Shown here piece by piece: positions 1-22,310 of a DNA stretch of 22,310 nucleotides (positions are counted from its first letter, which is position 1; each line of letters begins with the position of its first letter). A program made the translations under genes and the position numbers. This stretch comes from a virus, in the IMG/VR virus record IMGVR_UViG_3300032229_000179, positions 1 through 22,310 of that record; one strand, given 5' to 3'. The notes under the pieces are model-generated. The model was not told where the DNA came from. It did no database searches and saw only the letters and a program-made list of their open reading frames with translations.

Positions 1-1
1 A

Positions 2-208
2 AGGACATCAATCGACCAAATCAGAGTTAACTTAAATCATGTAGTTAAAACGAGCGAACAAGAGGTATTAGATGAGTTCTGCGGAGAGCTTTTAGATTCA
101 TTGGAGGTTTTATGCCAAATGGACTTAGAGTCGCTTAAATCGTTTAATAATGACATGAGATTATTTTTAGAACAACAATACAAGGAGGTAGAAAATGAAG
201 CTAAGTGA
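2..208 (+). CDS. 5'-truncated hypothetical protein
   Basis: An open frame runs from the first full codon at position 2 to a TGA at 206-208, giving about 68 residues; the start lies outside the window. The visible part is acidic and leucine-rich (for example EVLDEFCGELLDSLEVL) and looks helical. I do not recognise a family. Its last 14 bases overlap the start of the HTH gene, so the two are probably translationally coupled members of one operon. The frame is supported only by its length and by the overlap with the ribosome binding site of the next gene. Confidence 0.55.
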   Translation, partial: RTSIDQIRVNLNHVVKTSEQEVLDEFCGELLDSLEVLCQMDLESLKSFNNDMRLFLEQQYKEVENEAK

Positions 209-413
209 TTACAGAAAGAATAGGAATTTGAGTCAGCAGGAAGTTGCTGATAGGATGGGCGTAACACAAGCATTTGTATCAATAATCGAATCGCATAACA
301 ATCCAACAATTAAAACACTAAGGAATTATTTCAACGCTATGGGCTATACACTAAGTATCGAGCCAAAGTTCGAAGGGTACAAGTCCATACTAAAAAAGAA
401 AGAGTTATTATGA
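195..413 (+). CDS. XRE/Cro-C1 family HTH transcriptional regulator
   Basis: This 72-residue protein is essentially a single helix-turn-helix domain. Residues 13-40 follow the Cro/C1 pattern: LSQQEVADRMGVTQAFVSII, then E and a residue pair before NPTIKTL. It should bind operator DNA as a dimer and regulate phage transcription; no separate oligomerisation or protease-sensitive domain is present, so it is more Cro-like or antitoxin-like than a full CI repressor. The start is set by a strong AAGGAGG ribosome binding site at 182-188, unusual in this AT-rich genome where most starts lack one, suggesting high expression. It overlaps the preceding gene by 14 bases and the next by four (ATGA). Confidence 0.85.
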   Translation: MKLSDYRKNRNLSQQEVADRMGVTQAFVSIIESHNNPTIKTLRNYFNAMGYTLSIEPKFEGYKSILKKKELL

Positions 414-613
414 AAGTCAAATTAACATCAAAAAGAGAACTCCACGCTTATTTCAATTTAGGCCCGGATTCATTTATCAACTGGTTCTATTTCCGATTAA
501 ATACCAATAAAAGCATCAAAAAATTTGGTTTTACTATAGAAATAGATTTGCTAAAGCTTATAAATATTAGTATATTTACTATCGACAAAGATGATCCACA
601 TTTATTCATCTAA
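410..613 (+). CDS. Hypothetical protein, 67 aa
   Basis: A short gene starting in an ATGA overlap with the HTH gene, which supports it being translated. The protein has a basic N-terminus (MKVKLTSKRELHAYF), an aromatic patch (FINWFYFRLN) and a C-terminal stretch rich in Ile/Leu (LLKLINISIFTI). It has no cysteine pair, clear transmembrane helix or recognised motif. It could be a partner of the regulator, but only the operon position argues for this. Confidence 0.5.
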   Translation: MKVKLTSKRELHAYFNLGPDSFINWFYFRLNTNKSIKKFGFTIEIDLLKLINISIFTIDKDDPHLFI

Positions 614-624
614 AAGTTACAGAA

Positions 625-1215
625 ATGAATAATAAAATACATAACATGATGATCCAAGAGCCATTATTTTGGGACGGCAACTTTGAAATACCCACTAGTC
701 CTAAATCTCTTAAGATTGATGTTATAAAATCACAATTTGCATGCGAATTAAATAATATTTGGCATAGCAGATTACCGGTTATTCATTGGAGTAATGTAGT
801 TAGAAATAGATACTATATTTGTTATGGATTTAGCTATATGGGTATATGGATAGGATGTGCTATATGGAGTAGTCCAGTTAACCAAAATTTTGATATTGAA
901 TCTACATTAGAATTAAGGAGAATGGCTATTTCCGAATTGTGTCCTAAAAATACTGCTACATACACTATCAGTAAAATGATAAAAGATATTGAAACTAAAT
1001 TCCCACTAGTTACAAAATTAATATCTTATCAAGATACAGAAGTTCATAACGGTACTATTTATAAAGCTAGTAACTGGTTTATAGATGCTGAAACTAAATT
1101 CAATTCATGGGGAAATAGTAGAAAAAGATCAAACGATCAAAGCAAAGCAGATAAAATCAGATGGGGCTATATCACAAAAAACAATAAACAAAACAATAAT
1201 TATCAACAAACTTAA
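625..1215 (+). CDS. Mom-like DNA modification acyltransferase (copy A)
   Basis: This 196-residue protein carries the pattern of Mom-like phage proteins: WHSRLP near residue 47, an AIWSSPV strand, ELRRMAISELCPKNTA around 93-108, and LISYQDTEVHNGTIYKASNW at about 132-152. Mom proteins are GNAT-fold enzymes; phage Mu Mom adds a carbamoylmethyl group to adenine in phage DNA and protects it from restriction. The substrate here cannot be read from sequence. It is one of two Mom-like genes in the window; the other is at 5278-5913 and is clearly divergent, sharing mainly EL-R-x-x-I and SYxDTExxHNGxIYxAxNW. The C-terminal tail is rich in Lys, Asn and Gln. A plain GNAT acetyltransferase is the main alternative. 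Confidence 0.72.
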   Translation: MNNKIHNMMIQEPLFWDGNFEIPTSPKSLKIDVIKSQFACELNNIWHSRLPVIHWSNVVRNRYYICYGFSYMGIWIGCAIWSSPVNQNFDIESTLELRRMAISELCPKNTATYTISKMIKDIETKFPLVTKLISYQDTEVHNGTIYKASNWFIDAETKFNSWGNSRKRSNDQSKADKIRWGYITKNNKQNNNYQQT

Positions 1216-1229
1216 CTAAAAATTAAATT

Positions 1230-1673
1230 ATGAAAGAGTTAATTAAAAAGATGGTCGCAATCCAGTCAGAACTGAAAGCACCAAAGAACCAAGTCAATTC
1301 CTTCGGGAAGTACAAATATCGCTCATGTGAGGATATTATCGAGGCAGTTAAGCCGTTATTAGCAAAGCACCAACTTTATATGAACATTTCCGATAGTGTT
1401 GTAGAAATCGGTGGTAAAAATTACGTAGAAGCATTGGTAACTATTTATGATGGAGAAAATCAGCTAACTACTAAGGCTTATGCAAGAGAATCTCTAGATA
1501 AGAAAGGTATGGATGATGCACAGCAAACCGGAGCGACAAGCAGTTACTCTCGTAAATATGCACTATCAGGCTGTTTCGGTCTAGACGATACAAAAGATGC
1601 AGATGCAACAAACACTCATGGCAAAGAAGCGACGCCAGTAAATAGCTTTAAACCCTCAAACACCTTTTTATAA
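1230..1673 (+). CDS. erf: ERF family single-strand annealing protein
   Basis: This 147-residue protein matches the ERF recombinase family. It has FGKYKYRSCEDIIEAVKPLL near residues 25-44 and the hallmark QQTGATSSYSRKYALSGCFG, then LDD, around 98-120. ERF proteins anneal complementary single strands during phage recombination and genome circularisation. A YqaJ exonuclease downstream (2063-2710) would supply the single-stranded ends, making a lambda exo/beta-like pair. Past about residue 125 the sequence is a short, low-complexity tail (NTHGKEATPVNSFKPSNTFL). The stop overlaps the next start as TAATG. Confidence 0.9.
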   Translation: MKELIKKMVAIQSELKAPKNQVNSFGKYKYRSCEDIIEAVKPLLAKHQLYMNISDSVVEIGGKNYVEALVTIYDGENQLTTKAYARESLDKKGMDDAQQTGATSSYSRKYALSGCFGLDDTKDADATNTHGKEATPVNSFKPSNTFL

Positions 1674-1867
1674 TGGAAGAAGTAATTGAATACACCAAAA
1701 CCTTTGACCCTGTTAGATATGAGATCAACTGGGATAATGTTACATCACTAGAAGATTTAAAAGACATCTTAAGTTCACTAGAGTTAGCATTTACAATTCC
1801 TGCTGAGGTAGCCCCACCTAAACAAAAGCTACTCCACGACAAAGGAATACTTAAAATCAAAGAATAA
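1673..1867 (+). CDS. Hypothetical protein, 64 aa
   Basis: A small acidic protein lying between the ERF and YqaJ genes, coupled on both sides by TAATG overlaps. The middle (NVTSLEDLKDILSSLELAFT) looks like an amphipathic helix, followed by a Pro-rich turn (PAEVAPPKQK) and a basic C-terminus. No known family is recognised. Its position inside the recombination block suggests an accessory role there, but nothing in the sequence shows one. The frame is supported by the neat one-base overlaps rather than by homology. Confidence 0.6.
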   Translation: MEEVIEYTKTFDPVRYEINWDNVTSLEDLKDILSSLELAFTIPAEVAPPKQKLLHDKGILKIKE

Positions 1868-2082
1868 TGAAAGGCGATCAAATTATAGCATGGGTATTAA
1901 TTATTAGTACCTTTCTAATCGGAGGCAAGTCTTTAGGACTATTAGACATCACTTGGACTATTGCTTTTGCACCGGTAGCTACTTTAATGATAACTACTTT
2001 GGTTATATTTGTACTTAGCTTTATCTTTATGTATAAGGCAATCACTAAAAAAGAGAGGGAAGATGAAGACGATAGAGCATAA
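1867..2082 (+). CDS. Small two-helix membrane protein
   Basis: A 71-residue protein with two strongly hydrophobic stretches, about residues 6-25 (IIAWVLIISTFLIGG) and 30-56 (ITWTIAFAPVATLMITTLVI and onward), ending in a highly charged tail (KKEREDEDDRA). It should sit in the inner membrane with the charged end in the cytoplasm. It is in the middle of the recombination genes, coupled to the gene before by TAATG and overlapping the YqaJ start by 20 bases. Candidate roles are superinfection exclusion or membrane anchoring of early proteins; holin is less likely because the lysis cassette is elsewhere on the other strand. Confidence 0.65.
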   Translation: MKGDQIIAWVLIISTFLIGGKSLGLLDITWTIAFAPVATLMITTLVIFVLSFIFMYKAITKKEREDEDDRA

Positions 2083-2710
2083 AAGCCCTGAATGGTTCAA
2101 AGTTAGAAGCGGAAAGTTTACTCCTAGTGAACTCCATAAGCTGATGACCGAACCTAAGAGCAAAGCGGATATTCTATCAGTTGGAGCGATAACCTATATC
2201 AAAGAAAAGATAGCAGAAACACTAATTGAGAACCTGCCAAATGAAAATGAATTTACAAATGCTGCGACAGCTTGGGGAAACTCTTACGAGGATGAAGCAA
2301 TATCTCTATTCGCTGATTTATCGGATACGGAGATTATCAAACCCGGCTTTATTGAGCAGAATGATTACTTTGGCGGAACTCCTGATGGTATTGCTGCAGA
2401 TGGTTCTTTTGGTATTGAGGTTAAGTGTCCTTATAACGCTACTATCCATTTGGATAATCTTATTCTCGATCCTTTGGATTTCCCGAAAGTTCGTAAAGAG
2501 TATTATTACCAAATTCAAGGCTATGCGTTATTGACCGGTATTGAGGATTGGTATTTTATCAGCTACGACCCACGTCAGCAAGATCCGTTCAAGTTGAGAT
2601 ATATCGTAGTAAAGCGAGATAAAGAAGTACAAAAAAGAATCATTGAAAAACTTAAAATAGCAAACGATTACAAACAAAAATTAATTAACAATCTAAAACA
2701 ATTAAAATGA
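2063..2710 (+). CDS. YqaJ-like exonuclease
   Basis: A 215-residue nuclease of the YqaJ/lambda-exonuclease type (PD-(D/E)XK fold). Visible motifs are the N-terminal SPEWFKVRSGKFTPSELHKL, WGNSYEDEAI, the catalytic core FGGTPDGIAADGSFGIEVKC (D of PDG, then E and K of EVK), and YYYQIQGYALLTG. It should resect double-stranded DNA ends 5' to 3' to give single strands for the ERF protein upstream. I place the start at 2063, after the purine run GAGAGGGA at 2053-2060; the longer frame from 2009 would add 18 residues that lie inside the membrane protein gene and do not fit the family. It ends in an ATGA overlap with the next gene. Confidence 0.9.
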   Translation: MKTIEHKSPEWFKVRSGKFTPSELHKLMTEPKSKADILSVGAITYIKEKIAETLIENLPNENEFTNAATAWGNSYEDEAISLFADLSDTEIIKPGFIEQNDYFGGTPDGIAADGSFGIEVKCPYNATIHLDNLILDPLDFPKVRKEYYYQIQGYALLTGIEDWYFISYDPRQQDPFKLRYIVVKRDKEVQKRIIEKLKIANDYKQKLINNLKQLK

Positions 2711-2985
2711 GTACAGAAAAGAAAACCCAGTACTGCGGTTCAGCACAAGAGTTAGGCGACAGCTTATTAATCGACCTAAACATCAATCAGTTAAGAGAAA
2801 TCTTATCTAATCCTGATAACGCTCAATTCAAGAAAGAGTTCACTACGAAAGATGGGCAAACTCAGGAAGTAATTAAATTAAAAGCCGTTAAACGCAAAGA
2901 GGCACAAGGTTATTCTACCCACTTCTTATGTTTAAATGATTATGTCAAAGGTGAGAAAGCTCAAGAAAAAGATCTCCCTTTCTAA
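2707..2985 (+). CDS. Small protein with SSB-like C-terminal tail
   Basis: A 92-residue protein next to the exonuclease, joined by ATGA. Its C-terminus is EKAQEKDLPF, closely resembling the acidic D-x-P-F tip through which bacterial single-strand binding proteins recruit partners. The body has alternating hydrophobic and charged residues (FTTKDGQTQEVIKLKAVKRK) that could form a short beta barrel, plus an N-terminal helix LNINQLREIL. The length is well below that of a typical SSB OB-fold protein. An unusual phage ssDNA-binding protein is the best guess; a protein that only mimics the SSB tail to recruit host repair factors is the alternative. The last 50 bases overlap the next gene. Confidence 0.55.
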   Translation: MSTEKKTQYCGSAQELGDSLLIDLNINQLREILSNPDNAQFKKEFTTKDGQTQEVIKLKAVKRKEAQGYSTHFLCLNDYVKGEKAQEKDLPF

Positions 2986-3373
2986 AATCAAGTTTACCGA
3001 CGATTATCGTTGGGACTTAGCTTTTGAAGCAATCAAGGAATTAACAGGAGTTAGCCCGAACGCCATTAGAAGGTCTAGTAGGGTTACTCCACTTCCTGCT
3101 GCTAGGATGATGTTGGCTTACCTAATGTACAAGGATTTAGGAATGACACCAGCTTATATTTCTCATCAAATGAATAAGGATAGAACAAATCTTTATTACG
3201 AGATTTCAGCACTAGAGGAGTATAAGCAGACAGACCCTTACAAAAGCTATTACGAAGCGTTTAGCGAATTATTTTACAAGAAATTAAAAGACTTAGGTTA
3301 TTGTTGTCCTTGCTGTGGAGCATTAGAGCCATTAGTAAAAGGAGACAAGCCATTAAAACCAAATAAACAATGA
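2936..3373 (+). CDS. DnaA domain IV-like DNA-binding protein (diverged)
   Basis: A protein of up to 145 residues. The middle region (about 52-95, AARMMLAYLMYKDLGMTPAY followed by ISHQMNKDRTNLYYEIS) has the shape of DnaA domain IV, the helix-turn-helix that reads DnaA boxes: an Arg-start helix, YLMYKDLGM, then I-x-x-x-x-x-KDRT in place of the usual GRDHST. The C-terminus has a CCPCCGALEP cysteine cluster that may bind zinc. There is no AAA+ ATPase. Start choice is uncertain: ATG at 2936 or 2942, neither with a good ribosome binding site, and both give a 44-50 base overlap with the previous gene. A clearer DnaA domain IV protein is encoded at 4083-4646. Confidence 0.62.
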   Translation: MIMSKVRKLKKKISLSKIKFTDDYRWDLAFEAIKELTGVSPNAIRRSSRVTPLPAARMMLAYLMYKDLGMTPAYISHQMNKDRTNLYYEISALEEYKQTDPYKSYYEAFSELFYKKLKDLGYCCPCCGALEPLVKGDKPLKPNKQ

Positions 3374-4071
3374 GAGTAATAAATTTTAGCGGTGGAAAGA
3401 CATCTGCATTGATGACTATTCTGCTAAAGCCTACGGAAGAAGATATTGTCTTGTTTACTGATACCGGTAGAGAACATCCGTTGACTTACAAGTTTATAGA
3501 TGACTTTGAATCAAATGAAGGTATCAAGGTAACTAAAATTTCTTATGATGGAGGATTCGAAGGCATGCTAGAGAAGAATAAGTTTCTTCCTAACCCAATG
3601 ATCCGTAAATGCACCGTAGAACTTAAAATTAAAACTGCTAAGAGATACTTACGCTCAATAGGAATACAAAGATTCGATAGTTATATTGGATTTAGAGCTG
3701 ATGAAGATAGAAGGGTAAAAACCTACAAGCAAATGCACAAAAAGGTAACCCCACACTTCCCACTTTATGACATGGGTATAACTAAAGACGATGTAAACCA
3801 ATATTGGGAATCTAAGCCTTATAAGTTAGAAATACCTTCAATATTAGGCAACTGCGATTTATGCTTCCTAAAGGGTAAAAATGCGATTATTACTATATTG
3901 CAACATTATCCTGAGTTGGCTGACAAGTGGATTGCAGATGAGAAACGAATCGGTGCTACTTACTTTAAGGACATTAGCTACGAAGAATTGCTAAATTTAG
4001 CACAAAAACAATTATCTTTATTTGAATTAGACAAACAATTACCTGCATACTCTTGCAGTTGCACAAATTAA
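3370..4071 (+). CDS. PAPS reductase-family ATP pyrophosphatase
   Basis: A 233-residue member of the phosphoadenosine-phosphosulfate reductase/adenine nucleotide alpha-hydrolase superfamily. It has the PP-loop FSGGKTSA at residues 6-13, FTDTGREHP near 29-37, IRKCTVELKI at 78-87 and GFRADEDRRV around 107-116. Six cysteines stand out: C81, C162 and C165 (GNCDLCFLKG) and C229/C231 (YSCSCTN), with an arrangement that could hold a metal or iron-sulfur cluster. The family includes true PAPS reductases and enzymes such as DndC that activate a substrate with ATP in DNA sulfur modification. No PAPS synthesis or dnd partner gene is seen. The setting between DNA-binding and Mom-like genes suggests nucleic-acid modification, which is inference. 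Confidence 0.8.
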   Translation: MRVINFSGGKTSALMTILLKPTEEDIVLFTDTGREHPLTYKFIDDFESNEGIKVTKISYDGGFEGMLEKNKFLPNPMIRKCTVELKIKTAKRYLRSIGIQRFDSYIGFRADEDRRVKTYKQMHKKVTPHFPLYDMGITKDDVNQYWESKPYKLEIPSILGNCDLCFLKGKNAIITILQHYPELADKWIADEKRIGATYFKDISYEELLNLAQKQLSLFELDKQLPAYSCSCTN

Positions 4072-4082
4072 AAACCAAAATT

Positions 4083-4646
4083 ATGATACATAACCCAAAA
4101 CCAGTAGATTTAGAACTATTAAAAGACACTTGCTGTCGTATTTTTGAAGTAAATATTGATGATTTATTAAGTCCTTCCAGAAAGCGTCATATCATGGATG
4201 GTAGACGAGCATTTTTCTATATCCTTAGAACCGAGTATGGTTATAGCGAACTAGGAATCTCACGAGCAATTGGAGGCACTAGAGACCACTCTACAATCAT
4301 GCACTCTAACTACTCAACTGCTGACTTATTAGACGCTGATTATACCTTTGCGAGTAAATACAAGCAACTATACGAAAGCTTTACATTACGTCAATATGTT
4401 AAGCCATTACCGCCAAAACCTAAGACGTACAATATGAAATTAAAGCCTATCTACAACTACTATACTGACGATATGTTGGCTAAGTCTAAGCTGAAGATGG
4501 ATTATAGAGTTAAACTACTTTCTGATAATTACAAGAAGGATGTGATTAAATTTATGGACAAATACGGCAATATTACAGCTTGTACGGTTAAGTTTAACAT
4601 ATCTAGACTGCTTGTTCAACGAATCATAAAGGAGATGGCAAAATGA
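4083..4646 (+). CDS. DnaA domain IV-containing protein
   Basis: A 187-residue protein whose N-terminal half is a stand-alone DnaA domain IV: an initial helix LLKDTCCRIFEVNIDDLLSP, SRKRHIMDGRRAFFYILR, then YSELGISRAIGGTRDHSTIM. RDHST is the signature that contacts the DnaA box in host DnaA. The ATPase domain is missing. The C-terminal third (YGNITACTVKFNISRLLVQR) looks like a second helix-turn-helix. It may bind origin DNA with the initiator encoded next, or act as a decoy for host DnaA sites. I prefer the ATG at 4083, which does not overlap the previous gene; an upstream ATG at 4053 would add ten residues. It ends in an ATGA overlap with the initiator gene. Confidence 0.82.
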   Translation: MIHNPKPVDLELLKDTCCRIFEVNIDDLLSPSRKRHIMDGRRAFFYILRTEYGYSELGISRAIGGTRDHSTIMHSNYSTADLLDADYTFASKYKQLYESFTLRQYVKPLPPKPKTYNMKLKPIYNYYTDDMLAKSKLKMDYRVKLLSDNYKKDVIKFMDKYGNITACTVKFNISRLLVQRIIKEMAK

Positions 4647-5278
4647 GCGGATTTTTCTATACGATGCCTGCTGCTGTTTTCTACGATAAAGAGCTTTCTG
4701 CTAATGCCAAATTGATTGCTTGTATCATTGCAAATTTCTGCGATAAATACGGAGTTTGTACGGTTACAAATAAGCATCTAGGTAATGTTTTAGGGAAGTC
4801 AGATCGTAGTCTTTCTAGGCTTATTTCTGAGCTAAATGAAGCAGGTTATATTGACGTAAAAGTAGATATTTTAGACTCAAATAAACGTACGATTACCCTC
4901 ACGACAAAAATGTCTATACCTCACGACAAAAATGACGTGACCTCACGACAAAAATGTCTACATAATAATACTATAGATAATAATATTAAAAATAATATAA
5001 AAGATGTTGAGGAAATTGTTAATTATTTGAACGAAAAGACAGGCTCTAAATACAGAACTGGAAATCAAAATACTTGTAGGTCTATCAACGGAAGATTAAG
5101 CGAAGGATATACCGTAGAAGATTTTAAAACCGTTATAGATTCACAGGTTGCGAGATGGACAGGAACTGAGTACGAACAATACCTAACTCCAAATACTTTA
5201 TTTAGTCCTAGCAAATTCGAAAAATATCTTAACTTTGCTAAACAACCTAAAGAACAAAAACCAAAAATCAAAGCATAA
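4643..5278 (+). CDS. Winged-helix replication initiator
   Basis: A 211-residue protein with an N-terminal winged helix (residues about 14-75: LSANAKLIACIIANFCDKYG, TNKHLGNVLGKSDRSLSRLI, LNEAGYI) and a C-terminal domain like the conserved phage replication C-terminal domain seen in lambda O/DnaD-like initiators (EEIVNYLNEKTGSKYRTGNQ through TPNTLFSPSKFEKYLN, about 122-195). The two are joined by a linker rich in Asn, Ile and Lys. That linker is encoded by three 22-bp-spaced direct repeats and an AT-rich run, so the gene carries the likely origin. It would bind the repeats and load the DnaB helicase encoded at 5913. Overlaps with both neighbours (ATGA, TAATG) indicate coupled translation. Confidence 0.82.
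   Translation: MSGFFYTMPAAVFYDKELSANAKLIACIIANFCDKYGVCTVTNKHLGNVLGKSDRSLSRLISELNEAGYIDVKVDILDSNKRTITLTTKMSIPHDKNDVTSRQKCLHNNTIDNNIKNNIKDVEEIVNYLNEKTGSKYRTGNQNTCRSINGRLSEGYTVEDFKTVIDSQVARWTGTEYEQYLTPNTLFSPSKFEKYLNFAKQPKEQKPKIKA
4897..4956 (+). repeat. Three origin iterons, 16 bp, 22-bp period
   Basis: CCTCACGACAAAAATG occurs without mismatch at 4897-4912, 4919-4934 and 4941-4956. The period is exactly 22 bp, about two helical turns, so all copies face the same side of the helix. The first and third copies continue as TCTATA/TCTACA; the middle one continues as ACGTGA. Copies one and three contain the dyad GACA-AAAA-TGTC. Because 22 is not a multiple of three, the copies are read in three different frames (LTTKM, PHDKN, SRQK), so the repetition is at DNA level. 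They are the expected binding sites for the initiator whose gene contains them. Confidence 0.85.
4957..5006 (+). other. AT-rich candidate DNA unwinding element of the origin
   Basis: Directly after the third iteron the sequence is almost only A and T for about 50 bases (runs such as ATAATAATACTATAGATAAT). This is the layout of a lambda-type origin: initiator repeats flanked by an easily melted segment where the helicase is loaded. It also encodes the Asn/Ile/Lys-rich linker of the initiator. The functional role is inferred from arrangement. Confidence 0.65.
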
Positions 5279-5913
5279 TGAGTATTAAGAATTTATATTC
5301 AGTTAAATCAATAGACAGCTACGAGTGCTATGATTGGCTACTGAACAAGCACTATGCTAAAAGAATACCATCAATAAGTTATTCATTCGGTTTGTTTAAA
5401 GAGAATATTTTAAATGGCGTAATGACCATTGGTAAACCAGCTAGTAATTCACTTTGTGAAGGTATATGCGGATATGAGAATAGTAAATACGTTTATGAGT
5501 TAAACAGATTGGTTATAAACGAAGGATTAGATAAAAATGTATTGAGTTTTTTTGTATCAAATGCAATTAAGCTAATAAAAGAAAATCTGATTATTGTTAG
5601 TTATGCTGATACTGAATGGGGACACAATGGATATATTTATCAAGCAACAAATTGGATTTATACCGGATGCACAAAGGAAAGAACTGATATTGGACTTGAA
5701 GATGGATCGCACTCTAGGCACTATGACAAAAATTTAGATTATGCAAATAATAGGAAGAAAAGAAGTAGCAAACATAGATATGTATTTTTTATTGGTGATA
5801 TGAAAAACCAATTTAAGAGCCAGTTAAGATACAAGATAGAAAGTTATCCAAAGGGCGATAATAAAAGATACGATGCTAGTTACATACCTAAACCACAATT
5901 AAATTTATTCTAA
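5278..5913 (+). CDS. Mom-like DNA modification acyltransferase (copy B)
   Basis: A 211-residue Mom-family protein. It has WLLNKHYAKRIPSISYSFGL at about 20-39, the strand NGVMTIGKPAS, YELNRLVIN around 75-83, and IVSYADTEWGHNGYIYQATN, then W, at about 103-123. These are the conserved positions of the GNAT-fold Mom enzymes that modify adenine in phage DNA after replication. The C-terminus is basic (NRKKRSSKHRYVFF) and may help DNA binding. It sits between the initiator and DnaB helicase genes, linked to each by TAATG, so it should be made with the replication proteins. It is diverged from copy A at 625-1215, so the two may use different substrates or sites. Confidence 0.78.
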   Translation: MSIKNLYSVKSIDSYECYDWLLNKHYAKRIPSISYSFGLFKENILNGVMTIGKPASNSLCEGICGYENSKYVYELNRLVINEGLDKNVLSFFVSNAIKLIKENLIIVSYADTEWGHNGYIYQATNWIYTGCTKERTDIGLEDGSHSRHYDKNLDYANNRKKRSSKHRYVFFIGDMKNQFKSQLRYKIESYPKGDNKRYDASYIPKPQLNLF

Positions 5914-7268
5914 TGACACGCATACAACCACACAATATCGAAATCGAAGAACAGGTGCTAGGGATTATCCTAAATGAACCTAAAGCATTTGTTACTGCGG
6001 TAAATATTATAAACGCTAATTGCTTTTACAAAAATGAACACCAAACTGTATTTAACGCTTTTACTAGCCTGTATTCTCAAGCAAAGCCAATAGACCTAGT
6101 GTCAGTAACTACCTACCTAAGAAACAACAACCACTTAGATAACGTAGGCGGCAACTTCTTTCTGATGGAGCTTATGGAGCGTGCAGGGACTTATTCTTCT
6201 TTCGAGTATTTCTGCCATACATTACTAGAATTAAGCGAACGTAGAGAGGGAATTGAGAAGTCAGCAAAACTAATCGACAGCCTATACGACCTATCTACCG
6301 ATTTAGACGAAAATATGGTAATTGCAAACGAAGTCGTTTTAAGCCTTTCTAACGAAGTTTCTAATGTCGGTGGTGTCCAACTATCAACTGCACTACTTGA
6401 GATGATTAGAGAGCAGGAAAATGAGCTTAGAGGGGAATTCTCTGGTTGCAAGAGCAAGTACGTTGATTTAGATCGAGTAATCGTAGGCTTTAAGAACCAA
6501 CAAGTTGCTGTATTAGCCGGTAGACCCGGAATGGGTAAAACAACCTTCGGGATTAACATTGCTTATAGACTTGCAAAGTACGATAAGACCCCAGTAGGTT
6601 TCTTTAGCTTAGAAATGAGTAGCGTAGAGTTAACCAAGAAGTTTGCGGCTATTGAATCACAAATTTGCAATTCTAGAATGACTATGTTGAATGAGAGACA
6701 AGTTTTAGATTACTTTAGTGCAATACAATCCGTAGGAGACTTGCCAATCTTTATCGACGATAAGCCAGGTGCTTCTATAGACGAGATTAGAGCAAGAGCA
6801 ATTACAATGAAGCGTAAGCATGACGTTAAGCTGATAGTTATCGACTATTTGCAACTAATTACGACCAAGTCTAGAAGCGGTAATAGAGAACAGGAGATTT
6901 CGGAGATTAGTAGAAAGGTAAAGCTATTGGCAAAGGAACTAAACATCCCAATTATCGCCATTTCTCAATTAAGCCGTCAGGTAGAACAATCAGACCCTAA
7001 AGTACCTTTCCTACACCACCTAAGAGAATCAGGAAGTATCGAGCAAGATGCGGATATGGTATTGATGTTATGGAGACCTGAGTACTATGATTATCCAAGT
7101 TTTGAATACGATGGAATAGACACAGATTCTCGTGGAATGGTAGTTACCTATGTGAGAAAGAATAGGAATGGAGAGACCGGTAAAGCCCTAATGAAGTGTA
7201 ATTTGGCATATGCAAGTTTCTACGATAATAATGTTGATAATTTTATGTTGCCAAATACAGACTTTTGA
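5913..7268 (+). CDS. dnaB: Replicative DNA helicase, DnaB family
   Basis: A 451-residue helicase of normal DnaB length. The N-terminal helical domain starts with IEIEEQVLGIILNEPKAF. The RecA-like motor has Walker A GRPGMGKTT at residues 203-211, FFSLEMSS, Walker B LIVIDYLQL near 307-315, the AISQLSRQVE block, ESGSIEQDADMVLMLWRPE, and a C-terminal RKNRNGETG that includes the arginine-finger region. It unwinds the fork at the phage origin, presumably loaded by the initiator at 4643-5278. No separate loader gene is seen. It starts in a TAATG overlap with the second Mom-like gene. Confidence 0.96.
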   Translation: MTRIQPHNIEIEEQVLGIILNEPKAFVTAVNIINANCFYKNEHQTVFNAFTSLYSQAKPIDLVSVTTYLRNNNHLDNVGGNFFLMELMERAGTYSSFEYFCHTLLELSERREGIEKSAKLIDSLYDLSTDLDENMVIANEVVLSLSNEVSNVGGVQLSTALLEMIREQENELRGEFSGCKSKYVDLDRVIVGFKNQQVAVLAGRPGMGKTTFGINIAYRLAKYDKTPVGFFSLEMSSVELTKKFAAIESQICNSRMTMLNERQVLDYFSAIQSVGDLPIFIDDKPGASIDEIRARAITMKRKHDVKLIVIDYLQLITTKSRSGNREQEISEISRKVKLLAKELNIPIIAISQLSRQVEQSDPKVPFLHHLRESGSIEQDADMVLMLWRPEYYDYPSFEYDGIDTDSRGMVVTYVRKNRNGETGKALMKCNLAYASFYDNNVDNFMLPNTDF

Positions 7269-7293
7269 TTTAACTTAGTCAAAAATAATAACA

Positions 7294-7461
7294 ATGGATC
7301 AGAACAAAGCAATTCAAATCTTAGTGGAAGTAGCTCTAGTTGCTCAAGCTAAAGGTGTATTGTCGTTAGATGACGCAGTACTGGTAAAGGAAGCTATTGA
7401 TGCTTTCAAATTACCTAGTGAGGGAGAAGAAGTGAGCGGAGATGACGCTAAAGAGGATTAA
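7294..7461 (+). CDS. Small acidic protein, 55 aa
   Basis: A short gene starting 25 bases after the helicase stop. The product is MDQNKAIQILVEVALVAQAK followed by a helix (VLSLDDAVLVKEAIDAF) and an acidic tail (EGEEVSGDDAKED). It looks like a two-helix hairpin of alanine and valine-rich helices. The frame is well supported by its fit in the operon and by a 20-base overlap with the next gene. I recognise no family and no function. Confidence 0.6.
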   Translation: MDQNKAIQILVEVALVAQAKGVLSLDDAVLVKEAIDAFKLPSEGEEVSGDDAKED

Positions 7462-7648
7462 CTATAACGTAGAGATCCTAGAGAGGCTAAGAGAATATCT
7501 TTTAGCTAATCCAAACGTGAGGTTTTGTCAAGCCTTATACAATTTACGGATTGTAGACAAGCAAGACAGGTATAGCGAAGAATCATCTAGAACTCTGTCA
7601 AGGGTGAGAGAAAGTTTAGAGGACGAAGATGAGGATTTCTTATACTAA
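7442..7648 (+). CDS. Small hypothetical protein, 68 aa
   Basis: The pattern RLREYLLANPNVRFCQALYN, then later SEESSRTLSRVRESL, resembles short phage proteins of unknown function that read L-x-x-NP-x-x-RFxQAL followed by a Y/ESxxTL segment. The C-terminus is very acidic (EDEDEDFLY). It overlaps the genes on both sides by 20 bases. No enzymatic motif is visible, and family resemblance is from memory of the pattern only. Confidence 0.65.
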   Translation: MTLKRINYNVEILERLREYLLANPNVRFCQALYNLRIVDKQDRYSEESSRTLSRVRESLEDEDEDFLY

Positions 7649-7850
7649 CGTAGAGGAGCTGATAGGAAGCGTTTGGAAATTTAACAATTCAGGTGGCTGT
7701 GAAGTCGAACTGGTAAGCGTAGGGAAGGCGATTAGTAAGTTGTCCGGTAAACTTCTTATTTTTCGCCACCTCACCTACGATAAACCCAATTTTACAACAA
7801 ACGAGGCAGACTTTAAACGTAGTTTTAGTTGGGCCGATAGGATAAAGTAA
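7629..7850 (+). CDS. Hypothetical protein, 73 aa
   Basis: Begins within the last codons of the preceding gene. The N-terminal half (ELIGSVWKFNNSGGCEVELV) suggests a small beta-sheet fold and the C-terminus (EADFKRSFSWADRIK) a short helix. No family is recognised. The gene is the last before a non-coding stretch with a long stem-loop that starts at its stop codon. Confidence 0.5.
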   Translation: MRISYTNVEELIGSVWKFNNSGGCEVELVSVGKAISKLSGKLLIFRHLTYDKPNFTTNEADFKRSFSWADRIK

Positions 7851-7915
7851 GTAGGGATAGCGAGGCTAAACATTAACAGGTGTTTTTTAATTATACAAAT
7901 CGCTATCTCACTTAC
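7847..7915 (+). other. Long inverted repeat / RNA stem-loop
   Basis: GTAAGT plus GGGATAGCG (7847-7852, 7854-7862) pairs with CGCTATCTC plus ACTTAC (7901-7915), giving 15 pairs with one bulged A (7853) and one G-U pair. The loop is 38 bases and contains a run of six Ts at 7883-7888. The loop is too long and the trailing T-run missing for an ordinary terminator. It fills most of the 79-base gap before the next gene, so it may be a processing or regulatory RNA structure, or a protein-binding inverted repeat. Confidence 0.55.
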
Positions 7916-7929
7916 CTAAATTATTAACC

Positions 7930-8064
7930 ATGAAAGTTTACGAAGCATTGGCGGAGCAGATTAAGAAGAACAAGCAGATTGAGGCATTGATGCAACTCAA
8001 AAAGCAAAAGGAGTATGAATTGAGAGAAATTAGGCTAACGCTTAGAAAGTTAATTCAGCGATGA
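7930..8064 (+). CDS. Small basic coiled-coil protein, 44 aa
   Basis: A short gene with product beginning MKVYEALAEQIKKNKQIEAL and continuing as an uninterrupted charged helix (LKKQKEYELREIRLTLRKLI). It lies just after the long stem-loop and overlaps the next start by ATGA, which supports translation. The helix could pair as a coiled coil. No family is recognised. Confidence 0.55.
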   Translation: MKVYEALAEQIKKNKQIEALMQLKKQKEYELREIRLTLRKLIQR

Positions 8065-8435
8065 CAGTATCACACGACCATATAGACTGGTGGAAAAAGA
8101 ATATGAGTACAAGTTCAGATAAGAGAGTATTTGAGAGCGGTTCACAGCGGGATAGTGATACCAACAAGCCATTAACAACAGCACTTACAGCGTATGCTAG
8201 ATTGCGTTATGGTTATCATCTACGTAAAGGCTCTAATAACTATGGAAAAGATAATTGGAAGCTAGGTCAGCCAAGTGAGGCTTTATTGGAGAGTTTAGAT
8301 CGACACCTTGCTCAGTACCTATCAGGAGACCGGTCGGAAGATCACTTATCAGCTATTATGTTCGGGGTGGTAATGCTAATGCAGAACGAGGAAAAAGAAG
8401 GGATTCCTGTTGATAATTATTTTACGAAAGTTTAA
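8061..8435 (+). CDS. DUF5664-like dATP/dGTP diphosphohydrolase-type protein
   Basis: A 124-residue all-helical protein with the layout of the DUF5664 (dATP/dGTP diphosphohydrolase N-terminal) family: FESGSQRDSDTNKP at the start, ARLRYGYHLRKGSNNYGKDN (then WKLG) in the middle, and ESLDRHLAQYLSGDRSEDHL, then SAIMFGVVML, at the end. Members resemble MazG-type pyrophosphohydrolases that cleave nucleoside triphosphates to monophosphates; the acidic and His residues in the last helices are the likely metal site. It may adjust the nucleotide pool during replication or modification. It is the last plus-strand gene before the converging late operon. Assignment is from motif memory, and the substrate is unknown. 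Confidence 0.62.
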   Translation: MTVSHDHIDWWKKNMSTSSDKRVFESGSQRDSDTNKPLTTALTAYARLRYGYHLRKGSNNYGKDNWKLGQPSEALLESLDRHLAQYLSGDRSEDHLSAIMFGVVMLMQNEEKEGIPVDNYFTKV

Positions 8436-8459
8436 GTTTAGTTAGTATATTTGATTAAT

Positions 8460-8478
8460 AGTTGTGGTTACCGTCTAG
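8460..8478 (+). repeat. Dispersed 19-nt element, copy 1
   Basis: AGTTGTGGTTACCGTCTAG here recurs at 16816-16834 with T to C at one position. Similarity extends on both sides with small gaps (TTAATA before, GTTTA after). Both copies are non-coding and in the same orientation on the plus strand, although the genes around the second copy run on the minus strand. Confidence 0.75.
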
Positions 8479-8511
8479 AGGTTTATTTGGTTACCCTTTA
8501 GACAAAAGATT

Positions 8512-8538
8512 GGGGGCATTACGCCCCCTTTCCTTTTT
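8512..8538 (+). terminator. Intrinsic terminator between converging operons
   Basis: GGGGGC (8512-8517), a five-base loop ATTAC and GCCCCC (8523-8528) form a perfect GC stem, followed by TTTCCTTTTT. It ends the plus-strand early operon. On the minus strand the same stem is followed by a T-containing tract (AATCTTTT), so it may also stop the late operon after the RusA gene, whose stop codon overlaps the T-run. Confidence 0.88.
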
Positions 8539-8926
8539 ACACTGGCTCGATCTCTATTACCAGCTTGTCAGCACCTTCCCGATAAGCGTACACTAACTCT
8601 TGTACATATCGGACATTATCGTCTTTAAATATTTGTCCTTTAGCTAAGTCTAGAAAGCATTTAGCCCATAACCCACACTTGTTATCCAAATCCCAATTTT
8701 TAAGCTCTCTATGGTAGGTTATTTTGACTCTGACAGGTTCTTCTATTAACCCTATCTCAGCAAACTCCTTAGACCATAAGAATTGCTTTAACTCATGGAC
8801 GATTCTTTGACGAACCGAGTAATGGATGCCTGCATAAATTGCATTGTAACCCAAATAAATCTTACGCTTTTTGAGCTTACCAATTTCAATAAATGTAGGC
8901 GGGTTATCATAAGTTAGCTTAATCAT
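8537..8926 (-). CDS. RusA-like Holliday junction resolvase
   Basis: A 129-residue protein ending in the RusA pattern: NWDLDNKCGLWAKCFLDLAK, then a FKDDNVRYVQELVYAYREGA segment. The Asp residues of DLDN and DDNV are the metal-binding acids of RusA, which cuts four-way junctions as a dimer. It would resolve recombination and replication intermediates before packaging. I choose the start at 8926, in an ATGA overlap with the methyltransferase stop, over a start six codons upstream. It is the last gene of the minus-strand operon, immediately before the shared terminator. Confidence 0.85.
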   Translation of the reverse strand: MIKLTYDNPPTFIEIGKLKKRKIYLGYNAIYAGIHYSVRQRIVHELKQFLWSKEFAEIGLIEEPVRVKITYHRELKNWDLDNKCGLWAKCFLDLAKGQIFKDDNVRYVQELVYAYREGADKLVIEIEPV

Positions 8927-9399
8927 TTTATGAAAGTAACCCAATGAGTTTGCATTTTAATACCCGACTTATGCCCAAATAAAGGTTGTTTGTCTGTTAG
9001 CTTTAATATCTCCTTTACTGGGAATCTTACTTCATTCCACTTAAATATTAAAACACCATTCGGCTTAAGAACTCTAAAACATTCCTCAAATCCCTTTCTT
9101 AACATTTCTCTCCAATCCCCTTGAAGTGATCCGTATTTTTTTGTTATTTGGCTATCGTTTTTCTGCTCAATATGAGGAGGGTCAAACACTACCAAATGAA
9201 AACTATTATCCGGTTGCTTTATATCTGTAAAATCACCAATAATATCAGGGGAGATTATATTAGTTTTTGTACCGCATGGGTATATATCAATATGAGTTTC
9301 ACATCTTCTATCTAGAAACAATGCCCTCTCGTCATTTTTGTTAAACCACATCCCTTTAGGGCCACAGCAAACATCTAAAACTACTGCGTTATCTTTCAT
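8923..9399 (-). CDS. Class I SAM-dependent methyltransferase, DPPH type
   Basis: A 158-residue methyltransferase. Motif I is VLDVCCGPKGMWF (residues 7-19), which binds S-adenosylmethionine, and motif IV is LVVFDPPHIE (about 69-78), the DPP[YFHW] catalytic loop typical of N6-adenine and N4-cytosine methylases. Then come LRKGFEECFRVLKPNGVLIF and KWNEVR. There is no obvious target-recognition domain, so sequence specificity is probably low or supplied by a partner. Its likely substrate is DNA, which would add to the two Mom-like enzymes, but a small-molecule or RNA substrate cannot be excluded. Confidence 0.8.
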   Translation of the reverse strand: MKDNAVVLDVCCGPKGMWFNKNDERALFLDRRCETHIDIYPCGTKTNIISPDIIGDFTDIKQPDNSFHLVVFDPPHIEQKNDSQITKKYGSLQGDWREMLRKGFEECFRVLKPNGVLIFKWNEVRFPVKEILKLTDKQPLFGHKSGIKMQTHWVTFIK

Positions 9400-9402
9400 A
9401 AT

Positions 9403-9594
9403 TTATTTTCTAATGCTTAGGAAGTCTATAATGGCTTCTATTTCGTCACAAATCTTTATCTGGAGAGCATACTTCTGAGGAGCGTTACTTTCTTCTAAAA
9501 GGTTATGAAGCTCGCCTAGCGTAAGCATATATTCAGCTAAATCGCCAAAGGTTAACTTCTCAGTTTGCTCCTCTTGTTTATCCTTTACAGCCAT
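9403..9594 (-). CDS. Hypothetical acidic protein, 63 aa
   Basis: A short helical protein (LTFGDLAEYMLTLGELHNLL, then ALQIKICDEIEAIIDFLSI) that overlaps the phosphoesterase stop by ten bases and ends three bases before the methyltransferase start. The spacing supports it as a real gene. It looks like a two- or three-helix bundle. No family or function is recognised. Confidence 0.55.
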   Translation of the reverse strand: MAVKDKQEEQTEKLTFGDLAEYMLTLGELHNLLEESNAPQKYALQIKICDEIEAIIDFLSIRK

Positions 9595-10328
9595 TCTATT
9601 TTAGATCCTAAATCCATTGGAATAAATAAAGCTATCTTTCCGTCGATTACAATACCACAGCCCAAAGTAGGTTTCTTAGCATATACCTTACCATAAGCCA
9701 TTGCATAAGCCTTTACATCAACCCCACAGCCTACGTTCATGCCAAATATCATATCTCTTTCGCTTGCACTATACATTACCCCACCAAAACTATGGATATG
9801 ACCAATAACTGTCGATTGACGATTATCTCTTGCTCTATTAACTGCACCCATCTGACCACTACTTCCTGTACCATGTTGGTAGATAACATTATCAATCTCG
9901 TGTGAGTGCTTCCAAGTCCAACCTTCAGGATAACCCATCATTTCATTATAAGTCTTAAACATAGCTTTAGGTAAGCCTGCAGTTTGTAACTTACGATGAG
10001 GTAGACTTGAGTGGTTGCCTATACAGCCATAAACTTCAGGGAAAGCCTTCCACCATTGCTCATGCTCTTTTCTAGCTAAATCAAGTTCGCTACCGGCTGA
10101 ATGACCATCTGGATCAGTCTCATGATAACTAATAGCATGGAAGTCAGTATCGTCACCAATGTCAACAATCGTGTTAACTTGGAACTTATTAAAGACTTCG
10201 TAAACGAATTTAAAATAATCTGGATGAGTAAATGGAGCGTGGCGATCGCCAATAATTCCAACGACATTTGAGTTTCTAAAGCTCTTTACTAAATCGTATT
10301 CACCAGAGTTTAATCTTGGACGAAACAT
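9585..10328 (-). CDS. Calcineurin-like metallophosphoesterase
   Basis: A 247-residue enzyme with the metallophosphoesterase motifs in order: GDRHAPF (G27, D28, H30), GDDTDFH (G58-D59, D62), GNH (104-106), H152 in YQHG, and GHIH (176-179). These residues hold two metal ions and hydrolyse phosphomonoesters or diesters. Substrate could be a DNA or RNA end, a cyclic nucleotide or a nucleotide; the sequence does not say. It is in the tail end of the late operon between the spanin candidate and the small protein before the methyltransferase. The start overlaps the preceding gene by 29 bases, which is large for this genome, but no better start is seen upstream of the first motif. Confidence 0.87.
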   Translation of the reverse strand: MFRPRLNSGEYDLVKSFRNSNVVGIIGDRHAPFTHPDYFKFVYEVFNKFQVNTIVDIGDDTDFHAISYHETDPDGHSAGSELDLARKEHEQWWKAFPEVYGCIGNHSSLPHRKLQTAGLPKAMFKTYNEMMGYPEGWTWKHSHEIDNVIYQHGTGSSGQMGAVNRARDNRQSTVIGHIHSFGGVMYSASERDMIFGMNVGCGVDVKAYAMAYGKVYAKKPTLGCGIVIDGKIALFIPMDLGSKIEWL

Positions 10329-10791
10329 ATTTCTTTAAGTTTGATTTTAACACTAAGATAAATACTATAATGCTAATAATCAAGAATGTAAGCCAATCTA
10401 AATTAAATGACTTTCCTTTCGCAACAACTTCTTTACCTTTATCCTTCACGTAAATATTTCTATATTCTATCTTTTTCTCGTATATCTTAACAGGAACAGC
10501 CTTTTCTCTCTCTATCGACTTGATGTAGTATCTACCGTCTTTATACAAGATAGTAACCTTACCTCCAAGATTTGTTGATAAGTTAATAGTTGTATCTTTA
10601 AGCGGTTGAGTAAAAGAATAGGTAATTGTGTCTGATTTGATAGTGATAATGGTATCGACTACTCGTTCAGTAACTACCTTAGTTTTGTCTATAAAGATGC
10701 TATCAGTCTTGGTTACTATTCGGGTCTTGAAGATCCCACAAGCAGAGCAAAACAACCACAATAACAAGAACAGCCATTTACTTACTTTCAT
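10300..10791 (-). CDS. Candidate unimolecular spanin
   Basis: A 163-residue envelope protein. The N-terminus is a lipoprotein signal (MKVSKWLFLLLWLFCSAC), with C18 as the likely lipidated residue. The middle is rich in Thr, Ile, Val and Lys (VVDTIITIKSDTITYSFTQP) and looks mostly beta. The C-terminus has one transmembrane segment (WLTFLIISIIVFILVLK) and a basic tail. An outer-membrane lipid anchor plus an inner-membrane helix in one chain is the architecture of unimolecular spanins such as T1 gp11, which fuse the two membranes in the last step of lysis. The residue at -3 of the lipobox is Cys rather than Leu, a weak point. Start at 10791 overlaps the holin candidate by 14 bases. Confidence 0.65.
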   Translation of the reverse strand: MKVSKWLFLLLWLFCSACGIFKTRIVTKTDSIFIDKTKVVTERVVDTIITIKSDTITYSFTQPLKDTTINLSTNLGGKVTILYKDGRYYIKSIEREKAVPVKIYEKKIEYRNIYVKDKGKEVVAKGKSFNLDWLTFLIISIIVFILVLKSNLKKYVSSKIKLW

Positions 10792-10942
10792 CTTTTGCAG
10801 CAATTAATCCTAACCCAGTAGCAATAGCTACACCAGCATCTGCCCAACTTGCCTTGCCTAAAAACACACTAATGGCAGCACCTATCATAAGACCCCAACC
10901 GAATAGACTTGTTTTCCAGCTTTTCCCTAACATCTTTTTCAT
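10778..10942 (-). CDS. Small membrane protein, holin candidate, 54 aa
   Basis: A short gene (MKKMLGKSWKTSLFGWGLMI, then GAAISVFLGKASWADAGVAI and a third part ATGLGLIAAKDESK). It has two moderately hydrophobic stretches separated by KASWAD and charged ends, as expected of a small holin. The gene is preceded by a GAGGACAGGG ribosome-binding region. It lies between the endolysin block and the spanin candidate, overlapping both neighbours, which is the usual place of a holin. Size and hydropathy are the only evidence. Confidence 0.6.
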   Translation of the reverse strand: MKKMLGKSWKTSLFGWGLMIGAAISVFLGKASWADAGVAIATGLGLIAAKDESK

Positions 10943-11079
10943 TTGCCCTGTCCTCTATATTTCTTTTTATAATTCTTGCTTGTTTTTAAGGTAGTATCGC
11001 TTTTCTTGTGGCGATTAGGTCTTTTAACCTTTGGTTTTTTCTTGAACAACTTAATATCCGATACTTTTGCTTTAGCCAT
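10939..11079 (-). CDS. Small very basic protein, 46 aa
   Basis: The product reads MAKAKVSDIKLFKKKPKVKR and ends in KNYKKKYRGQGK; almost half the residues are Lys or Arg. Similar short proteins ending in NYKKKYRGQG occur in Bacteroidota phages as far as I recall. Binding to nucleic acid or to the acidic cell envelope is plausible. It overlaps the endolysin gene by eight bases and the holin candidate by four (ATGA), so it is translated within the lysis cassette. Confidence 0.65.
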   Translation of the reverse strand: MAKAKVSDIKLFKKKPKVKRPNRHKKSDTTLKTSKNYKKKYRGQGK

Positions 11080-11527
11080 TTTTCTTTATTATTTCTATCT
11101 CGTGTATTTCCTTGCCTAGCAGCTTCGTCAATTCCTTTTCCGTCGACCCAAATATCCAATTCATTACCCCTCTAACTGTCGGATGAACCTTATTAAGATT
11201 TCTTTGACGAGCAATTAGCGGACAACCTTCTGTGTTTAAATGGGTATTTCCTCCATGGAGGCGAACTCCTTCAAAACCTTTCACGTCATGGATTAATGGC
11301 ATAGGTCTTTTAAAGCGATTAGAAGGCGTTACAGACACTTTGTAGATGCCAGTAGGTATTGCTGTTTGATTCTTAATTTTGCGGGCTTGTATGTCAGCTA
11401 ATGCGTTGGATTGTTTTAGACCTCTGTCCTTATCCTCTAGCGTATAGCAGAAAAACTTGCCATCAATGTAAAGGCTTCCTAATGTCTCCGTTGGAGTAAA
11501 ATACTCCCTAACCAATTTAAGTTTCAT
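11072..11527 (-). CDS. DUF5675-family endolysin candidate
   Basis: A 151-residue protein matching the DUF5675 pattern: N-terminal KLVREYFTPTETLGSLYIDG and FFCYTLED, a central IPTGIYKVSVTPSNRFKRPM, and the conserved FEGVRLHGGNTHLNTEGCPL at about 85-104. The H-G-N and GC residues resemble the active site of peptidoglycan-acting domains, and the family is often found in phage lysis regions. It has no signal peptide, so it would need a holin. It lies between a coiled-coil membrane protein and the other lysis candidates. Enzyme activity is inferred from position and the conserved H/C residues. Confidence 0.72.
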   Translation of the reverse strand: MKLKLVREYFTPTETLGSLYIDGKFFCYTLEDKDRGLKQSNALADIQARKIKNQTAIPTGIYKVSVTPSNRFKRPMPLIHDVKGFEGVRLHGGNTHLNTEGCPLIARQRNLNKVHPTVRGVMNWIFGSTEKELTKLLGKEIHEIEIIKKNG

Positions 11528-11811
11528 TTGCTCATCAAGTCTTTAATAAAATTCAATATACCCAAGCCTACAAGGGTTACAAGTGCGTAGAAATAGGACT
11601 TATACTTTTTAAGGTCGGTCTCTAGTGCTTCTACTGTCTTTTTTGTGATGTTATAATCTTCTACTAACCCACGTTGATCAGGGAACGACGAATTACCAGC
11701 TAAAAGCGTATGGACGTCTTTAATCATTTCTTTTAATTCGGTAAGCTCTTCTTTAATGGTTTCTATTTCTTGAGCCATAACGTCTAATCGGTTTTTTTCG
11801 TGGGTGGTCAT
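11524..11811 (-). CDS. Coiled-coil protein with C-terminal TM, XhlA-like
   Basis: A 95-residue protein: a long amphipathic helix (DVMAQEIETIKEELTELKEM, then IKDVHTLLAG), a second helix (ITKKTVEALETDLKKYKSYF), and a single C-terminal transmembrane segment (YALVTLVGLGILNFI). This layout resembles hemolysin XhlA proteins that assist holins, and is common next to phage endolysins. It starts two bases after the tail-tip gene stop and overlaps the endolysin gene by ATGA. It may be a holin partner or antiholin; alternatively a tail-tip accessory protein. Confidence 0.62.
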   Translation of the reverse strand: MTTHEKNRLDVMAQEIETIKEELTELKEMIKDVHTLLAGNSSFPDQRGLVEDYNITKKTVEALETDLKKYKSYFYALVTLVGLGILNFIKDLMSK

Positions 11812-11812
11812 C

Positions 11813-14422
11813 TTATTCTGTTACTAAAACTGTTTCTATATCTATTGCTGTTGGGTCTATAAATTGTGATGAGTACAGAACAACATCTTGTGTCCCCTGC
11901 TTGAAATCATTCATATAATCTAATAATACAAATACCTTTTCTGTAAACCCGGATATTGTGTACCTAAACTTTGAACCTATTGGATATAAGGTAGATTTAT
12001 AATTACCAGTTATGATTACATTATTTAGTCCTGTATTGTAATATATCGGTTTAGTTATCGTATTTATAGAATTTGTAGTAGATATTGCTTGTCCTATAGA
12101 ATCTGAACTTAATGGATCATAAAACTCAGTCATCATCAGATTTGATATAGAGTAAGATCTATAAGTTGGAGATATAGATGCTAATCCAAGAGGTGTAGTT
12201 GTATCTTGCAAATCAGAAATATATCTAAATGAGTCATATAAATAGAATATCGAATCCATAGTTAATGAATCCTTGTTGTTATTTACATTATTCCCAGTAG
12301 TTCTATAGGTTACATTACCCGGAGACGCAGTAGATGCATTACCGCTAAATACCTGAATCATTGCGTAATCTATAAACATCCAAGAAGCTGTTGTAGGACT
12401 TTCACTAGATCCAATTGTTGGCGACCAAGGAAGTAAAAAACGCAAATAAACTTGTCCGTCTCTAGGCATCTTCAAGCTCTTTAAATGAACAGATTTGCTA
12501 GTTAATGGCAGGTATGTTAATGTATTTGTAAATCCAGTTGCTGTAGAATTTAAATAGAATGTTAATTGATTGCCAGAATTATTAGGGTCTGGATATTTAA
12601 AAACAACAGCTACTTTAGTTTGAGGTCTGTATATCGTACCCAATCTCGCATCGAAATCATAAGAGAAAGATACGTTTACAAAATCGCCTTGTTTTACTTC
12701 AACTGGGTTTAATGTTTGTAAATACTTAGTATCGTCTTGTGATGTGCCTATTGAATATATGCTAGATGCACCCCATCTATAATTGTAAGGAGAAGAGGTT
12801 ATTGTAGCGTATGGGAATAATCCAGCTTGTCTATATTGTATATTGCCCTCAAGGTATTTATTAGCATATCCATTTAAATCCCAATTTGTAATAAAGGTCT
12901 GATAGGTAGGCACACCAGAAACTAATCCCATGTATCTAACATCGCTGACTTTAACGTAGCAGTTATCTTGATTTGACGCTGTTGCTATTTTGTTAGTTAA
13001 GTCTATATATTTGGTAGGTAATGAATATCTAACAGTTTGAGATTGCCCTATATTTTTAAATGTTGACGAGTTTAACTCAATTACAGTATCTTCCTCTACA
13101 TAATCCGATACGTACAGGCCAGTTGTTTTATCATACTCTTTATATGTTCTTGACTCATTGTTAACCAACTCATCATAGTTTGCTACATATAAATAGCCAT
13201 TTTTTTGGTAGGTTATAAGCCCAAATTGATTACAAATACCATTCAATATATCATAGAAACTCATATACTCATTTATATTCTTCAGTAATGAATTTTTGAG
13301 TACATAAGTATTTGTTATAGTGTTTTCTAAAATCTCAGTCCCACCATATATTGTAATCATCTCAAATGGAGAATTGATTCTCATATTGAAATTTAACCCA
13401 GACTCCATTAAACAATTTACAAGCAAATCATTTATAGATACCTGTTCGTGTGCAAAATACTTGATTACAGTTTTATTTAAATCTACTATAGTATTTGCTA
13501 TTACGTTCGATGTCGTATTTATCGAGAATGTGCCTGTTGGTGTATATGGAGGTAATAGATTGTAGATATTTAATTGGAAATAAATACCATCGTTTTGATC
13601 TAAACTAAAATCCCAATTTAAAGTTATTGTAGTTGGGGAAAGGAAGTTTATCTCGTATTTTTGGAAATACTTTATATTAGCTACATTGGAGTCGTTAACA
13701 ACGTAGGCAGCAAATTCAGCTCTATCTAATAAGTCTAGATTGTTTGTGCAGTCTAATGTTATTGTAAGCCTAGTAGATACCGGATCAACTCCAGCATTTT
13801 TTATACGACTTAATCCACCTGTAGTTGTATCTATAGCTAATCCAGTAGACGTAGAAGCATCAAATGTAAAGTTCCCATTACTTGATCTAGCATTAAAAGA
13901 AACTGAAGCTAATTGTTCTGGTGCTGGAGGCGGAGCGTCATTATATCCGAATGAGTTGGCCTTAATCAAACTAACATCCGAAAATTTCATTATAAACTCA
14001 ATAGGATCTATCTCATCTAAGTAAGTATCAGATGTTGTTATGTAGAATCCTCTCCAAACTAAATTAACACCTTTTTTTACATCAATATAAAATGTATCTG
14101 GCTGTGCTGTTAAAAACTCATCAAAATCAAATGCATCTTCATTCCATAAACCAGTATATTCATCCCAATTCGTTGGAACATCTTCCCAGTACCTAAGAGA
14201 TAAGCCCCTAAAGAATAAATTCAAGGTTGCTGTCGATGCTATAACTGGTCTATAAGATGACTCACCATCCATATCAGTTTGAATAGTCAATGGCGTACCA
14301 CCTAGTGTTATCTCATATACATTCCCAACGTAATCTTTTTTATAAATCGTTGCTGTATATTGTTGCGTAGTATTCTGAAATATATCAGAGAATGTAGCTA
14401 TGTATTTTGCTCCGTAAGCCAT
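11813..14422 (-). CDS. Large tail-tip / baseplate protein
   Basis: An 869-residue protein directly downstream of the tape measure, where siphophages encode distal-tail and hub proteins. The N-terminus (AKYIATFSDIFQNTTQQYTA, TIYKKDYVGNVYEIT, LGGTPLTIQTDMDGESSYRP) is a beta-rich domain of the kind seen in tail-tip proteins of Bacteroidota phages. The middle (around 380-420: INEYMSFYDILNGICNQFGL) looks like a hub segment, and the rest is rich in Ser, Thr, Tyr and Asn, as in carbohydrate-binding or fibre-like parts. No peptidase motif is visible. It probably joins the tube to the receptor-binding end. Only position and composition support the role. Confidence 0.7.
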   Translation of the reverse strand: MAYGAKYIATFSDIFQNTTQQYTATIYKKDYVGNVYEITLGGTPLTIQTDMDGESSYRPVIASTATLNLFFRGLSLRYWEDVPTNWDEYTGLWNEDAFDFDEFLTAQPDTFYIDVKKGVNLVWRGFYITTSDTYLDEIDPIEFIMKFSDVSLIKANSFGYNDAPPPAPEQLASVSFNARSSNGNFTFDASTSTGLAIDTTTGGLSRIKNAGVDPVSTRLTITLDCTNNLDLLDRAEFAAYVVNDSNVANIKYFQKYEINFLSPTTITLNWDFSLDQNDGIYFQLNIYNLLPPYTPTGTFSINTTSNVIANTIVDLNKTVIKYFAHEQVSINDLLVNCLMESGLNFNMRINSPFEMITIYGGTEILENTITNTYVLKNSLLKNINEYMSFYDILNGICNQFGLITYQKNGYLYVANYDELVNNESRTYKEYDKTTGLYVSDYVEEDTVIELNSSTFKNIGQSQTVRYSLPTKYIDLTNKIATASNQDNCYVKVSDVRYMGLVSGVPTYQTFITNWDLNGYANKYLEGNIQYRQAGLFPYATITSSPYNYRWGASSIYSIGTSQDDTKYLQTLNPVEVKQGDFVNVSFSYDFDARLGTIYRPQTKVAVVFKYPDPNNSGNQLTFYLNSTATGFTNTLTYLPLTSKSVHLKSLKMPRDGQVYLRFLLPWSPTIGSSESPTTASWMFIDYAMIQVFSGNASTASPGNVTYRTTGNNVNNNKDSLTMDSIFYLYDSFRYISDLQDTTTPLGLASISPTYRSYSISNLMMTEFYDPLSSDSIGQAISTTNSINTITKPIYYNTGLNNVIITGNYKSTLYPIGSKFRYTISGFTEKVFVLLDYMNDFKQGTQDVVLYSSQFIDPTAIDIETVLVTE

Positions 14423-16122
14423 TAATAATATCCGTTTCTGTTTTTATCAGCTCTATTAACTAAAATCGCTAAGTCGTTCCCACTTATTCTTGTCTGCAAC
14501 GTCATAGGGTTGTTACTATTCATGCTCATTGTTCCATTCTGAAAAGCAGTTGGTAGAGCTAAAAAGTTAGGCCCTGATTGCCCTGTAGGTGGCATAGCCA
14601 TATTGTTACCACCGCTTGGGTTTCTAGCAAACCCGCCTAAGGCTCCTGCTGCAATTTTCAATGCGATACCGGCAGCTAATGCAACACCCCAGTTTGCAGG
14701 ATTAAATAAGTTTGCTAATGCCGTAGAGAATGTCAAGCCAGCAAGAGATGCAGCAATCAACATATCGCCAAATTGTGATAACACAGATGCCAGAGAGCCT
14801 AATATAGCTTTCCCAAATGCCTTCCCAACATTACCTCCAGTAGCAAAAGCATCACCTATTGCCATCATTGCATTTCCTATAGTAAGGGCTATACCATTTG
14901 TAAATATATCATCTATTTGCTGTTCTATTCTTATCATTTCAAGAACAAAGTTTTTTAATTGCTCTTTTTGATAATCAAATAATTTACTAGGGAATAACTC
15001 TACTGGTTTTACTTGATCCTTTAATCTAGGTGTTACAAGTCCAGGCAAAGACTCATAAGACATTTTACCATATAGTTTTTCTGATATTTTGTCTCTTGAT
15101 TGCCTTAGCTTATCTAAAGATTCTGTAGTTGCATCTACTTGTTTCCCTCCCTTAAATAATCCATCGAAGAAATCTCTAAAACTAAATGATGCTGCATCTG
15201 CTGTATCTGAAGCGAATTTTAAGCCATCCCCGAATTGAACTAATTGCTCACCTGCTGCTTTTATTATAGCTCCTTTTAATGGATCAAATGTAGATACGAA
15301 TGTTCCTAATAATGTAGATGATGTCTTTACAAATATTTGAATTAATCCAATAATATTGTTTATGACGTTCTTGGCTATGTTACCCAAAGCCTCAAAAGCT
15401 CCGCCAAAATCTCCTTTTATCACAGCAGCGGCAAATCTAAATATATTCAGGACATTATTCATAGTATTGTAAATAATACCGTAGAATACTCTAAATATAG
15501 TAGATATATCAGAACCGAAATTATTCCAAACGGAAATGGAGAAATCCACAGCTGCTTCCATTATTTGCTTTATAAGTCCAACAGCCTCCTCTAATCCAGC
15601 TACCGCAGCACTTAACATATTTGATGCAGGAGGAGTACTTAGGTAATTAACTAATCGCCCTATAGCACTCTCACTATCCTCACCCATCTTTTTTATAGCA
15701 CCAGATACCGTTCCTCCATTTCTCTCTACGCCTTGTGCCCAATAAGCAAATACAGTAAGACCTGCAGCTAATGCAGAACCAATGACAGATAAAGCAGCAC
15801 CAAATCCTGCAGATACTCCAGATAGTAAAACTAATTGGTCTATAAGGATAGGAATGTTGTTAGATATAGCGAGAACCCCAAGCCCGAAGCTCTGAGAGAA
15901 GAAACCCGCATCTCGAATAACCTGACCAAATGCAAATGTAGCTAATCTAGCCCTATTCATATCACCACCAACTCTATTTATACTTTGGCTCATGGCATTA
16001 AATGAACCCGATGTATTCTCTGAAGTTGCTTTTAGTGAATTTAAGGTTGATTGTGCAGATTTTATACTGGCTTGTAGATTGCTTATATCGGCAGTTATCT
16101 TGACCTGAAAATTACTATCCAT
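14422..16122 (-). CDS. Tail tape measure protein
   Basis: A 566-residue protein following the tail chaperone genes. The first 60 residues are a coiled coil (ITADISNLQASIKSAQSTLN). Hydrophobic segments follow at about 85-125 and again in the last 120 residues (AGIALKIAAGALGGFARNP). Such proteins set tail length; by the usual rule of about 1.5 angstrom per residue the tail would be near 85 nm. It overlaps the T reading frame by eight bases and meets the tail-tip gene in a one-base overlap. Confidence 0.87.
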   Translation of the reverse strand: MDSNFQVKITADISNLQASIKSAQSTLNSLKATSENTSGSFNAMSQSINRVGGDMNRARLATFAFGQVIRDAGFFSQSFGLGVLAISNNIPILIDQLVLLSGVSAGFGAALSVIGSALAAGLTVFAYWAQGVERNGGTVSGAIKKMGEDSESAIGRLVNYLSTPPASNMLSAAVAGLEEAVGLIKQIMEAAVDFSISVWNNFGSDISTIFRVFYGIIYNTMNNVLNIFRFAAAVIKGDFGGAFEALGNIAKNVINNIIGLIQIFVKTSSTLLGTFVSTFDPLKGAIIKAAGEQLVQFGDGLKFASDTADAASFSFRDFFDGLFKGGKQVDATTESLDKLRQSRDKISEKLYGKMSYESLPGLVTPRLKDQVKPVELFPSKLFDYQKEQLKNFVLEMIRIEQQIDDIFTNGIALTIGNAMMAIGDAFATGGNVGKAFGKAILGSLASVLSQFGDMLIAASLAGLTFSTALANLFNPANWGVALAAGIALKIAAGALGGFARNPSGGNNMAMPPTGQSGPNFLALPTAFQNGTMSMNSNNPMTLQTRISGNDLAILVNRADKNRNGYY

Positions 16123-16794
16123 TATTATCTAGTTTTTCTACGACCTTTTGGAAGGCCTCTTTTGTTAGTGGTTCTTGCTTAGGCTTTTTAGGTTTGCCTA
16201 TCTTATCTGTCCAAAGCGGGAGTATTTGCTCAGGTTTCTTTTGGTCTTGACGTTTACCAACATTAGCGTTGTAAATCATAGACACAATAGTCCTAGTATG
16301 CTCCCAGTCTTGGGTTTTTCTTTTAATCTGACCATAAGCATACCTATTATAGTTTGCCCACGTCATATCGAAGAATTGGTCGGGAAGAAGCCCTACTTCA
16401 CATATCGCAAAGTCTACGACCTCTTCCCAGCCTATTTTTTTGGCGTATTACCGCCTTTAGAATTAGATCCCATCGCCTCCTGAATCTCGATTACTCCTTG
16501 AGTAGCTTTTACTGACTCCTCGAATACTTGAGTGATTTCTGTAATTTGGTGAATAGGCATATCGTCTACCCAGCTAACTACATCCTCGTAAGTGAAGTCC
16601 TCAGTTTCTTTCTTAATGAAGCAGTTGTTCTTTAATCCGCAATAAACCAAATCAGCACATAGCTTAATAGGGTTTTGCTCGTTGAACTCTACTACTCCGG
16701 TATTGTTGAGCTTTGAATACTCGATTAATGCGTAGTTACCGAATTTAACACCACGCTTTTTACCACCTAATTCTAATTGAATATAACCTGTCAT
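16115..16794 (-). CDS. Tail assembly chaperone GT, -1 frameshift product
   Basis: Slipping back one base on the A-run at 16441-16435 just before the G stop continues the protein to 16115, giving a fusion of about 226 residues. The extension begins IGWEEVVDFAICEVGLLPDQ and runs into FFDMTWANYNRYAYGQIKRK, a tail-chaperone T pattern. It has no useful start of its own: the only ATG (16366) lies well inside this conserved stretch. The long form is needed with G to load the tape measure, as in lambda. Confidence 0.85.
16432..16794 (-). CDS. Tail assembly chaperone G
   Basis: A 120-residue protein (MTGYIQLELGGKKRGVKFGN at the start, FTYEDVVSWVDDMPIHQITE in the middle) in the position and size of the siphophage G chaperone, ending in CCA-AAA-AAA-TAG. 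Most ribosomes stop here; some shift into the T frame. The gene has a clear AGGAG site at 16805-16801, five to six bases before ATG, inside a possible hairpin with 16833-16838. Upstream is the tail-tube gene and downstream the tape measure, the usual order. Confidence 0.85.
   Translation of the reverse strand: MTGYIQLELGGKKRGVKFGNYALIEYSKLNNTGVVEFNEQNPIKLCADLVYCGLKNNCFIKKETEDFTYEDVVSWVDDMPIHQITEITQVFEESVKATQGVIEIQEAMGSNSKGGNTPKK
16435..16441 (-). other. -1 ribosomal frameshift site A-AAA-AAA
   Basis: The minus strand reads CCA AAA AAA TAG. The heptamer A-AAA-AAA fits the X-XXY-YYZ rule and lies immediately before the G stop. The T frame (16366 relative to 16794) is exactly the -1 frame. This is the lambda G/GT arrangement. 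Confidence 0.85.
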
Positions 16795-16799
16795 AATTT

Positions 16800-16838
16800 T
16801 CTCCTTTTTAATAGTAGTTGTGGCTACCGTCTAGGAGA
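16800..16838 (-). promoter_or_regulatory. Leader hairpin masking the chaperone ribosome binding site
   Basis: On the minus strand TCTCCT (16838-16833) can pair with AGGAGA (16805-16800), the ribosome binding site of gene G, across a 27-base loop. Most of the loop is the dispersed 19-nt element (16834-16816). A short stem with a long loop is weak by itself, so any effect on translation may depend on a partner binding the loop. Confidence 0.4.
16816..16834 (+). repeat. Dispersed 19-nt element, copy 2
   Basis: AGTTGTGGCTACCGTCTAG, matching 8460-8478 at 18 of 19 positions. It lies in the 50-base gap between the second tail-tube gene and gene G, so the mRNA of gene G contains its reverse complement, which could pair with the plus-strand RNA made at 8460-8478 (the single difference becomes a U-G pair). 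Confidence 0.75.
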
Positions 16839-16844
16839 GTTTAA

Positions 16845-17252
16845 TTAGGATACAGTAGATTGGGTTAATGCTCCAGTACCTTGGAAAGATACGCTGAAAC
16901 CTGAAGGGCTTTCCATATCAGCAGTCTGAGAGATAGAAGATACATAAGCTGAACCGCTTAACAACATATCACCAGCAGTTGAAGTAGAGAAAGTAACCGA
17001 TACAGTATTACGTGCAATTAACATTGCTACTAATTCGTCAGTTTCTACACTTGCAGAAGTTGCGTAGTCGATAAGACCATCTGAAGATAAAGTCCAAGAA
17101 CGTACACCTGCGAAGAACTCCGCCCATCCAGCTGAATCTTTTGTAGTTGCATCAGGCATATCTACGCTCATTTCTAAACTTGCAGTAGTTGCTTTCAATA
17201 AAGGCACACCACCGACTTTGATTACTAAATTTGTTCCGTTAATTAAGGCCAT
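16845..17252 (-). CDS. Major tail (tube) protein, copy 2
   Basis: A 135-residue protein beginning MALINGTNLVIKVGGVPLLK, with DATTKDSAGWAEFFAGVRSW and LSGSAYVSSI. It is clearly paralogous to the gene just upstream (MALVNGTDLV, IDATSRSSSGWSEFIMGSRS, YNGYVYVSSL). Both match the TP901-1-like tail tube pattern in which hexameric rings stack to form the tube. It is followed by the leader of gene G. Two copies suggest either a mixed tube or one protein for tube and one for a decoration or terminal ring. Confidence 0.85.
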   Translation of the reverse strand: MALINGTNLVIKVGGVPLLKATTASLEMSVDMPDATTKDSAGWAEFFAGVRSWTLSSDGLIDYATSASVETDELVAMLIARNTVSVTFSTSTAGDMLLSGSAYVSSISQTADMESPSGFSVSFQGTGALTQSTVS

Positions 17253-17279
17253 TGTTTTGTTATTTTAAATTGTTAATGA

Positions 17280-17690
17280 TTATGCTACTGTTTCAGCAAA
17301 GATTTCTGTTCCTTGCAATGTTCCTGAGTAAGTTACTACATCTTCCATAGGGCCATCGATAGTCAAGCTAGATACATAAACGTATCCGTTATAAACTAAA
17401 GTACCTGCTAAGTTTGTAGTAAACTTAACTAAGAATTTTGTTTTGTTCTCTACGGCTGTTTCTAACCATGCTGGATCAATATCATCCGAATAGTCTACTA
17501 AGCCTTCAAAGTCCAAAGTAAATGATCTGCTACCCATAATAAATTCGCTCCAACCTGAAGAGCTTCTAGAGGTAGCATCAATAGGGTTTGCCTCAACATT
17601 TAATGTGAAGCTACGAGAGTGTCCGAACGCTTTGTTGGTTACTCCGTCTAGTACATAAAGTACAAGGTCTGTTCCGTTTACTAATGCCAT
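17280..17690 (-). CDS. Major tail (tube) protein, copy 1
   Basis: A 136-residue tube protein (MALVNGTDLVLYVLDGVTNK, IDATSRSSSGWSEFIMGSRS, FTLDFEGLVDY, AGTLVYNGYVYVSSLTI). It is one base from the tail terminator gene and 27 bases from its paralogue downstream. Similar length, start and motif order show an ancient tandem duplication, but the residues between the shared motifs differ considerably. Which copy forms the bulk of the tube cannot be told from sequence. Confidence 0.85.
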   Translation of the reverse strand: MALVNGTDLVLYVLDGVTNKAFGHSRSFTLNVEANPIDATSRSSSGWSEFIMGSRSFTLDFEGLVDYSDDIDPAWLETAVENKTKFLVKFTTNLAGTLVYNGYVYVSSLTIDGPMEDVVTYSGTLQGTEIFAETVA

Positions 17691-17691
17691 T

Positions 17692-18120
17692 TTATAATTG
17701 TTCTACTATATTTCTAATTCTAATTACTTTTCTTACCTCATAGAAGCCATCAAATTGACTTTCGATATATCCTGTTGACTCTAACAAGTTAGTGATAACC
17801 TTAAAGTCAGGAGCTGCATCGGGTAGGCTCGCTCTATTTATTAAAAGCTGCATTACCTGATTTGATATATTATCCGCATCTGCTTTTGAGTAGTTAGTTC
17901 CATCTGTTCCTGTGAAGACCTGTACTGTAACTACGCAGTTGCTATTGAAATTACTTTTAGTCGAGTTATCTACTACACTCACATTAGATACTTGGATATA
18001 GGGATAATTCGCACTATCAGGTACGTTATCATAAACAGGCACAGCTACTGCATTTAAAGTAACCGCTCCATTGAGTTTGGCGTAATAAGCCTTTCTTAAA
18101 CTATATCCTACGTCTTTCAT
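17692..18120 (-). CDS. Tail terminator / completion protein, DUF3168-like
   Basis: A 142-residue protein with the DUF3168-type layout: an N-terminal helix SLRKAYYAKLNG, VPVYDNVPDSANYPYIQVSN, a central strand CVVTVQVFTGTDGTNYSKAD, a helix ADNISNQVMQLLINR, and a strand-rich C-terminus GFYEVRKVIRIRNI. Such proteins cap the tail tube and join it to the head. Its position just before the tube genes fits. The short leader contains a repeated GCGAAA motif (in 18128-18145, minus strand) of unknown meaning. Confidence 0.78.
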   Translation of the reverse strand: MKDVGYSLRKAYYAKLNGAVTLNAVAVPVYDNVPDSANYPYIQVSNVSVVDNSTKSNFNSNCVVTVQVFTGTDGTNYSKADADNISNQVMQLLINRASLPDAAPDFKVITNLLESTGYIESQFDGFYEVRKVIRIRNIVEQL

Positions 18121-18152
18121 AATACTTTCGTCACTTTCGCTTTCGCTTCGTG

Positions 18153-18467
18153 TTAGTTATTAAATGGTGGAGGTAAAGTAGCGTCAATTGGATTCTTTTG
18201 TAGTTCGATATTAGCAGCAAGTCCTGTGTCGATTGATTCAACGTCTAAGGTAGCTTCTAACCAACTTTCTACTTCTTCCTTAGTTAAATCTTCGTAGCTT
18301 ACAAACTGCTCAGGAGTAGGGTTTCCTACAGCACAAGTACCATAAACTTCAGCACTATATTCTCCTTCTACCGCACTTCTTCTCCAATGAACGTTATAAA
18401 CTACGTCTTTCATTTCGCCTTCGGACAACTTAACGTCCATAGCACTTATAATCCAATTATATTCCAT
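18153..18467 (-). CDS. Small protein after the fibre gene, 104 aa
   Basis: The start overlaps the fibre stop as TAATG, so it is probably translated with the fibre. The product begins MEYNWIISAMDVKLSEGEMK, continues DVVYNVHWRRSA, and has a YEDLTKEEVESWLEATLD helix. It resembles small phage proteins of unknown function with the MxYxWxI...VVxxVHWR pattern that I recall near Bacteroidota and cyanophage structural genes. A fibre chaperone or minor tail protein is a reasonable guess from context only. Confidence 0.6.
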   Translation of the reverse strand: MEYNWIISAMDVKLSEGEMKDVVYNVHWRRSAVEGEYSAEVYGTCAVGNPTPEQFVSYEDLTKEEVESWLEATLDVESIDTGLAANIELQKNPIDATLPPPFNN

Positions 18468-21097
18468 TATTTATTTTTTAATTCGTCTAATTCTGCTTTT
18501 AACTCTTGTATCGACTGAATAAGTATAGGTACAAGTTTAGAGTAGTCTACTGATTGATGCATTTCTCCGTCTTTCTCTCCGTTTACTGCGTAAGGTATAA
18601 CCTCTGCAATCTCATGAGCAACCACACCGTAATTCCTGTCCTCTACGCCCTTCCATTTGAAGTCGTACACTTTTATATCTTTTATGATAGAAAGTCCGTT
18701 AAATGGCTTTAAATCTTCTTTTAGACGATAATCTGATGATGTGTTGAATGATGTTGCGTAAGTATTGGTAGAAATTGAACCTACGGTTGATAATGTGTTT
18801 CTAAAGTATAGGTGGTAACGAGTATCTGATGAGTTTACGTTTGTTGTAATACCTGATTGATCAGTACCGACCTCTATTGATAATCTTGATGTGTTGTAGG
18901 TTGTAGAACCACCAATGTAAGCAAAAGTTGAACCATTTGTTCCTATTGCTACGTTACCACCAAGTAGATTGATAGAGCCACCACTACCACCCATCTGATT
19001 TGCTCTTAGTGATATTGAACGGTATCCATCAAAGAATATATTTGTTGAGTTGTCATAAACTCTATATGTTGTAGCGGTTCCGGCACGAGTTCCCTCATAG
19101 TAATATAAGTCAGAATCCGTACCCTCAACTCTAATATATCCACCTGCAACATTTAATTTAGTAACTGGGCCACTTGTACCTATACCTACGTTACCACTAT
19201 TCTTAATCCAAATAGCATCAATCACACTTTGGCTTGAATACCCATTATTTCTAACAGAAGATAATACTAAATCAGATGCCCATCCATAATCTACGTTTAT
19301 ACTTCTAATTGAAGAACCAACAAGCGTTGTTCCGTTATTTGCATTGTTATAGAATTGTATCCTCGCACCGTTACCACTTAATGTATTACTTGCTGTATTA
19401 TTTGTTAATTTTAAAGCATCATAAATGCCGTTAGTCCCATTTTGGAAATATCCAGTAAGAATATCTGAATTTGAATGTAGTTTTGCTTGAGGACTTGTTG
19501 TTCCAATACCTACGTTACCAGATCCATTAATCCGCATACGCTCGGTATTGCTATTAACGAATACTAATCCATCTCCACCTGCGTTACCGATTGCTACAAT
19601 ATCTCCTTTTGTTCCAGTAAGAGGGCTCCCGCTACCATTCCAATAGGTCATTACTGGCAATAATAAAGAAGAAGATGCTCTTTGTAGATAAATTACATCA
19701 TTTACTGTTAAGCTACCAGCTACGTGTAATTGAGTATTAGGATTACTTGTTCCGATACCTACTGCACCACCTGAAGTGATACGCATACGTTCAGAACCAG
19801 AAGTAGAGAAGTACATAGTACCTGCGTCACCATCTAATCTTAACCCGCCACTATCAAAACCAAGTGAACCAAATGTTGATGAGTTTGCAGTATTTCTAAA
19901 TCTTATTGCTCCATAATTTGCTGCAACATCACTTCTGAATATATCTAATCCGAATCCAGCTACCGTGTCGATAGTTAGTTTTGCAGTTAGACTGCTAGTA
20001 CCGATACCAACATTCCCAGTAGTATAATAAATATTACTTCCACTTGTAATCCATTGAGAAGAAACTTTATTATTGAAGGAAGTCCAATCAGATGAACTTA
20101 AAAGACCTCTTGCAGAACCTGAAGCGGTAGGAATATTAAATGTATGGACGCTACCTGCAGATGAGATAGCAAAGTCAGTTCCTGAAGTGCCAGTTTGCAA
20201 AGATTGAGAAACAGAAGTTAATCCGTTTAACGCAATAATTGCAGCAGATAACTTATTATTGAATGTAGTCCAATCGGTAGCACTTAAAAAACCATTTATA
20301 GAACCAGTTGCTTGTGGTATAGAGAAAGCACCAGTTGTATTGTTATAAAGCAATGGGCTAGTAGCCGATAAAGCAGTTAATGCAATATAGTTATTAGGAT
20401 TTGTTGAATTGTAAGGAGTATATCCTAAAGCACCTGTAACATCACCACTTGTTAACGTAATCGCCCCTGTTCTTGTATTGAATGAACTAACACCAGCTAC
20501 TATTGTCCAAGTTCTATCTGCTGATAAATCAAAAGTAGTCCCGTTAATTGTAAGGGTTCTTGATGTAGGAGTATATGTTGTTGAATCAACGCTGCCGTCT
20601 GCTTTTAGGAACTGAGAGGATGTACCTCCTGTTCTAATTAGCGAAGAAGCTGTCAAAGAACCTGTAACCGAAGTCGCTACTCCGATTGTAACTGCCGACC
20701 CTGTATCTGTAATTGTAGAATCAGCGATTGAAGAACTGCTAGAGAACTTGGCTAACTTATTTAAAGTACCTGTTCCCGCAATCTTATTATTGAAAGTCGA
20801 CCAATCAGTAGAAGTTAAATAACCGCTATTTGAACTAGTCGCAGCACCTAACTTGGTTTCGATAGATGCCTTTGTTTCGTCTCCTGTATTTGTTCCGCTA
20901 AGGTTAGAAGCGGTAATTGTACTTGTAACGTTTAAAGTACTTACAATCTCTACAGCAGAACTAGATAAGTATAATGGCGTATTGTTACCCAACCCATCCG
21001 TAATCCTTTTGAGAGATCCAGTAATAGAATCATTGTCCGTAACCTTTAGCAGGGAATCGTACGTTGATTGTATGGTATTACCGGTTAATGAAGCCAT
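18467..21097 (-). CDS. Tail fibre with C-terminal S74 chaperone
   Basis: An 876-residue fibre. The N-terminal 350 residues hold three copies of a DW[ST][ST]FNNK motif (near 97, 274 and 336). The centre has five GNVGIGTSxP-like units, a triple beta-helix repeat frequent in Bacteroidota phages. The last 105 residues are an S74 intramolecular chaperone: SSDYRLKEDLKPFNGLSIIK, YGVVAHEIAEVIPYA, SVDYSKLVPILIQSIQELKA. Known S74 domains trimerise the fibre and cut themselves off just before the conserved Ser of SDxRLK; Ser and Lys are present here. The gene sits unusually between head-tail joining genes and the tail terminator and has its own promoter. Confidence 0.9.
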   Translation of the reverse strand: MASLTGNTIQSTYDSLLKVTDNDSITGSLKRITDGLGNNTPLYLSSSAVEIVSTLNVTSTITASNLSGTNTGDETKASIETKLGAATSSNSGYLTSTDWSTFNNKIAGTGTLNKLAKFSSSSSIADSTITDTGSAVTIGVATSVTGSLTASSLIRTGGTSSQFLKADGSVDSTTYTPTSRTLTINGTTFDLSADRTWTIVAGVSSFNTRTGAITLTSGDVTGALGYTPYNSTNPNNYIALTALSATSPLLYNNTTGAFSIPQATGSINGFLSATDWTTFNNKLSAAIIALNGLTSVSQSLQTGTSGTDFAISSAGSVHTFNIPTASGSARGLLSSSDWTSFNNKVSSQWITSGSNIYYTTGNVGIGTSSLTAKLTIDTVAGFGLDIFRSDVAANYGAIRFRNTANSSTFGSLGFDSGGLRLDGDAGTMYFSTSGSERMRITSGGAVGIGTSNPNTQLHVAGSLTVNDVIYLQRASSSLLLPVMTYWNGSGSPLTGTKGDIVAIGNAGGDGLVFVNSNTERMRINGSGNVGIGTTSPQAKLHSNSDILTGYFQNGTNGIYDALKLTNNTASNTLSGNGARIQFYNNANNGTTLVGSSIRSINVDYGWASDLVLSSVRNNGYSSQSVIDAIWIKNSGNVGIGTSGPVTKLNVAGGYIRVEGTDSDLYYYEGTRAGTATTYRVYDNSTNIFFDGYRSISLRANQMGGSGGSINLLGGNVAIGTNGSTFAYIGGSTTYNTSRLSIEVGTDQSGITTNVNSSDTRYHLYFRNTLSTVGSISTNTYATSFNTSSDYRLKEDLKPFNGLSIIKDIKVYDFKWKGVEDRNYGVVAHEIAEVIPYAVNGEKDGEMHQSVDYSKLVPILIQSIQELKAELDELKNK
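18940..20010 (-). repeat. Fibre coding repeats GNVGIGTSxP
   Basis: Five imperfect units coding for GNVGIGTSS, GAVGIGTSN, GNVGIGTTS, GNVGIGTSG and GNVAIGTNG are spread over this stretch, best preserved at DNA level around the CCTACGTTACCA core (plus strand; for example near 19182 and 19509). They are a source of recombination between receptor-binding modules. Confidence 0.7.
20066..20807 (-). repeat. Fibre coding repeats DWxxFNNK
   Basis: Three copies of a roughly 24-base unit (about 20066-20089, 20252-20275 and 20783-20807) code for DW[ST][ST]FNNK, each preceded by a short glycine/serine segment (LLSS, FLSA, YLTS). They mark repeated domains in the N-terminal shaft of the fibre. Confidence 0.7.
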
Positions 21098-21110
21098 TTA
21101 TATTTTTGTT

Positions 21111-21141
21111 CTAATATAGTAAAAAAAATTAACTTTTGCAA
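21111..21141 (-). promoter_or_regulatory. Bacteroidota-type promoter for the fibre gene
   Basis: On the minus strand TTG (21141-21139), exactly 20 bases, then TATATTAG (21118-21111). This fits the Bacteroidota TTG-N19/21-TAnnTTTG promoter with one mismatch. It lies in a 61-base gap and would start transcription only some 5-10 bases before the ATG at 21097. It allows fibre expression independent of the upstream head genes. Confidence 0.65.
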
Positions 21142-21158
21142 CAATAGTTTTCAAGAGA

Positions 21159-21623
21159 TTACTTCCAAAATCCTCGAATGAACTTAATGCCGTTTAAGTC
21201 TATATTATCTAAGAAATAATAAGTTCCGATGATACGCTCTTTGTTAAAGAATCTAGGATTATTACTCTTATATGGGGCTGCTATTGCACTTGTGTTTAAT
21301 CCACTCTGGAACCCGCTTTGTATATTCAATACATCATTAGCTGTTTGACGAGTACCGAACTCTAGATAGATAAACTCTTTTATTGGTTTTGCGATAGCTA
21401 GTCCGCTTATTATATTCTTCCCTACATTCATTCTATAGTAAATAGGGTCTTGTGTTAATGTTATCCTATCTTGAGTGTTGTTAGAAGCGTATGCTCTATT
21501 TGTAGAGTTAGTAATTGTACTTACTGCCTCCTCTACCTTTTCCTCTGCTCTAGCGTGGATTCTTTCAACCCATCTCTTGTAATCGTATAATACTTTTGCT
21601 GGATCTGTTGTCTTAACTGCCAT
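21159..21623 (-). CDS. HK97 gp10-like head-tail joining protein
   Basis: A 154-residue protein with an N-terminal charged helix (YDYKRWVERIHARAEEKVEE), a small beta region and PIKEFIYLEFGTRQTANDVL; an EFGT near residue 90 is the common mark of HK97 gp10-type tail-completion proteins. The C-terminus ends in FLDNIDLNGIKFIRGFWK. Its place between the head-closure gene and the tail genes matches the family. It starts in a one-base overlap with the gene upstream. Confidence 0.72.
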   Translation of the reverse strand: MAVKTTDPAKVLYDYKRWVERIHARAEEKVEEAVSTITNSTNRAYASNNTQDRITLTQDPIYYRMNVGKNIISGLAIAKPIKEFIYLEFGTRQTANDVLNIQSGFQSGLNTSAIAAPYKSNNPRFFNKERIIGTYYFLDNIDLNGIKFIRGFWK

Positions 21624-21964
21624 TAGTTTCTACGCCAAGCTATAATTTTAGTATAGTATCTATCTTCTCCTTCGTCGATAACTGAGTGAATGATATAATC
21701 GTTACCTCTATAGGTTATCTTGTAGGACTTGTTGATAGCTGCTGTTTCTGCTCTATATCTCAACACAAACATATATTTGTTATTGATAACCCTCTCCCCT
21801 CCTTCGATGAATAAATCTCCATCATAAGGTTTAACGGCAGCAAAGGTAGTTAGGTAGTTGCTATAAGTAGGCTTAGTACCACCTGCAGTATCAGTCGTAT
21901 TGCTATAAGACTTTACAATGATAGTTTCCTTAAAATCGGATGTTTTGTAAACGCTATCTTTCAT
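21623..21964 (-). CDS. Head closure / head-tail adaptor protein
   Basis: A 113-residue beta-rich protein (FKETIIVKSYSNTTDTAGGT, TFAAVKPYDGDLFIEGGERV, KITYRGNDYIIHSVI, YYTKIIAWRR). The order of strands, the internal ExGGER segment and the closing YYTKIIAWRR fit the phage head-tail joining family (SPP1 gp16-like). It lies directly after the connector gene with a TAATG overlap, the usual order of connector, stopper, gp10. Confidence 0.72.
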   Translation of the reverse strand: MKDSVYKTSDFKETIIVKSYSNTTDTAGGTKPTYSNYLTTFAAVKPYDGDLFIEGGERVINNKYMFVLRYRAETAAINKSYKITYRGNDYIIHSVIDEGEDRYYTKIIAWRRN

Positions 21965-22310
21965 TAGAATAAATAAATTCTTCTATAGCTTTGAGCATGT
22001 TGTTTCGCTCCGTTAGATAATTCAGTTACTTGTGAGCTATCCATTACGTTTTCTCTAAACTCAAAGTCCATAGCTACTTGCTTTAAGATAGCCACTTTCA
22101 AGTCAGCAGGTAACGCAGTGTAACCAGCCACATATTCAATCTCGATAGGAGTATCGATTCCGTAGAATCTAATATTCTTAAAGTTATTCCCTGTTACTAA
22201 GTAATCAGTTCCTGCAGTTAAGGTAGTTTTAGTACCTGACTCGTCGATAGACTTAACGTGAGTTATAGATTGGATAGGTCCATAAGGTATATCAATATTC
22301 TCGGCTACTT
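21964..22310 (-). CDS. Head-tail connector protein, gp6-like (partial)
   Basis: The N-terminus lies beyond the right edge; about 115 residues are visible. They include GPIQSITHVKSIDESGTKTT, a TDYLVTGNNFKNIRFYG strand, and the helix ALPADLKVAILKQVAMDFEF followed by REN. This P-x-DLKxAILxxVAxxFEFREN helix is typical of gp6-like adaptor proteins that sit under the portal. The stop TAA overlaps the head-closure start as TAATG. Portal, terminase and capsid genes should lie further right. Confidence 0.78.
   Translation of the reverse strand, partial: VAENIDIPYGPIQSITHVKSIDESGTKTTLTAGTDYLVTGNNFKNIRFYGIDTPIEIEYVAGYTALPADLKVAILKQVAMDFEFRENVMDSSQVTELSNGAKQHAQSYRRIYLF

Follow-up and report, generated by a model that had tools for sequence, protein, structure and literature searches.

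Two divergent Mom-family genes as single-gene insertions, and a probably independent PP-loop gene, in the early gene run of a putative tailed phage

The chemistry of Mom-type modification is known mainly from phage Mu, and for the PP-loop gene common in phages (200 records matched, annotated as NinC or PAPS reductase) we know of no proven function. True PAPS reductases (CysH) bear a C-terminal ECG catalytic motif. Mom of phage Mu is described as protecting phage DNA from restriction (PMC6483171), and SspD as a DNA phosphorothioation protein (PMC12707154). The literature covered on Mom and its chemistry contains no report of several Mom genes in one phage; such reports may exist elsewhere.

The stretch of DNA analysed here (the window, 22,310 nucleotides) corresponds to positions 1-22,310 of the virus record IMGVR_UViG_3300032229_000179. 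A family search of this record returned exactly two Mom-family matches, here called MomA and MomB, which together with their relevant neighbours are located as follows.

625..1215, plus strand: MomA, divergent Mom-family (putative GNAT-fold) protein of 196 aa, single-gene insertion (PF25680, 60.0 bits whole-protein; absent at this site in contig L084; homologue 80% identical in contig L003)
3370..4071, plus strand: PP-loop/PAPS_reduct protein (NinC- and SspD-like) of 233 aa, judged a resident gene (PF01507, 43.4 bits; SspD profile, 106.5 bits)
4643..5278, plus strand: initiator-like gene, left neighbour of MomB
5275..5280, plus strand: left edge of MomB, a TAATGA in which the initiator stop overlaps the MomB start (position counted from the junction letters)
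5278..5913, plus strand: MomB, canonical Mom-family protein of 211 aa, single-gene insertion at the initiator-like/DnaB-like junction (PF25680, 119.5 bits whole-protein; exact empty site in contig L085)
5910..5915, plus strand: right edge of MomB, a TAATGA in which the MomB stop overlaps the helicase start (position counted from the junction letters)
5913..7268, plus strand: DnaB-like helicase gene, right neighbour of MomB, matching annotated replicative DNA helicase
8923..9399, minus strand: DNA methyltransferase with DPPH, third accessory modification gene (PHROG 954, 206 bits; PADLOC MTase_II, 184 bits)

Since all genes from 195 to 7268 lie on the plus strand with gaps of at most 14 nt and frequent overlaps, a single operon is plausible. 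The early operon with both Moms is probably that of a tailed phage. Matches to the DnaB-like helicase are distant and mixed and indicate no phage host, and Rfam and tRNA scans of the window were empty. The gene inventory given in a preliminary description of this DNA was borne out. The open reading frames of two divergent Mom-type genes lie at the coordinates claimed, both proteins scoring above the curated Pfam cut-off of 27.1 bits; MomB is indeed flanked by the initiator-like and DnaB-like genes; the DPPH methyltransferase is present as a 158-aa protein with the motif starting at residue 73; and the PAPS-reductase-family protein, above its PF01507 cut-off of 22.5 bits, has exactly the five cysteines proposed (C81, C162, C165, C229, and C231). 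Chance similarity is ruled out by the profile scores; against PHROG 1384 ('Mom-like DNA modification protein'), MomA and MomB reach 85.8 and 204.4 bits, respectively. MomB shares its conserved residue pattern with 76 of the 80 rows of a Mom alignment from which duplicates, the copies of the window in L001 and L002 and Mom pieces of up to 150 matched residues are excluded. Of the Mu Mom columns, it keeps H, Y, R, S, S, D, Y, Q, N and Y, with S90 in the column of S124, the residue replaced in the structure 8bv8, which is titled as the inactive mutant S124A.

Comparison with related contigs shows that both Mom genes are insertion polymorphisms. Contig L084 is collinear through the MomA site and lacks MomA, while L085 is devoid of MomA, MomB and the methyltransferase, for which it has no room; the PP-loop gene is retained in both. 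In L085, the initiator and dnaB genes are joined at one TAATGA, and comparing the junction letters gives the exact edges of MomB. Due to these exact edges, the low GC content and the match in L003, a contig otherwise unmatched to the window that carries the MomA homologue, we infer that the difference to L084 and L085 reflects gain rather than loss. The preliminary description had read the place of MomB between initiator and helicase as a hint of modification at the replication fork, which is not upheld: as the stop/start overlap is intact in L085, this position looks like a tolerated insertion site. Counting against acquisition, GC is even lower in orf410, which adjoins MomA.

With only 28% identity to each other and locations in separate regions of the Mom tree (82 rows, i.e., the 80 of the alignment plus two phage rows; bootstrap not settled, with a correlation of 0.986), MomA and MomB appear to be separate acquisitions. 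Values of dN/dS of 0.080 and 0.081 indicate purifying selection on both genes, so that both are probably functional and, given their divergence, more than one DNA mark in this phage is plausible. We thus favor, at a probability of roughly 0.68, that two Moms were independently acquired as single-gene anti-restriction cassettes, with the PP-loop gene being independent of them. Accordingly worded as a model, MomA and MomB would be GNAT-fold enzymes inserted singly into the early operon, each acting on phage DNA during infection and, by analogy with Mu Mom, transferring a small group to the N6 of adenine. The two enzymes would probably target partly different sequences and thereby confer resistance to more of the host restriction enzymes. 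The methyltransferase would count as the third such accessory gene, and the resident NinC/SspD-like PP-loop enzyme is predicted to work independently of all three.

An unlikely alternative is that only MomB modifies DNA and that MomA has shifted to protein, RNA or a small molecule within the GNAT fold. The sequence of MomA conserved positions, IWRTSDHYKNW, departs from the common HYRSSDHYQNY in the columns of HY, Ser, Gln and Tyr, and a Thr stands in the column of the catalytic-site Ser124 of Mu Mom. The C-terminal YPK block of MomB-type proteins is missing, the HY pair aligns ambiguously and the structure model is weak (mean pLDDT of 59.1), for which reasons MomA might act on another substrate. 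In fold comparison with this weak model, Mu Mom (8bv8) and another GNAT enzyme, RimI, are tied first at Z 11.7. On the other hand, MomA scores above the Pfam Mom cut-off and keeps the Arg, Asp, His, Tyr and Asn columns of the family, H54-W55 can serve as the HY pair, and Mu Mom is the first Foldseek match of the model, weak as it is (E 1.4e-5). The nearest phage relatives of MomA are only 27-38% identical. Scans with exact short peptide patterns, which miss distant relatives, found the L003 homologue as the only one among viral contigs and two Paenibacillus larvae records among plasmids, and none of 53 candidate stretches in bacterial genomes was confirmed.

It is also quite unlikely that MomA and MomB are redundant, hitting the same target, with one of them a passing copy soon to be lost. 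Both being single-gene insertions missing from close relatives would fit this, whereas their 28% identity and the constraint on both genes do not, nor does the origin of co-resident Moms elsewhere from different clades. Among 81 Mom contigs (the best 80 of 118 confirmed relatives plus L003), several Moms were found in eight, about six of them independent. These contigs hold two to four Moms each, and the copies placed on the tree belong to different clades, which favors complementary use; the second Mom of L013, a cut piece, is outside the 80-row alignment. Among 268 phage records matching MomB, none has two MomB-type places.

Turning to the PP-loop gene, the encoded protein has the PP-loop fold, with Z values of 12-13 to PAPS/APS reductases and 10-11.5 to the Fe-S sulfur transferases LarE, NcsA and TtuA. 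Its nucleotide loop reads SGGKTS and its C-terminus YSCSCTN; all five cysteines are invariant in 34 aligned homologues, and each of the 34 has CSCT or CACT. The C-terminal ECG of true PAPS reductases is absent. The PADLOC SspD profile, which has no curated cut-off, is matched over residues 2-211 (106.5 bits, E 4.7e-31), above five other phage homologues at 51.8-84.3 bits. Top sequence match among solved structures is PDB 21fy, 'PptA' (E 1.7e-6; by profile 4.3e-6), which does not appear in the fold library used, ending April 2026; a literature search on PptA found nothing useful. Clustering of ORFs within 4 kb of the gene at 49 loci revealed no conserved partner, 22 loci being the maximum reached by any family. 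This top family, on the minus strand and with 22 members of a median of 69 aa, is probably the antisense frame of the PP-loop gene itself, and the next largest occurs in 11 loci.

The preliminary description had further suggested layered or new DNA modification by the two Moms together with this ATP-activating enzyme. Such a pathway, in which the PP-loop enzyme would activate or thiolate a substrate to which one or both Moms add, we consider very unlikely. In line with such a pathway are the location of the PP-loop and Mom genes within one operon-like run, the full-length SspD match with five invariant cysteines, the presence of both genes in contig L056 and their listing for Psychrobacter phage Y8A (PMC10434257). 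Against it, none of the 49 contigs that carry a PP-loop relative has a Mom, and 2 of the 81 Mom contigs have such a relative within the stretch fetched, one being weak, although these counts are soft because many contigs are fragments. As the Mom family search was positive in the window and for 32 of 32 Mom contigs, it is judged to be working. In the closest syntenic relatives, such as L084, L085 and L093, the PP-loop gene is present and Moms are absent. Hence, a functional link is rejected as the default, and the PP-loop gene is judged to be resident and outside the Mom cassettes. A bolder idea, improbable in our view, is that phages stack two to four Moms of divergent clades with different sites or groups, and that the SspD-like enzyme here might add a backbone-type mark via host sulfur donors, resulting in three to four chemically different marks per virion DNA.

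Divergent Moms kept in one phage would offer a direct route to what sets the target sequence and the added group of a Mom, and would suggest that phages collect Moms much like methyltransferases. The finding that the PP-loop gene and Mom do not travel together removes a tempting, unsupported link.

Compared with the methylcarbamoylase Mom of phage Mu, whose family profile both proteins match, the window has two divergent copies, set among early genes next to those for recombination and replication, and MomA differs in the residue at Ser124 and in lacking the YPK block. Among the phage Moms of PHROG 1384 (such as those of Acinetobacter JeffCo, Listeria and Proteus phages), the best are 52-63% identical to MomB. 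The PP-loop protein shares the PF01507 domain with the NinC/phage PAPS reductase family (PHROG 424), but in this lineage its gene has phage recombination genes on one side and initiator-like genes on the other. Unlike CysH, it combines the SGGKTS loop with a C-terminal CSCT. Finally, it resembles the SspABCD phosphorothioation system in being SspD-type and differs in its company, as no SspA, SspB or SspC match was obtained among the 14 window proteins scanned, the record possibly being a fragment.

Two Mom-like genes had been proposed for the window in the preliminary description, and this is borne out, as both products exceed the Pfam Mom cut-off of 27.1 bits (MomA 60.0 bits, MomB 119.5 bits) and match PHROG 1384 (85.8 and 204.4 bits, respectively); on sequence grounds, the assignment of both to the Mom family can safely be regarded as secure. 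The genes concerned are as follows.

625-1215 (+), MomA, Mom-family gene
3370-4071 (+), PP-loop protein (PAPS_reduct/PP-loop product)
5278-5913 (+), MomB, Mom-family gene
8923-9399 (-), DPPH-motif DNA methyltransferase gene

The window covers the whole of its IMG/VR virus record (22,310 bases), and phage genes run on the plus strand from 195 to 7268 with gaps of at most 14 nt, in the order small ORF with an HTH match, small ORF, MomA, Erf-type annealing protein, two small ORFs, YqaJ-type exonuclease, two more small ORFs (of which the latter matches DnaA-HTH below threshold), PP-loop protein, DnaA C-terminal HTH protein, initiator-like protein, MomB and DnaB-like helicase. The PP-loop gene is flanked by DnaA C-terminal HTH-like proteins at 2936-3373 (21.1 bits, below the Pfam cut-off) and 4053-4646 (42.6 bits, above it), both also kept in the related contig L085; a DnaA ATPase part was not detected by Pfam in either.

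MomA and MomB share 28% identity over 153 columns. At 11 chosen columns, MomB reads HYRSSDHYQNY, the pattern of 76 of the 80 aligned rows, from which Mu Mom itself departs at one position. In the 80-row alignment, MomB Ser90 corresponds to Ser124 of Mu Mom, so that MomB keeps the residue changed in the Mu Mom structure PDB 8bv8, the title of which reads ‘inactive mutant S124A’. MomA differs from Mu Mom in having Thr112 at this column, and retains R99, D137, H141, Y146 and N150. Its HY pair is ambiguous, falling on I45-W46 (with H47 adjoining) in the 80-row alignment versus H54-W55 in two six-row alignments, of which H54 is favored because its spacing of 14 to the next conserved glycine (G68) equals that in Mu (H58-G72, 14) and is close to that in MomB (H25-G38, 13). 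MomA lacks the C-terminal YPKGDNKRYD block, as does gp21 of Paenibacillus phage Dash, which yet scores 78.4 bits to Mom. With the weak structure model of MomA (mean pLDDT 59.1), the first Foldseek match was Mu Mom (E 1.4e-5), and in VIA-align Mu Mom ties with other GNAT enzymes (Z 11.7 for 8bv8 and RimI alike). Both genes are under constraint, with Nei-Gojobori dN/dS values of 0.080 for MomA versus its relative in contig L003 and 0.081 for MomB versus that in L004, which are rough since dS is near saturation (2.0 and 3.1, respectively); for a second MomB comparison, versus L006, saturation precluded a ratio.

Judged from the alignments, MomA and MomB are evidently both insertions. Contig L084, encoding a PP-loop protein 98% identical to that of the window, is collinear with positions 6-4068 at 83-91% DNA identity except for 615-1204, the MomA site, and for its own extra stretch of about 285 bases ahead of orf410; the spacer common to both holds the final codons and stop of MomA. 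L085 (PP-loop protein 91% identical) carries neither MomA nor MomB, and the Pfam Mom profile found no Mom in its entire 29,292-base record. At its MomB site, a single TAATGA combines the initiator stop with the helicase start in an overlap, while in the window TAATGA is present at each of the two MomB edges. This empty site explains the position of MomB between initiator and helicase better than a modification ‘made in sequence at the fork’, as had been suggested on the basis of gene order only. Likewise, window positions 8912-9567, including the methyltransferase, are unmatched in L085, where only about 175 bases occupy the corresponding place. For the ORF adjoining the methyltransferase (9403-9594), L085 likewise offers no matching DNA (window 9400-9567 versus a different short stretch, L085:14946-15122), hence the methyltransferase may not be the sole content of this variable site. 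GC content is 0.293 for MomA and 0.300 for MomB, compared to 0.33-0.39 for the other genes checked, save orf410 at 0.275. L003 encodes a MomA homologue (80% identical), and its DNA matches the window over MomA only.

MomB has relatives in 268 records of a collection of 50,697 from isolated phages, none of these 268 having two MomB-type places. Among viral contigs, 118 stretches were confirmed as MomB relatives; in the 81 Mom contigs taken further (the best 80 of the 118, plus L003), eight carry at least two Mom genes or pieces, representing about six independent cases.

Viral contigs with several Mom genes
L009: three Moms (L009:4908-7122)
L010: two Moms (L010:1106-4293)
L013: two Moms, one of them truncated where the contig ends
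L021 and L022: two Moms each, DNA 99.8% identical over 10 kb (L021:9995-11838)
L054: four Moms, the last reaching the contig end (L054:2167-4720)
L064 and L074: two Moms each, DNA 89-96% identical where aligned (L064:3368-4983)

Copies from one contig share 25-59% identity and mostly lie in tandem, as overlapping or closely spaced ORFs (L054, L009, L021, L064, L010). In a tree omitting the second Mom of L013 (too short) and L022 (duplicate of L021), co-resident copies of L009, L010, L021, L054, L064 and L074 fall into different clades, the four of L054 at four places. MomA and MomB are likewise apart, L003 and Dash gp21 joining MomA (98/89), and L004 and others joining MomB (98/98). The bootstrap of this tree is not fully settled, and both Dash and the stem of MomA/L003 form long branches. 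Phages may quite generally stack divergent Moms.

The PP-loop protein stands apart from the Moms. It is found in L084, L085 and L093 with conserved neighbor genes, and none of 49 viral contigs with a relative of it has a Mom by a family search verified on the window and known Mom contigs. Conversely, only two of the 81 Mom contigs have a PP-loop relative in the fetched stretches, in L056 (169 bits) and L013 (33 bits, without Pfam match), and PF01507 was found in one of 29 searched whole, namely L056. The suggestion that the PP-loop enzyme acts as Mom partner is, with these counts, not sustained. L056:4144-6790 is the sole clear contig apart from the window combining both genes, and it also shows YqaJ-like and DnaB-like as well as weak DnaA-HTH-like matches. 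The combination is not new, as in the published Psychrobacter phage Y8A ORF4 is listed as a PAPS reductase and the distant ORF69 as a Mom (PMC10434257). The two Moms and the methyltransferase would have been gained singly into a conserved backbone already bearing the PP-loop gene, and stacked accessory anti-restriction modification genes are the simplest account.

The five cysteines of the PP-loop protein are invariant in 34 homologues, and its model (pLDDT 85.8) resembles PAPS/APS reductases (Z 12-13) as well as the sulfur transferases LarE, NcsA and TtuA (Z 10-11.5). Among solved structures, the chain closest to it by sequence is ‘PptA’ of PDB 21fy (E 1.7e-6). Some phage homologues are annotated as NinC; lambda ninC is described in PMC10695390 as encoding a PAPS reductase family protein and as nonessential with Q supplied. 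The PADLOC SspD profile scores 106.5 bits, above the 51.8-84.3 bits of five other phage homologues tried, which keeps a role with sulfur on nucleic acid possible; a scan of 14 proteins of the window gave no Ssp partner. For Mu Mom, adenine N6 modification and protection against restriction are described (PMC7824862, PMC6483171); MomA and MomB are predicted to do likewise, at different sites.

Follow-up and report, generated by a model that had tools for sequence, protein, structure and literature searches.

A putative replication origin embedded in the winged-helix initiator gene of an uncultivated phage, with iterons that co-vary with the recognition helix

The window analysed here, a 22,310-base IMG/VR virus contig that is possibly a fragment, carries three direct repeats and an adjoining AT-rich block inside a gene for a replication initiator. 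As far as sequence can tell, this site is in all likelihood a phage replication origin that lies within the gene for the phage's initiator, of the kind represented by lambda O and SPP1 gp38. An intragenic origin had been proposed at this position in an earlier sequence-only reading of the same DNA, and the repeats, the AT-rich block, the identity of the surrounding gene and the covariation between the repeats and the encoded protein all support that interpretation.

The repeats are three exact copies of the 16-mer CCTCACGACAAAAATG on the plus strand (4897–4912, 4919–4934 and 4941–4956), with starts at 4897, 4919 and 4941 and thus exactly the 22-bp spacing originally described. Iterons 1 and 3 have 20 bases in common and each contains a GACA-AAAA-TGTC dyad (4903–4914 and 4947–4958, respectively), which is broken in the middle copy (GACAAAAATGAC). 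A period of 22 is not divisible by three, so each copy is read in a different codon frame, as LTTKM, PHDKN and SRQK. No further copy of CCTCACGACAAAAATG with up to three mismatches was found elsewhere in the whole contig; the mean number of chance copies at this threshold was 0.16, and none of 100 dinucleotide shuffles gave three. The iterons are very probably the DNA landing site of the initiator, as predicted from the features described below.

The third iteron is followed by a presumed DNA unwinding element at 4959–5005 (core 4962–5002, no strand assigned). What had been noted as about 50 bp of nearly pure A/T can be delimited either as 41 bp with two G/C (4962–5002) or as 47 bp with four (4959–5005). 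Nearest-neighbour energies place the contig-wide minimum of duplex stability here: for lengths of 40, 50, 60 and 100 bp, the minimum falls on segments starting at 4949–4962, and the least stable segment begins 3–6 bp past iteron 3. A DnaA-box origin was considered and rejected, as the site has no DnaA boxes: no exact TTATCCACA occurs in the contig, and none at one mismatch inside 4643–5278. GC skew, which in this contig is dominated by gene direction, was uninformative as an origin signal and turns at approximately 8.5 kb, where genes converge, and not at the site.

Both elements lie in the ORF at 4643–5278 (plus strand, 211 amino acids), which matches PHROG 428, ‘replication initiation protein’, with an E-value of 1e-44. 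Two domains score above the Pfam cut-offs, namely a winged-helix HTH_36 domain (residues 17–70, encoded at 4691–4852; E 6e-8, also seen in the fold model) and a Phg_2220_C domain (residues 125–197, encoded at 5015–5233; E 2e-26), and the repeats fall between them, in the linker of a winged-helix initiator gene as first reported. The search of the initiator against Pfam found no RepA_N domain, HTH_36 being found instead. Profile comparison links the protein only distantly to O-like initiators (E 7e-6), and its Phg_2220_C half, the presumed helicase-recruiting part, gave a weaker profile match to DnaD-like loaders (PHROG 1701). In an AlphaFold2 model (mean pLDDT 74, with low confidence in the linker encoded by the iterons), the recognition helix comprises residues 54–67 (encoded at 4802–4843) and includes Arg55 and Arg59; this assignment draws on the iteron covariation as well. 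A sequence search of the PDB with the initiator returned nothing significant, and Foldseek with the model returned weak, generic winged-helix matches, the best being the Rep–DNA complex 5kbj (E 0.009).

The initiator is part of a replication module, with ERF and YqaJ recombination genes upstream and, two genes on, a phage DnaB-type replicative helicase (5913–7268, plus strand; Pfam DnaB_C E 3e-80, PHROG 19) that is presumably loaded at the origin. Between initiator and helicase lies a Mom-like DNA modification gene (5278–5913); it looks like a mobile insertion, since the helicase comes straight after the initiator in L004, a relative with 98% identity, as well as in L005–L007 and L009. The ORF at 625–1215 resembles the Mom-like gene only when compared by eye. 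A PAPS-reductase-like gene (3370–4071), also present in L011 and, at 28% identity, in L015, and undetected in several close relatives, is variable cargo of the module. Two proteins with regions resembling DnaA domain IV (Bac_DnaA_C) are encoded upstream of the initiator at 4053–4646 and 2936–3373, the match of the latter being weak and below the cut-off; both are kept in close relatives and may have evolved from DnaA into DNA-binding proteins of the phage.

The claim that selection must act on the DNA held up when codons were swapped among identical amino acids: the observed repeat score of 49.2 exceeded all 200 such synonymous shuffles (maximum 31.4), and the repeats lie in three frames. Applied to 20 other stretches of genes in the contig, the same procedure gave none above its own null. 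The test is conservative, because lambda O, which contains a proven origin, was only borderline, with 1 of 200 shuffles reaching the observed score. Within the clade to which the phage belongs (six members), the third base was invariant in 14 of 20 iteron codons and in 13 of 14 codons of the AT block, indicating conservation of the latter at the DNA level; the counts for the two flanking domains were 19/84 and 23/77. When 92 initiators were surveyed, 65 scored above all synonymous shuffles, a figure that is overstated because in-frame amino-acid repeats can pass. We therefore relied on the out-of-frame subset, in which 32 of the 92 exceeded all 100 shuffles (our own count from the survey table).

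Comparison with related phages, a check named beforehand, gave the same picture, with the DNA repeats kept at 60–98% identity and changed in concert in a sister clade. The outcome that would have counted against an origin, with linker residues retained but the repeats lost from the DNA, was not observed, and the comparison favoured the origin instead. The initiators L004–L011 (60–98% identical) all encode three CACGACAAA iterons at 22 bp, with small single-copy changes in some, and iteron number and spacing are conserved over 57–98% initiator identity. The sister clade (L013–L016, L116–L118 and L123; about 54–58% identity) has three CCTATACGCAAAAATG iterons in the same places and with the same spacing, in which positions 4–8 are changed in all three copies together and the AT block is kept. 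The dyad was rejected as the conserved feature for this clade, whose TATACGCAAAAATG iterons are without it. Iterons of the type CTATCCCCAAAAATG are found in L124 and its relatives. As the spacers mostly differ and the cores agree, selection appears to act on the cores, as opposed to wholesale homogenisation of 22-bp units. Repeat number also varies, as had been anticipated, with four iterons in L143 versus three in its relative L142.

Two departures from these patterns were observed. In L014 and L016 the eighth base of the CCTATACGCAAAAATG-type iteron is T or C (T, C, T across the copies, with fixed neighbours), and helix residue 55 is Gly in place of Ser; the sequences suggest that the variation at base 8 reflects the loss of one base contact. 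In L127 (606–1240), a fourth 22-bp iteron, either genuine or introduced by assembly, shifts the frame to give a 104-residue, helix-only initiator with the C-terminal domain in another frame, illustrating that single added 22-bp units break the gene.

A similar layout was found in the initiators of Staphylococcus phage 77, Butyrivibrio phage Ceridwen, several Lactobacillus phages, phages of Fusobacterium, Acinetobacter and Enterococcus, and Cellulophaga phage phi39:1: A-tract-centred, often palindromic iterons, mostly 21–24 bp apart, and then usually an AT-rich block. With the layout common across the initiator family, the design is less exceptional than the sequence-only reading implied.

The sequence of the repeats co-varies with the recognition helix, as the earlier reading had also foreseen. 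GACAAA..GTC dyads accompany helices with the motif R55-[ST]-[ILV]-x-R59 in 17 of 17 unique helix domains, and none of 46 domains without the motif; counted by clusters at 65% identity, the figures are 6/6 versus 0/16, although the rule was framed after the alignment table of helices and iterons had been viewed, which makes its P value optimistic. Among 22 phage initiators fetched later, such dyads were present in both of those with the motif and in 0 of 20 without it (Fisher 0.004), in a small test where phi31.1 and ul36.1 share one sequence and 3 of the 20 end shortly past the helix. The two later motif carriers, Cellulophaga phi39:1 and Flavonifractor Cormatin, have three GACAAA..GTC dyads each, and repeated dyads of this type were absent from three further plasmid genes lacking the motif. 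An apparent specificity switch separates L249 and L250, a more distant pair whose members are 79% identical to each other: their recognition helices differ at residues 53, 55 and 59 (R55K, R59C), and all six half-sites switch symmetrically, from GAC to TAC type. In staphylococcal phages, Glu55 occurs with TTGAC in 16 of 16 distinct sequences and Val55 with two or more TTAAC in 15 of 15. Residue 55 alone was rejected as a code, as Arg55 without Arg59 pairs with other iterons (L017, L131 and L135).

At the level of sequence, this covariation demonstrates joint evolution of helix and iteron, as a correlation among related sequences that does not imply contacts. The chances seem about even that HTH_36 phage initiators follow a partly readable code in which helix residues 55–59 would determine the bases on either side of the iteron's central A-tract, R55-[ST]-[ILV]-x-R59 being paired with GAC..GTC, K55/C59 with TAC..GTA and, in staphylococcal phages, Glu55 with TTGAC and Val55 with TTAAC. 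If so, the location of reader and target in one gene could make origin specificity predictable from sequence and would let it move as a single cassette.

The analogy drawn earlier with lambda O proved apt, since the iterons annotated in the lambda record lie mid-gene at 20–24 bp spacing, are centred on A-tracts and have dyads. The O proteins of lambda and Stx phages bind iterons that lie in the central part of O, next to a tract rich in A/T (PMC7466680). Their origins share with the site described here the mid-gene position of A-tract-centred iterons and the neighbouring AT-rich tract. They differ in having four to six iterons, compared to three here, and another iteron sequence; furthermore, lambda uses the loader P and the host DnaB, whereas the present phage has a DnaB gene of its own. 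In SPP1, gene 38 contains oriL, whose direct repeats lie beside an unwinding element and are bound by gp38 with nanomolar affinity (PMC6316719), and for 80alpha ORF20 an origin has been proposed within its gene (PMC5499656). Like the present site, SPP1 oriL and the origin proposed in 80alpha combine direct repeats and an AT-rich unwinding element in the initiator gene with a phage DnaB-type helicase. SPP1 differs in its separate loader gp39 and second origin oriR, and no second iteron array or loader of this type was seen in the (partial) contig or the proteins scanned.

The HTH_36 protein gp41 of Cellulophaga phage phi39:1 has a helix domain 42% identical to that of our initiator, the helicase gene next to it and, likewise in the linker, three CACGACAAAATTGTC iterons at 21–22 bp. 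The iteron centre is AAAATT in phi39:1 versus AAAAAT here, and the phi39:1 record is without an origin annotation. Among plasmids, pSK41 Rep binds boxes inside rep (PMC5703833), and the hybrid pPR9, an autonomously replicating plasmid compatible with pSK41, has an HTH_36 N-terminal domain that was swapped along with the segment carrying the origin (PMC5703833). These RepA_N replicons share with the phage a winged-helix initiator and boxes in its own gene (for pPR9, by published description), but differ in that the phage initiator has no RepA_N domain match.

The helix covariation is evidence of co-evolution with the initiator and not of origin activity as such, and to that extent favours a rival in which the repeats, though bound by the initiator, serve as an operator or in copy control (handcuffing) instead of as a replication start. 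We nevertheless consider this improbable: the site is 250 bp into the gene, and the next gene start is approximately 270 bp downstream or beyond; no simple promoter pattern of the Bacteroidota type, for a host phylum that is itself plausible only, was matched near it; it borders on the stretch of lowest duplex stability in the contig; and in lambda and SPP1 a site laid out in this way has been proven to be an origin. Still less probable is that the repeats are bound, as DnaA boxes are by DnaA, by the DnaA-domain-IV-like protein encoded at 4053–4646. Its gene is directly upstream of the initiator gene both here and in relatives of all close clades, but the site has no DnaA box, L129 retains GACAAAAATGTC iterons when the gene was not detected in the L129 DNA examined, and the iteron sequence tracks the recognition helix of the initiator. 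Although slippage can produce tandem units of 22 bp (two nearly identical ones occur in L123 and an extra one in L127), it is hardly credible that the repeats are a slippage by-product or a protein-level repeat, functionless as DNA, as the three frames exclude the latter and the cores are identical while spacers differ, persisting or changing together over deep divergence.

In the intragenic-origin reading that we favour, each step from initiator binding and dimerisation through melting and helicase loading to origin activity is inferred, along the following lines. Dimers of the N-terminal winged helix of the initiator would bind the three A-tract-centred iterons, which their 22-bp spacing (about two turns) would place on one face of the DNA, and the resulting nucleoprotein complex would strain and open the adjacent AT block (4959–5005). 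The C-terminal Phg_2220_C domain would then deliver the phage's own DnaB helicase to the opened strand. No separate helicase loader gene was recognised among ten proteins scanned, and the Phg_2220_C domain itself may be the loader.

The attribution to a Bacteroidota phage, made at the outset, is plausible in that a Cellulophaga phage was the best isolate by score in the helix search (42% identity, with Flavonifractor phage Cormatin at 43% over a shorter stretch), but the phylum is not proven. In keeping with such a host, most genes and start codons of the contig are without an obvious Shine-Dalgarno sequence. Searches for the host through similar DNA yielded no phage record matching the contig at megablast level, and no match for its tape-measure-like protein.

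In a limited literature search we found no described origin for probable Bacteroidota phages. The site provides a precise candidate origin for an uncultivated phage and would extend the intragenic-origin design of lambda and SPP1 to a further group, probably phages of Bacteroidota. The main wider value lies in the covariation of helix and iteron: because initiator and target co-vary within one gene, natural specificity-switch pairs such as L249/L250 are on offer, from which it may be learned which residues choose which bases, and which would open a practical route to predicting origins in metagenomic phages from sequence alone.

Follow-up and report, generated by a model that had tools for sequence, protein, structure and literature searches.

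A putative trans-acting small RNA of uncultured phages with conserved pairing to a tail-chaperone leader and predicted unmasking of the ribosome binding site

Comparison of related phage sequences demonstrated conserved pairing between an RNA segment encoded between two converging operons and the leader of a tail assembly chaperone gene, together with a conserved hairpin in that leader and a conserved hairpin and terminator in the putative small RNA (sRNA) which would carry the segment. The stretch of viral DNA analyzed, referred to here as the window, comprises 22,310 nt (IMG/VR record IMGVR_UViG_3300032229_000179, positions 1 to 22,310). The reading we consider likely, with a probability of about 0.74, is that a dedicated trans-acting sRNA activates the chaperone by unmasking its ribosome binding site (RBS); transcription of the sRNA, its own promoter, the order of events, the sign of the effect and its timing are inferred.

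Pairing of the two loci and its covariation in relatives

RNA from positions 8460-8478 of the + strand (AGTTGTGGTTACCGTCTAG) can form 19 continuous base pairs, one of them U-G, with positions 16834-16816 of the leftward chaperone mRNA (- strand; 16816-16834 reads AGTTGTGGCTACCGTCTAG on the + strand). The sRNA (8460-8538, +) and its target are separate loci approximately 8 kb apart on opposite strands. The contiguous 19-nt duplex covers two bases of TCTCCT, the mask which faces the RBS in the leader, and stops about 10 nt upstream of the RBS. As predicted by RNAduplex, pairing extends with small bulges across the whole mask, giving about 28 pairs and reaching approximately the stop codon of the upstream gene. 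For the fixed pattern 0.01 matches would be expected by chance with up to 3 mismatches, and when all pairs of 19-mers differing by no more than 1 mismatch were counted, six Markov shuffles of the window contained between 0 and 2 clusters. Because shuffled windows gave clusters of like quality, the test had to be comparative. The match in a single window is by itself suggestive and only modestly surprising; it is conservation in relatives that raises the pairing above chance.

Relatives were collected from IMG/VR by searches with the chaperone protein (42 loci in the wider scan) and the RusA-like protein (25 loci), and by a pattern scan for the sRNA, which recovered 25 stretches. The sRNA stretches compared represent one syntenic locus; two of these (L096 and L105) were read directly and matched, and the others were already known through RusA. 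A pattern for the apical part of the leader hairpin, AGTAACCACAATTACTTA, recovered 13 stretches, all of them chaperone leaders, including one (L109) newly found. Chaperones of phages sharing the system were as little as approximately 64% identical. Outside IMG/VR, a nucleotide search of isolated phages (INPHARED) gave no match to either the sRNA locus or the leader locus, and no chaperone relative was found there by protein. Searches of GTDB genomes by protein alignment and by sRNA pattern were likewise empty and thus gave neither a prophage nor a named host. The conserved sRNA was also captured as a covariance model, which gave only weak, chance-level matches to Flavobacterium phages 11b and FpV9 and five other loci; where it matched the sRNA loci on their other strand (E 0.02-0.3), the cause is the palindromic terminator.

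The leaders fell into distinct sequence types and the sRNAs into matching types. In the window, leader CTAGACGGTAGCCACAACT is matched by the sRNA segment given above; the corresponding pairs are leader TTCGGGCGATAACCACA with sRNA TGTGGTTATCGCCCGAA in contig 11339, leader CCGAGCGATAACCACA with sRNA TGTGGTTATCGCTCGG in contig 17917, and leader CTGACAGTAACCAC with sRNA GTGGTTACTGTCAG in contig 42154. Ten divergent sRNA/leader pairs were aligned jointly, nine of them each lying on one contig and the tenth (42899) joining two contigs of one metagenome. In this alignment 94.2% of cells paired and 7 of the 19 base pairs had changed on both sides. The covariation score exceeded that of all 500 shuffles, and sliding the partners against each other cut pairing to 34-48%. 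As shuffles ignore relatedness, a phylogeny-aware simulation was also run, in which both elements evolved independently on a tree of flanking genes (5000 runs; the 42899 tip was grafted beside 42154 with assumed branch lengths). Changes were restricted to truly variable columns, at rates matched to the 13 and 14 changes observed. Within the 15-nt core, 147 of 150 cells were paired, compared with a simulated mean of 123.9 (sd 6.1, maximum 143), and none of the 5000 runs reached the observed value. A single mismatch interrupts the core in contig 27963. GUGGUUA in the sRNA and UARCCACA in the leader were invariant. It is therefore nearly certain, as inferred from sequence comparison, that the conserved RNA-RNA pairing is real.

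With respect to target choice, the chaperone leader was the top predicted target in all eight contigs scored separately (z -5.6 to -9.2); two further contigs were left out of this scoring, since the tag used could not tell the leader from its antisense strand. Cognate pairing energy was better than that obtained with shuffled partners (45/100000 shuffles).

One alternative is that the two copies represent conserved repeated DNA, such as a protein-binding or recombination site, with RNA complementarity a by-product of their orientation. Among close relatives both sites do resemble a simple repeat. Against this, nearly all non-Watson-Crick differences between the core copies are target G with sRNA U, which retains the RNA pair and would not be favored by a DNA site. 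Each site also lies within its own covarying RNA structure, and the repeat has the predicted RNA start at one end and the RBS mask at the other. We regard this explanation as very unlikely, and a simple DNA repeat was rejected on the compensatory direction of the changes and the RNA context.

The leader hairpin and the chaperone gene

The target leader forms a two-storey hairpin (16800-16838, -) directly after the stop codon of the upstream tail tube gene (16847-16845). In the lower stem the mask TCTCCT (16838-16833) faces the RBS AGGAGA (16805-16800), upstream of the ATG at 16794; in the upper stem GGTAG (16828-16824) pairs with CTACT (16817-16813), leaving the apical loop CCACAA (16823-16818), which is predicted to be unpaired in the free leader with a probability of 1.0. 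Across relatives the RBS remains in the lower stem and CCACA(A/U) in the apical loop, and both stems covary. Lower stems in other leaders include TCTTCG/CGAAGA, TCTCTG/CAGAGA and TTATCC/GGATAA, and upper stems occur as GGTAG/CTACT, AGTAA/TTACT and GATAA/TTATT. Among 10 distinct leaders 7 of 11 stem pairs carried double changes and all 110 leader-stem cells paired. Whole-leader MAFFT alignment misaligned the 3' side, and the stems were aligned in fixed blocks whose register is a choice; as the mask/RBS register was picked by eye for each leader, the figure of 100% pairing is generous, and the double changes stand. Sequestration of the RBS in the target leader is thus supported by a covarying mask/RBS stem.

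An earlier note on the window, made without comparison to relatives, had claimed 19 continuous pairs with one U-G between 8460-8478 (+) and 16834-16816 (-), an RBS that can be masked by an upstream TCTCCT of which the pairing covers two bases, and pairing over the hairpin loop. Each of these claims held, the mask/RBS hairpin being found to covary and the CCACAA loop lying inside 16834-16816. The note had also proposed that related phages be searched for co-variation between the two elements, the lack of which would refute the idea; co-variation was present and strong, and the refuting absence was not observed.

The gene downstream of this leader (16432-16794, -; 120 aa) is assigned as a gpG-like tail assembly chaperone on gene order and frameshift architecture. 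It is preceded by a tail tube gene (Pfam Phage_tail_2) and followed by a probable tape-measure gene, the latter identified through weak PHROGs matches. The chaperone protein itself had no Pfam match and only a weak PHROG match to a baseplate hub (E 7.8e-4). The gene ends in CC AAA AAA A TAG, providing a putative -1 frameshift site (CCAAAAAAATAG, 16443-16432) at a slippery A7, followed by an in-frame gpT-like extension reaching 16115 (site and extension together 16115-16443, -). A slippery A7 of the form CCAAAAAAATA(G/A) was present in 12 of 12 relatives, in each case together with a -1 frame that stays open for at least 100 aa. By position and by this conserved site the target gene is of the gpG/gpGT tail-chaperone type; frameshifting is inferred from sequence. 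Upstream, two tandem tail tube paralogues are encoded (16845-17252 and 17280-17690, -), which are also present in relatives; both best match phrog_1407 and they are approximately 35% identical in cross-comparison.

The leader hairpin could alternatively be a cis-element (chaperone autoregulation, translational coupling or an RNA thermometer), the sRNA-like transcript being merely the 3' end of the early operon without a function in trans. Consistent with this, the hairpin covaries independently and sits directly after the upstream stop codon, and the sRNA is encoded behind the early operon with the same orientation. This explanation leaves unaccounted for both the invariant GUGGUUA/UARCCACA and an sRNA 5' segment which tracks every clade-specific change in the leader, and we consider it very unlikely.

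The putative sRNA, its promoter and its genomic setting

The putative sRNA of approximately 79 nt (8460-8538, +), conserved in the 25 IMG/VR stretches, ends at a terminator; its 5' end is inferred and may lie a few nucleotides earlier. In the free RNA, positions 8460-8472, which hold the seed GUGGUUA, are predicted to be unpaired (probability approximately 0.9-1.0), and 8473-8478 form part of the 5' arm of a hairpin (8473-8503, +) composed of GTCTAGAGG and CCTTTAGAC around the loop TTTATTTGGTTAC. Among 14 sequences 5 of 8 pairs of this hairpin had changed on both sides, and the UUGGUU within its loop was invariant. The intrinsic terminator (8512-8538, +), identified by terminator scan, consists of a GC-rich hairpin, GGGGGCATTACGCCCCC, and a U-rich tail; it is near-invariant, with its stem 100% paired in 14 of 14 sequences. 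The hairpin loop region at 8487-8495 (+), UUGGUUACC, is a near repeat of the seed GUGGUUACC at 8465-8472 (+). Homology to the IsrK, SeqA or c4 RNA families was not found, as a search of the window against Rfam 15 gave no match up to E = 1.

Converging genes flank the sRNA interval: an ORF on the + strand ends at 8435 and a RusA-like ORF (-) at 8537. The locus is downstream of the early operon and in the same direction. Upstream of the seed is a predicted -7 promoter box, TATATTTG (8446-8453, +), which matches exactly the Bacteroidota consensus TAnnTTTG (PMC7366714). Each sRNA locus found carried this box or one of its variants, TATTTTTG and TATATTTA, directly 5' of the seed; TATATTT or TATTTTT adjoins the seed at each locus and the flanks vary. 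The match is weak evidence when taken alone because TAnnTTTG occurs 40 times on both strands of this AT-rich window, compared with an expectation of 26 in shuffled sequence (none of 100 shuffles reached 40). Some of these 40 sites may be phage promoters. Inspection by eye revealed no -33 TTTG at the standard distance from the sRNA -7 box; in Flavobacterium johnsoniae the -7 consensus has been confirmed and the -33 motif was not identified (PMC7366714). A sigma-70 promoter scan was uninformative in the window (35 found, 38.7 expected). In contigs 42154 and 42899 approximately 200 nt of apparently non-coding DNA separates the sRNA from the preceding dGTPase-N-like gene. An own promoter is suggested by the conservation of the -7 box and by this distance from the preceding gene in one clade, and the sRNA is likely to be an independent gene; its transcription and promoter are inferred, without transcript data. 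At L054 (10387-10660, -) and L063 (3111-3400) the approximately 200-nt spacer was observed to hold a remnant resembling the C-terminal end of the dGTPase-N-like protein of other clades (VDNYYKK), as though the end of that gene had stayed behind or undergone duplication.

The host of these uncultured phages is likely to be a member of the Bacteroidota. This is inferred from two other phage proteins, whose best matches are in Flavobacterium and Cellulophaga phages at 32-43% identity. Elsewhere in the window two Mom-family proteins are encoded (625-1215 and 5278-5913, +; Pfam PF25680, E 3e-16 and 2e-34). From these Pfam matches Mom-like DNA modification is a possibility. A PAPS-reductase-domain protein (3370-4071) is flanked by two proteins bearing a helix-turn-helix like that of DnaA domain IV (Bac_DnaA_C; 2936-3373 and 4053-4646, +), the Bac_DnaA_C match of the first falling below the Pfam cut-off.

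Predicted activation and relation to known regulators

In the mechanism we propose, the RNA of 8460-8538 would be a dedicated phage-encoded trans-acting sRNA, probably transcribed from its own promoter at TATATTTG, with the tail-chaperone leader as its target. In the free mRNA the lower hairpin stem would hold the chaperone RBS and the apical loop would display CCACAA. Both this loop and the sRNA 5' tail are predicted to be open in the free RNAs, which suggests where pairing starts: the unpaired seed GUGGUUA would nucleate on the loop, and pairing would then proceed along the upper stem and the mask strand, with concurrent opening of the sRNA hairpin. The freed RBS would allow activated translation of the gpG/gpGT chaperone, a loop-seeded strand exchange. 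The predicted full duplex indeed spans the upper stem and mask strand and competes with the sRNA hairpin. The predicted mean unpaired probability of the RBS was 0.33-0.47 without the sRNA and 0.63-0.96 once the cognate sRNA was included, with a rise in 10 of 10 pairs; for sRNAs whose 5' part had been shuffled, accessibility averaged 0.47 and did not exceed 0.74. Activation is the best-supported sign because accessibility rises in all ten cognate pairs while shuffled controls average 0.47. This conclusion rests on thermodynamic prediction, there being no transcript data for these uncultured phages. A ribosome terminating on the upstream tail tube gene might also open the hairpin, and the sRNA is perhaps not its sole opener.

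The main rival retains the same pairing with the opposite sign. Here a long duplex that begins a few bases past the stop codon upstream would block re-initiation after the tail tube gene or lead to RNase III cleavage, and chaperone levels would be lowered. In its favor, the duplex reaches roughly as far as the stop codon of the preceding gene, the leader hairpin could plausibly mediate translational coupling, and most described phage antisense RNAs repress (reviewed in PMC12197685). Against it, the partner of the sRNA is the mask strand and not the RBS, the contiguous duplex ending about 10 nt short of it; predicted RBS accessibility increases in every pair; and simple repression would not need a dedicated covarying mask. 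Repression is therefore judged unlikely, and activation by RBS unmasking remains the preferred reading.

The earlier note had further proposed a structured RNA with a strong terminator in the gap between the converging operons, and had described it as an early-operon 3' end that tunes a late tail gene. The sequence features held (hairpin and U-tract, 8512-8538), with transcription inferred. The RNA is probably not merely an operon 3' end, as the conserved -7 box suggests its own promoter. The tail chaperone is supported as the target, and the direction of the effect, itself inferred, is refined to predicted activation.

The nearest mechanistic relative found was the IsrK sRNA of prophage Gifsy-1, which has been shown experimentally to free an RBS in trans (PMC4825925). 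As with IsrK, the RNA described here is phage-encoded, acts in trans on a phage mRNA and pairs with the RBS-sequestering strand to activate, which is demonstrated for IsrK and predicted here. IsrK differs in being the 5' part of the operon transcript that it regulates and in controlling an antirepressor, whereas the present RNA has a virion-assembly gene as its target and is encoded approximately 8 kb from it, between converging operons; the two have no sequence relation (no Rfam match). The sRNAs DsrA, RprA and ArcZ activate E. coli rpoS by base pairing to the strand of its leader hairpin that is inhibitory, and the RBS is thereby freed. The anti-antisense logic is the same. Those RNAs are host regulators which need Hfq, in contrast to a viral sRNA that pairs over 19-28 nt from its 5' end. 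Bacteroides has no obvious Hfq or ProQ homologue (PMC7366714). Phage Mu Com, a zinc-finger protein, activates mom translation (PMC6483171); there too a phage trans-factor binds the loop of a phage-mRNA hairpin and exposes translation-start signals, the trans-factor here being an RNA rather than a protein.

Phage sRNAs reviewed recently (PMC12197685, 2025) include VpdS of VP882, PreS and OOP of lambda, c4 of P1/P7 and STnc6030 of BTP1. These are likewise phage-encoded base-pairing RNAs, some acting in trans, but they hit host mRNAs or lysis-lysogeny and immunity genes, or are cis-antisense repressors (STnc6030, of a tailspike gene). None of the examples noted from that review is described as activating a virion-assembly gene. 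Nothing relevant on sRNAs of tail chaperones or of Flavobacterium phages was found in the open-licence literature searched, so absence is not proven.

A bolder reading, toward which the balance tips only slightly, is that this phage family, probably of Bacteroidota, uses an own-promoter sRNA at the early/late junction as a single-target chaperone activator. As a natural riboregulator it would operate by loop-seeded strand exchange, with no known RNA chaperone, and would place an RNA gate on top of programmed frameshifting. Most described phage sRNAs serve lysis-lysogeny, immunity or host-directed functions, and here sequence evolution points to an sRNA for one virion-assembly gene. This suggests that RNA, besides frameshifting, sets tail-chaperone dosage. 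Since seed/target pairs have diverged between clades, the system would amount to a compact riboregulator from nature in which swap tests are already built in. It also poses the question of how pairing through a long seed is achieved in hosts which may lack Hfq.
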